Source: Citricoccus sp. CH26A
Lineage (GTDB): Bacteria; Actinomycetota; Actinomycetes; Actinomycetales; Micrococcaceae
Direction: 5' to 3'
Length of the DNA: 44,501 bases
Assembly: GCF_000224415.1 (NCBI RefSeq)
Contig: NZ_AFXQ01000023.1
Span: 1-44,501, forward strand
Shown: in pieces, positions 1-44,501 of the stretch
How the letters are laid out: every line of letters starts with the position of its first letter
How positions within the stretch are numbered: the stretch's first letter is position 1
Made by a program: the position numbers and the translations under genes
The notes under the pieces: model-generated
Told to the model about the DNA's origin: nothing
The model's input: only the letters and a program-made list of their open reading frames with translations
The model's database searches: none

Positions 1-173
1 GCGGCCTGCAGGGCCAGCAGGTTCGCCGCCGCCGGCGGGACCAGCGTGGTCTTGCCGGTACCGGGCGGGGCCTGGACCACGGCGACGCGCTCGTCGGCCA
101 GCACCCGGAGCAGGCCGGGCAACGACTGGGCGAAGACGAGACCTGCACCCAGGGTCTCGAGGTCGAAGGGCAC
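1..173 (-). CDS. hrpB: ATP-dependent helicase, HrpB-like, N-terminal fragment
   Basis: Only the first 57 codons are present; the rest lies beyond the left edge. The translated segment contains QAPPGTGKTTLVPPAA, a Walker A (motif I) of the kind found at the start of HrpB/DEAH helicases, preceded by the typical short lead-in LPGLLRVLADERVAVV. HrpB proteins are predicted RNA helicases of poorly defined role. The only conventional in-frame start is GTG at 173, and it has no convincing ribosome site. An ATG at 193, six bases after an xAxxxT hexamer (GAGAAT), is out of frame by one base and would read MTTAPDP before the HrpB frame resumes, so the true start is uncertain. The gene follows the SDR gene on the same strand. 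Family identity is fairly sure; start is not. Confidence 0.7.
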   Translation of the reverse strand, partial: MPFDLETLGAGLVFAQSLPGLLRVLADERVAVVQAPPGTGKTTLVPPAAANLLALQA

Positions 174-226
174 GGGTCCGGGGCGGTGGTCATCCCTCCA
201 TTCTCGCGTGCCCGGCAGAGGCCGGA

Positions 227-1168
227 TCAGGGGGTCGGGGTGCCGCCGTTGGCGTTGAGCGTCTCCCCGTTGACGTAGCTGGACTCCGCAGAGGCCAGGA
301 ACACGTAGGCCGGGGCCATCTCCACCGGCTGTCCGGCGCGGCCCAGCGGGGTGTTGTGGCCGAACACCGGCAGCTTGTCCTTCGGCTGCCCGGCGCTGAC
401 CTGCAACACCGTCCACACGGGACCGGGCGCCACGGCGTTCACGCGGATGCCCCGTTCGCCGAGCTGCTGTGCCAGGCCCTTGGTGAAGTTGTTGATGGCC
501 GCCTTGGTGGACGCGTAGTCGAGCAGCATCGGGTTCGGCTCGTAGGCCTGGACCGAGGTGGTGTTGATGATCGTGGATCCCGGTCCCATGTGGCGCAGGG
601 CCGCCCGGGAGAGGGTGAACATCGACTTGATGTTGATCTGGAAGGTCTGGTCCACCTGCTCGTCGGTGAGCTCCTCGAGGGACTCGCTGATCAGCTGCTT
701 GCCGGCGTTGTTCACCAGGATGTCCAGTCCGCCCAGCCTCTCGGCGGCGGCGTCCACCAAGCCGTTCCGGTAGTCGGCGTCCAGCAGGTCGCCGGGCAGG
801 GCGACGGCGGTGCGACCGGACTCCTCGACGGCCTGCACCACGCGCCGGGCGTCCTCCTCCTCGGCCGGCAGGTAGGCGATCGCCACGTCCGCCCCCTCGC
901 GCGCGAAGGCCACGGCGACGGCGGCGCCGATACCCGAGTCGCCACCGGTCACCAGGGCCTTGCGGCCCGTCAACCGGCCCAGGCCGCGATAGCTCTGCAA
1001 ACCGATGTCCGGCACCGGTTCGGTCCTCACGTCCAGCCCCGGTTCGGGCTGGTGCTGCTCGGGCGGGGAGACCTTCGGGAACTTGGTGGTGGGGTCACCG
1101 TCGGCCAGCTGGTTCCGCACGTCGGTGGCGTGGTCGGCGGCGCTGCTGTTCTTCTCGGTATCGGTCAT
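227..1168 (-). CDS. SDR family oxidoreductase, YghA/YdaD general-stress type
   Basis: NAD(P)-dependent short-chain dehydrogenase of 313 residues. A long polar, proline-rich N-terminal arm (residues 1-60) precedes the Rossmann fold; this extension is typical of the YghA / B. subtilis YdaD-YhxC stress group rather than ordinary 250-residue SDRs. Visible motifs are TGGDSGIG (74-81, cofactor loop), NNAG (153-156), catalytic Ser205 and YASTK with Tyr218 and Lys222, and the C-terminal NGG. The start MTDTEKN was chosen over an upstream ATG at 1210 because a TAGGGT hexamer sits seven bases ahead of it, implying a leaderless transcript. The physiological substrate cannot be told from sequence. It is divergent from the hydroxyacid dehydrogenase at 1225, with a 56-base shared promoter region. 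Confidence 0.92.
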   Translation of the reverse strand: MTDTEKNSSAADHATDVRNQLADGDPTTKFPKVSPPEQHQPEPGLDVRTEPVPDIGLQSYRGLGRLTGRKALVTGGDSGIGAAVAVAFAREGADVAIAYLPAEEEDARRVVQAVEESGRTAVALPGDLLDADYRNGLVDAAAERLGGLDILVNNAGKQLISESLEELTDEQVDQTFQINIKSMFTLSRAALRHMGPGSTIINTTSVQAYEPNPMLLDYASTKAAINNFTKGLAQQLGERGIRVNAVAPGPVWTVLQVSAGQPKDKLPVFGHNTPLGRAGQPVEMAPAYVFLASAESSYVNGETLNANGGTPTP

Positions 1169-1175
1169 GCGGTCG

Positions 1176-1181
1176 ACCCTA
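1176..1181 (-). promoter_or_regulatory. -10 hexamer TAGGGT for a leaderless SDR transcript
   Basis: TAGGGT on the minus strand, seven bases before the ATG at 1168. At this spacing transcription would begin at or next to the start codon. The same arrangement recurs through the window. Confidence 0.5.
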
Positions 1182-1224
1182 GGGACGCCGCGGAGGGCCT
1201 GACAAGTCATGGCACCATGGGGCC

Positions 1225-2250
1225 ATGACCACTGCCGACGCCGCGTCCCCGCTCTCCACGGCCCCGGCCGGGCACACCGGGCCGGACCGGGTACTGATCC
1301 TCCCGCCCACCGACCTGCGCACCGGGACCCCGTACGCCGACGCCCATGAGGGCCCCACCCGCGCCGCGCTCGGCGCCGGGGGCTCGGTCGTGGCGAACAG
1401 CGCCCGGGAGCCCGACGGTGACGGCTCGGCCACCGCGCTCGTGCTGGTCCGGCCCATCCCGGTCGAACAGGTCGAGGCGGCGCTGGCCGCCAACCCGCGC
1501 ACGAGCTGGGTCCAGTTGCCCTTCGCCGGGATCGAGCCCTACGTGCCGCTGATCCGTTCCCGGTCCGACATCACCTGGACCTCGGCCAAGGGCACCTATG
1601 CCCCGCCGGTCGCCGAGCACGCCCTGATGCTCACGCTGGCCCTGCTGCGGGACCTGCCCACCCGGATCCGCGCCACCGACTGGGGCCCGGCCGGGGGCAG
1701 GACGCTGCAGGGCATGGACTGCGTGATCGTCGGCGGCGGCGGGATCGCCCGCGAGTACCTGCGCCTGCTCAAGGCCTGGGACACGCGTGTCACGATCGTC
1801 CGTCGCCACGACGGTGATATCCCCGGTGCCGACCGCACCGTCACCCAGGACCGGCTGGACGAGGTCCTGCCCGGGGCCGGCGTCGTGATGGTGGCCGCCG
1901 CGGCCACCGACCTCACCCGGGGCATGATCGGTGCCCGCCAGTTGGAGCTCATGGACCCGGACGCCGTCCTGGTGAACGTCGCCCGCGGCACGCTGGTGGA
2001 CACGGACGCCCTCGTGGCCGCCCTGGCCGCCGGTTCGATCCACGCCGCCGGCCTCGACGTGACCGACCCCGAACCGCTGCCGGAGGGGCACCCGCTCTGG
2101 GCCGAGCCGCGGTGCGTCATCACACCCCACACCGCGGACACCCCTGAGATGTGCATCCCGCTGTTGGACGCCCGGATCGGGCGGAACCTCGAGGCCCGGG
2201 CCACCGGAGCACCCCTGGAGGGCCGCGTGGACCCGGTCGGCGGTTACTGA
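1225..2250 (+). CDS. D-isomer-specific 2-hydroxyacid dehydrogenase, NAD-binding
   Basis: Oxidoreductase interconverting 2-oxo acids and D-2-hydroxy acids; 341 residues, within the family range. The N-terminal substrate domain is followed by the nucleotide-binding domain beginning near residue 163 with VIVGGGGIAREY (GxGxxA-type loop, 168-177). The catalytic triad expected in the family is present: Arg254 in NVARGTLVD, Glu283 in DPEPLP and His302 in TPHTAD. The specific substrate is not evident; phosphoglycerate dehydrogenase is unlikely because no ACT or intervening domain is present. The start ATG has no strong Shine-Dalgarno site. It reads away from the SDR gene and is followed by the glutaminase 47 bases downstream. 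Confidence 0.9.
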   Translation: MTTADAASPLSTAPAGHTGPDRVLILPPTDLRTGTPYADAHEGPTRAALGAGGSVVANSAREPDGDGSATALVLVRPIPVEQVEAALAANPRTSWVQLPFAGIEPYVPLIRSRSDITWTSAKGTYAPPVAEHALMLTLALLRDLPTRIRATDWGPAGGRTLQGMDCVIVGGGGIAREYLRLLKAWDTRVTIVRRHDGDIPGADRTVTQDRLDEVLPGAGVVMVAAAATDLTRGMIGARQLELMDPDAVLVNVARGTLVDTDALVAALAAGSIHAAGLDVTDPEPLPEGHPLWAEPRCVITPHTADTPEMCIPLLDARIGRNLEARATGAPLEGRVDPVGGY

Positions 2251-2285
2251 GCGCAGACCGTCACGGCGGACGGGTCCGACCCGCA

Positions 2286-2291
2286 TAGGCT
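2286..2291 (+). promoter_or_regulatory. -10 hexamer TAGGCT for a leaderless glutaminase transcript
   Basis: TAGGCT lies six bases before the glutaminase ATG at 2298, consistent with leaderless transcription. Confidence 0.5.
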
Positions 2292-2297
2292 GGGGGC

Positions 2298-4196
2298 ATG
2301 AGATCACCGGTGCAGGACTACCTCGATCGGCTGCTGGACGAGATCCGGCCCCTGGACGCCGGGGTGCCCCACCAGGCGATCCCGTCCACGGCGGACATGG
2401 ACCCGGAACTGTTCGCGGTGGCGCTGACCACCGTGGACGGGCACTCCTACGCCGCCGGGGACACCGAGCAGAAGTTCTCGATCCAGTCGATCTCCAAGGC
2501 CTTCACCTACGCCATGGCCCTCGAGGACCTCGGCCCGGAGAAGGTCCAGGAGAAGATCGACGTGGAGCCCTCCGGTGACCCGTTCAACGAGATCTCGCTG
2601 CAGGCCGAGACCGGACGGCCGGACAACCCGATGATCAACGCCGGGGCCATCGCCACGACCGCGCTCATCAAGGGCCGTGGCGGCCGCGACCGGATGGGCC
2701 GGATCCTCAACACCTTCTCCGACGCCGCCGGCCGCGAGCTCAAGGTCTCCGAGTCCGTCTTCCGCTCGGAGGACCGCGCCGGGCACCGCAACCGGGCGCT
2801 GGCCTGGCTGCTGCGCTCCTTCAACATCATCGAGTCGGACCCCGAGCCGGTCGTGCTGGACTACTTCCGGCAGTGCTCGGTGCTCGTGACGGCGAAGGAC
2901 CTCGCCGTGATGGCGGCCACGCTGGCCAACCAGGGCGTGAACCCGGTGACCGGCGAGCGGGTGTTCGCGCCGCGCACGGTGCGCTGGGTGCTCTCGGTGC
3001 TGTCCACCTGCGGGATGTACGACGACGCCGGCACCTGGGCGATCGAGGTCGGGTTGCCGAGCAAGTCCGGCGTGGGCGGTGGCGTCCTGGTGGTGGTGCC
3101 CGGCCAGATCGGGATCGGCCTGTTCTCCCCGCCCCTGGACCACCACGGCACCTCCGTGCGGGGAGCCGCCACCATCAAGCGGCTGGCCACCGACCTCGGC
3201 CTGCACTACGGAGACGCCCCGCCCGTGGGCCGGTCCACCATCCGGTCCTCCTACGACCTGGCGGAGTCGCCCTCGGGCGTCCCCCGCAGCGTGGAGGCGC
3301 TGCAGACGCTGGAGCGGCACGGCGGGGAGTGCCGCATCGTGGAGATCGGCGGGGACATCGGCTTCGCCGAGGCCGAGACCTTCGTGCGCTACACCACCGA
3401 CCTGCCGGAGTCCACGCGCACCCTGATGGTGGACGTGTCCAAGGTGGACGACTTCGGCCGCGCCGCCGTGCGGATGTTCAACCAGGTGGTGCGCGCCTAC
3501 CTCTCCGAGGGGCGGGACCTGGTCCTGGTCGACGACGACCGACAGTTGGCCGAGGCCATGGTCCAGGACGCCGAGGACTCCTCCTACGGCCCGCTGCCCA
3601 GCCCGTTCGAGGACGCCGGGGAACCGGACGGACGCACCCAGGACCCGGCCGACGCCGGGCCCTCCTTCCGCCTGTTCCTCTCCCGGTCCCTGGCGGTGGA
3701 GTGGATGGAGATGCGGGTGCTGTCCCGGCACGCGCCCGAACTGGTGCCGGCCGGGCGGCAGGAGCCGGCCCGGTCCCCGCTGCTGGAACTGTTCGACGAG
3801 CAGGACGCCCAGACCCTGTCCACCCTGATGGAGAACCGGGACTTCCGGGCCGGTCAGGTCATCCGCCGTGCCGGCCAGCCGTTCGGCGGGATCTACTTCA
3901 TCACCTCCGGACAGGTGGAGCTCACCAGCCAGGGGGCCGGGGGACGCCGCTACCGGCAGGTGTTCCTGTCCCCCGGGATGATCTTCGGCGAGATCGCCCT
4001 GGGCCAGGCCGGACGGCAGATCACCACGGTCCGCGCCGTCGGGCCGGTGAGCACGCGGGTGCTCACCGCGCAGATGATCTCCTCCCTCGAGGAGACCGAC
4101 CCGCAACTGGCCATCAAGCTGTGGTCCGCCCTGGCCCGGGACGCGTACACCACGGTGGAGCAGATGACCCGCGAGTCCGGCGCCCGGAACGACTGA
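2298..4196 (+). CDS. glsA: Glutaminase A fused to STAS and cyclic-nucleotide-binding domains
   Basis: Hydrolyses L-glutamine to glutamate and ammonia. The protein is 632 residues, about twice a bare glutaminase. Residues 1-310 are the serine-dependent beta-lactamase-like glutaminase domain: SISK (64-67) supplies the nucleophile and general base, NPMINAGAI (110-118) carries the substrate Asn, and YFRQCS and the glycine-rich GVGGGVL follow. Residues about 335-440 form a STAS-like domain (TRTLMVDVSKVDDFGRAA), and about 505-625 a cNMP-binding beta-roll (FRAGQVIRRAGQPFGGIYFI, then IFGEIALGQ). Glutaminases with STAS extensions are known, including from salt-tolerant Micrococcus; the additional cNMP-like domain suggests allosteric or scaffolded control, which is inference. 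It converges on the metal ATPase gene, with a 21-base gap holding a small CCGGG/CCCGG hairpin. Confidence 0.93.
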   Translation: MRSPVQDYLDRLLDEIRPLDAGVPHQAIPSTADMDPELFAVALTTVDGHSYAAGDTEQKFSIQSISKAFTYAMALEDLGPEKVQEKIDVEPSGDPFNEISLQAETGRPDNPMINAGAIATTALIKGRGGRDRMGRILNTFSDAAGRELKVSESVFRSEDRAGHRNRALAWLLRSFNIIESDPEPVVLDYFRQCSVLVTAKDLAVMAATLANQGVNPVTGERVFAPRTVRWVLSVLSTCGMYDDAGTWAIEVGLPSKSGVGGGVLVVVPGQIGIGLFSPPLDHHGTSVRGAATIKRLATDLGLHYGDAPPVGRSTIRSSYDLAESPSGVPRSVEALQTLERHGGECRIVEIGGDIGFAEAETFVRYTTDLPESTRTLMVDVSKVDDFGRAAVRMFNQVVRAYLSEGRDLVLVDDDRQLAEAMVQDAEDSSYGPLPSPFEDAGEPDGRTQDPADAGPSFRLFLSRSLAVEWMEMRVLSRHAPELVPAGRQEPARSPLLELFDEQDAQTLSTLMENRDFRAGQVIRRAGQPFGGIYFITSGQVELTSQGAGGRRYRQVFLSPGMIFGEIALGQAGRQITTVRAVGPVSTRVLTAQMISSLEETDPQLAIKLWSALARDAYTTVEQMTRESGARND

Positions 4197-4217
4197 ACCC
4201 CCGGGCCGCCCGGCGGA

Positions 4218-6149
4218 TCAGCCGACCGTGATCTCGGCCCGGGCCTCGGCGGAGTCGTCCCGCAGGGCCGCGAAGTCCTGGAGCTCGTTCCGCCCGGCCC
4301 GCATGGCCCGCAGCGAGTTGGCGATCGCCACCACGTCCACGACCTCCTGGAACAGCGCGCCGACGATCGCCGGGATCACCCCGAACGCGGCGGTCACCAT
4401 CAGCACCAGGGACAGCGCGATCCCGGCCCAGATCGACTCCTTGGCCACGCGCAGGGTGCGCTGGCCCACCGAGACGGCCACGGCGGACCGGGAGATGTCG
4501 TCCCGGATGATCACGACGTCGGCCGTCTCCGAGGCGGCCGTCGATCCCCGCGCGCCCATCGCCACCCCGACGTCCGCGACGGCCAGCACGGGCGCGTCGT
4601 TGACGCCGTCGCCGACCATCATGACCGGTCCGGGCCGCGCCTGGCGGACCAACCGGACCTTGTCCTCGGGCAGCAGCTCCGCCTCGACGTCGGTGATGCC
4701 GGCCTGGGCGGCGATGTGCTGGCCGGTGGCCACGGCGTCCCCGGTGAGCATCATCCGGTTCTTCACCCCGAGCCGGTCCAGCTCGGTTAGGGTGTCCGCG
4801 GCGTTGGCGCGGAGCCGGTCCGAGAGGATGAGGGTGCCGGCGAAGCCACCGTCCACGCCCACGTAGACGGCCGACTCCCCCGGGCTGAGCTCGGCCAGGT
4901 CCAGCCCGGTGGCGTGCTCCCGCACGTAGGCGGCCTTGCCCACGATGACCGTCCGTCCGTCCAGGACGGCGGTGACCCCGTTGGTTGCCTCCTCCCAGGC
5001 CTCCGAGGCGGTGATCAGGCTGAGCCCGCGTTCCTCCGCGGCCCGGCGGATGGAGTCCGCCAGCACGTGCACCGAGTACTGCTCCGCCGACCCGGCCAGC
5101 CGCAGCAGCTCCTTCTCACTCAGGCGCGCGGCTCCGTCCACGGCACCGGCCGGCCGGGTCTCGAGCAGTTCCGGGCGGCCGTAGGTGAGGGTCCCGGTCT
5201 TGTCGAAGGCCACCGTGCGGACGGAGCCGAGCGCCTCGATGATGCCGCCGGACTTGACGATGACCCCGTTCGCCGCGGCCCGGGACATCCCGCCGAGGAA
5301 GGCGACGGGCGCGGCGATGAGCAGCGGGCACGGAGTGGCCACCACCAGGACCTCGGCGAAGCGGACCGGATCCTGGGAGACCCACCAGGCGATGCCGCCG
5401 ATGAGGTAGGCGACCAGGGTGAACGGCACCGCGTACCGGTCGGCCAGGCGCACCATGGGCGCCCGGGACTCCGAGGCCTCCCGCACCAGCGACAGGATCC
5501 TCGCGTACTGGGAGTCCTCGGGACGGGCCGTGGCCTGCAGGACCACCGCCTGCTGGCCGTTGAGGGCGCCGGAGAGCACCTGGTCCCCGGTCCGGCGCGT
5601 CACCGGCAGGGACTCCCCCGTCAGGGACGACTCGTCGAAGTCGGCCTGCACGTCCGCTCCGTCGGCCCCGGCGACGAGGATGCCGTCCACCGGGACCACC
5701 TCTGCCGGGCGGATCAGCAACCGGTCCCCCACGTCCACCTGCTCCAGGGGCACGTCCTGCGCCCCGCCGTCGGGATCCAGCCGGTGCGCGACCTGCGGGG
5801 CCCGCTCCAGCAGGGACGTCAGGCTCCGCTTCGCCCGTCCGGCGGCGAACCCCTCGAGGGCCTCCCCGCCGGTGAGCATGAGGCAGACCACCAGGGCGGC
5901 GAGGTACTCCCCGACCAGCAGGGTCGCACCGATCGCCGTGACGGCCAGGATGTCGATGCCCCAGTGACCGCGCACCAGGTCCCGGACCATGCCCGCGGCC
6001 GTGTAGAGCACGATGACGGCGCCGAACCCGGTCGCCAGCCACCGCGCCGGGCCCGTCATGCCGGTGAACTCGAGCAGGAGAGTGGCCACGAGCACCAGCA
6101 GGGTGGAAGCCACCCAGGGATAGGAGCGCACCATCGACCAGAACCTCAT
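4218..6149 (-). CDS. Heavy-metal-translocating P1B-type ATPase with a TPCP membrane motif
   Basis: ATP-driven metal exporter of 643 residues in the cytoplasmic membrane. It lacks an N-terminal HMA metal-binding domain and starts directly with membrane helices (about 14-100). Seen in order: the actuator loop TGES (177-180), the intramembrane TPCPLL (272-277) in place of the usual CPC, the phosphorylation site DKTGTLT (316-322), and GDGVNDAP near residue 545. The N-domain His-Pro of classical P1B pumps reads SVHVLA (359-364), so Pro is Val. TPC motifs define a small P1B subgroup linked to Ni/Co, so substrate prediction is tentative. The ATG at 6149 was chosen because GGAGAGG precedes it and the hydrophobic N-terminus begins there; the open frame continues far upstream without coding character. 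It is divergent from the APC permease. Confidence 0.93.
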   Translation of the reverse strand: MRFWSMVRSYPWVASTLLVLVATLLLEFTGMTGPARWLATGFGAVIVLYTAAGMVRDLVRGHWGIDILAVTAIGATLLVGEYLAALVVCLMLTGGEALEGFAAGRAKRSLTSLLERAPQVAHRLDPDGGAQDVPLEQVDVGDRLLIRPAEVVPVDGILVAGADGADVQADFDESSLTGESLPVTRRTGDQVLSGALNGQQAVVLQATARPEDSQYARILSLVREASESRAPMVRLADRYAVPFTLVAYLIGGIAWWVSQDPVRFAEVLVVATPCPLLIAAPVAFLGGMSRAAANGVIVKSGGIIEALGSVRTVAFDKTGTLTYGRPELLETRPAGAVDGAARLSEKELLRLAGSAEQYSVHVLADSIRRAAEERGLSLITASEAWEEATNGVTAVLDGRTVIVGKAAYVREHATGLDLAELSPGESAVYVGVDGGFAGTLILSDRLRANAADTLTELDRLGVKNRMMLTGDAVATGQHIAAQAGITDVEAELLPEDKVRLVRQARPGPVMMVGDGVNDAPVLAVADVGVAMGARGSTAASETADVVIIRDDISRSAVAVSVGQRTLRVAKESIWAGIALSLVLMVTAAFGVIPAIVGALFQEVVDVVAIANSLRAMRAGRNELQDFAALRDDSAEARAEITVG

Positions 6150-6190
6150 GCCGCCGCCTCTCCGGACGCTCGGAAGCTCATCTTCCGCTG

Positions 6191-6196
6191 ACTGTA
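6191..6196 (-). promoter_or_regulatory. Candidate -10 box TACAGT for the metal ATPase
   Basis: TACAGT on the minus strand lies 41 bases before the ATPase start, giving a short leader that includes the GGAGAGG ribosome site. No clear -35 box is seen. Confidence 0.35.
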
Positions 6197-6210
6197 GTTT
6201 CCCTGAGGCG

Positions 6211-6241
6211 GGCCAGGCTTTCCAGAAAGGCAAGGCTGGCC
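6211..6241. promoter_or_regulatory. Nested inverted repeat in the ATPase/permease divergent region
   Basis: Outer arms GGCCAG (6211-6216) and CTGGCC (6236-6241) enclose inner arms CTTTC (6218-6222) and GAAAG (6225-6229). The site lies between the two divergent promoters and could bind a regulator, but no regulator gene is adjacent and the inner and outer axes are offset. Confidence 0.3.
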
Positions 6242-6259
6242 TCCCTGACGGCCACCGCC

Positions 6260-6288
6260 TTGACTCCGCACCCCGCCGGGTCCAAACT
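6260..6288 (+). promoter_or_regulatory. Candidate promoter for the APC permease
   Basis: TTGACT (6260-6265) and CAAACT (6283-6288) are separated by exactly 17 bases, a good -35 with a weak -10, located 38 bases before the chosen GTG start. Confidence 0.4.
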
Positions 6289-6326
6289 GCGATGACTGTG
6301 TGACCTCGACGAACTCGGGAGGGCCC

Positions 6327-7838
6327 GTGGGCACCACCTCGCATGAAGTCCCGGATGTCGCTAGGGGTCAGGAGGAGGGACAGCTCAGACGCGTCCTCGG
6401 GCCCAGGCTGTTGCTGCTGTTCATCGTCGGCGACATCCTCGGTGCCGGGGTGTACGCGGTCACCGGCCCGATGGCCGGGATGGTCGGGGGCATCCTCTGG
6501 CTGCCCTTCCTGCTGGCCTTCGCGGTGGCGACCATGACCGCCCTGTCCTACCTGGAGCTGGTCACGCACTACCCGCACGCGGCCGGGGCCGCGCTGTACA
6601 CGCACAAGGCCTTCGGCATCCACTTCCTCACGTTCCTCGTCGCCTTCGCGGTGGTGTGCTCCGGCATCACCAGTGCCTCGACCTCGGCCAACGTCCTCGC
6701 CCAGAACTTCTTCGGCGGGCTCGAGGTCAACGGCTGGAGCGGACCGGTCGAGGGCGGGGCCGTCACGGCGCTCGCGCTCGGGTTCATGGTGCTGCTGGCC
6801 CTGGTCAACCTGCGGGGCGTGGGCGAGAGCATCAAGTTCAACGTGGTGCTGACGCTGGTGGAGGTCACCGCGCTGTGCATCGTGATCGGCGTCGGGTTCT
6901 TCGCGATGGCCCAGAACGGCGCGGACCTGGGCCAGCTCGTCGTGTTCCAGGACAACGGGGACAAGGGACTCTTCCTCGCGGTCACCGCCGCGACCTCGAT
7001 CGCCTTCTTCGCCATGGTGGGCTTCGAGGACGCCGTCAACATGGTCGAGGAGACCAAGGACCCCCAGCGCATCTTCCCACGCACCATGCTCACCGGGCTC
7101 GGGATCGCGGTGCTGTTCTACATGCTGGTGGCGGTCTCCGCGGTCGCCGTGCTCACCCCCACCGAGCTGGCCCGGATCGGCGAGGCCGAGGGCCGGGCGT
7201 TGCTGGAGGTGGTGCAGAAGGGCGCCCCGGACTTCCCGATCGACCGGATCTTCCCGTTCCTGGCCGTGTTCGCCGTGGCCAACACCGCCCTGATCAACAT
7301 GCTGATGGCCAGTCGGCTGGTCTACGGCATGGCGAAGCAGAATGTGCTGCCGCGACCCCTGGGGAAGGTCCTGCCGCACCGGCGGACGCCCTGGACCGCG
7401 ATCATCTTCACCACCGTCCTGGCCATGGCCCTGATCTGGTACGTCACCTCCGACCCGGAGAGCAACATCGTGCAGAACCTCTCCAGCACCACCGCCCTGT
7501 TGCTCCTATGCGTCTTCGCGGTGGTGAACGTGGCCTGCGTGGTGCTGAGGCGCCAGCGGCGGCAGAGGCCGGACGAGGCAGAACACCGGACGGCCTTCAA
7601 CGCCCCCCGGATCCTGCCATACGTCGCCGGCGCCTTCTCGCTGTACCTGGCCGGACCCTGGGTGGAGCGCGATGCCGTGGTCTACCAGATCGCCGGCGGC
7701 CTGATGATCCTCGGGATCCTCCTCTGGGTGGTCACCCACTTCGTGAACAAGGCGACCAACCGGGAGGAGGGAGTGCCGGTGGGGGACCTCCTGATCGGCC
7801 AGGACGACCACCTGCCGCCCCGGCCACCGGGGCATTGA
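6327..7838 (+). CDS. APC-superfamily amino acid permease
   Basis: Integral membrane transporter of 503 residues with about 12 to 13 hydrophobic segments. The first helix carries LFIVGDILGAGVYAVTG, the unwound glycine-rich substrate site of amino acid-polyamine-cation permeases; GFEDAVNMVEE around residue 240 matches the conserved FxGFE-like segment at helix 6. It probably imports or exchanges an amino acid, but specificity cannot be read. The GTG at 6327 was preferred because GGGAGG lies four bases upstream; another in-frame GTG at 6300 lacks such a site. The cytosolic C-terminus is short. It is divergent from the metal ATPase and followed by the hsp20 gene, which has its own control region, so it is probably monocistronic. 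Confidence 0.9.
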   Translation: MGTTSHEVPDVARGQEEGQLRRVLGPRLLLLFIVGDILGAGVYAVTGPMAGMVGGILWLPFLLAFAVATMTALSYLELVTHYPHAAGAALYTHKAFGIHFLTFLVAFAVVCSGITSASTSANVLAQNFFGGLEVNGWSGPVEGGAVTALALGFMVLLALVNLRGVGESIKFNVVLTLVEVTALCIVIGVGFFAMAQNGADLGQLVVFQDNGDKGLFLAVTAATSIAFFAMVGFEDAVNMVEETKDPQRIFPRTMLTGLGIAVLFYMLVAVSAVAVLTPTELARIGEAEGRALLEVVQKGAPDFPIDRIFPFLAVFAVANTALINMLMASRLVYGMAKQNVLPRPLGKVLPHRRTPWTAIIFTTVLAMALIWYVTSDPESNIVQNLSSTTALLLLCVFAVVNVACVVLRRQRRQRPDEAEHRTAFNAPRILPYVAGAFSLYLAGPWVERDAVVYQIAGGLMILGILLWVVTHFVNKATNREEGVPVGDLLIGQDDHLPPRPPGH

Positions 7839-7888
7839 CGGGCCCGGAGACCGGCGGCCATCCTCAGAGGTCCGGGCACCGCGCAACA

Positions 7889-7913
7889 GACTTGAGCGAA
7901 TAAAGCTCAAGTC
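7889..7913. promoter_or_regulatory. HAIR-type inverted repeat (HspR operator) upstream of hsp20
   Basis: A perfect inverted repeat with arms GACTTGAGC (7889-7897) and GCTCAAGTC (7905-7913), spacer of seven bases GAATAAA. It matches the HspR-associated inverted repeat (CTTGAGT, N7, ACTCAAG) except for one symmetric base at the inner edge. It sits 111 bases before the hsp20 start and implies repression by HspR, which is not encoded in this window. Confidence 0.8.
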
Positions 7914-8023
7914 CGAGGTGTTATGCAGGGTGCACGGTCCGGACCTCCAGCCGCCCGGCATGGAGCACCTTTGCGGCGGGCCCGGGCCGGCCGCAGTCAA
8001 CACAACCAGACCAAGGAGAACCC

Positions 8024-8515
8024 ATGGCCACTCGTATCGACCCCTTCCGTGAACTGGATCGCCTCGCCGGACAGCTGCTGAGCCCGGTGCGCGGCCTGCG
8101 GCAGATGCCGATGGACCTCTACAAGGACGGCGACCGCTACATCGTCGAGGCCGACCTGCCCGGGGTCGACCCCTCCAGTGTCGACGTGGACGTGGACGGC
8201 CAGCTGCTGACCATCCGCGCCGAGCGCAAGGCGGCGGTGACCGAGCGCGAGGGCGTGCAGTGGATGACCCGCGAGCGGGAGACCGGCAGCTACGTCCGCC
8301 AGCTGAACCTCGGCCAGGACGTGGACCTGGAGAACATCTCCGCCACCTATGACCACGGCGTGCTGAAGGTGACCATCCCGGTCTCGCCGAAGTCCCAGCC
8401 GCGCAAGGTCAAGGTGTCCACCGGCAACGGCGCCCAGGACATCCAGGCGACCGCCACCGAGACCAGCGGCCAGGACCAGGGCCCGTCCGCACCGCAGGTG
8501 GACCCCAACATCTGA
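8024..8515 (+). CDS. hsp20: Small heat-shock protein, Hsp20/alpha-crystallin family (copy 1)
   Basis: ATP-independent holdase chaperone of 163 residues that binds unfolding proteins as oligomers in the cytosol. The alpha-crystallin domain spans about residues 30-130: MPMDLYKDGDRYIVEADLPG, LLTIRAERK, GSYVRQLNLG and the closing GVLKVTIPV. The C-terminal tail is unusually Gln/Thr/Ser-rich and polar (from about residue 140). AAGGAGAACCC before the ATG is a strong ribosome site. The HAIR element at 7889-7913 predicts HspR-controlled heat induction. A second family member at 30140-30577 shares MPMDLY, DLPGVDP and TIRA but carries a CIRCE operator instead. Confidence 0.95.
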   Translation: MATRIDPFRELDRLAGQLLSPVRGLRQMPMDLYKDGDRYIVEADLPGVDPSSVDVDVDGQLLTIRAERKAAVTEREGVQWMTRERETGSYVRQLNLGQDVDLENISATYDHGVLKVTIPVSPKSQPRKVKVSTGNGAQDIQATATETSGQDQGPSAPQVDPNI

Positions 8516-8521
8516 TCCGCT

Positions 8522-8543
8522 CCCGCGGACACTGTTCCGCGGG
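8522..8543. terminator. Hairpin after hsp20
   Basis: Arms CCCGCGGA (8522-8529) and TCCGCGGG (8536-8543) with a six-base loop, starting seven bases after the hsp20 stop. No T-run follows, as is common in high-GC actinobacteria. Confidence 0.6.
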
Positions 8544-8565
8544 CGCAGTGCCCGGAACGCGGGAA

Positions 8566-8604
8566 GGCCCCGTCCCGCCTCGGATGCCGAGATGGGACGG
8601 GGCC
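8566..8604. terminator. Strong bidirectional hairpin between hsp20 and icd
   Basis: Arms GGCCCCGTCCC (8566-8576) and GGGACGGGGCC (8594-8604), 11 perfect pairs, with an inner CTCGG/CCGAG stem (8579-8583, 8587-8591). It lies between convergent hsp20 and icd and can serve both. Confidence 0.75.
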
Positions 8605-8631
8605 GTCCCGTCCGCTAGCCGCGGAGGGGCA

Positions 8632-10881
<2,250 letters not shown>

Positions 10882-10941
10882 TCACAGGGCGCAACCGGGT
10901 GACGGCCTCGCCGGGTCGTGGTGATGGTTCAATCCGGCCCT

Positions 10942-10947
10942 AATCTA
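10942..10947 (-). promoter_or_regulatory. Candidate -10 box TAGATT for icd
   Basis: TAGATT on the minus strand, 75 bases before the icd ATG, in the only AT-rich patch of the intergenic region. No convincing -35 box. Confidence 0.35.
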
Positions 10948-11008
10948 CCGGAGGCCGCCCGGTCCACCGATCCGGTGACCGGACCTGGCGGCACCGTCCT
11001 CCCGGCGC

Positions 11009-12799
11009 TCAGCCGTGGAAGAAGTGCCGGGCGCCGGTGAAATACATGGTGATGCCGGCCGCCTCCGCGGCGGCGATGACCTCCTCGTCGCGGATGGAGC
11101 CACCAGGCTGGACCACGGCGCGCACGCCGGCGTCGATCAGGATCTGCAGCCCGTCCGCGAACGGGAAGAACGCATCGGACGCGGCCACCGCGCCGCGGGC
11201 CCGTTCCGGCGCCCCGGTGCCGGTGACGTTCTCGGCACCACCCGCCGTCGTGATCTCGGCGCCTCCGGCCCCGGCGCCCGTCCCCACGTCCTGGGCGCCG
11301 GTCGCGGCGGCCCCCAGGGTGTTGGCGCGCTCGACGGCCAGCCGGCAGGAGTCCAGCCGGTTGACCTGCCCCATGCCAACGCCGACGGTGGCCCCGTCCG
11401 AGGCCAGCAGCACGGCGTTGGACTTCGCGGCACGCACCGCGCGCCAGGCGAAGGCGAGGTCGGCGAGGGTCTGGCCGTCCGCGGCGGGACCGGCGGCCAG
11501 GGTCCAGGTGGCGGGGTCGTCACCGGCGGCGTCGATCGCGTCCCGGGCCTGCAGCAGCATGCCCCCGGAGACCTGCTTGTACTCCACGGAGTCCCGGGCG
11601 TAGCCCTCGGGCAGGCGCAGCAGGCGAAGGTTCTTCTTGGCGGAGAGGATCTCCAGGGCCTCGGCGGAGAAGGCCGGGGCGATGACGACCTCGGTGAAGA
11701 TGTCCTTGACGGTGGCGGCCATGCCGGCGGTGACCTCGCGGTTGGCGGCGATCACGCCACCGAAGGCGGACACCGGGTCGCAGGCGTGGGCCTTGCGGTG
11801 GGCCTCGGCGATCGGATCGTGTCCCTGGGCGCCGGAGACCGGCGCCTCCTCGGACACGGCCACGCCGCAGGGGTTGGCGTGCTTGACGATGGCCACGGCC
11901 GGGACGTCGAAATCGTAGGCGGCGCGCAGGGCGGCGTCGGCGTCGGCGTAGTTGTTGTAGCTCATCGGTTTGCCGTGCAGCAGCTCGGCCTGGGCGATGC
12001 CGGGGGCGGCGCCGTCCTCCACGTACAAGGCGGCCTTCTGGTGCGGGTTCTCGCCGTAGCGCAGGGTCTCGGCGCGCTGCAGCGTCACGCCGGCATAGGG
12101 CGGGAAGACGGGCGCGGACGGGCTCAGGGCTGGCACGTCCTGCGCGACCTGACCGGCGCCGGTGACCGCGGCGTCGGTCTCGACGTCGTCGTCGGCCTCG
12201 AACTGCGCGGCGGTCCAGGAGGCCACGGCATTGTCATAGGCGGCGGTGTGGGCGAAGGCGAGGGCGGCCAGCCGGCGCCGGGTCCGCAGGTCGAAACCGC
12301 CGGACTGCGCCGCGCTCACCACGTCCCCGTACCTCGCCGGGTCCACGACGACCGCGACGGAGGGGTGGTTCTTCGCCGCGGCGCGGACCATGGAGGGCCC
12401 GCCGATGTCGATCTGCTCGACGACCTCGTCCTGGCCGGCGCCGGAACGCACGGTGTCCACGAACGGGTAGAGGTTCACGACCACCAGGTCGAAGGGCTGC
12501 ACGTGGAGCTGCTCGAGCTGGGCCACGTGGTCCTCGCGGCGGCGGTCGGCGAGGATCCCGGCGTGCACCATCGGGTGCAGCGTCTTCACCCGGCCGTCCA
12601 GGCACTCCTGGAACCCGGTCACCTCGGACACCTCGGTCACCGGGACCCCGGCCGCGGCGATCCGCTTCGCGGTCGAGCCGGTGGAGACGATCTGGACCCC
12701 GGCGGACTGCAGGCCGCTGGCCAGCTCCTCGAGCCCGGTCTTGTCGTAGACGGAGATGAGGGCCCGCTTGAGCGGGACCCGGTCGAGCTGGATGGTCAC
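11009..12799 (-). CDS. purH: Bifunctional AICAR transformylase / IMP cyclohydrolase
   Basis: Catalyses the last two steps of IMP synthesis. Residues about 1-200 are the MGS-like cyclohydrolase domain ([40 protein letters not shown]); the remainder is AICAR transformylase, with [35 protein letters not shown] and the C-terminal [10 protein letters not shown]. The start is GTG with AGGAG seven bases upstream. At 596 residues it is about 60-70 longer than usual, owing to a Gly/Ala/Thr-rich insertion at about residues 495-536 and a smaller acidic one near residue 270. Both lie outside recognisable catalytic motifs. purN, normally adjacent in actinobacteria, is 12 kb away on the same strand. Confidence 0.97.
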
Positions 12800-12875
12800 T
12801 GGTGTGCTCCTGGGTGCTTCGGTCCGGTACGGCGGAAGTGCGTGAGGGGTGCCGGCCGGGCCGGACGCCGCATCC

Positions 12876-12881
12876 AGTGTA
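12876..12881 (-). promoter_or_regulatory. Candidate -10 box TACACT for purH
   Basis: TACACT on the minus strand, 76 bases before the purH GTG. No recognisable riboswitch was found in the leader. Confidence 0.3.
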
Positions 12882-12965
12882 GGTCGGGGCGGCGCGGGGC
12901 GGGCCGGGATGACGGGTGGGGACGACCGGGACCACCCCGGCGTCGGGGCCGGACGGCCCCCCGGG

Positions 12966-12997
12966 CCGGGGAGGCGCCCGGACCGGGGAGGCGCCCG
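12966..12997. repeat. Two 15-base direct repeats downstream of the CYTH-CHAD gene
   Basis: CCGGGGAGGCGCCCG occurs at 12966-12980 and again at 12983-12997, period 17, ending just before the CYTH-CHAD stop codon complement at 13002. Each copy has a GGCGCC core. It may act in termination or be a simple duplication. Confidence 0.6.
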
Positions 12998-13001
12998 TGC
13001 C

Positions 13002-14708
13002 TCACTCGCCGTGGGACTGGGCCAGGTGCTCCACCAGCTTCCCGGCGCGTTCCTCGGACCGGCGCTGCAGGCCGAACTCCGCGGCGTACAGCACCCCGTA
13101 GCCGAACGTGTCCTCACCGGCCTTGGCGGCCTTCTTCGCGGTGTGCAGCACGTGCTCCTGGAACATGATGGAGTCCCGGTGCTCGCCCAGGGCCTCCTGC
13201 AGCTTCTTGGCGGTCTTCATGCGGGCCACCAGGTGGCTGCCCAGGTCCAGTCCGGTCGCGTCCTGGACGGCCTTGACCGCGTAGCGCAGGCGCTTGGCCT
13301 CCTTGCGGACCTCGTGCATCAGCTCGATCCGGCGCTCCGCGTCCTCCTCGGTGGCGGCCCGCTCGGCCAGCTCCAGCACCGCGTCGACCTGTTCGGCGGC
13401 CAGCGGTTCCATGGTCCCGGCGGCGTCGGCGGCCTGCGCCTCGTCGATCTCCGGGTGCAGCGGCACATCCCGGGCGTAGGCGTCCAGCCGGTCCAGGACG
13501 TCGAAGTACCACTGGGTGCGCATCCGCTTCAGGAGCTCGTCATGGGCCGCGGAGTACTCCTCGGCCTTGACCTTGCGCAACCGCTTGACCGTCTTGCCGG
13601 GGACCGTCCCCGCGACCGGACCGGAGGCCCCGCCGGGCAGGTCCTCCATCCTCTCGTCCACCTGGTCCCGGACCACCTCGGCGTCCCGGGCCACGGAGAG
13701 CAGCCGGCCCAGCCTGCGCAGGTCCTTGTTCACCCCGGCGGTGGCGTCCGGGTCCAGCAGCGGCGAGTAGGTCTGCAGGGTGGAGCGCAGGGTCCGGCAC
13801 ACCACGCGGAACTGGTGGATGGAGTCCTCCACGTCGCGGCGCACCAGCGGATCCCAGCCCTTGAGCACCTTCATCTCGGCGCGGACGGTCTTGGTCAGCA
13901 CGGCGTGCAGTCCCGGGGTGGTCCCGTCCGGGGCGTCCACCGCGCGAGGGTCCAGCGGATCGGCCGCCTTGCCGACCACCTTCTCCACCTTCGAGCCCGC
14001 TGCCGAGGGCCGTGCTCCGGAGTCCTGCAGGACCTGCCCGACGGCGTCCAGGAACCGCACGGCGCCCGAGGCCGGTTCCTGCGGGGTCGCCTCGGCGGCG
14101 CGGTCGGCCCCGTCCGGCGTCGGGCCCTCCCCCGCGACCTCGCGGACCTTCAGGGCGGAGTCCAGCAGGTCGGCGTCGACGACTTCGACCTCCCACTCCC
14201 GCCAGTGCTGGACGCGGGACTCGGAGCGGAACCCCACCGACATGGCGGCCACCTGGTCGTCGCAGACCTCGGCGAGCTGGCGGCCGTGGAAGTCCATCAG
14301 GTCCACCACCGAGCGCAGGGTGTTGAGCCGGGCGATCGGCCCGAGCGACTTGCCGCGCACGTGGACCTGCACCAGGTCCAGGATCCGGTCCGGGACGCGC
14401 ACGCCCTCGGGACCGGGCGCGGCGTCGGTGCAGTCCTCCGCGTCCAGCGGGGACTGCAGTTCCAGGCGGTGGTCGCCGGACTTGATCTTCACGTGCCAGC
14501 CGGCGTCCGCCCCGCCGGTGCGCCGGCGCAGGGTCACCCCGTTGGCCGAGAGGACCCGGTCCGGGGTGTCGAAGTAGACCGCCTCCAGGGCCATCGGCGG
14601 GCGGTACCGGACCTGGGCCACACCGCCCACGCCGTTGAGCCGGGGCAGGGAGGCCTGGCCGTCGACGTCGTACTTCCGCTCGATCTCCACATGGACTGCG
14701 TCACTCAT
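13002..14708 (-). CDS. CYTH and CHAD domain-containing protein
   Basis: Protein of 568 residues. The N-terminal CYTH (triphosphate tunnel metalloenzyme) domain, about residues 1-200, opens with the ExExK signature EIERK (8-12) and has [22 protein letters not shown] and [13 protein letters not shown], which supply tunnel-lining charged residues. The C-terminal CHAD domain, about 280-565, is helical and rich in conserved His, Arg and Lys ([35 protein letters not shown]), the surface that binds polyphosphate. CYTH enzymes hydrolyse inorganic triphosphate or related substrates, and CYTH-CHAD proteins are linked to polyphosphate metabolism; the exact reaction here is not known. The linker (about 200-275) is acidic and Ala-rich. 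It is divergent from the MFS transporter. Confidence 0.93.
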
Positions 14709-14761
14709 GGCACCATGATCCCAGACACGGCGCCGAAACCCCGGAAGAATCGAAGCCCGCC

Positions 14762-16147
14762 ATCAGTTCCTCGAATCCCCGTACCAGTCCTGCCTCGACC
14801 CTGCCCACGGGTGAGGAGATCGTCCAGAACCTGCCGTGGCGGTGGAACACCCAGGGCCGGGTCTTCATCGTCGGCGGCCTGGGATTCATGTTCGACGCCT
14901 GGGACGTCTCCCTCAACGGCGTGCTGATCCCGCTGCTGCGCGAGGAATGGGCCCTCAGCGCCGGCCAGGCCGCGTGGATCGGCACCGCGAACCTCATCGG
15001 CATGGCCCTGGGGGCCTTCGTCTGGGGCACCGTCGCGGACCGGATCGGACGCAAGAAGGCCTTCGCGGCCACCCTGTTGGTCTTCTCGGTCTTCACCCTC
15101 GCCGGCGCCCTGACCGGCGGCATCGGCTGGTTCGTGCTGTTCCGGTTCCTGGCCGGATTCGGCCTGGGCGGTTGCATCCCCGTCGACTACGCCCTGGTCG
15201 GGGAGTTCACCCCGCGCAGGCACCGGGGCACCGTGTTGACCGCCATGGACGGCTGGTGGCCGATCGGGGCGGCCGGCTGCGGCTTCCTGTCCGCCTGGCT
15301 GGTGGCCACGTGGGGCGACTGGAGGCTGCCCCTGCTCGTGATGATCCTGCCGGCGCTGCTGGTGTTCCTCGTCCGGCTGATGGTCCCCGAGTCCCCCCTG
15401 TTCCTGATCCAACAGGGCCGCGAAGCCGACGCGCGCAAGGTGATCGACGAGATGGTCCGGCGCACCGGCGAGCCGGCGCGCGAGTACGTGCTGCCGCCCG
15501 TGCCCAAGCCGAAGCCGCTGACCGTCGGCGCCCTGGGCGAACAGCTGGCCTCGCTGTGGCGGTACTCCGCCAAGGTCACCCTCGTGTCCTGGGCGCTGTT
15601 CTTCACCATCATGCTCGTCTACTACATCGCCCTGCAGTGGCTGCCGACCTTCCTCATCGACGCCGGCTACGAGCAGGCCCGGGCGTTCATCATGACCGGC
15701 GCCATGGCCGCCGTCGGGTTGCTCGGCGTGATCGTGGCCGCCTGGCTGGTGGAGAAGACCGGCCGCAAGTGGCTGCTGGCGGTCACCGCCGTGGTCTCCT
15801 CGTTCCTGATGGCCGCGCTGGCGGCGCTGCTGGACGTGCCCGCCGCCGTGCTGCCCCTCGTGCTGTCCTTCGGGTTCGTGGTGCAGGTGGCGATCCCCGT
15901 GCTCTACACCTACGTCTCGGAGCTCTACCCCACCGAGCTGCGCGGGTCCGGCTTCGGCTGGGCCTCGGCCGTGTCCCGGATCGCCGCCGGCGTGGGCCCG
16001 CTGGTCTTCGTCGCCTGGCTGGTCCCGGCCATGGGCCTGGTCTGGTCCTTCGTGGTGACCGGCGTGCTGGTGGTGGCGGCGGTGGTGTTGATGATGGCCA
16101 TGGCCCCGGAGACCAGGGGCCGGGAGCTGGAGGTCACCGAGGCGTGA
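14762..16147 (+). CDS. MFS transporter (sugar/metabolite:H+ symporter type) lacking a conventional start codon
   Basis: Twelve-helix major facilitator transporter of about 460 residues. GTVADRIGRKKAF between helices 2 and 3 is the MFS signature loop, GLGGCIPVDYALVGEFTPRRHRG follows helix 4, and the central loop separates two six-helix halves. FDAWDVSLNGVLIPLL resembles the metabolite:H+ symporter group including niacin and aromatic-acid carriers; substrate unknown. The first in-frame ATG is at 14888, inside helix 1. Codons upstream (14801-14887) have clear coding bias and read LPTGEEIVQNLPWRWNTQ, so the gene must begin earlier, yet no ATG, GTG or TTG exists in frame. The reading MSSSNPRTS is recovered if ATC at 14762 is the start, either a rare AUC start or an altered ATG. 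Confidence 0.85.
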   Translation: MSSSNPRTSPASTLPTGEEIVQNLPWRWNTQGRVFIVGGLGFMFDAWDVSLNGVLIPLLREEWALSAGQAAWIGTANLIGMALGAFVWGTVADRIGRKKAFAATLLVFSVFTLAGALTGGIGWFVLFRFLAGFGLGGCIPVDYALVGEFTPRRHRGTVLTAMDGWWPIGAAGCGFLSAWLVATWGDWRLPLLVMILPALLVFLVRLMVPESPLFLIQQGREADARKVIDEMVRRTGEPAREYVLPPVPKPKPLTVGALGEQLASLWRYSAKVTLVSWALFFTIMLVYYIALQWLPTFLIDAGYEQARAFIMTGAMAAVGLLGVIVAAWLVEKTGRKWLLAVTAVVSSFLMAALAALLDVPAAVLPLVLSFGFVVQVAIPVLYTYVSELYPTELRGSGFGWASAVSRIAAGVGPLVFVAWLVPAMGLVWSFVVTGVLVVAAVVLMMAMAPETRGRELEVTEA

Positions 16148-16342
16148 GCGCCGGGGCCGCCGGGACCGGGGCGGTCACGACGCCGGCCGGACCGTCGGCG
16201 TGCGGCCTTCCCGTGGGCGTGCTGTCGCACTGTGCTTGCCTGCCCGTCACCGCATCGTGACCTGGACGTCATCCGGTGCCCGCAGGGTGGACAGGGCCGG
16301 GCCAGGGATGAACCCGGCTCAACAGACCAGCGGAGGACACAC

Positions 16343-18307
16343 GTGAAGAAGAGCAGCGGTTCGCATAAGCACCACCCCCACCCCGAGACGGCTCCCGGGC
16401 GCCCCCGCGGCCGGGACACCGGCCGCCGCGTCGCCGCCGGCGCCCTGACGGTCGTCGTCGCCGCCACCCTCGCTCAGGGCAGCGCCCTGGCCGCGCCGGC
16501 TTCGACCGCAGCCGCGCCGCCGGCCGGCGTCCAGCCGGCGGCCGGGAAGGCCGGGCCCGCCGCGGCCGGCGACCGGGACCGCGACCGTGACCGTGACCGG
16601 GGCGAGAGGTCCCCGAGCTGGGAGCGCACGGCGTTCCGCGGCCAGGTGGAGGTGGTCGAGGGCGAGGACGCCGGGGCCACCACCGTCTCCGGGACCGTCT
16701 TCGAGGACCGCAACGAGAACTCCACCCAGGACCGCCGCGAGCGCGGGATCCGGGGCGTCCGGGTCTCCAACGGACGTGACGTCGTCACCACGGACCGCCA
16801 CGGCGACTACGAGCTGCCGGTCTATGACAACATGACCGTCTTCGTCACCCAGCCGTCCGGCTACCAGGTCCCCGTGGACGAGGACAACGTGGCCCAGTTC
16901 TCCTACAACCACCTGCCCGAGGGGTCCCCCGAGCTGCGGTTCGGCGGGATCGAACCGACCGGTCCGGTCCCCGGGGCCCTGAACTTCCCGCTGGCTAAGA
17001 GCAAGGCCACCCAGTCGAACGCGCAGCATTGCGTCATCGGCGGTGACGTGCAGACGTACACCGAGGAGGAGGTCGAGTTCGCCCGCAGCGGGGCCTTCGC
17101 CGACCTGGCCGACCGCACCGACTACGCCGGCTGCGGCGCCCTGTTCATCGGTGACGTGGTGGGAGACGACCTCTCGCTCTACCCGAAGACGCGGGAGCTG
17201 GCCTCCATGCTCAACGGCCCGGCCCGCTTCCTGCCCGGCAACCACGACCTGGACTTCGACGCCACCGAGCGCGAGCACAGCACCGATTCCTTCCGGGAGA
17301 ACCTGGGTGCCGCCTACTACTCCTACGACGTCGGTCGCGCCCACGTGGTCGCCACCAGCAACCTGGACTTCCCCACTCGCGAGGACGCCGCCAAGGGTGA
17401 CTACAACGGGAGCCTGGACGAGCGGCAGATGCAGTGGCTGCGCAACGACATCGAGAACACCCCCGAGGACCGGTTGATCGTGCTGGCCGGACACGTGCCG
17501 CTGCTGGACTTCGCCGACCAGGGCAGCCAGAAGCACCAGGTGGACCAGGTCCGGGAGATCTACGAGATCCTCGAGGGCCGCGAGGTGATCACCCTGGGCG
17601 GGCACACGCACAGCGTGGAGAACCTGCGGGCCGGGGACTCGATGGCCGGCTGGAAGGACCTGTTCGGCGTGGAGGAACTGCCCTTCACCCACATCACCGC
17701 GGGAGCCATCTCCGGGGACTGGTACAGCGGACGGGACGTGGAGGGCAGCTTCCCGCTGGCCGTCCAGCGTGATGGCGCCCATCCCGGCGTGCTGACCCTG
17801 GACCTCAAGGGCACGCAGGTCACGGAGCGCTTCACCGTCCGCGGGGAGGACGAGGACTTCCAGCAGACGCTGAGCCTGAACACCCCGCGGTACCGGGCCT
17901 GGTTCGAGGAGAACAAGGACAACGGCGGAGAGGCCCCGGCCTTCGAGAACCCGCTGCAGGTCTCCCCCGACGACCTGCTGGACCGCACGTGGCTGACTAC
18001 GAACTTCTTCATGGGGTCCACCGGCTCCACGGTCGAGGTCTCGATCGACGGCGCCGACCCGGTCGAGGCCGTCCGCACCCAGTCCCTGACCGGGGAGGGC
18101 CAGCGCGTGGGCGCCCAGTGGTCCGACCCGGCCGCCGTGCAGGAGCAGCTGGTCCACGGCGGGTCCCTCGCCGACCGGACCATGCACCTGTGGCAGTTCG
18201 AGCTGCCGGCGTCCATGGAGCCCGGGGAGCACACCGCCGAGGTGACCTCCACCGACGTCCACGGTCGCGAGTACACCGAGGAGATCACCTTCGAGGTCAC
18301 AGGGTAG
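16343..18307 (+). CDS. Secreted calcineurin-like metallophosphoesterase with N- and C-terminal beta domains
   Basis: Exported protein of 654 residues. The GTG start has GGAGG about seven bases upstream. A long basic n-region with an RR pair (GRRVAAGALTVVVAA) leads to SALAAPA, a probable signal-peptidase site near residue 50. A DRDRDRDR low-complexity stretch follows. Next comes an SdrD-B/MetallophosN-like beta domain (GTVFEDRNENSTQD, GDYELPV), then the phosphoesterase core with GDVQTY, FIGDVVGDD, PGNHD, AGHVPLLD and GGHTH (metal ligands), and a MetallophosC-like beta domain from about residue 470. This three-domain layout is known in secreted bacterial phosphoesterases, whose substrates are mostly undefined. 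The first metal-ligand motif is GDVQ rather than the common DxH, so the dinuclear site may be modified. Probably monocistronic. Confidence 0.92.
   Translation: MKKSSGSHKHHPHPETAPGRPRGRDTGRRVAAGALTVVVAATLAQGSALAAPASTAAAPPAGVQPAAGKAGPAAAGDRDRDRDRDRGERSPSWERTAFRGQVEVVEGEDAGATTVSGTVFEDRNENSTQDRRERGIRGVRVSNGRDVVTTDRHGDYELPVYDNMTVFVTQPSGYQVPVDEDNVAQFSYNHLPEGSPELRFGGIEPTGPVPGALNFPLAKSKATQSNAQHCVIGGDVQTYTEEEVEFARSGAFADLADRTDYAGCGALFIGDVVGDDLSLYPKTRELASMLNGPARFLPGNHDLDFDATEREHSTDSFRENLGAAYYSYDVGRAHVVATSNLDFPTREDAAKGDYNGSLDERQMQWLRNDIENTPEDRLIVLAGHVPLLDFADQGSQKHQVDQVREIYEILEGREVITLGGHTHSVENLRAGDSMAGWKDLFGVEELPFTHITAGAISGDWYSGRDVEGSFPLAVQRDGAHPGVLTLDLKGTQVTERFTVRGEDEDFQQTLSLNTPRYRAWFEENKDNGGEAPAFENPLQVSPDDLLDRTWLTTNFFMGSTGSTVEVSIDGADPVEAVRTQSLTGEGQRVGAQWSDPAAVQEQLVHGGSLADRTMHLWQFELPASMEPGEHTAEVTSTDVHGREYTEEITFEVTG
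16567..16610 (+). repeat. Short Asp-Arg codon repeat within the metallophosphatase
   Basis: Near-tandem GACCGN units encode alternating Asp and Arg between signal peptide and first beta domain; a charged, probably flexible stalk. Confidence 0.7.
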
Positions 18308-18362
18308 TCACCGGGCACCCGCCTCCGAGGGGACGGTGGCCGGACACCCCGGCCGACGGACC

Positions 18363-18427
18363 GGGTCCCGGTGATCCTGGCCCCCCGCCGTGGGAACCAC
18401 GGCGGGGGGTCTCGATCACCGGGACCC
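18363..18427. terminator. Two nested perfect inverted repeats forming a compound hairpin
   Basis: Outer arms of 14 bases at 18363-18376 and 18414-18427 enclose inner arms CCCCCCGCCGTGG (18381-18393) and CCACGGCGGGGGG (18397-18409) with a three-base loop. The two stems are joined by a four-by-four internal loop. It follows the metallophosphatase stop by 56 bases and most simply acts as its terminator, but is much larger than needed. Confidence 0.75.
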
Positions 18428-18491
18428 CCTTCGTCTCGGGCCTTCCCCCGGCTAGCGTGTGGGGGACCGGCCCGCGGATGAGGAGCGACCG

Positions 18492-19340
18492 ATGACGGAA
18501 CGGATGATCCAGGCCCGCGGCGCCGAGCTCTGCACCGAGTCCTTCGGCGACCCGGCGGCTCCGCCCCTGCTGCTCATCATGGGCCTGGGCGCCTCGATGC
18601 TCTGGTGGGACGAGGGCTTCTGCCGCCTGCTCGCCGACGGCGGACGCTTCGTCATCCGCTACGACCACCGGGACACCGGTCGCTCGGTGGCCTACCCACC
18701 CGGCCGCCCCGGGTACACGGGCCAGGACCTGGTCGACGACGCCGTCGGTGTCCTCGACGCCTACGGGCTCCCGGCCGCCCACGTGGTCGGCCTCTCCGCG
18801 GGTGGCGGGTTGGCTCAGCTGCTCGCCCTCGACCACCCGGACCGCGTGCTCTCCCTGGTCCTGATCAGCACCAGCCCCGCGGTCCCCGGGGAGCGCCGGT
18901 TGCCGCCTCCGACCCGTGATGTCCTGGACTTCGCCTCCACGGTGGACGTCGACTGGTCCGACCCCGCGTCCGTGGCCGACTACCTCGTCGGGTACGAGCG
19001 GATGCTCACCGGCCCGGACCGCCCGGTCGACGTGGCCGCGGTGAAGGGTCTCGTGGCCCGTGACGTCGCCCGTTCCCGGGACATCCGGACGGTCCAGAAC
19101 CACGACCTGCTGGCGGACGAGGAACGCCCCCGGGGGCCGCTGTCCTCGATCACCGCACCCACGCTGGTCATCCATGGCGGTGCCGATCCGCTCTTCCCGC
19201 CCGCCCACGGGAGGGCCCTGGCCGAGGAGATTCTGGGGGCCCGACTCCTACCGCTCGACGCGGCCGGCCATGGACTGCAGCGGGCGGACTGGCAGATCGT
19301 GGCCCGCTCGATCCTGGAGCACACCGCGGCCGACCGGTGA
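18492..19340 (+). CDS. Alpha/beta hydrolase
   Basis: Cytosolic hydrolase of 282 residues. The nucleophile elbow is GLSAGGG (Gly-x-Ser-x-Gly), the acid is Asp in HGGADPLFP and the base is His in DAAGHGLQ; LLIMGLGASMLWWDEGF carries the oxyanion-hole region. It resembles proline iminopeptidase / aclacinomycin-methylesterase-like hydrolases, but the substrate is undetermined. The ATG at 18492 has AGGAG seven bases upstream and was preferred over an upstream in-frame ATG-like extension. It follows the compound hairpin and has a TAGCGT hexamer about 34 bases before the start, so it probably has its own promoter. Confidence 0.9.
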   Translation: MTERMIQARGAELCTESFGDPAAPPLLLIMGLGASMLWWDEGFCRLLADGGRFVIRYDHRDTGRSVAYPPGRPGYTGQDLVDDAVGVLDAYGLPAAHVVGLSAGGGLAQLLALDHPDRVLSLVLISTSPAVPGERRLPPPTRDVLDFASTVDVDWSDPASVADYLVGYERMLTGPDRPVDVAAVKGLVARDVARSRDIRTVQNHDLLADEERPRGPLSSITAPTLVIHGGADPLFPPAHGRALAEEILGARLLPLDAAGHGLQRADWQIVARSILEHTAADR

Positions 19341-19343
19341 CCC

Positions 19344-19657
19344 TCACCCCCGACGACGCAGGAACTCCCGGAACGTCATCGGTGCCGTCCCGGTGACCGC
19401 CTCGATGTCCCCGCTGACCACGTCCAGCTCACCCCGGGCGATTGCCGTGTAGGTCGACACCCAGGCATCGGCCTGCCACGGCGGCGGGTTCCACGCCCGG
19501 CGGGACGCGTGTGCCTCCTCCACGGTCTCGTCGTGGAAGCGCACCTCGGCCCCTCCACCTCGCAGATGATCCGGGTGACCTCGTCGAAGGCCAGGGCCTC
19601 CGGCCCGGTGAGACGATAGGTCCGCCCCGCGTGCCGGGCGGGGTCCTGGAGGACGCG
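19344..19657 (-). pseudogene. Decayed NmrA/NAD(P)-binding family gene (C-terminal remnant with frameshift)
   Basis: Reading the minus strand, one frame gives DPARHAGRTYRLTGPEALAF and DEVTRIICEVEG, then the frame shifts near 19545-19556 and continues as AEVRFHDETVEEAHASRRAW through VSTYTAIARGELDVVSGDIE to MTFREFLRRRG and stop. Together these are the C-terminal third of an NmrA-like (QorB type) NAD(P)-binding protein. The N-terminal Rossmann part is absent: a stop codon precedes the remnant, and the promoter region of the next gene takes its place. This is a truncated, frameshifted relic. Confidence 0.75.
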
Positions 19658-19715
19658 TCACGAGGGGCCCGGGACGTCGCGGCGGTGCTCCCGGCAGGTT
19701 GTGCGGTGTAGGACC

Positions 19716-20390
19716 ATGGACGCCATGGACATCCGCGACGAACGGCTCAGCATCCCCGTCGGTGAGGAGACCGTCACCGCCGTCTGCGCCCGCCCCGGCT
19801 CCCCCACCGCCACCGTGGTGGTCGCGCACGGTGCCGGGGCCGGCATGGACCATCCCTTCCTCATCGGCTTCACCGGTGCCCTCAACGACGCCGGCGTGGC
19901 CACCTGGCGCTTCAACTTCCCCTACGCGGAGGCCGGGAAGAAGTTCCCCGACCGCGCGCCCAAGGCCGTCGCCACCTGGCGCGCGGTGATGGCGGCGGCC
20001 CGCGAGCGAGCCGGGGGCGCTCAGGTCTGGGCGGCGGGCAAGTCCTTCGGCGGCAGGATGGCCTCGATGGCCGTCGCGGAGGGCATGGAGGCCGCCGGAC
20101 TGGTCTTCCTGGGCTACCCGCTGCACCCGCCGGGCAAACCGGGGAAGCTGCGGGACGAGCACCTCTACGGGCTCACGCTGCCCATGCTCTTCCTGCAGGG
20201 ATCCCGGGACACGTTCGCCCTGCCCGGCGAGCTGGAACCGGTGGCCGGGCGCATCGGGGACCACGCCGTCGTGCGCCGGGTGGCGGAGGCCGACCACTCC
20301 TTCAAGGTGCCGCGGGACCGGCGCAGCCAGGAGCAGACCGGGGCCGGCCTGGCCCCGGCGGTGCTCGAGTTCATCGCCGGCGGCGCGTAG
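19716..20390 (+). CDS. Alpha/beta hydrolase of the dienelactone-hydrolase / KANL3-Tex30 type
   Basis: Protein of 224 residues. VVVAHGAGAGMDHPFL carries the HGxG-like oxyanion motif, AGKSFGGRMAS holds the nucleophilic Ser (GxSxGG), QGSRDTFA the acid and ADHSF the His. It matches the small alpha/beta family sometimes annotated as dienelactone hydrolase or KANL3/Tex30 domain; substrate not known. ATG 19716 is used, with ATG 19725 also possible. Its stop is four bases before the end of the convergent DUF418-type gene. Confidence 0.88.
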   Translation: MDAMDIRDERLSIPVGEETVTAVCARPGSPTATVVVAHGAGAGMDHPFLIGFTGALNDAGVATWRFNFPYAEAGKKFPDRAPKAVATWRAVMAAARERAGGAQVWAAGKSFGGRMASMAVAEGMEAAGLVFLGYPLHPPGKPGKLRDEHLYGLTLPMLFLQGSRDTFALPGELEPVAGRIGDHAVVRRVAEADHSFKVPRDRRSQEQTGAGLAPAVLEFIAGGA

Positions 20391-20393
20391 GGC

Positions 20394-21524
20394 CTACTGG
20401 CCGCGCGGTAGGCGCATCAGCGCCTCGAGCGGGCCCACCTCGAACCGGCGGGTCCACAACCAGGCGAAGAGCAGGGACGCCAGGCACAGCACGGCGGTGA
20501 CCGCGTAACCGCCGGCCAGCGAGCCGGGCCCGGGGCGGACGAACACGGCCAGGGCCAGCAGGTGGCCCACGTAGACGGTCAGGGACAGCCGCCCCATGGC
20601 GGCCAGCGCCGGTGTCCATCGGGTCAGGAAGCGCTCCGCCGCCAGGCACGCACCGAGGATGCACAGGGCCGCACCGATGCTCGAGATGAGCCACAGCGGC
20701 ATCTGGGAGTGCCCGGTCACGGACACCAGCCGGTCCCAGCCGACCGTCCGCCCGGGCTCTCCCACCAGCAGGACCAGGAACCGGGAGAAGGCGTAGGCCC
20801 CGACGGCGGCCACCGCACCGCCCACCAGGAACACGCGCTGAAGCCGTCCGTCCCGCAGGTCCAGCCGGCCGATCACCATCCCGAGCAGGAACGGCGCCAC
20901 CCACACGACGGCCGGGTAGGACCCGGAGAACAGGATGTCGTCCAGGATCTCCGGCGGGGGGTCCACGAGGGTGGGTTCCTTGATGGTGAAGGCATCCGTG
21001 CCGCGCCGCACGGCCACCCAGAGGATCGGGCCCGCCACGAGGAAGGTGGCGGACAGGGCGGCCAGCAGCCACGTCGGAGCCCTCAGCAGCGGCAGGCACA
21101 CGACGAACAGCAGGCCGTAGACCGGCAGGATGACGCTGGCCTCATGGCCGGCCATCTGCAGGGCCAGCCCGCCCACGAGCAGCAGGGCCGCCCGCCACAC
21201 CACGGTCTGCCACGGCAGGGGGCCACCTAAAGGCCCTCGCGAGGAACGCGTGAGGATGGACATCCCCACGCCGGCCAGCAGCATGAACAGCACGGAGGAC
21301 CGTCCCAGCGGGAGGTCGTAGAGCGTGCCGAACAGGCCGCCCTCACCCCGGGGTCCGACGTTGACGGCGATCATCCCGATGATCGCCAGTGCCCGCGCCA
21401 CGTCCAGGCCGACCATGCGGCCGGTCCTCGGGGCAGGCTCACCGGCACCGACCGGGGGCCGCTCGGCCGGCCGGTCGTCGTCGGATTGCTGGAAGGAGGA
21501 TGGGACGGCGCCCATGAGGGTCAT
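20394..21524 (-). CDS. DUF418 / heparan-alpha-glucosaminide-acetyltransferase-like membrane protein
   Basis: Polytopic membrane protein of 376 residues with roughly ten hydrophobic segments. RMVGLDVARALAIIGMIAVN at about residues 36-55 is the opening helix of the HGSNAT-like/YeiB (DUF418) group, and the C-terminal half (LSLTVYVGHLLALAVF) matches DUF418. Relatives are putative acyltransferases acting on extracytoplasmic sugars or lipids; no function is established. Its ATG overlaps the TGA of the gamma-glutamyltransferase gene (ATGA), so the two are translationally coupled, which suggests an envelope role for both. Confidence 0.85.
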   Translation of the reverse strand: MTLMGAVPSSFQQSDDDRPAERPPVGAGEPAPRTGRMVGLDVARALAIIGMIAVNVGPRGEGGLFGTLYDLPLGRSSVLFMLLAGVGMSILTRSSRGPLGGPLPWQTVVWRAALLLVGGLALQMAGHEASVILPVYGLLFVVCLPLLRAPTWLLAALSATFLVAGPILWVAVRRGTDAFTIKEPTLVDPPPEILDDILFSGSYPAVVWVAPFLLGMVIGRLDLRDGRLQRVFLVGGAVAAVGAYAFSRFLVLLVGEPGRTVGWDRLVSVTGHSQMPLWLISSIGAALCILGACLAAERFLTRWTPALAAMGRLSLTVYVGHLLALAVFVRPGPGSLAGGYAVTAVLCLASLLFAWLWTRRFEVGPLEALMRLPRGQ

Positions 21525-23284
21525 CCTTCACCCTGTGGGGCCGCGACGTCGGCGATCTCCACGTCGGCCTCCCGGCGGCTGTCGGTGGCCCCGGTGACCT
21601 CACCGGTGGCGTAGTCGATCTCCAGGGCCTGCACCGAACCGAAGATCGCCTGGTCCCGCTCGGTGCGCTGGAGCTCCCACTTTCGCTCGTCGATGAGCCG
21701 GGCGAGGTCCCCGGACGGTTCCTGCTCCACGGCCAGCACGCCGTCCTGGAGGTGGTACCGCGGGGCGTCGACGGCCTCCTGCAGCGGGGCGTCCTGCAGC
21801 GCCCAGGCGACGAGGACCCCGGAGAGGATGTTGGGGATCTGGTGCCCGCCCGGGCTGCCGAGCCCGAGCACGGGACGGCCCTCGTCATCGAGCACCATGC
21901 TGGGGGCGGACCAGCTCACGGACTTGCGCCCGGGCTCGGGCCTGTTCGCCGGGGACGCCTCGCTCTCGAAGCGGGAGAGCTGGTTGTTGAGGAAGAACCC
22001 GCCGACGGAGGCCGACTCGCTGCCGCCCCAGAAGCTCGTCAGGGTGTTGGTCATGGAGACGGTGAACCCGGACCGGTCCACGACCGTCAGGTGGGTCGTG
22101 TTGCCCGCGGTCACCACGCCGGTGGCCGTCACCGGGCCCGCGCCGTCGTCGGCTCCGGTGGCCCCGGCACCGGTCCCGCCGGCCAGCAGTCCCACCCGGT
22201 CGGCGATGCCGGCGTTGCGTGCCGGATCCGTGAGCTGGTCGACCGGGACGTCCACGAAGTCGGGATCCCCGAGGAAGTGGGTGACCGATCCCTCGGCCGC
22301 GATCCATGCCTCGGCCAACCGGTCCACGTAGCCGGCCGTCCCCGGTTCGTGCTCGCCGACCCCCAGGGCCTCGGCGACCTGGAGCTGCTGGACGAGGGCG
22401 GCGCCGGGCAGGGGCGGGGCGGCCGAGAGGACCTCGTAGTCGCCGAATTCCCCGCTGACCGGCTCCACCTGCTCGGGCTCGTAGGCCGCGAGGGACGCGG
22501 CGTCGAGCCCGTCGACCTCGCTGAGCCGATCCGCGATGCTGCCGGTGTAGAACGCCTCGGGCCCCTGGTCGGCGATCGTGGTCATGGTCCGGGCCAGGTC
22601 CTCCTGCACCAGCGTCTCCCCCGCGACCAGTGGTTCACCCGAGGCGGAGTGGTAGTGCTCCAGGCCCTCGATGGAGACCGGGCCGAAGTCCGAGCGCATC
22701 CGCTGGGCCAGGAAGTCGGAGACGGGGAAGCCCTCCTGCGCCAGGCCGATCGCCGGCTGCAGCAGCTGCTCCCACTCCAGCGTCCCGTGGTCTGCATGGA
22801 TCTGCGCGAGCCCCGCGACCAGTCCCGGGACGCCGGTGCCGGAGTCCGGGATCCGCCCGTCCTGGGCCACCACCTCGCGGTAGTCATAGCTCGTGGCCTC
22901 CTCGCCCGGGGCCGCCAGGAGGGCCGAGCCACCCCCGCCGATGCCGGAGGCGTAGGGCTCCACCACGGCCACGGCGAAGGCCACGGCCACGGCGGCATCC
23001 GCGGCGTTGCCGCCCTCGTCCAGGACCTGCATCCCCGCTTCGACGGCCTCCGGGTGCGCGGCGGAGACGCCGTGCTGGTCCAGCTGGGCGGCCGCGCCCG
23101 CCGGGGAGGTGCGCGGTTCCGCGCTCGCGGAGGGACTGGGGCGCGCGGTGTCACCGGCGGACGACGACGGCGCAGCCGGGGAGGACGTTCCGGGTGCCGG
23201 TGCGGAGGTCGGCGCCTGGCAGGCGGACAGGGTCAGTACGGCCGCCAGCAGCGGCACGGCACCGAGGGCCGGTTGCTTCTTCAT
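21521..23284 (-). CDS. ggt: Gamma-glutamyltransferase, secreted lipoprotein
   Basis: Cleaves or transfers gamma-glutamyl groups, for example from glutathione. The 587-residue precursor starts with a lipoprotein signal (LLAAVLTLSAC, lipidation Cys at about residue 22) and a Ser/Pro/Thr-rich linker to about residue 65. HPEAVEAGMQVLDEGGNAADAAVA and GIGGGGSAL are typical large-subunit motifs. NTTHLTVVD contains the Thr that becomes the N-terminal nucleophile after autoproteolysis, followed by GSPGGHQIPN, the oxyanion-site segment of the small subunit. It may scavenge peptides outside the membrane. AAGGAG precedes the ATG closely. The stop overlaps the start of the DUF418-type gene by four bases. 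Confidence 0.95.
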   Translation of the reverse strand: MKKQPALGAVPLLAAVLTLSACQAPTSAPAPGTSSPAAPSSSAGDTARPSPSASAEPRTSPAGAAAQLDQHGVSAAHPEAVEAGMQVLDEGGNAADAAVAVAFAVAVVEPYASGIGGGGSALLAAPGEEATSYDYREVVAQDGRIPDSGTGVPGLVAGLAQIHADHGTLEWEQLLQPAIGLAQEGFPVSDFLAQRMRSDFGPVSIEGLEHYHSASGEPLVAGETLVQEDLARTMTTIADQGPEAFYTGSIADRLSEVDGLDAASLAAYEPEQVEPVSGEFGDYEVLSAAPPLPGAALVQQLQVAEALGVGEHEPGTAGYVDRLAEAWIAAEGSVTHFLGDPDFVDVPVDQLTDPARNAGIADRVGLLAGGTGAGATGADDGAGPVTATGVVTAGNTTHLTVVDRSGFTVSMTNTLTSFWGGSESASVGGFFLNNQLSRFESEASPANRPEPGRKSVSWSAPSMVLDDEGRPVLGLGSPGGHQIPNILSGVLVAWALQDAPLQEAVDAPRYHLQDGVLAVEQEPSGDLARLIDERKWELQRTERDQAIFGSVQALEIDYATGEVTGATDSRREADVEIADVAAPQGEG

Positions 23285-23548
23285 GGGCTCCTTGGGGACG
23301 ACAGGTCGCCAGTGAAGATCACGGTGCGATCACGACGACAGCCTTCATCGACTATCCCACACTGCGGCCCCCGCCGTCCGGCTCCGAACGGCGGCGGCTC
23401 CCGTGTCCACAGCCCGTGCCCGGCCCGGCGACCGGACCGGTGCCCGGACGGGTCCGGCCTGCGCAGGGTTCTCTGCTCCGGTGCACAGTCCCCGCCAAGG
23501 TTCGGCCCGTACCGTCGAGGGCGTCACAAGGTGCGAGTGATGATGACA

Positions 23549-23582
23549 GAAGGCCCCGGCGGTCCCCTCAGCCGGGGCCTTC
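23549..23582. terminator. Terminator-like hairpin with no annotated gene upstream
   Basis: Arms GAAGGCCCCGGC (23549-23560) and GCCGGGGCCTTC (23571-23582), 12 perfect pairs with a ten-base loop, 33 bases before the DUF1801 start. Nothing recognisable ends just before it on either strand, so it may end a short unannotated RNA or attenuate transcription. Confidence 0.6.
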
Positions 23583-23602
23583 GCCTTGCCCGGTCCACGG
23601 CT

Positions 23603-23608
23603 TACGCT
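23603..23608 (+). promoter_or_regulatory. -10 hexamer TACGCT for a leaderless DUF1801 transcript
   Basis: TACGCT six bases before ATG 23615; this supports 23615 over the in-frame ATG at 23540. Confidence 0.5.
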
Positions 23609-23614
23609 GTGTCC

Positions 23615-24019
23615 ATGACCGGCACCGACAGCCCCGCAGTCCCTGGTCCCCCCGGATCCGCCGACGTCGACGCGTACATCGACGGGTTCCCCGAGCTGGC
23701 CCGCGCCCTGTTGAGGGAACTGCGCGACCTGGCCCGGGCCGTCGTGCCCGAGGCCACCGAGACGCTGAAGTGGAACGAACCGGCCTACGTCCACCCGCGC
23801 GGGACCATCCTGTTCCAGTTCTCCGGCCACAAGGCCCACGCCAACATGACCTTCACGCCCAGCGTGCGCGAGGCCTTCGAGGACGAACTGGTCAACTTCG
23901 AGACGGGCAAGGGCTCGGTGAAGCTCTTCTACGGCCAGCCGGCGCCGCACGACCTGCTCGAGCGGATGATGCTGGCCCGGGTGCGCGAGTACGAGGACGA
24001 GGGCGTCACCTGGATGTAG
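23615..24019 (+). CDS. DUF1801 (YdhG-like) protein
   Basis: Small cytosolic protein of 134 residues with the DUF1801 pattern: DVDAYIDGFPELARALLRELRDLARAVVPEATETLKWNEP split over the first 60 residues, then ILFQFSGHKAHANMTFTPS and a lysine-containing GSVKLFYGQP. Members adopt a YdhG-like fold and their biochemical role is unknown; some links to iron or stress have been proposed. The same frame stays open upstream to ATG 23540 behind AAGGTG, but that extension would cross the 12-pair hairpin, so the leaderless start is preferred. The next gene begins 43 bases downstream with its own -10. Confidence 0.85.
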   Translation: MTGTDSPAVPGPPGSADVDAYIDGFPELARALLRELRDLARAVVPEATETLKWNEPAYVHPRGTILFQFSGHKAHANMTFTPSVREAFEDELVNFETGKGSVKLFYGQPAPHDLLERMMLARVREYEDEGVTWM

Positions 24020-24050
24020 CCGGGCCTCTCGCCCCCGGGACCCGCGCCCC

Positions 24051-24056
24051 TAGACT
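24051..24056 (+). promoter_or_regulatory. -10 hexamer TAGACT for a leaderless hydrolase transcript
   Basis: TAGACT six bases before ATG 24063. Confidence 0.5.
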
Positions 24057-24062
24057 GCCCCC

Positions 24063-24653
24063 ATGCCCGATCCCACAGACCTCCCCGATCCCGGCGTGCC
24101 CACCGCCGTCCTCTTCGTCGACCTGCAGGAGGGCTTCTTCGAGTTCCCCGACCTGCAGGACACCCGTGCCCTGCTGGTCGAGGAGTCGAACTGGCTCGCC
24201 GCCCAGGCCCACGCGGGCGGCCACGCGGTGTTCGTGGTCAACACGGTGCACCAGGAGGACAAGTCCACCTGGACGCTGAAGATGCTCGAGGACGACCAGG
24301 GCTTCAACTTCGAGGGCAGCTGGCAGGCCAGCCTGCTCGACGGGCTGGACGTGGAACCGGCCCGCCACCTGGTCAAGACGCGGGACAGCGCGTTCTTCGG
24401 CACCGACCTGGTGGAGCAGCTGCGTGAGGCCGGCGTCCGCCGGCTCGTGCTGGCCGGCGTCACCGCAGAGTCCTGCGTCTCGGCCACCGGCCGGGACGCC
24501 TTCGCCCACGATTTCGAGGTCGTCTACGCCCGGCAGGCCATCGCCTCCTCCGACGCGGAGCGCGGCTGGACGGACCTGGAGAACGTCAGCGCGGACTTCC
24601 GCCAGACGATCCTGAACCGTCCCGAGGTTCAGCGGCTGCTGACCGCGAAGTAG
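24063..24653 (+). CDS. Isochorismatase-family cysteine hydrolase
   Basis: Hydrolase of 196 residues with the family triad: Asp20 in LFVDLQ, Lys105 in LVKTRDSAFFGT and Cys138 in AGVTAESCVSATGRDAF. Isochorismatase-like enzymes cleave amide or vinyl-ether bonds (nicotinamidase, ureidoacrylate or biuret amidohydrolases, isochorismatase); there is no co-factor or neighbour here that settles which. The nicotinamidase metal-site pattern (DxHxxxxH) is not apparent, arguing against PncA. Its 3' end overlaps that of convergent purN by 25 bases. Confidence 0.9.
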   Translation: MPDPTDLPDPGVPTAVLFVDLQEGFFEFPDLQDTRALLVEESNWLAAQAHAGGHAVFVVNTVHQEDKSTWTLKMLEDDQGFNFEGSWQASLLDGLDVEPARHLVKTRDSAFFGTDLVEQLREAGVRRLVLAGVTAESCVSATGRDAFAHDFEVVYARQAIASSDAERGWTDLENVSADFRQTILNRPEVQRLLTAK

Positions 24654-25228
24654 TCCTCCGGCCGCTTCCCGGCGGCGAGCTCCCCGAGCACCGCGAGCAG
24701 TAGGTGCCGTTCCTGGACCTTGATCCGCTCGTGCAGGACCTCCTCGGTGTCCGTGGCGAGCACCGGCACGGCGGCTTGGGCCAGGATCGGCCCGGTGTCC
24801 ACGCCGGCATCGGCGATGTGCACGGTGCACCCGGTGACCTTGACCCCGTACCGGAGGGCGTCCCGGACCCCGTGGGCGCCCGGGAAGGCCGGCAGCAGTG
24901 CCGGATGGGTGTTGAGGTACCGTCCGCCGAAGGCCTCCAGGAACTCCTCACCGACGATCCGCATGAAGCCGGAGGAGAGCACGTAGTCCGGCGCGTACGA
25001 CGCCGTCCGGACGGTCAGCGCGTGGTTCCAGGCCGCCCGGTCGGGAAACTGCGCGAAGTCCACCACGAACGTCTCGATCCCGGCGGCCGAGGCGCGGGCC
25101 AGCCCGCCGGCGTCGGGACGGTCCGCCCCCACCGCGGCGATCTCCACGTCCAGCCGGCCGGCCACGACGGCGTCAATCACCGATTGCAGGTTGGTGCCGG
25201 ATCCGGAGACGAGGGCCACGATGCGCAT
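24629..25228 (-). CDS. purN: Phosphoribosylglycinamide formyltransferase (GART)
   Basis: Transfers the formyl group of 10-formyl-tetrahydrofolate to GAR in purine synthesis; 199 residues. Seen: the phosphate loop SGSGTNLQ (8-15), NTHPALLPAFPGAHG with Asn106 and His108, VHIADAGVDTGPI with His137 and Asp144, the catalytic set. ATG 25228 (MRIVALVSG) was chosen because a TACGAT hexamer lies seven bases upstream; the ATG at 25237 would overlap that hexamer. In other actinobacteria purN sits between perM and purH; here those neighbours are about 5.5 kb and 12 kb away on the same strand. Confidence 0.97.
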   Translation of the reverse strand: MRIVALVSGSGTNLQSVIDAVVAGRLDVEIAAVGADRPDAGGLARASAAGIETFVVDFAQFPDRAAWNHALTVRTASYAPDYVLSSGFMRIVGEEFLEAFGGRYLNTHPALLPAFPGAHGVRDALRYGVKVTGCTVHIADAGVDTGPILAQAAVPVLATDTEEVLHERIKVQERHLLLAVLGELAAGKRPEDYFAVSSR

Positions 25229-25235
25229 GGCTTCC

Positions 25236-25241
25236 ATCGTA
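25236..25241 (-). promoter_or_regulatory. -10 hexamer TACGAT for a leaderless purN transcript
   Basis: TACGAT on the minus strand, seven bases before ATG 25228; decides the start choice. The divergent opuC-type -10 starts nine bases away. Confidence 0.5.
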
Positions 25242-25249
25242 GGTCCACG

Positions 25250-25255
25250 TAGGGT
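25250..25255 (+). promoter_or_regulatory. -10 hexamer TAGGGT for the leaderless osmoprotectant operon
   Basis: TAGGGT six bases before ATG 25262, on the opposite strand to the purN -10. Confidence 0.5.
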
Positions 25256-25261
25256 GAACCC

Positions 25262-26164
25262 ATGATCTCCTACAGATCAGTCACCAAGCGCTTCGCCGAC
25301 GGCACCGTCGCGGTCCAGGACTTCAGCCTCGACGTCCCCCGCGGCACCCTGACCGTCCTGGCGGGGTCCTCGGGCTGCGGCAAGACGACCCTGATGCGCA
25401 TGGTCAACCGGATGGTCGACCCCTCCTCCGGGCAGGTGCTCGTGGACGGCGAGGACGTGGCCGGCCGGGACCCGGTCGCCCTGCGCCGGCGCATCGGGTA
25501 CGTCATGCAGAACTCGGGACTGCTGCCCCACCGCACCGTCGCCCAGAACATCGCCACCGTCCCGCGCCTCAACGGCGTGGACCGCCGCGCGGCCCGGCGG
25601 CGCACCGGGGAGATGATGGAACTCGTCGGCCTGGACGCAAAGCTGGCCGACCGCTACCCGGCGCAGCTCTCCGGCGGCCAGCAACAGCGTGTGGGGGTGG
25701 CCCGCGGACTGGCCGCCGACCCGGACATCCTCCTGATGGACGAGCCCTTCGGGGCCGTGGACCCGCTCGTGCGCTCCGAGCTGCAACGCCAGCTGCGCCA
25801 GCTGCACGGCCAGATCGGCACCACCATCCTGTTCGTCACCCATGACATGGACGAGGCCCTGGCCCTCGGCGACCAGATCGTGCTGCTGCGCGCGGGCGCG
25901 GACATCGCCCAGCAGGGCACCCCGCGGGAATTCGTCGCCGAGCCCGCCAACGACTTCGTGCGGACCTTCCTCGGACTGGACCGCGGCCAGCGCACCCTGC
26001 ACCGCGAGCGCGCCGCGGACGGCTCGATCGTGGTGGTGGACGCCCACGGCCGGCCCGCCGGGGTGCTCGCGGAACCGGACGGCCGGCCCGACGACGGCGC
26101 GCACCCGGGTGCCGCGGCCGACGGCGGGCCCCGGCCGGGAATCCAGGACGCGCCGGGCGCATGA
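25262..26164 (+). CDS. opuCA: Osmoprotectant ABC transporter, ATP-binding subunit (OpuCA/ProV type)
   Basis: ATPase of a quaternary-ammonium-compound importer; 300 residues. Walker A GSSGCGKT (35-42), Q-loop YVMQNSGLLPHRTV, signature LSGGQQQR (136-143), Walker B ILLMDEPFGAVD (156-167) and switch His in FVTHDMDEA. The QNSGLLPH segment is typical of the OpuA/ProV/OpuC family. Unlike many OpuCA/ProV subunits it has no recognisable C-terminal CBS pair: the last 50 residues are a Pro/Asp/Gly-rich tail. The stop overlaps the next start as ATGA, the first of two such couplings in the operon. Confidence 0.92.
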   Translation: MISYRSVTKRFADGTVAVQDFSLDVPRGTLTVLAGSSGCGKTTLMRMVNRMVDPSSGQVLVDGEDVAGRDPVALRRRIGYVMQNSGLLPHRTVAQNIATVPRLNGVDRRAARRRTGEMMELVGLDAKLADRYPAQLSGGQQQRVGVARGLAADPDILLMDEPFGAVDPLVRSELQRQLRQLHGQIGTTILFVTHDMDEALALGDQIVLLRAGADIAQQGTPREFVAEPANDFVRTFLGLDRGQRTLHRERAADGSIVVVDAHGRPAGVLAEPDGRPDDGAHPGAAADGGPRPGIQDAPGA

Positions 26165-26805
26165 ACTGGGTCCTGGACAACCTGCCGCTGATCGCGGACC
26201 GGACGTGGGCACACCTGGCCACGTCCCTGCCGGCCATCCTGGCCGCGCTGGTGATCTCCGTACCGCTGGGCTGGCTGGCACACCGCTACCGGATCCTGAA
26301 CGGCCCCGTGCTGACCGGCGCCGGACTGATGTACGCCATCCCGTCCCTGCCGCTGTTCATCGTGCTGCCGGTGCTGATCGGCACCGGCGTGCGGGACGTG
26401 GTGAACGTGGTCGTGGCCCTGACCCTGTACGGGGTGGCCCTGCTCGTGCGCAGCGTGGCCGACGGGCTGGACGGGGTGCCGCCGGAGGCCCGCGGCGCCG
26501 CCGTGGCCCTGGGCTATCCGCCGCTGCGCCGGTTCCTGACCGTGGACCTGCCCCTGGCCGGCCCGGTGATCCTGTCCGGGCTGCGGGTGGTGGCCGTCTC
26601 CACGGTGTCCCTGTGCACCGTGGGGGCCGTCTTGGGCATCCCGTCGCTCGGGCTGCTCTTCACGGACGGGTTCCAGCGCGGGATCCTGGCGGAGATCCTC
26701 ACCGGGATCGTGCTGACCGTGGTGCTCGCCCTGGCACTGGACCGATTGCTCGTGGTGCTGGGCCGGCTGGCCATGCCCTGGACGCGTGCGGAGGCGGGGG
26801 CATGA
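26161..26805 (+). CDS. opuCB: Osmoprotectant ABC transporter permease 1 (OpuCB type)
   Basis: Inner-membrane permease of 214 residues with five to six helices and the BPD permease EAA-like loop (PPEARGAAVALGYPPLRRFLTVDLPLAGP at about 108-136, split across the cytosolic loop). It begins MNWVLDNLPLIADRTWAHL, a typical OpuCB/YehY-type N-terminus, and overlaps both neighbours by ATGA. It forms a heterodimeric channel with the second permease. Confidence 0.93.
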   Translation: MNWVLDNLPLIADRTWAHLATSLPAILAALVISVPLGWLAHRYRILNGPVLTGAGLMYAIPSLPLFIVLPVLIGTGVRDVVNVVVALTLYGVALLVRSVADGLDGVPPEARGAAVALGYPPLRRFLTVDLPLAGPVILSGLRVVAVSTVSLCTVGAVLGIPSLGLLFTDGFQRGILAEILTGIVLTVVLALALDRLLVVLGRLAMPWTRAEAGA

Positions 26806-27485
26806 ACCAGTTGTGGGAGGCCGTGCTCTGGTGCCTGGACCCCGCGCACTGGACCGGGCCGTCCGGGATCGCCGCGCGGTCCCTGGAGCACCTCGGCTAC
26901 ACGCTGCTGGCCGTGGTGATCGCCGCCGCCATCGCCGTGCCGATCGGCTGGTGGGTGGGCCACACGGGCAGGGGGCGCGGAGCCGCCGTCGCGCTCTCCG
27001 GGGCCGCCCGCGCCCTGCCGACCCTCGGGGTGCTCACCCTGACCGCGCTGCTGCTGGGCATCGGGCTGGCGGGGCCGATGACGGCCTTCGTCATCCTGGC
27101 CGTCCCGTCCATCCTGGCCGCCGCCTATGCCGGCTTCGAGGCCGTGGACCGCCGCGTGATCGACGCCGCCCGGGCCCAGGGGTACACCGGCGCCCAGGTG
27201 CTCTGGCAGATCGAGGTGCCCCTGGGGCTGCCCGTGCTGGTCGGCGGGCTGCGCTCGGCCGCGCTGCAGGTGGTGGCCACCGCCACCCTGGCCGCCTACG
27301 TCGGCGCCGGCGGGCTGGGCCGCTACCTGTTCCTGGGCCTGAAGACCCAGGACTACGCCATGATGCTCGGCTCCTCCCTGCTCGTCGTCGTCCTCGCCCT
27401 CGTCCTGGACGGGGTGTTCGCCCTGGCCGGACGGGCCGCCGTCCCACGTGGGGTGACAGTGGCGCGCCGCGGGGTCAACGCGTAG
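26802..27485 (+). CDS. opuCD: Osmoprotectant ABC transporter permease 2 (OpuCD type)
   Basis: Permease of 227 residues. ATG 26802 overlaps the preceding stop by four bases; a longer open frame upstream is only out-of-frame reading of the other genes. Five to six hydrophobic helices and the EAA-type loop VIDAARAQGYTGAQVLWQIE (about residues 115-135) that docks on the ATPase. The C-terminal helix (SSLLVVVLALVLDGVF) is followed by a short basic tail. It partners permease 1. Confidence 0.93.
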   Translation: MNQLWEAVLWCLDPAHWTGPSGIAARSLEHLGYTLLAVVIAAAIAVPIGWWVGHTGRGRGAAVALSGAARALPTLGVLTLTALLLGIGLAGPMTAFVILAVPSILAAAYAGFEAVDRRVIDAARAQGYTGAQVLWQIEVPLGLPVLVGGLRSAALQVVATATLAAYVGAGGLGRYLFLGLKTQDYAMMLGSSLLVVVLALVLDGVFALAGRAAVPRGVTVARRGVNA

Positions 27486-27522
27486 GTTTCAGAACAGCGC
27501 CCGTCTCCGGAAGAGGACCCCC

Positions 27523-28467
27523 ATGAAGAACCCCACCCGCCGTTCCGCCCTGGCCCTGGCCGCCGTCGCCGCCCTCGCCCTGACCGGCTGCGGCAGCTCC
27601 GACCCGCTCGGCGGCCAGGACACCGCCTCCGGCTCATCGTCGGCCACGGGGGGCACGGGTGGGAGCGGGGACGCCCTCGTCATCGGGTCCCAGCAGTACT
27701 ACTCGAACGAGATCATCGCCGAGCTCTACGCTCAGGCCCTCGAGGCCGAGGGGTACACGGTGGAGCGGGACTACCAGATCGGCCAGCGCGAGGTGTACCT
27801 GCCGGAGGTCGAGTCCGGGGCCATCGACGTCATGCCCGAGTACGGCGGGAACCTGCTCCAGTACTACGACGCCGAGGCCACGGCCACCTCGCCGGAGGAC
27901 ATCCAGGCCGCGCTGACCGAGGTGCTGCCCCAGGGGCTGCGTCCGCTGGAACCGGCCGAGGCCACGGACCAGGACTCCTACAACGTCACCCGCGCGTTCG
28001 CCGAGAAGCACTCCCTGACGTCCCTGGCGGACCTGAAGAACGTGGACGAGCCGCTGAAGGTGGCCGCCAACTCCGAGTTCGAGACCCGTCCCTACGGTCC
28101 TGCGGGACTCAAGGAGGCCTACGGGGTGGACGTGACCGTGGTGCCCGTGGAGGACTCGGGTGGCCCGCTGACCGTCAAGGCCCTGGTGGACGGGGACGTC
28201 CAGCTCGCCGACATCTACTCGGCCGACCCCTCGATCGCGGCCGAGGACCTGGTGACCCTGGAGGACCCGGAGAACCTGATCCTGCCGCAGAACGTCACTC
28301 CGATCGCCTCCGAGGCCGTGGACGAGGAGGCCGCCGCGATCATCGAGAAGGTCAACGCGAAGCTCACCCCGGAGGCGCTCATCGGCCTCAACCGGGAGTC
28401 CGTCGAGAAGGAGGCCTCCAGCGAGGACATCGCGCAGGCCTGGCTGGCCGGTCAGGGACTGTCCTGA
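27523..28467 (+). CDS. opuCC: Osmoprotectant-binding lipoprotein (OpuCC/OpuAC type)
   Basis: Substrate-binding subunit of 314 residues, anchored outside the membrane. The lipoprotein signal ends LALTGCGSS (lipidation Cys at about residue 23), followed by a Ser/Gly linker. The mature domain starts VIGSQQYYSNEIIAELYAQ and includes GAIDVMPEYGGNLLQYYD, a pattern of the OpuAC type II fold that binds glycine betaine, choline or carnitine with an aromatic cage; several Tyr in these motifs fit that role. Preferred ligand is not readable. GGAAGAGGA precedes the ATG. It is the last gene of the operon. Confidence 0.94.
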   Translation: MKNPTRRSALALAAVAALALTGCGSSDPLGGQDTASGSSSATGGTGGSGDALVIGSQQYYSNEIIAELYAQALEAEGYTVERDYQIGQREVYLPEVESGAIDVMPEYGGNLLQYYDAEATATSPEDIQAALTEVLPQGLRPLEPAEATDQDSYNVTRAFAEKHSLTSLADLKNVDEPLKVAANSEFETRPYGPAGLKEAYGVDVTVVPVEDSGGPLTVKALVDGDVQLADIYSADPSIAAEDLVTLEDPENLILPQNVTPIASEAVDEEAAAIIEKVNAKLTPEALIGLNRESVEKEASSEDIAQAWLAGQGLS

Positions 28468-28475
28468 CACCCCAG

Positions 28476-28481
28476 TAGGCT
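28476..28481 (+). promoter_or_regulatory. -10 hexamer TAGGCT for a leaderless membrane-protein transcript
   Basis: TAGGCT six bases before GTG 28488, inside the short gap after the binding-protein stop; suggests the gene has its own promoter rather than depending on the operon. Confidence 0.45.
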
Positions 28482-28487
28482 GGAGCG

Positions 28488-28910
28488 GTGAGCCAGACCG
28501 CGCCCGGAGCATCGACCGACACCGAACTGACGCGGTACCGCTCGCTGCGCACCGCCCTGGTCTGGCTGGCGGGGATGCTGCTGCTGACCTACCTGGCCTC
28601 CGTCCTGACCCTGCCGTGGAAGGCCGTCTCCCTGGTCTTCGCCGTCACCGGCATCGTCTTCGGCGTCCTCGCCCTGGTCCGCACCGCCCGGATCCCCTCG
28701 CCGTGGCTCCTGCGCGTGGGCGCGGTGGCGGGCATGGCCGGCTGCGCCCTCTTCGGGTTCGTCACCGCCTCCCAGGTCGTGTTCTGGGACGCCACCACGC
28801 GGTTCGAGGACTGCACCGCCGGCGCGATCACCGAGCGTGCGCTGGAGCGGTGCAGCCAGGAGTACACCGAGCAACTGGCCGGGTTCACCGGTCCGGTCGG
28901 TGCCCGGTAA
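28488..28910 (+). CDS. Hypothetical membrane protein
   Basis: Protein of 140 residues starting at GTG. Three hydrophobic segments are seen at about residues 23-43, 47-66 and 72-93, followed by a hydrophilic tail with two Cys (FEDCTAG and ERCSQEY) that could pair if the tail is outside. No family was recognised. It resembles small DUF-type membrane proteins of Micrococcaceae in layout only. It converges on the YbdK-type ligase with a 20-base gap. Confidence 0.75.
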   Translation: MSQTAPGASTDTELTRYRSLRTALVWLAGMLLLTYLASVLTLPWKAVSLVFAVTGIVFGVLALVRTARIPSPWLLRVGAVAGMAGCALFGFVTASQVVFWDATTRFEDCTAGAITERALERCSQEYTEQLAGFTGPVGAR

Positions 28911-28930
28911 CGGGTACGCGCCGGCCCGGA

Positions 28931-30037
28931 TCACCCGCACACGGACGGCGGCGAGACACGGTGGGTGGCCTCGAGGGCCACGGTGACCACGTCCCGGAGG
29001 TCCTGGTGCGCGCCGAAGGCCTCGCGCTGGAGGTGCGCGCCGGTGCCCTGCCGCAAGACCTGGGTGACGACGGCCTCGACCGTCCCCTCCTCCCCGTAGT
29101 CGACCAGGACGGGCCGGACGCCGTCCAGCAGCCGGCCGAGGACATCCGCCGCGGGGGCGGGAGTCCCGGTGGCCGGGTCGATCAGCCGGCCCGCGACACC
29201 CGAGCGGCTGGCCAGCCAGGTCCACACTCCCAGCTCCGAGGCGGGGACCTCGGGAGCCGGCCGGCGTGGCTCCCTGACGGCGGTCTCCACCAGGGCCCTG
29301 ACCAGCGCGGCGATCACGGCCGCCACGGCCTGGTCCGTGCAGACGTCGGCGATGCGCACCTCGAGCGTGGGGTAGCGCTCGCTGGGGCGGGCGTCGTAGT
29401 AGATCATGCCGGCGTCCAGGGGGACCTGCGTTGCCAGCAGCCGGTCCCGGTGCCGGTCATAACCGGCGGCCGAGCCGAACACCTCCGGCGGACCGCTCAC
29501 GGGCCATCGGGTCATCACCCGGTGGCGGTAGGAGGCGTAACCGGTGTCCACCCCCTGCCAGTACGGGGAGTTGGCGCTGAGCGCCAGCAGGGGGGCGAGC
29601 CAGACACGGATCCGGTCGAGGGCGGTCACGGCCTCGTCCCGGGAGGAGACGCCCACGTGGACGTGCAGGCCGTTGGTGAGGTTCTCCAGGGCCATCACCC
29701 CGAACTCCCTGCCGATCCGCTGGTAGCGCGCCTTCGGGGTCAGGTGGAGGCTCGTGCCGCCCGGGGCCGTGGCCAGCGCCGCGACCCGTCCGCCGGCCCG
29801 CACGGCGGCCTCCTCGGCGAGGGCCCGCCCGGCCCGGAGGGCCGCGAACTGTCCGGTCAGGGTGGTCTGCGGAGGGTTGTCGACCTCGATCTGTTCCTGT
29901 TGCAGCTCCACCGTCACCCGGTGGCCGGAGGGCGTCTCCTCGGACCGCGGACCCGCCACCGCCTCCCCGGCGGGCAGCGGTTCCAGGGAGGGAACCGCCA
30001 CCAGCAGGAGCTCCTCCTCCACACCGAACGTGCGCAT
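28931..30037 (-). CDS. YbdK family carboxylate-amine ligase (glutamate-cysteine ligase type 2)
   Basis: ATP-dependent ligase of 368 residues related to gamma-glutamylcysteine synthetase. The N-terminus MRTFGVEEELLLVA carries the paired-Glu Mg/ATP-binding strand; GTSLHLTPKARYQRIGREFG and NGLHVHVGVSSRDEA are typical of the GCS2 family, as is SPYWQGVDTGYASYRHRVMTRWP. YbdK enzymes join Glu to Cys weakly, or other amines; in actinobacteria the related EgtA and MshC paths are separate, so the product is not certain. The C-terminus has a reduced set of basic residues. Confidence 0.9.
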   Translation of the reverse strand: MRTFGVEEELLLVAVPSLEPLPAGEAVAGPRSEETPSGHRVTVELQQEQIEVDNPPQTTLTGQFAALRAGRALAEEAAVRAGGRVAALATAPGGTSLHLTPKARYQRIGREFGVMALENLTNGLHVHVGVSSRDEAVTALDRIRVWLAPLLALSANSPYWQGVDTGYASYRHRVMTRWPVSGPPEVFGSAAGYDRHRDRLLATQVPLDAGMIYYDARPSERYPTLEVRIADVCTDQAVAAVIAALVRALVETAVREPRRPAPEVPASELGVWTWLASRSGVAGRLIDPATGTPAPAADVLGRLLDGVRPVLVDYGEEGTVEAVVTQVLRQGTGAHLQREAFGAHQDLRDVVTVALEATHRVSPPSVCG

Positions 30038-30139
30038 CTACCGCCACCTCGCCTCGTCGAAGGCTCCCAGCATGGCAGACGCGTCATCCGGGCGTGACTC
30101 GGAGCACACCCGCCGGGGAGGGTCAGGCCGGCGGACGGC

Positions 30140-30577
30140 TCAGGCCGACTGCCCGATCGCCCCCTGGTTGGCGGTGTGCGAGACCTCGATGCGGCGGGGC
30201 TTGGCCTCCTCGGCCACGGGGATCTGCAGCGTCAGCACACCGTCGGTGTACGAGGCGTCGATCCTGTCCGTCGCCAGCCCCTCGCCGAGCGTCAGCTGCC
30301 GCGCGAAGGTGCCGGTGGTGCGTTCCCGGGCAAGCCACTGGATCTGGCCCGTCTCCTCGTCCTGCCGGTCGGCGCGGATGGTCAGCGTCCGCCCCTCGAG
30401 GTCGACGTCGATCGACCTGGGGTCCACCCCCGGCAGGTCCACCTTCAGGACGAAGTGGTCCTCACTGCGATACAGGTCCATCGGCATCGCCTGTGTCCGC
30501 ACCGACGATGCCATCTGCCCGAAGACGCCGTTCAGCACCCGGTCGATCTCGCGCAGGGGATCAACATGGTTGGCCAC
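30140..30577 (-). CDS. hsp20: Small heat-shock protein, Hsp20/alpha-crystallin family (copy 2)
   Basis: Holdase chaperone of 145 residues. The alpha-crystallin domain (about 30-125) shows MPMDLYRSEDHFVLKVDLPG, LTIRADRQDEE, RQLTLGEGL and GVLTLQIPVAEEAKPR. The start is GTG at 30577, with a near-perfect GGAGGTGAT ribosome site five bases upstream; an in-frame ATG at 30592 overlaps that site and was rejected. A CIRCE operator precedes the promoter (30653-30679). It has a shorter tail than copy 1 and ends in TANQGAIGQSA. Two Hsp20 copies under different repressors suggest separated induction thresholds, which is inference. Confidence 0.95.
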   Translation of the reverse strand: MANHVDPLREIDRVLNGVFGQMASSVRTQAMPMDLYRSEDHFVLKVDLPGVDPRSIDVDLEGRTLTIRADRQDEETGQIQWLARERTTGTFARQLTLGEGLATDRIDASYTDGVLTLQIPVAEEAKPRRIEVSHTANQGAIGQSA

Positions 30578-30652
30578 AGAAATCACCTCCATACGGTGAC
30601 CGGACCCGGGCCTTCCGGGCCGGCGGGCCGTGGCTACGGCCTCGGCAATTAT

Positions 30653-30679
30653 TTAGCACTCTTGGTCGGAGAGTGCCAG
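30653..30679. promoter_or_regulatory. CIRCE element (HrcA operator) upstream of hsp20 copy 2
   Basis: TTAGCACTC (30653-30661), nine-base spacer, then GAGTGCCAG (30671-30679). The first arm is identical to the CIRCE consensus and the second differs at two of nine bases. It lies 75 bases upstream of the GTG start and predicts HrcA repression; hrcA is not in this window. Confidence 0.9.
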
Positions 30680-30689
30680 AGCCGGGTGC

Positions 30690-32078
30690 CTAGTCCTCCT
30701 CGGGCCCCCGGGTCCTCCCGGCGTCCGTGTCGCCCTCGAACCCGTCGACGTCGTCCGCCTCGTCGTGCCACTCGTCCGGCAGCACGAAGCGGTCCCGCTC
30801 CCACCACGGGGACACCAGGTAGCCGATCATCGCCCCCAGGCCTACGAGGACGCCGAGCAGGCCGGCGGCGGCCCAGGGATTCGGGCCCAGTCCCGTCATC
30901 CGGCCCACCCCCAGGGACCCTCCGGAGACGGCGAACGGCAGCAGGGACAACAGGGCGGTCGCCAGGGCCACCAGCAGGCCCAGCACCAGGGTGGAGGCGG
31001 TCAGCGAGGCCCAGCGGGACTCGATCCGCACGGCCAGCCACTCGTCGAAGTGGTTCTCCCCCTCCCGCAGCAGCCACCAGCCGGCCATGAAGCCGCCGAC
31101 CACCGGCACGAGCAGGAACAGCCAGGACCAGGCTGGGTCCAGGCCCACCGGCACGGCGGTCAGCACCGGGATGGCCGGCTGCGGGCCGACCGCGGTCATC
31201 AGCGGGGAGACGGTGGACCCCGCCCCCAGGGAGAACCCGGCCCCGGTGGTCCAGGCCAGCGTCCACATCGCCAGGTTGGGCATGATCCCGAGCTGCACCG
31301 CGGTCAGGGTGGCCCCGCCCCAGATGCCGGCGTCCACCTGCTGGTACACCTGGGCGATGTCCGCCCAACTCAGGGCGACCTGCACGGACAGCGGGACCGA
31401 GGCCAGGGCGAAGGAGGCCATCAGGCCCACGAACCCGGCCCGCACCACGGACCAGGCGTAGGACCCGGCCCAGCGGGACGCCTGTGACCAGGTGGCGATG
31501 CGCTCGGCCGCGTCGACCCCGATCAGCCGTTCCCACGAACCGGCCTCCCTCCGGGCGCCGGTCAGCAGGGCGACCACCATCAGCGCCGTGGGGATCAGCG
31601 TCCCCAGGAACGGGTTGATGGCCACCGACTCACTCGGCACCAGCAACGAGGTGCCCAGGCAGAAGAGGGCGTACGCACCGGCCCCACCGGCGAGGGGCTG
31701 CCAGATCTGGTCCCGGTAGGACGCGCGCGCCAATCGCCGTCCGGCCCGCCAGCCCAGGGCCAGCGGGATCAGGACCAGGCCCCAGGGCAGGAACCAGAAC
31801 GTGCCCGTCAGCGTGTCCGCGCTGCTCGTCGGGGACTCCAGGGTCAGGTGCAGCGGCACGCCGTGCAGCGCCAGCCACGCCTGGCCGCCCAGCCGGGCGA
31901 TGAAGTCCACCTGGGTGGCCGCGAAGCCGGCCATGGACCAGATGCCCACCAGGGGCACCACGACGAGGATGGCCGAGACCACCGCGGCGATCAGGGTCTC
32001 GATCACCCCCTGGACCCAGAGGGGCAGGGGCAGCGGCTTCAGGGCGCGGGGAGTGCGAGGATTCATGTCACCGTCCAT
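30690..32078 (-). CDS. DUF6350 / PerM-like polytopic membrane protein
   Basis: Membrane protein of 462 residues with about ten to twelve hydrophobic helices and an acidic cytosolic C-terminus (DEADDVDGFEGDTDAGR). WVQGVIETLIAAVVSAILVVVP near the N-terminus and the overall layout match actinobacterial DUF6350 proteins; the mycobacterial member is PerM, reported to support cell division. The identification rests on layout and on the expected neighbourhood with purN and purH. Start ATG 32078 was chosen; ATG 32066 (MNPRTPRAL) is an equally possible start. Transcription would be divergent from the mannosyltransferase. Confidence 0.82.
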   Translation of the reverse strand: MDGDMNPRTPRALKPLPLPLWVQGVIETLIAAVVSAILVVVPLVGIWSMAGFAATQVDFIARLGGQAWLALHGVPLHLTLESPTSSADTLTGTFWFLPWGLVLIPLALGWRAGRRLARASYRDQIWQPLAGGAGAYALFCLGTSLLVPSESVAINPFLGTLIPTALMVVALLTGARREAGSWERLIGVDAAERIATWSQASRWAGSYAWSVVRAGFVGLMASFALASVPLSVQVALSWADIAQVYQQVDAGIWGGATLTAVQLGIMPNLAMWTLAWTTGAGFSLGAGSTVSPLMTAVGPQPAIPVLTAVPVGLDPAWSWLFLLVPVVGGFMAGWWLLREGENHFDEWLAVRIESRWASLTASTLVLGLLVALATALLSLLPFAVSGGSLGVGRMTGLGPNPWAAAGLLGVLVGLGAMIGYLVSPWWERDRFVLPDEWHDEADDVDGFEGDTDAGRTRGPEED

Positions 32079-32217
32079 GGTGCCACCCGGTCCGGGGGCC
32101 GGACGGCAGCGGCGCGGCCCGGCACCGCCCGTCGCCCCACGCGGGGGCATACCGACTGTTCACCCGCCCGCCACCTGGCTGCCACCGCGCCGAGTCACCG
32201 CTGACAGGGACGGACCA

Positions 32218-32223
32218 TAGCGT
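32218..32223 (+). promoter_or_regulatory. -10 hexamer TAGCGT for the mannosyltransferase
   Basis: TAGCGT eight bases before GTG 32232, consistent with a leaderless or near-leaderless transcript. Confidence 0.4.
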
Positions 32224-32231
32224 CCGGGAGC

Positions 32232-33428
32232 GTGAGAGTAGTCATCGTCGCCGAATCGTTCCTGCCCCACATCAACGGTGTCACCCACTCGATCCTGCAG
32301 GTGATCCGCCACCTGCGCTCCCGCGGTGACGAGGTCCTGGTGATCGCGCCGTCCTCGTCGTGGATGGACGACGAGGCCCCCGCCGAGGTCGAGGGATATC
32401 CCGTCCACCGGCTGCCCTCCATCCCCCTGAGGGGATACACGAACGTCCGGGTGGCCGCCGGGACCGTCAACCGGGTCCGTCGCGTCATCGCGGACTTCGC
32501 GCCCGACGTCGTCCACATCGCCTCCCCGTTCGTCCTGGGCTGGCGCGCGGTGCAGGCCGCCAACGCCCTCGGGGTGCCGAGCGTGTGCGTCTACCAGACC
32601 GAGGTCCCCAATTACGCGGCGCGCTACGGTGTCCCGTGGCTGGAGGAGGTCCTCTGGCAGCACGTGGAACGCATCCATGACCACGCCACCCTCACGGTGG
32701 CCCCCTCGAGCTTCTGCGTGGACCAGCTGCACGCCCGCGGGATCCAGCGGGTGCACCTGTGGCGACGGGGCGTGGACACCACCCGGTTCTGCCCCGCCCG
32801 GCGGGACGAGGCGCTGCGGGCCGAGCTGGCCCCGAACGGGGAGCGGCTCATCGGCTTCGTCGGGCGGCTGGCCTCGGAGAAACAGGTGGAGGACCTGGCC
32901 GTGCTCAGCGACCTGCCCGGCACCCGCCTGGTGATCGTCGGATCCGGCCCGTTGAAGGGGTCCCTGGCCCGCCGGCTGCCCGGGGCGCACTTCGCCGGGT
33001 TCCAGGGCGGAGAGGACCTGGCCCGGCACATGGCCAGCCTCGACCTGTTCGTGCATCCCGGGGAGTCGGAGACCTTCTGCCAGACGATCCAGGAGGCCAT
33101 GGCCTCCGGCGTCCCGGTGGTCGCGGTGGGACGCGGCGGACCGCTGGACCTGGTGGACCCCTCCCGCACCGGGTGGCTGTACCGGCCCGGCGACCTGGCC
33201 GGGCTGCGGGACCGGGTCCGGGACCTGGTCTACGACGACATCAAGCGCTCCGCGTTCGCCGAGGCCGCGCACCAGGCCGTGCAGGGCCGGACCTGGCCCG
33301 TCCTGTGCGAGCAACTGGTCGGATACTACGAGCGCGCCGTCCGGGTCCGTGACCGGCAGAACGACGTGTTCGTGCGCACCTACCTGGAGCAGTCGGCCGG
33401 CTGGGACGGCTGGCTGGTCCAGCGGTGA
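32232..33428 (+). CDS. GT4 family glycosyltransferase, MgtA/PimB-like mannosyltransferase
   Basis: GT-B fold transferase of 398 residues, probably cytosolic membrane-associated. N-terminal VIVAESFLPHINGVTHSILQV holds the glycine-rich acceptor loop; GFVGRLASEKQVEDL, VGSGPLKGSL and the donor-site EX7E motif ESETFCQTIQE identify family GT4 and resemble GDP-mannose-dependent alpha-mannosyltransferases of actinobacterial lipid and lipoglycan synthesis. The exact acceptor is not known. The start is GTG. It ends 158 bases before the glutamate dehydrogenase. Confidence 0.9.
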   Translation: MRVVIVAESFLPHINGVTHSILQVIRHLRSRGDEVLVIAPSSSWMDDEAPAEVEGYPVHRLPSIPLRGYTNVRVAAGTVNRVRRVIADFAPDVVHIASPFVLGWRAVQAANALGVPSVCVYQTEVPNYAARYGVPWLEEVLWQHVERIHDHATLTVAPSSFCVDQLHARGIQRVHLWRRGVDTTRFCPARRDEALRAELAPNGERLIGFVGRLASEKQVEDLAVLSDLPGTRLVIVGSGPLKGSLARRLPGAHFAGFQGGEDLARHMASLDLFVHPGESETFCQTIQEAMASGVPVVAVGRGGPLDLVDPSRTGWLYRPGDLAGLRDRVRDLVYDDIKRSAFAEAAHQAVQGRTWPVLCEQLVGYYERAVRVRDRQNDVFVRTYLEQSAGWDGWLVQR

Positions 33429-33509
33429 CCCGTCCGGGGGCCGGGCGCACGATGGGGCCGCCCGCCGGGACGGCATCGTCATGCTTTCCGGCCCCGCCCA
33501 ACCGGCCGG

Positions 33510-33515
33510 TACAGT
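33510..33515 (+). promoter_or_regulatory. Candidate -10 box TACAGT for gdhA
   Basis: TACAGT lies 71 bases before the gdhA ATG. The predicted leader of about 65 bases contains a small hairpin CCCTC/GAGGG (33544-33548, 33554-33558) and an overlapping alternative TCCC/GGGA, with no known riboswitch pattern. Confidence 0.4.
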
Positions 33516-33517
33516 AG

Positions 33518-34927
<1,410 letters not shown>

Positions 34928-34949
34928 CCCTCGCACGGTCGGACCACCG

Positions 34950-35010
34950 GCGGCCGGGGCTCCCCGGGACACTCGCGGCTGACCGCGAGACCCGGGGAGT
35001 CCCCGGCCGC
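34950..35010. terminator. Long bidirectional hairpin between gdhA and the thioesterase
   Basis: Outer arms 34950-34968 and 34991-35010 pair over 19 bases with one bulged T at 35000; an inner stem CTCGCGG/CCGCGAG (34972-34978, 34983-34989) closes on the loop CTGA. It separates convergent genes. Confidence 0.8.
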
Positions 35011-35035
35011 CGCTCTCGTGAGCAGCCCCGGGGCC

Positions 35036-35539
35036 CTACGGGGCCAGGTGCGTGAGAGTGTGCTTCTGGTCCTCGCTCAGCCGGACCGGACGGCCGGTGG
35101 CTGAGTCCACGAAGACCATCGTGGAGGTCGCGGTGACGCACTCGGTGCCGTCCACCCCGTCGCGCAGCGAGTAGGCGATCTCGATCGAGGCCCCCTTCGC
35201 GGCGGCCACCCAGACCCACGCGCGCACCGGGACGTTGCGGTACTCCAGCGGACGCCGATAGCGGATGCGGTGTTCCGAGATCAGCACCTGCACGCTGTCC
35301 GGCATCCCGTCCAGCAGGTTCACCGGCGCCCCTGCGCCCGGCGCCCCGGTCCCGGCAGGCACCCCGAACGCCAGGATGCGCACCTCCTCGAGGATCGCCG
35401 CCACCTGCACGTTGTTGACGTGGCCGTAGGCGTCCATGTCCCCCCAGCGCACGGGCACGTCCACGCGCACGGCGGGCCCGCCACCGTCGGGACGGTCCTC
35501 GATCCGGCCGGTCATCCCGTGGCCCGGCTCAGCGGGCAT
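35036..35539 (-). CDS. Acyl-CoA thioesterase, hot-dog (4HBT) family
   Basis: Protein of 167 residues. VPVRWGDMDAYGHVNNVQVAAILEE at about residues 29-53 is the 4-hydroxybenzoyl-CoA thioesterase signature with the catalytic Asp; RIRYRRPLEYRNVPVRAWVWV forms the central strands. It probably hydrolyses acyl-CoA; chain length unknown. ATG 35539 is used because GGGAG lies about eight bases upstream; it overlaps the upstream phosphatase stop by 11 bases, indicating an operon. ATG 35515 is an alternative. A Gly/Ala/Pro insertion (GTGAPGAGAP) sits near residue 62. Confidence 0.9.
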   Translation of the reverse strand: MPAEPGHGMTGRIEDRPDGGGPAVRVDVPVRWGDMDAYGHVNNVQVAAILEEVRILAFGVPAGTGAPGAGAPVNLLDGMPDSVQVLISEHRIRYRRPLEYRNVPVRAWVWVAAAKGASIEIAYSLRDGVDGTECVTATSTMVFVDSATGRPVRLSEDQKHTLTHLAP

Positions 35540-36713
35540 CGTCCAGCTCCCGGGAGTCGGCGTCCAGGCCTGGGTCCTGGGCGTTGCGCGGCCAGGTCAG
35601 CAGCGCGGCGCGCCCGGTCTCGAGGATGCCCAGTTCCTCCAGCTGACGGGACAGCGCCGCCCCGTCCGGGCCGTAGCACCACGGCACCCCGGGAGTGGTC
35701 TCGCGGGTGTCCGTGGCGCGACCACCGGCCAGCAGGGCCTGGGACGGCGTCAGCTGACGGATCACGATCGCCTTCACCCTGTCCGGGTGGCGGCGGGCGA
35801 AGTCCGCGTAGATCTCCGGGTCGTGCTGGCCGTCGTCGCCGATGAGCAGCCAGCGGACCTCCGGGAACTCCCGGGCCAGCCGGTCCAGCTGGGTGACCTT
35901 GTGCTCCAGCCCGGAGCGGAACCAGCGGTCCTCCGTGGGACCCCAGCTGGTCAGCAGCAACGGGCCGGAGGGGTACAGGTTGCGGGACAGGAAGCGGGAC
36001 AGGGTCTGGGCCACGTTCCACGCGCCGGTGGAGAGGTAGACGACCGGGGAGGTGGGCTGCTGTTCCAGGAGGCGGTGCAGCATGACGGCCATCCCGGGAG
36101 TGGCGGTGCGGGCGTGCTCGTCCAGGACGAAGGAGTTCCAGGCCGCCAGCATCGGCCGGGGCAGGTAGGTGACCACCACCGTGTCGTCGATGTCCGAGAC
36201 CACGCCGGTGACCGTGCCGTCCTCGACGATGTAGACGTCCGAGGTGGCCGGCTCGCTGCCGTCCGAGGTGAGGGTGACCGTCTGCCAGCCCGGTTCCATC
36301 TCGACCTCCACGAGGGCGTCCACCACGCCACCGCGGTCGGCGCGCACGGTGAAGGACTTCCCGCCCGCCAGCACCTTGACCTCGGCGTAGGGCACGGGCG
36401 GGGAGGTGAAATTGTGCCATCCGCGCAGGCCGTCCTCGACCACCCTGGACAACCGGCGGCCGTTCTCGAAGGCGTCGTCCGGCGCCATCACCACGCGGGA
36501 GAACACCCGGATCCAGGAGGTGGTGCCGTACCCGGTGAAGGACAGCACGGTCGGCTCGTGCCCGCGCCGCAGGGCGCCGGCGTAGCGGAAGCGGTGCCAC
36601 CGGTCCTGGACCAGCGTCGCTATGTGCTCGGTGACCAGGGTCTCCCGGTCCTCGATCAGCGGGGACGGCACGGCGTCCGGGGCAGGCGGGGATGCAGGAG
36701 TCCGATCGGCCAT
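35529..36713 (-). CDS. App1-type phosphatidate phosphatase domain protein (DUF2183)
   Basis: Protein of 394 residues. The C-terminal half carries the HAD-like DxDxT motif SDIDDTVVVTY (about residue 170) and SPVVYLSTGAWN, LIGDDGQHDPEIY, the pattern of the App1/DUF2183 family named after a yeast Mg-dependent phosphatidate phosphatase. The N-terminal half (TVLSFTGYGTTSWIRVFSRVV, YAEVKVLAGGKSFTVRADRGG) is an all-beta region typical of the bacterial members. Phosphatase activity on phosphatidate here is inference. A GATACT hexamer seven bases before the ATG suggests a leaderless transcript leading into the thioesterase gene. Confidence 0.9.
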   Translation of the reverse strand: MADRTPASPPAPDAVPSPLIEDRETLVTEHIATLVQDRWHRFRYAGALRRGHEPTVLSFTGYGTTSWIRVFSRVVMAPDDAFENGRRLSRVVEDGLRGWHNFTSPPVPYAEVKVLAGGKSFTVRADRGGVVDALVEVEMEPGWQTVTLTSDGSEPATSDVYIVEDGTVTGVVSDIDDTVVVTYLPRPMLAAWNSFVLDEHARTATPGMAVMLHRLLEQQPTSPVVYLSTGAWNVAQTLSRFLSRNLYPSGPLLLTSWGPTEDRWFRSGLEHKVTQLDRLAREFPEVRWLLIGDDGQHDPEIYADFARRHPDRVKAIVIRQLTPSQALLAGGRATDTRETTPGVPWCYGPDGAALSRQLEELGILETGRAALLTWPRNAQDPGLDADSRELDDAR

Positions 36714-36720
36714 AGGATCC

Positions 36721-36726
36721 AGTATC
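36721..36726 (-). promoter_or_regulatory. -10 hexamer GATACT for a leaderless App1-type phosphatase transcript
   Basis: GATACT on the minus strand, seven bases before ATG 36713. Confidence 0.4.
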
Positions 36727-36737
36727 CCTCACCCGCG

Positions 36738-36760
36738 CACGTGCGGTTCACCACGTGCGG
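36738..36760. repeat. Two CACGTGCGG direct repeats in a divergent promoter region
   Basis: CACGTGCGG at 36738-36746 and 36752-36760, each containing the palindrome CACGTG, between the phosphatase and IMPase promoters. Could be a regulator site. Confidence 0.4.
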
Positions 36761-36793
36761 GCAGGGACGCCGGGGCCTCGGGAGGCCCCCCGC

Positions 36794-36799
36794 TAGGCT
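36794..36799 (+). promoter_or_regulatory. -10 hexamer TAGGCT ahead of the IMPase gene
   Basis: TAGGCT six bases before ATG 36806, identical in layout to the other leaderless starts here; that ATG is one base out of frame with the IMPase coding frame. Confidence 0.5.
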
Positions 36800-36834
36800 G
36801 GCGCCATGCCCACCTCAGTCCCCGCCCCCGCGAG

Positions 36835-37824
36835 TTGCGCCGCGTCGCCGTCGAGGCGGCCGCCGCCTGCGCACCACGGCTCGTCCGGGCCTTCCGCTCC
36901 ACTCCCGCCGACCTCGACCTCTCCACCAAGCGGAACACCCACGACCTGGTCACCGTGCACGACGGGGCGACCGAGAACGAGCTGGTGCGGTTGCTCGGCG
37001 CAGCCGTCCCGGGCAGCCGGTTCGTCGGGGAGGAGGGCGGCGCGCGCGGGCCGGACGGGGTGGACGATCACGCCCTCACGCTGGTCGAGGCCGGTGCGGC
37101 GGCCGCGACGCACACCCTGGAGTGGATCATCGACCCGATCGACGGCACGGCGAACTTCGCCCACGGCTTCGCCATGTTCTCGATCTCCGTCGCCGCCGCC
37201 GTGGACGGCGTGGTGGTGGCCGGCGTCGTGCTGGACCCCGTGAACGGGCTGGAGTTCTCCGCGGACGACGACGGCGCCTACCTCAACGGGCAGCGGTTCG
37301 GGTCCCGGGGTTCCGGGGCCCCCGCGGCCGGCCCCGGCGGGCAGGACGCGGTCGCGCCGGTCGGGGCCCCCGCCCCGGACGAGCATGCCCTGAACCTGGT
37401 GACGTCCTATCCCTCCGCCGAGGCGCTGGACGTCGACGGACCGGTGGCGCTGGAGCGCTTCGGCCGGCTCGTGGACGCCTACGCCACCGTGCGGCGCACC
37501 GTCTCCGGCGCCCTGGAACTGGCCTACACGGCCATCGGCTGGGCGGACGTGACGATGGGGATGGACACCAATCCGTGGGACGTGGGCGTCGGCCAGCTCC
37601 TGGTGCGCCGGGCGGGCGGCCACTACCTGGCCCGCTTCTACGACACCGACGGACCGGAGCGGCGCGAACCCCACCTGGCACCGTGTTACGTGGCGGTCGC
37701 CCCCGGGCGGACGGCCCCGACCGCGGTGCGCGTCCTGGAGGAGACCGTCACGGCCCGCCGGGCGGCCGGCCACCGGACGGCCGGCGTCCGGGCCGACCGG
37801 GTCGACCGGGCATCCACCCCTTGA
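36835..37824 (+). CDS. Inositol monophosphatase family protein with an apparent 5' frameshift
   Basis: Mg-dependent, lithium-sensitive-type phosphomonoesterase of about 329 residues. EEGG (metal ligand Glu), WIIDPIDGTANFAHGF (DPIDGT, metal ligands) and WADVTMGMDTNPWDVGVGQLL (WDVG in place of the usual WDxA) are present. It may act on inositol phosphate, histidinol phosphate or a related ester. A Gly/Ala/Pro-rich insert lies at about 37302-37385. The only conventional start in frame is TTG 36835. However, the leaderless ATG at 36806 reads MPTSVP and would continue directly into RELRRVAVEAA if one C were added to the C-rich run at 36820-36829. The gene is either frameshifted, mis-assembled, or starts at TTG. 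Confidence 0.8.
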   Translation: MRRVAVEAAAACAPRLVRAFRSTPADLDLSTKRNTHDLVTVHDGATENELVRLLGAAVPGSRFVGEEGGARGPDGVDDHALTLVEAGAAAATHTLEWIIDPIDGTANFAHGFAMFSISVAAAVDGVVVAGVVLDPVNGLEFSADDDGAYLNGQRFGSRGSGAPAAGPGGQDAVAPVGAPAPDEHALNLVTSYPSAEALDVDGPVALERFGRLVDAYATVRRTVSGALELAYTAIGWADVTMGMDTNPWDVGVGQLLVRRAGGHYLARFYDTDGPERREPHLAPCYVAVAPGRTAPTAVRVLEETVTARRAAGHRTAGVRADRVDRASTP

Positions 37825-37845
37825 TGCCGGACGGTCCGGCGTGCC

Positions 37846-37851
37846 TAGGGT
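37846..37851 (+). promoter_or_regulatory. -10 hexamer TAGGGT
   Basis: TAGGGT five bases before ATG 37857. It may drive the short open frame below, the split-barrel gene at 38038, or both. Confidence 0.4.
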
Positions 37852-37856
37852 GTGCC

Positions 37857-37949
37857 ATGACCGTGAACAGGACGGGGACGACCGACCTGGCCCACGGCCG
37901 GTCGGAGAGTGACCGCGGCCCTAGCCGTGGAACCGCCCGCGCACGATAA
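37857..37949 (+). CDS. Possible 30-residue leaderless small protein or leader peptide
   Basis: ATG to TAA encodes 30 residues, hydrophilic, Arg/Thr/Gly-rich (MTVNRTGTTDLAHGR at its start). It lies five bases after TAGGGT and 88 bases before the split-barrel protein gene. No family recognised; codon bias is weak evidence at this length. It may be only transcribed leader. Confidence 0.3.
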   Translation: MTVNRTGTTDLAHGRSESDRGPSRGTARAR

Positions 37950-38037
37950 TGAAAGTGCTCGCTGACAGGGACCTGAGAGTCCCTCCGGACGACACCGGGC
38001 GGGCGCTGACCCCGAGAGGGAAGAAGGAGACCGGGCC

Positions 38038-38472
38038 ATGATGTTCGAACATGCCGACGACGAGCCGATCCTGGTGCTGGACGAGGATCAGTGCTGGAGG
38101 GTCCTGGAGAACACCCGGCACGGCCGGCTCGGGTTGCGGGTGAACGACGAACTCGACCTGGTCCCGGTGAATTTCGTGGCCCGGGACAAGCGGATCTACT
38201 TCCGGACGGCACCCGGCAACAAGCTGGCGGAGCTGACCATCAACCCCAAGGTCATCTTCGAGGCGGACGGCATCCTCTCGGACGAGGCCTGGTCGGTGCT
38301 GGCCCGCGGCCACGCCCGGGTGCTCGAGAAGGACGACGAGATCGAATTTGCCGAGTCCCTGAGTATTGACCCCTGGGTCCCGACGTATAAGGATTTCTAC
38401 GTAGAGGTCAACGTCAACCGGGTCACCGGTCGGCACTTCGTCTTCGGTGAGCATCCAGAGCGCTTCGAGTAG
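38038..38472 (+). CDS. Pyridoxamine 5'-phosphate oxidase family (flavin-binding split-barrel) protein
   Basis: Protein of 144 residues. CWRVLENTRHGRLGLRVNDELDLVPVNF is split over the first 55 residues, followed by RIYFRTAPGNKLAELTINPKVIFEAD and GWSVLARGHARVLE-like strands, the pattern of the PNPOx-like group that binds FMN, F420 or haem. The specific cofactor is not readable. AAGGAG lies eight bases before ATG 38038; ATG 38041 follows immediately. Codons at about 38341-38410 (GAA, TTT, AGT, ATT, TAT, GAT, GTA) are markedly AT-richer than the rest of the window. It ends before a 15-pair terminator. Confidence 0.88.
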   Translation: MMFEHADDEPILVLDEDQCWRVLENTRHGRLGLRVNDELDLVPVNFVARDKRIYFRTAPGNKLAELTINPKVIFEADGILSDEAWSVLARGHARVLEKDDEIEFAESLSIDPWVPTYKDFYVEVNVNRVTGRHFVFGEHPERFE

Positions 38473-38492
38473 CAGCCGGATGGACACCAAAA

Positions 38493-38535
38493 CACCTGAC
38501 CCCCGGCAGCTGACGCGCTAGCCGGGGGTCAGGTG
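38493..38535. terminator. Bidirectional hairpin after the split-barrel gene
   Basis: Arms CACCTGACCCCCGGC (38493-38507) and GCCGGGGGTCAGGTG (38521-38535), 15 perfect pairs, 13-base loop. It lies between convergent genes. Confidence 0.8.
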
Positions 38536-38550
38536 CGTCCGGGGCCCGGA

Positions 38551-40308
38551 TCAGCCCGTCGCGTCCTCCACGTGGCTCGGCGCCCACATCCGCAACCGGG
38601 TCTGGACCACGACGACGTTCGGCCCCTCCGCGGCTAGGGCGCGTTCCAGCGCGGGGCCCACCTCCTCCACCGCCACCTGCTCGGCCGGGATGCCGAAGGA
38701 CCCGGCGAGGGCCACGAAGTCGGGACGGTCCAGCTCGGTGGCGGTCGCCTGACCAAAGGTGTCCTCCATGTAGGCGCGCAGGATCCCGTACCCGCCGTCG
38801 TCCACGATCAGCCAGGTCACCGGCGCGCGGTGCTGGCGGGCCGCGGCCAGCTCGGCGATCGAGTACATGGCGGAACCATCACCGGCCACCGCGAGCACCC
38901 GCGCGTCGGCCCCCCGCCTGCCCTGCCGCGCCAGGCCCATCGCCCCGCCGAACGCGGCGGGGAAGGCGTATCCCAGCCCGCCGGCGCCCTGGGCCGAGTG
39001 GAACTGCCCGGACCTGGCGTCCCACACGTTCCAGGCCCAATAGGCGGCGATGGTCATGTCCCAGTAGGTCTGCATGGCCTCGGGCACCGCGGCGCGGACA
39101 TCCGCCATGAACCGCCGTTCCCGGTGCAGGTCCTGGCCGTCCAGTCGCTCCTGGACGCGGCGGTTGACCTCGGCCACCACCTGTGCGGCGCCGCGGCCGT
39201 GCCAGTCGGACCGGGCCCAGCCGCCGGGCGCGCCGGTCTCCTGGCCCCCGACGGTCGCCGCCGACCGCTCCAGTGCCTGCGCGAGGGCCGCGAGCGCCTG
39301 GCCGGCGTCCGCCCGCACGCCGAGCGTGGGGAAGTTCGATTCGAGCACGCGCGGCTCGGCGTCGACCTGGATGAGCCGGCCGCGCGGTTCCAGGGTGAAG
39401 TAGTTGGAGGTGACCTCACCGAGGGACGAGCCGATCACGAGCAGCACCTCGGCGTCCTCGAGCACCTCGGTCACGTACCGGTCCTCCACCCAGGAGCCCA
39501 GGGAGAGCGGGTGGTCCACGGGGAAGGCCGAATTGCCACCGGGGCTGCACACCACCGGGGCGTCCAGCAGCTCGGCCACGCGGCGCAGCTCGTGCAGCGC
39601 CCCGGGCCCGGACCGCCGCACTCCCCCGCCGGCCACGATCGCGGTGCGGGCCGAGGAGGCCAGCCAGCGCACCGACTCCGCCACCAGCTCCTCCCGCGGC
39701 GGGTGGTCATAGGGGATGGCGAGCGCGTCCTGCACCGGCGGGACGAGGACCTCCCCCAGCAGCACGTCCTGGGGCACCTCCACCCACACCGGACCCTGCG
39801 GCACGGTGATCGCCTGGGCCCAGGCGTCCTGGATGGCCGAGGGGATGCCCGAGGCGTGGTGCACGGTGACCTGAGCCTTCGTCACGTTCTGCGCCGAGGC
39901 CTTCTGGTCGTCGAGCTGGTGCAGCATGCCCTTCCGGCGAGCACCCAGCCCCGAGACGGGGATCTGGGAGGCGACGACGACCATCGGCACCGCGGTGGCG
40001 TACGCCTCCTGCAGCCCCGCCAGGGCGGTCAGCGCGCCGGGCCCGGTGGACAGGAACAGCACGCCGACCTCACCGGTGGCCCGCGAGTAGCCGTCGGCGG
40101 CGAACGCGGCGTTGTTCTCCACCCGGTTGGAGACGAACTCCAGCTCCGAACGGGACAGCGCGTCGAACAGGCCCAGGGCGTGCTGGCCCGGGATCCCGAA
40201 GACGGTGCGGGCGCCCAGGGCGTGCAGGGTCTCGACGACCAGGTCCCCGCCGTTGCGCCTAGCGGTCCCGTCCCGCGCCCCGCTCCCGGCTCCGGGACCG
40301 GGCGTCAT
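38551..40308 (-). CDS. Thiamine-pyrophosphate-dependent decarboxylase (acetolactate synthase / benzoylformate decarboxylase fold)
   Basis: TPP enzyme of 585 residues with the three classical domains. [20 protein letters not shown] includes the proton-relay Glu64. The cofactor motif is [12 protein letters not shown] (476 on), ending [10 protein letters not shown] where most relatives have NNxxYG, so Asp503-Asp504 replace Asn-Asn. FAD-site residues of true acetolactate synthases are not evident and no small subunit is nearby, arguing for a 2-oxo-acid decarboxylase. Linkage with an agmatinase-family ureohydrolase suggests a 2-oxo-5-guanidinovalerate (2-ketoarginine) decarboxylase comparable with AruI; this is inference. 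Its ATG overlaps the ureohydrolase stop (ATGA). Confidence 0.88.
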
Positions 40309-41306
40309 GCCGTGCCCTCGCGCGAGGCCCGCAGGTCGGCCATCAGCCCGACGAGGTCGTAGGCCACGTGCGCGGCCGCCACCCCGGTCAGTTCGGCGTG
40401 GTCGTAGGCCGGAGCCACCTCCACGACGTCGGCCCCCACCAGGTCGAGTCCGCGCAGTCCGCGCAGGATCTCCAGCAGTTCCCGGCTCGTCATCCCGCCG
40501 GCCTCCGGGGTGCCGGTGCCCGGCGCGTGGGCGGGATCGAGGACGTCGATGTCCACCGAGACGTACAGCGGCCGGTCGCCGATGCGCTCGCGGAGCCGGG
40601 CCACCACCTCGTCCACCCCCAGGCGGAACACGTCCGCGCTGGTGACGATCCCGAAGCCGAAGCGCCGGTCGTCCTCGAGGTCCTTGCGGCCGTACAGCGG
40701 TCCGCGGGTACCGACATGGCTGAGGGCGTCCGTGTCGAGGATCCCCTCCTCCACGGCGCGGCGGAACGGGGTGCCGTGCGTGTACTCGGCGCCGAAGTAG
40801 GTGTCCCAGGTGTCCAGGTGGGCGTCGAAGTGGAGCAGGGCGAGCGGCCGCCCGGCGCGTTCGGCGGCGGCCCGCAGCAGCGGCAGGGCGATGGTGTGGT
40901 CACCGCCGATCGTCAGGAGCGAGGCGCCGTCCTGTGTCAGTGCCAGTGCGTCGGCCTGGATCGCCTCGATCGCCTCGTGGATGTTGAACGGGTTCACCGC
41001 CATGTCCCCGGCGTCCACCACCTGGACCTGGGCGAAGGGGGAGGTGTCCGTGGCGGGGTTGTAGGGCCGCAGCAGCCGGGAGGACTGCCTGACGTGCCCG
41101 GGGCCGAAGCGGGCCCCCGGGCGGTAGGACACCCCCGAGTCGAAGGGGACGCCGACGACCTTGACGGCCGCGGTCCGGCCGGCAGCGGCGGCCTCCTGGT
41201 CCGTGGGCAGCAGGGCGAACGTGGCGGCCCCGCCGAAGCGGGGCACGAGGGCAGAGTTCACCGGGCCGATGTTGCCGTTCTCGGTGACGCGGGGGATCTC
41301 CAGCAT
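40305..41306 (-). CDS. speB: Agmatinase-family ureohydrolase (agmatinase or guanidinobutyrase)
   Basis: Binuclear manganese ureohydrolase releasing urea from a guanidino compound; 333 residues. Metal motifs are complete: GGDHT (134-138), DAHLDT (161-166) and [19 protein letters not shown] with both Asp ligands. [18 protein letters not shown] near residues 52-69 is typical of agmatinases and guanidinobutyrases. The pairing with a TPP decarboxylase fits 4-guanidinobutyrate hydrolysis in arginine transaminase-type catabolism at least as well as agmatine use, since no arginine decarboxylase is seen. AGAGG lies about seven bases before the ATG. It is coupled to the downstream TPP gene by ATGA and separated from the regulator gene by 82 C-rich (on the transcript) bases. 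Confidence 0.92.
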
Positions 41307-41388
41307 GGTGTGACCTCTCGGTGGGTGGCGGTGGATGCGGTGGGTGGCAGCGGGGAGCGGTTGGCGGGGCGTGCGGAGGGTGGCGTCG
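41307..41388 (-). other. C-rich transcript spacer with an 11-base direct repeat
   Basis: Between the regulator stop and the ureohydrolase start, the mRNA strand is C-rich and nearly devoid of G. The plus strand has CGGTGGGTGGC at 41319-41329 and 41338-41348 and multiple GG/GGG tracts. It could host Rho loading on the RNA or a G-quadruplex on the template. Confidence 0.4.
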
Positions 41389-41964
41389 TCAGCTCAGGCG
41401 GCGGCCCGCCAGCGCCCAGAGCACGACGGCCTCGCGCTCACCGGGATTGGACCAGCTGTGCGGCTCGGAGCCGGAGAAGGAGGCGGTGTCCCCCGCCTCG
41501 AGCCGGACCTCGCCGCCGGTGGTGATGAACACGAGGCTGCCGCTGATCACGTGCAGCGACTCGACGTCGCAGTCCACCGTGTAGAGCTCGGCGTCCCCCC
41601 GGCCCCCGGGGGCGATCACGGCGCGGATCAACTGCAGCCCGCGCCGACCGGGAGGCGTCAGCAATTGCTCCGAGATGCCGTCCCCGCCCAGGTTGACCCT
41701 CGGTGCGTTCTCCAGCCGGACCACGGCGGTCTGCGGGGCGTCCAGGATCTCCCCCGCCGAGACGCCGAGCACCTGGCAGATGGCCACGAGGCTCGCGACG
41801 GACGGACTGGTGAGGTCCCGCTCCACGCGGGAGAGGAAGCCCTTGGTCAGTCCGGAGAACTCGGCCACCTGGTCCATGGTCAGCCGCCGCTCCTGCCGCA
41901 GCGCGCGCAGGCGTCCGCCGATCGCACGGTCCGGGACCGTGGGCTGGATCGGCAGGGACTTCAC
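41389..41964 (-). CDS. XRE-family regulator with C-terminal cupin
   Basis: Repressor-type regulator of 191 residues. The helix-turn-helix spans about residues 22-78 ([29 protein letters not shown], with [19 protein letters not shown] following) and the cupin about 120-185 ([31 protein letters not shown]). XRE-cupin proteins such as PuuR sense small amines or amino-acid catabolites. The GTG start has AGGAG six to eight bases upstream. It is divergent from the symporter with overlapping promoters and a palindrome over the -10 region, so autoregulation and symporter control are likely. It is followed by the ureohydrolase and TPP genes, probably as one operon. Confidence 0.93.
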
Positions 41965-41996
41965 GGCCGTCTCCTGCGCCGGGTACGGCCCCGAGG

Positions 41997-42049
41997 TTGT
42001 CTGTGGAGCAACATGTGTTTACCGTAGTCCCCACACGTGTGACCCGCAA
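41997..42049. promoter_or_regulatory. Face-to-face overlapping promoters with a central inverted repeat
   Basis: Plus strand: TTGTCT (41997-42002), 17 bases, TACCGT (42020-42025). Minus strand: TTGCGG (42049-42044), 17 bases, TACGGT (42026-42021). The two -10 boxes overlap by five bases. An inverted repeat ACATGTGT (42011-42018) and ACACGTGT (42033-42040), one mismatch, is roughly centred on them. This is a good candidate operator for the adjacent XRE-cupin regulator. Confidence 0.7.
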
Positions 42050-42073
42050 CACTCCTGAGCCGCGAGGAACCCC

Positions 42074-43624
42074 ATGCAGACCCTGAACATCGTCATCATC
42101 TCGGCCTACCTCGCCAGCATGCTGCTGTTCGGCTGGTGGGGTCGGCGACGCACCCGCGGCACCTCGGACTACCTGGTGGCCGGCCGCCGGCTGGGCCCCA
42201 TGCTCTACACCGGCACCATGAGCGCCGTCGTCCTGGGCGGGGCCTCGACCGTCGGCGGCGTGGGGCTCGGCTACGAGTTCGGCATCTCGGGCCTGTGGCT
42301 CGTGACGGCCATCGGCGTCGGCGTGCTGCTGCTGAGCCTGCTGTTCGCCCCGTCCCTGCAACGGCTCCGGATCTACACGGTCTCCCAGATGCTCACCCTG
42401 CGCTACGGCTCGGAGGCCACGCGCGCCTCCTCGATCGTCATGCTCGCCTACACCCTGATGCTGGCGGCCACCTCCACGGGCGCCTACGCCTCGATCTTCG
42501 TGGTGCTGTTCGGCTGGGACCGCTGGCTGTCCATCCTGGTGGGCGGCGGGATCGTCCTGGCCTACGCCGTGATCGGCGGGATGTGGTCCATCACCCTGGC
42601 GGACATGGCGCAGTTCATCATCATGACCGTCGGGATGTTCGCCCTGATGCTGCCCATCTCCCTCGCCAACGCCGGCGGCTGGAGCGGGCTCACCGCCCGG
42701 CTGGACGCCGAGTTCTTCGACCTCGGCGGCATGGGCCTGCAGTCGATCATCACCTACTTCGTCATCTACACCCTCGGCCTGCTGATCGGCCAGGACATCT
42801 GGCAGCGGGTCTTCACGGCGAGATCCCCCCAGGTCGCCCGCTGGGGCGGCACGACGGCCGGCGTCTACTGCATCCTGTACGGCGTGGCCGGGGCCGTGAT
42901 CGGCATGGCCGCCGCGGTGCTGATGCCGCAGGTCGAGGTCCGGGACGACGTCTTCGCCACGGTCGCCCTGGGCGTCCTGCCCATCGGCATCGGCGGGCTC
43001 GCGCTCGCCGCCGCCGTGGCCGCCATGATGTCCACCGCCTCCGGGGCCCTGATCGCCGCCGCCACCGTGGCCCGGGCCGACGTCGTGCCCCTGGTCCGCG
43101 ACCTCGCGGCCGGCCGGCGGCCGGAACGACTGGACGCCGCGCAGGCCGTCCGGGAGGCCGAGCAGGAGGCCGAGCAGTCCCGGCACTTCGAGGAGGACGT
43201 GAACTCCAACCGCTGGTGGGTCCTGGGGCTGGGCCTGTTCGTCCTGGTGCTGGCCATCCTGGTCCCGGACGTCGTGGCGGCCCTGACGATCGCCTACGAC
43301 ATCCTGGTCGGCGGCCTGCTGGTCGCCATCCTCGGCGGGCTGGTCTGGTCCCGTGGGACCGGACCGGGGGCCGCCTGGTCGATGGCCGCCGGCACGGTCG
43401 GCACGCTGACGACCATGATCGTCCTCGAGGTCCAGGCCACCGAGGCGTTCGGCGGGGTCTACGCCAACGAGCCGATCTACGTCGGGCTCGCGTCCTCGGC
43501 CCTGGTCTACGTCGTCGTCAGCCTGCTGACCCGCCCGACGCACCCCTCGGTGCTGGAGGCCTGGCGCCGTCGCCGGACCGAGGGCGCCACCGAGGAGCTC
43601 CGTCCGGGGGTGACCGTCTCCTGA
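42074..43624 (+). CDS. Sodium:solute symporter (SSS family)
   Basis: Sodium-driven importer of 516 residues with about 13 hydrophobic helices. TSDYLVAGRRLGPMLYTGTMSAVVLGGAST at about residues 31-60 holds the unwound first core helix, and GLALAAAVAAMMSTASGALIAAATVARADV contains the sodium-site serines of the LeuT-like core. The central cytosolic loop (RLDAAQAVREAEQEAEQS) is charged and probably helical. Substrate is likely an amine, guanidino compound or 2-oxo acid handled by the divergent operon, an inference from the shared promoter. GAGGAACCCC precedes the ATG. PutP- and PanF-like relatives exist, so specificity remains open. Confidence 0.93.
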   Translation: MQTLNIVIISAYLASMLLFGWWGRRRTRGTSDYLVAGRRLGPMLYTGTMSAVVLGGASTVGGVGLGYEFGISGLWLVTAIGVGVLLLSLLFAPSLQRLRIYTVSQMLTLRYGSEATRASSIVMLAYTLMLAATSTGAYASIFVVLFGWDRWLSILVGGGIVLAYAVIGGMWSITLADMAQFIIMTVGMFALMLPISLANAGGWSGLTARLDAEFFDLGGMGLQSIITYFVIYTLGLLIGQDIWQRVFTARSPQVARWGGTTAGVYCILYGVAGAVIGMAAAVLMPQVEVRDDVFATVALGVLPIGIGGLALAAAVAAMMSTASGALIAAATVARADVVPLVRDLAAGRRPERLDAAQAVREAEQEAEQSRHFEEDVNSNRWWVLGLGLFVLVLAILVPDVVAALTIAYDILVGGLLVAILGGLVWSRGTGPGAAWSMAAGTVGTLTTMIVLEVQATEAFGGVYANEPIYVGLASSALVYVVVSLLTRPTHPSVLEAWRRRRTEGATEELRPGVTVS

Positions 43625-43628
43625 CCGC

Positions 43629-43964
43629 TCAGGCCCACCAGATCGCCCCGATGCCCAGCACGGCCAGGGCCGTCACGAGCGCCATGAGCCACAGCACGGC
43701 CCAGGCATCGGCCCGCACCCGTTCCCGGGCGATCCCGGCGGACTGTGTCCCGTAGCGGTGCCGCTGGGTCCAGTGGATGACGAGCGCGGCCACCGCGCTC
43801 AGCACGGCAGGTGCCAGGGCCAACGGGCCGACGGCCCCGTACCAGCGCAGGAACATCGCCGCCGTGACGATGAGCGCCAACAGGGAGCGGTCCCAGCTCA
43901 TCACGGTCCGCTCCGGCTGCAGCCCCGGGTCCTGGTGCAGGGCGGTGGCGCTGAAGAGTGTCAC
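43629..43964 (-). CDS. DUF202 family small membrane protein (A)
   Basis: Protein of 111 residues starting at GTG, with three predicted helices (about 29-45, 48-65 and 88-108). QPERTVMSWDRSLLALIVTAAMFLRW has the DUF202 pattern: a polar ERT..W.R segment leading into helix 1. No molecular role is known for this family. It lies 19 bases after the second DUF202-type gene and probably shares its transcript. It converges on the symporter gene. Confidence 0.85.
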   Translation of the reverse strand: MTLFSATALHQDPGLQPERTVMSWDRSLLALIVTAAMFLRWYGAVGPLALAPAVLSAVAALVIHWTQRHRYGTQSAGIARERVRADAWAVLWLMALVTALAVLGIGAIWWA

Positions 43965-43983
43965 CTCGGTGGTCCCGCCGGCC

Positions 43984-44382
43984 TCAGGCCGGCCGCATCA
44001 GGATGAACACGAACAGCACCACCGCCACGACGGCCCCGCCGGTGGCCAGGACCGGCACCAGCAGCGGCAACGGCAGCGGACGTCCCTGGCGCATGGCCCG
44101 CTCCACGCGCATCCAACGGAATCCTGCCGTGGTGGCGAGCAGGGCCGCGATGAGCAGCAGCCCGGACCCGGCCACCTTTCGGGTGAGCGGGTCGAACACG
44201 GACCCCGTGAAGGCCTCGACGGCGATCCCTCCGGCCAGCAGGGCCAGGGAGGTGCGGATCCAGGCCAGGAACGTGCGCTCGTTGGCCAGCGTGAACCGCG
44301 GGTCGGGCTCCCTGCCCCCGGCCAGCAACCGGGAGGCCAGGCGCCCTCGTGACGGGGTGACGGCGTCCTCGGGTGATGTCAT
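43984..44382 (-). CDS. DUF202 / YidH family membrane protein (B)
   Basis: Protein of 132 residues. PDPRFTLANERTFLAWIRTSLALLAGGIA is the YidH/DUF202 signature (NERTFLAWIRT), followed by two further helices (about 62-80 and 105-128). ATG 44382 was chosen because a TACGAT hexamer lies six bases upstream. First gene of a two-gene operon with the other DUF202 protein, a pairing common in actinobacteria. Function unknown. Confidence 0.9.
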   Translation of the reverse strand: MTSPEDAVTPSRGRLASRLLAGGREPDPRFTLANERTFLAWIRTSLALLAGGIAVEAFTGSVFDPLTRKVAGSGLLLIAALLATTAGFRWMRVERAMRQGRPLPLPLLVPVLATGGAVVAVVLFVFILMRPA

Positions 44383-44388
44383 AGGCCC

Positions 44389-44398
44389 ATCGTAGAAT
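44389..44398. promoter_or_regulatory. Overlapping divergent -10 boxes
   Basis: TACGAT on the minus strand (44394-44389) serves the YidH-type gene; TAGAAT on the plus strand (44393-44398) points to the gene at the right edge. They overlap by two bases. Confidence 0.45.
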
Positions 44399-44405
44399 GA
44401 GGGTG

Positions 44406-44421
44406 GTCCGGACGACCGGAC
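44406..44421. repeat. Small perfect inverted repeat
   Basis: GTCCGG (44406-44411) and CCGGAC (44416-44421) around ACGA, in the predicted leader of the right-edge gene. Confidence 0.4.
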
Positions 44422-44453
44422 TGTTGCCTTCCCGAGACGGAGCCGCCCTCTCG

Positions 44454-44501
44454 ATGCCTGACGCATCCTCCTTCCCCGCATCCCGCCGCAGCCCGGACGG
44501 T
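44454..44501 (+). CDS. Possible start of a gene running off the right edge
   Basis: ATG 44454 opens 16 codons to the window end (MPDASSFPASRRSPDG). It lies 55 bases after the TAGAAT hexamer, with a GGAG about 14 bases upstream, which is a weak ribosome site. Too short to identify. Confidence 0.35.
   Translation, partial: MPDASSFPASRRSPDG

Follow-up and report, generated by a model that had tools for sequence, protein, structure and literature searches.

The closest described chemistry is that of the arginine transaminase (ATA) pathway, in which AruI, a 5-guanidino-2-oxopentanoate decarboxylase, converts 2-ketoarginine to 4-guanidinobutyraldehyde. The closest described gene group is the Pseudomonas aeruginosa gbuA locus, with genes for a LysR regulator, a guanidinobutyrase, an NTF2 protein, a cytosine permease, an SSS symporter, an AruI-subfamily TPP enzyme (883.5 bits), and an FAD oxidoreductase. 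Its guanidinobutyrase is identical across all 319 residues to PDB entry 3nio, and its TPP and symporter genes are presumably PA1417 and PA1418. The genes gbuA and PA1416-PA1420 decrease together in a mexT mutant, according to passages of PMC12607905. In Streptomyces, Medi2865, which is annotated as an agmatinase, converts 4-guanidinobutyrate to 4-aminobutanoate (described in passages of PMC5704753). No description of an actinobacterial cassette of this kind or of its enzymes was found in the literature searched, which covered titles, the starts of abstracts, and some passages of papers outside subscription.

We propose that the window, the whole 44,501-nucleotide stretch of Citricoccus sp. CH26A DNA analysed here, encodes a cassette, under local control, that breaks down an arginine-derived guanidino acid via 2-ketoarginine and 4-guanidinobutyrate to GABA and urea, and we give this reading a probability of about 0.6. 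The symporter would take up the guanidino acid, and the TPP enzyme would convert 2-ketoarginine to 4-guanidinobutyraldehyde. The next step, to 4-guanidinobutyrate, would fall to an aldehyde dehydrogenase whose gene lies elsewhere in the genome, though beside the cassette in some relatives; the ureohydrolase, judging from homology and an active-site residue, would split 4-guanidinobutyrate into urea and GABA. GABA may leave through GabT and succinate-semialdehyde dehydrogenase, also encoded elsewhere. Judging from the footprint and domain architecture, the XRE-cupin protein would sense one of the intermediates and act at a palindrome to repress the two divergent transcripts.

Gene layout and candidate operator

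Three of the four genes lie on the minus strand, namely those for the XRE-cupin transcription regulator (41389-41964, 191 aa), the ureohydrolase (UREO; 40305-41306, 333 aa), and the TPP-dependent 2-oxo acid decarboxylase-like enzyme (38551-40308, 585 aa). The XRE and UREO genes are 82 nt apart, and the UREO and TPP genes share an ATGA start/stop overlap (40305-40308, minus strand), read in the sequence as ...GGCATGACG... The SSS-family sodium:solute symporter gene (42074-43624, 516 aa) is divergent on the plus strand, starting 109 nt from the XRE start. Pfam assigned UREO, the proposed 4-guanidinobutyrase, to the Arginase family (317.4 bits), the proposed 2-ketoarginine decarboxylase to TPP_enzyme_N/M/C, and the proposed guanidino acid transporter to SSF (PF00474). 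The coordinates and families are as given in the preliminary description, which had reported ATGA-coupled ureohydrolase and TPP genes with an XRE-cupin regulator and a divergent SSS symporter at 38551-43624. No match came from scanning the whole window for Rfam families and tRNAs, or positions 38400-43700 for promoters and terminators.

The regulator combines an XRE helix-turn-helix (HTH_31/HTH_3) with a C-terminal cupin (Cupin_2), a PuuR-like architecture, and scored 66.4 bits against the PuuR model, below the equivalog cut-off of 211. In the gap between the regulator and symporter genes, the sequence GCAACATGTGTTTA (42008-42021) has two mismatches to the palindrome GCAACANNTGTTGC and is the only site in the window within two mismatches; sites within three mismatches numbered eight, which is the chance level (8.58 expected). 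Of 50 XRE-SSS intergenic regions, 42 contained the palindrome with no more than two mismatches, compared with a shuffled mean of 0.42. Exact copies were absent from the genome of the window and its six same-genus genomes. Across 120 family genomes there were 25 exact sites in 21 genomes against 33 in the reversed control (summed forward columns), so that no genome-wide excess was seen and a genome-wide regulon was rejected. Nine of these 25 sites lay no more than 7 kb upstream of a TPP gene, where ~0.04 were expected. This proximity, together with the lack of a genome-wide excess, points to local control rather than a regulon, and the conserved palindrome at 42008-42021 is a candidate operator that fits such control.

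Comparison with related loci

Like the cassette, the P. aeruginosa gbuA locus brings together a GbuA-type ureohydrolase (44% identity), an SSS symporter (49%), and a TPP enzyme. However, its regulator is of the LysR rather than the XRE-cupin type, its TPP enzyme belongs to another clade (30% identity), its gene order is different, and it carries an additional FAD oxidoreductase. Its permease has a counterpart in the NCS1 permease found in 7/44 actinobacterial loci of the class-level set described below. The ATA pathway resembles the cassette in the proposed conversion of 2-ketoarginine to 4-guanidinobutyraldehyde, whereas the cassette contains no arginine aminotransferase or oxidase and its TPP enzyme falls under the cut-off of the AruI family NF005712 (311.7 vs 500 bits).

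Relatives were compared in two sets, a Micrococcaceae-type set made up of the best 80 of at least 522 confirmed relatives, and 44 class-level loci from other Actinomycetes. UREO and TPP genes adjoin on one strand, separated by -3 to 243 nt, in all 80 loci of the first set; 52 of these best 80 of at least 522 show the order SSS-/XRE+/UREO+/TPP+, so the four-gene grouping is not due to chance. UREO also adjoins TPP in 40 of the 44 class-level loci; the other four, and Embleya, have TPP without UREO. The expectation that similar groupings exist in other actinobacteria was thus borne out by the gene-neighbourhood search, and the cassette belongs to a known type of pathway, of which it is a widespread variant. 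The compact four-gene unit at this locus is one of several layouts, because in 57 of the 78 Micrococcaceae-type loci with readable upstream sequence (among the best 80 of at least 522) the XRE gene lay over 400 nt away from UREO or was not found. The XRE regulator occurred in only two of the 44 class-level loci.

In 7/44 class-level loci, TPP has an aminobutyraldehyde dehydrogenase gene downstream on its own strand, and the two that were scored reached 646 and 647 bits (cut-off 615). All seven come from one family (f24) and therefore possibly represent one event. An eighth dehydrogenase match lies upstream and on the other strand, at a locus without UREO (L189). GabT (769 bits, cut-off 639) and two SSADH-like genes are found beside L156, and GabT is upstream of UREO in 3/80 Micrococcaceae-type loci (best 80 of at least 522); the GabT of L085 scored 602 bits, under the cut-off. 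The cassette on a plasmid of Arthrobacter sp. NicSoilB11 (L028) has a symporter, cupin regulator, speB agmatinase, and TPP-binding protein in the same order as the window. It differs in being plasmid-borne and in having a second copy that is inverted and apparently damaged.

The TPP-linked ureohydrolase of Streptomyces had an ortholog in 40 of the 41 Streptomyces genomes sampled. Medi2865, as far as the passages describe it, therefore most likely belongs to the clade of this enzyme, and the ortholog distribution suggests that Medi2865 and a second Streptomyces amidinohydrolase, Medi4948, probably share a ureohydrolase clade with the cassette. The substrates of Medi4948 in those passages are polyketides, unlike the role proposed for the cassette enzyme.

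The TPP enzyme and its substrate

The best NCBIfam family for the TPP enzyme is NF005712 (AruI), but its 311.7 bits fall below the curated cut-off of 500, and NF006122, named only as a hypothetical protein, scored close to this (303.7 bits). Against NF005712 and the same cut-off, the TPP relatives of L157 and Embleya scored 352.9 and 348.8 bits, and NF006122 is the best family for both. In the phylogenetic tree, 15 actinobacterial rows and five AruI-type rows each formed one group (100/99), with the TPP enzyme outside the AruI-type clade. It shares an LHxLxxQ motif with the five AruI-type rows; the other seven paralog rows in the comparison lack it, and motifs of this type occur in 123 of the 125 TPP rows read. 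Since the enzyme scores below the AruI cut-off and sits in its own clade, we infer 2-ketoarginine as its substrate from context only, and it is the weak link of the proposed pathway.

The low AruI score, the separate clade, the almost equal NF006122 score, the 30% identity shared with the P. aeruginosa enzyme, and the loci with TPP but no UREO would all suit an enzyme acting on another 2-oxo acid, or a carboligase, whose only tie to a hydrolase of 4-guanidinobutyrate or 3-guanidinopropionate is co-regulation. We consider this unlikely in view of the adjoining UREO gene in 80/80 (best 80 of at least 522) and 40/44 loci, the motif held in common with AruI-type rows, and the pairing of an AruI-subfamily enzyme with guanidinobutyrase in P. 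aeruginosa. The genome also encodes its own benzoylformate decarboxylase elsewhere (L209, 677 bits), and that identity was rejected for the TPP enzyme.

A bolder suggestion, whose odds we put a little short of even, is that Actinobacteria have a second, separately derived clade of 2-ketoarginine (or 2-ketoornithine) decarboxylases, outside AruI and paired with guanidinobutyrase. The unit would be near-universal in Streptomyces, by the ureohydrolase ortholog count (40/41), and common in Micrococcaceae, masked by annotation as agmatinases and as generic TPP-binding proteins, with arginine-derived polyketide starter acids in soil as a possible feed.

The ureohydrolase and the remaining pathway steps

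The ureohydrolase has all three metal motifs sought (GGDH, DAHxD, and DxDxxDP), as GGDHT at 134-138, DAHLD at 161-165, and DIDVLDP from 252. Its top solved relative is guanidinobutyrase 3nio (278 bits), followed by guanidinopropionase 3nip (261), proclavaminate amidinohydrolase (PAH) 1gq6 (242), and agmatinase 4dz4 (221). R80 aligns with R72 of GbuA and is Arg in all 119 orthologs read; passages of PMC9772407 describe R72 as capping the active site, where it could bind the substrate carboxylate. The cap position is Ala in two solved agmatinases (4dz4 and 7lol) and His in PAH. GbuA M161 corresponds to Y170, as in guanidinopropionase, with Tyr in 119/119 orthologs. Met is not universal here among guanidinobutyrases, because the Aspergillus niger enzyme likewise has Tyr (passages of PMC10833137). 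The ureohydrolase is thus most likely a guanidino-acid hydrolase of the 4-guanidinobutyrase type, and its predicted cleavage of 4-guanidinobutyrate is well supported by homology and one active-site residue. PAH ranks third among the PDB matches, which raised the possibility of a clavulanate-like CeaS/PAH pairing; this was rejected on the cap His of PAH and on the uptake and regulator genes, which suit catabolism better.

The same two enzymes could also act in reverse order, with the ureohydrolase splitting 2-ketoarginine into urea and 5-amino-2-oxopentanoate, the TPP enzyme decarboxylating the latter to 4-aminobutyraldehyde, and an aminobutyraldehyde dehydrogenase yielding GABA. R80 might bind 2-ketoarginine as well, and the f24 relatives have an aminobutyraldehyde-type dehydrogenase adjoining the cassette. 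However, the dehydrogenase type is not decisive, as GabD-type enzymes accept the guanidino aldehyde as well as the amino aldehyde (passages of PMC7268258), and Medi2865 hydrolyses 4-guanidinobutyrate in the account of PMC5704753. We consider this order unlikely, slightly more so than a different TPP substrate.

The ureohydrolase exceeds the NCBIfam agmatinase cut-offs (TIGR01230, 216.4 vs 174.3; PRK02190, 304.1 vs 302), and the Arthrobacter copy is annotated speB, as would suit agmatine catabolism or polyamine synthesis. This name does not discriminate, because speB/agmatinase is also what the guanidinobutyrase of P. aeruginosa is called. R80 stands in place of the Ala of the two solved agmatinases, and, as the preliminary description had it, arginine decarboxylase is missing: of the three families searched in the genome, PF01276 and PF01862 had no proteins and the sole PF02784 protein is LysA (427 bits, over 297.9). 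We know of no role for a TPP decarboxylase in agmatine use. An agmatine or polyamine role is quite improbable and was dropped as the leading idea on R80 and the lack of the three decarboxylase families. The AruI/GbuA logic put forward earlier is well supported in its guanidino-acid half (R80, the PDB ranking, the gbuA locus, the GabT and aldehyde dehydrogenase neighbours of some relatives, and the lack of arginine decarboxylases of the three families), while its AruI half is circumstantial.

Least probable is a guanidine hydrolase (GdmH-like) or other small-guanidine enzyme, as PDB entries 7esr and 7oi1, which we take to be the guanidine hydrolase Sll1077, matched at only 156 bits vs 278 for 3nio. 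Sll1077 reportedly proved to be a guanidine hydrolase later on. Its earlier prediction as a guanidinobutyrase, in passages of PMC2242806, speaks for keeping such enzymes in mind and warns against similarity alone.

The agmatinase label on the cassette ureohydrolase in related bacteria is probably wrong. If so, a gene annotated as agmatinase in many actinobacterial genomes (the ortholog in 40/41 Streptomyces sampled) would encode a guanidino-acid hydrolase, an arginine-to-GABA route in such genomes would have been overlooked by current annotation, and metabolic models that place the gene in agmatine and putrescine metabolism would be in error there. The unnamed TPP-enzyme clade and the accompanying SSS and NCS1 transporters would also gain one testable substrate.

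As anticipated, no aldehyde dehydrogenase was found among the window neighbours scanned. The genome gave 17 aldehyde-dehydrogenase matches (two being pieces of one place; best identity 38%), none a clear candidate for the pathway. Of the four scored, two had aminobutyraldehyde dehydrogenase as best family, at 426 and 418 bits (<615). Urease alpha was not found in the genome, and two GabT proteins exceeded the cut-off, at 749 and 795 bits.

A four-gene cassette and its conservation

The window, a 44,501-base contig of a 3.47-Mb genome, carries at 38551-43624 the four genes named in the preliminary description: a TPP enzyme gene (TPP; 38551..40308, minus strand), a ureohydrolase gene (UREO; 40305..41306, minus strand), an XRE-cupin regulator gene (XRE; 41389..41964, minus strand) and an SSS sodium symporter gene (SSS; 42074..43624, plus strand). 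XRE lies upstream of UREO on the same strand and SSS is divergent, and the ATGA overlap said to couple UREO with TPP is present in the sequence. The same four genes stand in identical order on a plasmid of Arthrobacter sp. NicSoilB11 (L028). This plasmid holds two cassette copies in inverted orientation (L028:1135-7966 and 8225-11671), one apparently damaged, with ureohydrolase and symporter matches in pieces and no such genes annotated in an incomplete gene table.

Gene-neighbourhood comparison bore out the earlier impression that similar groupings exist in other actinobacteria; the cassette is real and conserved. Among the best 80 of at least 522 confirmed relatives in a named genome collection, which form our Micrococcaceae-type sample, UREO and TPP were same-strand neighbours in all 80 loci, spaced -3 to 243 nt apart. 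The layouts in these best 80 were SSS-/XRE+/UREO+/TPP+ (52), XRE/UREO/TPP (18), UREO/TPP alone (8) and two others, one each, and the nearest named relative of the window TPP gene among them was from a Citricoccus metagenome-assembled genome (95%). This relative and the Arthrobacter plasmid suggest a Micrococcaceae-like source for the window. Within the family, 93 of 120 genomes had a TPP match at E ≤ 1e-60, the window's own counted and one of the 93 just 36% identical. Across Actinomycetes, TPP matches at E ≤ 1e-150 occurred in 47 of 394 genomes; four Micrococcaceae genomes were left out, giving 44 class-level loci from 43 genomes. UREO was found in 40 of these 44 loci, each time within 600 nt of TPP, and the other partners were a PucR-type regulator (33), SSS (29), an NCS1 permease (7) and XRE (2), with PucR and NCS1 neighbours identified by Pfam. 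Because the UREO-TPP pairing is near-constant while the regulator type varies across loci, the stable core is the enzymatic pair, with the regulator swapped.

TPP without UREO was seen in L154 (the second copy of one genome), L164, L167 and L189, and in Embleya (L029). At the Embleya locus (L029:8003-14892), TPP has as neighbours genes for an amino-acid permease, a PucR-like protein and, judged by eye, a creatininase-like protein, and its partner hydrolase may be a different one. A record named Sporosarcina beigongshangi (L058), with a TPP gene 71% identical and UREO adjoining, may be a Micrococcaceae assembly that was contaminated or given the wrong name. Several Arthrobacter and Sinomonas loci (L074:4572-6551; also L058, L066 and L107) have a divergent gene for a protein of ~659 aa upstream of UREO. 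The starts of these proteins look alike by eye, and the L074 copy, the one scanned, matched nothing in Pfam (E ≤ 0.001) or NCBIfam (E ≤ 1e-20).

Proposed enzyme identities and the Pseudomonas parallel

The best reading of the four genes is a cassette for guanidino-acid catabolism, and the assignment of its ureohydrolase as a guanidino-acid hydrolase is strong. The solved relatives of this enzyme were, best first, guanidinobutyrase (GbuA; 3nio), guanidinopropionase (GpuA; 3nip) and proclavaminate amidinohydrolase (PAH; 1gq6), followed by agmatinases. R72 of GbuA, contributed by the neighbouring subunit, is described as capping the active site, where it could touch the substrate carboxylate (PMC9772407). 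The corresponding residue is R80 in the window enzyme, arginine in GpuA, histidine in PAH and alanine in the agmatinases 4dz4 and 7lol. Both R80 and Y170 (GbuA M161, GpuA Y157) were kept in all 119 orthologs read. The NCBIfam name of the window ureohydrolase is agmatinase, which the P. aeruginosa guanidinobutyrase record also carries. S. mediocidicus Medi2865, annotated as agmatinase, is reported to convert 4-guanidinobutyrate to 4-aminobutanoate (PMC5704753). A TPP-linked Streptomyces ureohydrolase used as query had a match in 40 of 41 Streptomyces genomes, counted by ureohydrolase sequence alone. Since these copies fall at 100% (own genome), 88-96% (other genomes) and 82%, 64% and 41-47% (extra copies), it is most likely, judging from identity levels, that Medi2865 and Medi4948 (82 and 80% to one probe) lie within the query's clade and that Medi0234 (41%) belongs with the distant copies.

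The preliminary description had proposed a route of the AruI/GbuA type; its ureohydrolase half is well supported, and the evidence for its AruI half is circumstantial. The window TPP enzyme has complete TPP domains, and its best curated family is AruI (2-ketoarginine decarboxylase, NF005712) at 311.7 bits, under the cut-off of 500, followed by NF006122 at 303.7; TPP relatives from Embleya and L157, another locus, were likewise under both cut-offs. In a 27-row tree, which gives no branching order between the two groups and has long branches among its reference rows, 15 actinobacterial rows formed one group and five AruI-type rows another (each 100/99). Every one of the nine actinobacterial and AruI-type rows compared carried the motif LHx(L/I)xxQ, which the seven other paralog rows lacked; among the TPP rows of relatives, 123 of 125 had it. 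Because it shares this motif but scores below the cut-off and groups separately, the enzyme plausibly works in an AruI-like manner yet is not classifiable as AruI, and we hold its assignment as a 2-ketoarginine decarboxylase with moderate confidence. It is rather unlikely that the ureohydrolase acts first, removing urea from 2-ketoarginine before the TPP enzyme decarboxylates the product; what keeps this order in play is a report that an AruI homolog can prefer 5-amino-2-oxopentanoate (PMC7268258). In the preferred route through 2-ketoarginine decarboxylation, the symporter would import a guanidino acid, the XRE-cupin protein would sense a ligand, the TPP enzyme would act on 2-ketoarginine and the ureohydrolase would hydrolyse 4-guanidinobutyrate.

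The P. aeruginosa gbuA locus (L031) encodes a LysR protein, a ureohydrolase, an NTF2 protein, a cytosine permease, an SSS symporter, a TPP enzyme and an FAD oxidoreductase. Its ureohydrolase is the 3nio guanidinobutyrase, identical across 319 residues, and its TPP enzyme is named 5-guanidino-2-oxopentanoate decarboxylase and falls in the AruI subfamily (883.5 bits). We take PA1416 to PA1420 to be genes of this record. In a PAO1 mexT mutant, gbuA and PA1416 to PA1420 were all reported as decreased (PMC12607905), and they therefore appear to be co-regulated. The window proteins match those of this locus at 44% (ureohydrolase), 49% (symporter) and 30% (TPP enzyme). Both of these distant lineages group a TPP enzyme with a guanidinobutyrase-type ureohydrolase and with SSS symporters from a single family, whereas their TPP enzymes belong to different clades. 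A literature search, mostly of titles and abstract openings, found no published description of the actinobacterial cassette or its enzymes; the chemistry is known, and the cassette is a widespread actinobacterial variant of it.

Further steps in relatives and in the genome

In 7 of the 44 class-level loci, TPP was followed on its own strand, after 83-1868 nt, by an aminobutyraldehyde dehydrogenase gene; the two scored reached 646 and 647 bits (cut-off 615). All seven come from one family (f24), so they perhaps reflect one event. An eighth match (L189) was upstream, on the opposite strand, in a locus without UREO. At another locus, L156, the neighbours were two succinate-semialdehyde-dehydrogenase-like genes, both under their cut-offs at 595 and 495 bits, and a GabT gene above its own (769 bits, cut-off 639). 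GabT also lay upstream of UREO in three of the best 80 of at least 522 relatives (L046, L056 and L085), the L085 copy, the sole one scored, having 602 bits, under the cut-off of 639. Pooled over relatives, such neighbours would supply the predicted steps from 2-ketoarginine to succinate; no single locus with all of them was seen among the relatives' loci.

The window's own genome has two GabT enzymes above the cut-off (749 and 795 bits) and a third at 613, and a succinate-semialdehyde-dehydrogenase-like enzyme at 531 bits, under 646. The closest of its 17 aldehyde-dehydrogenase matches shares 38% identity with the enzyme of the relatives, and none of the four scored was above the aminobutyraldehyde-dehydrogenase cut-off. 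The genome's only other arginase-family gene lies within a hut gene cluster, a context from which it was named HutG by eye. A search of this genome for urease alpha found none, and the urea may be processed by another route or excreted. The claim that no arginine decarboxylase is present extends to the genome for three families, with no match to PF01276 or PF01862 and LysA as the sole PF02784 match (427 bits over 297.9).

Candidate operator and flanking genes

The XRE-SSS intergenic region contains a candidate operator palindrome (window 42008-42021). Of 50 intergenic regions between SSS and XRE, 42, the window's among them, had a site within two mismatches of GCAACANNTGTTGC (shuffles 0.42), and eight did not. 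Where XRE was far or not found, 37 of 57 loci had a site within three mismatches upstream of UREO (shuffles ~5.3); the shuffles are mononucleotide and ignore relatedness, and the motif was derived from the same sequences. Upstream of UREO in the window, where XRE is just 82 nt away, there was no site (best 5 mismatches), and sites within three mismatches across the whole window were at chance level (8 found vs 8.58 expected). Exact matches in 120 family genomes numbered 25, below the 33 of the reversed control. Nine of the 25 lay at most 7 kb upstream of the TPP gene (~0.04 expected), though this test is not independent, as the genomes overlap with the motif's source set. In Pseudomonas, XRE-cupin proteins reportedly act as local repressors that a metabolite releases (PMC7901475).

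A pyridoxamine-phosphate-oxidase-like gene (PF12900; window 38038-38472) adjoins TPP and is also kept beside it in four close relatives (L033, L034, L035 and L041), with glutamate dehydrogenase nearby. Two adjoining DUF202 membrane proteins (43629-43964 and 43984-44481) are encoded next to the symporter, and a CYTH-CHAD protein is encoded at 13002-14708.
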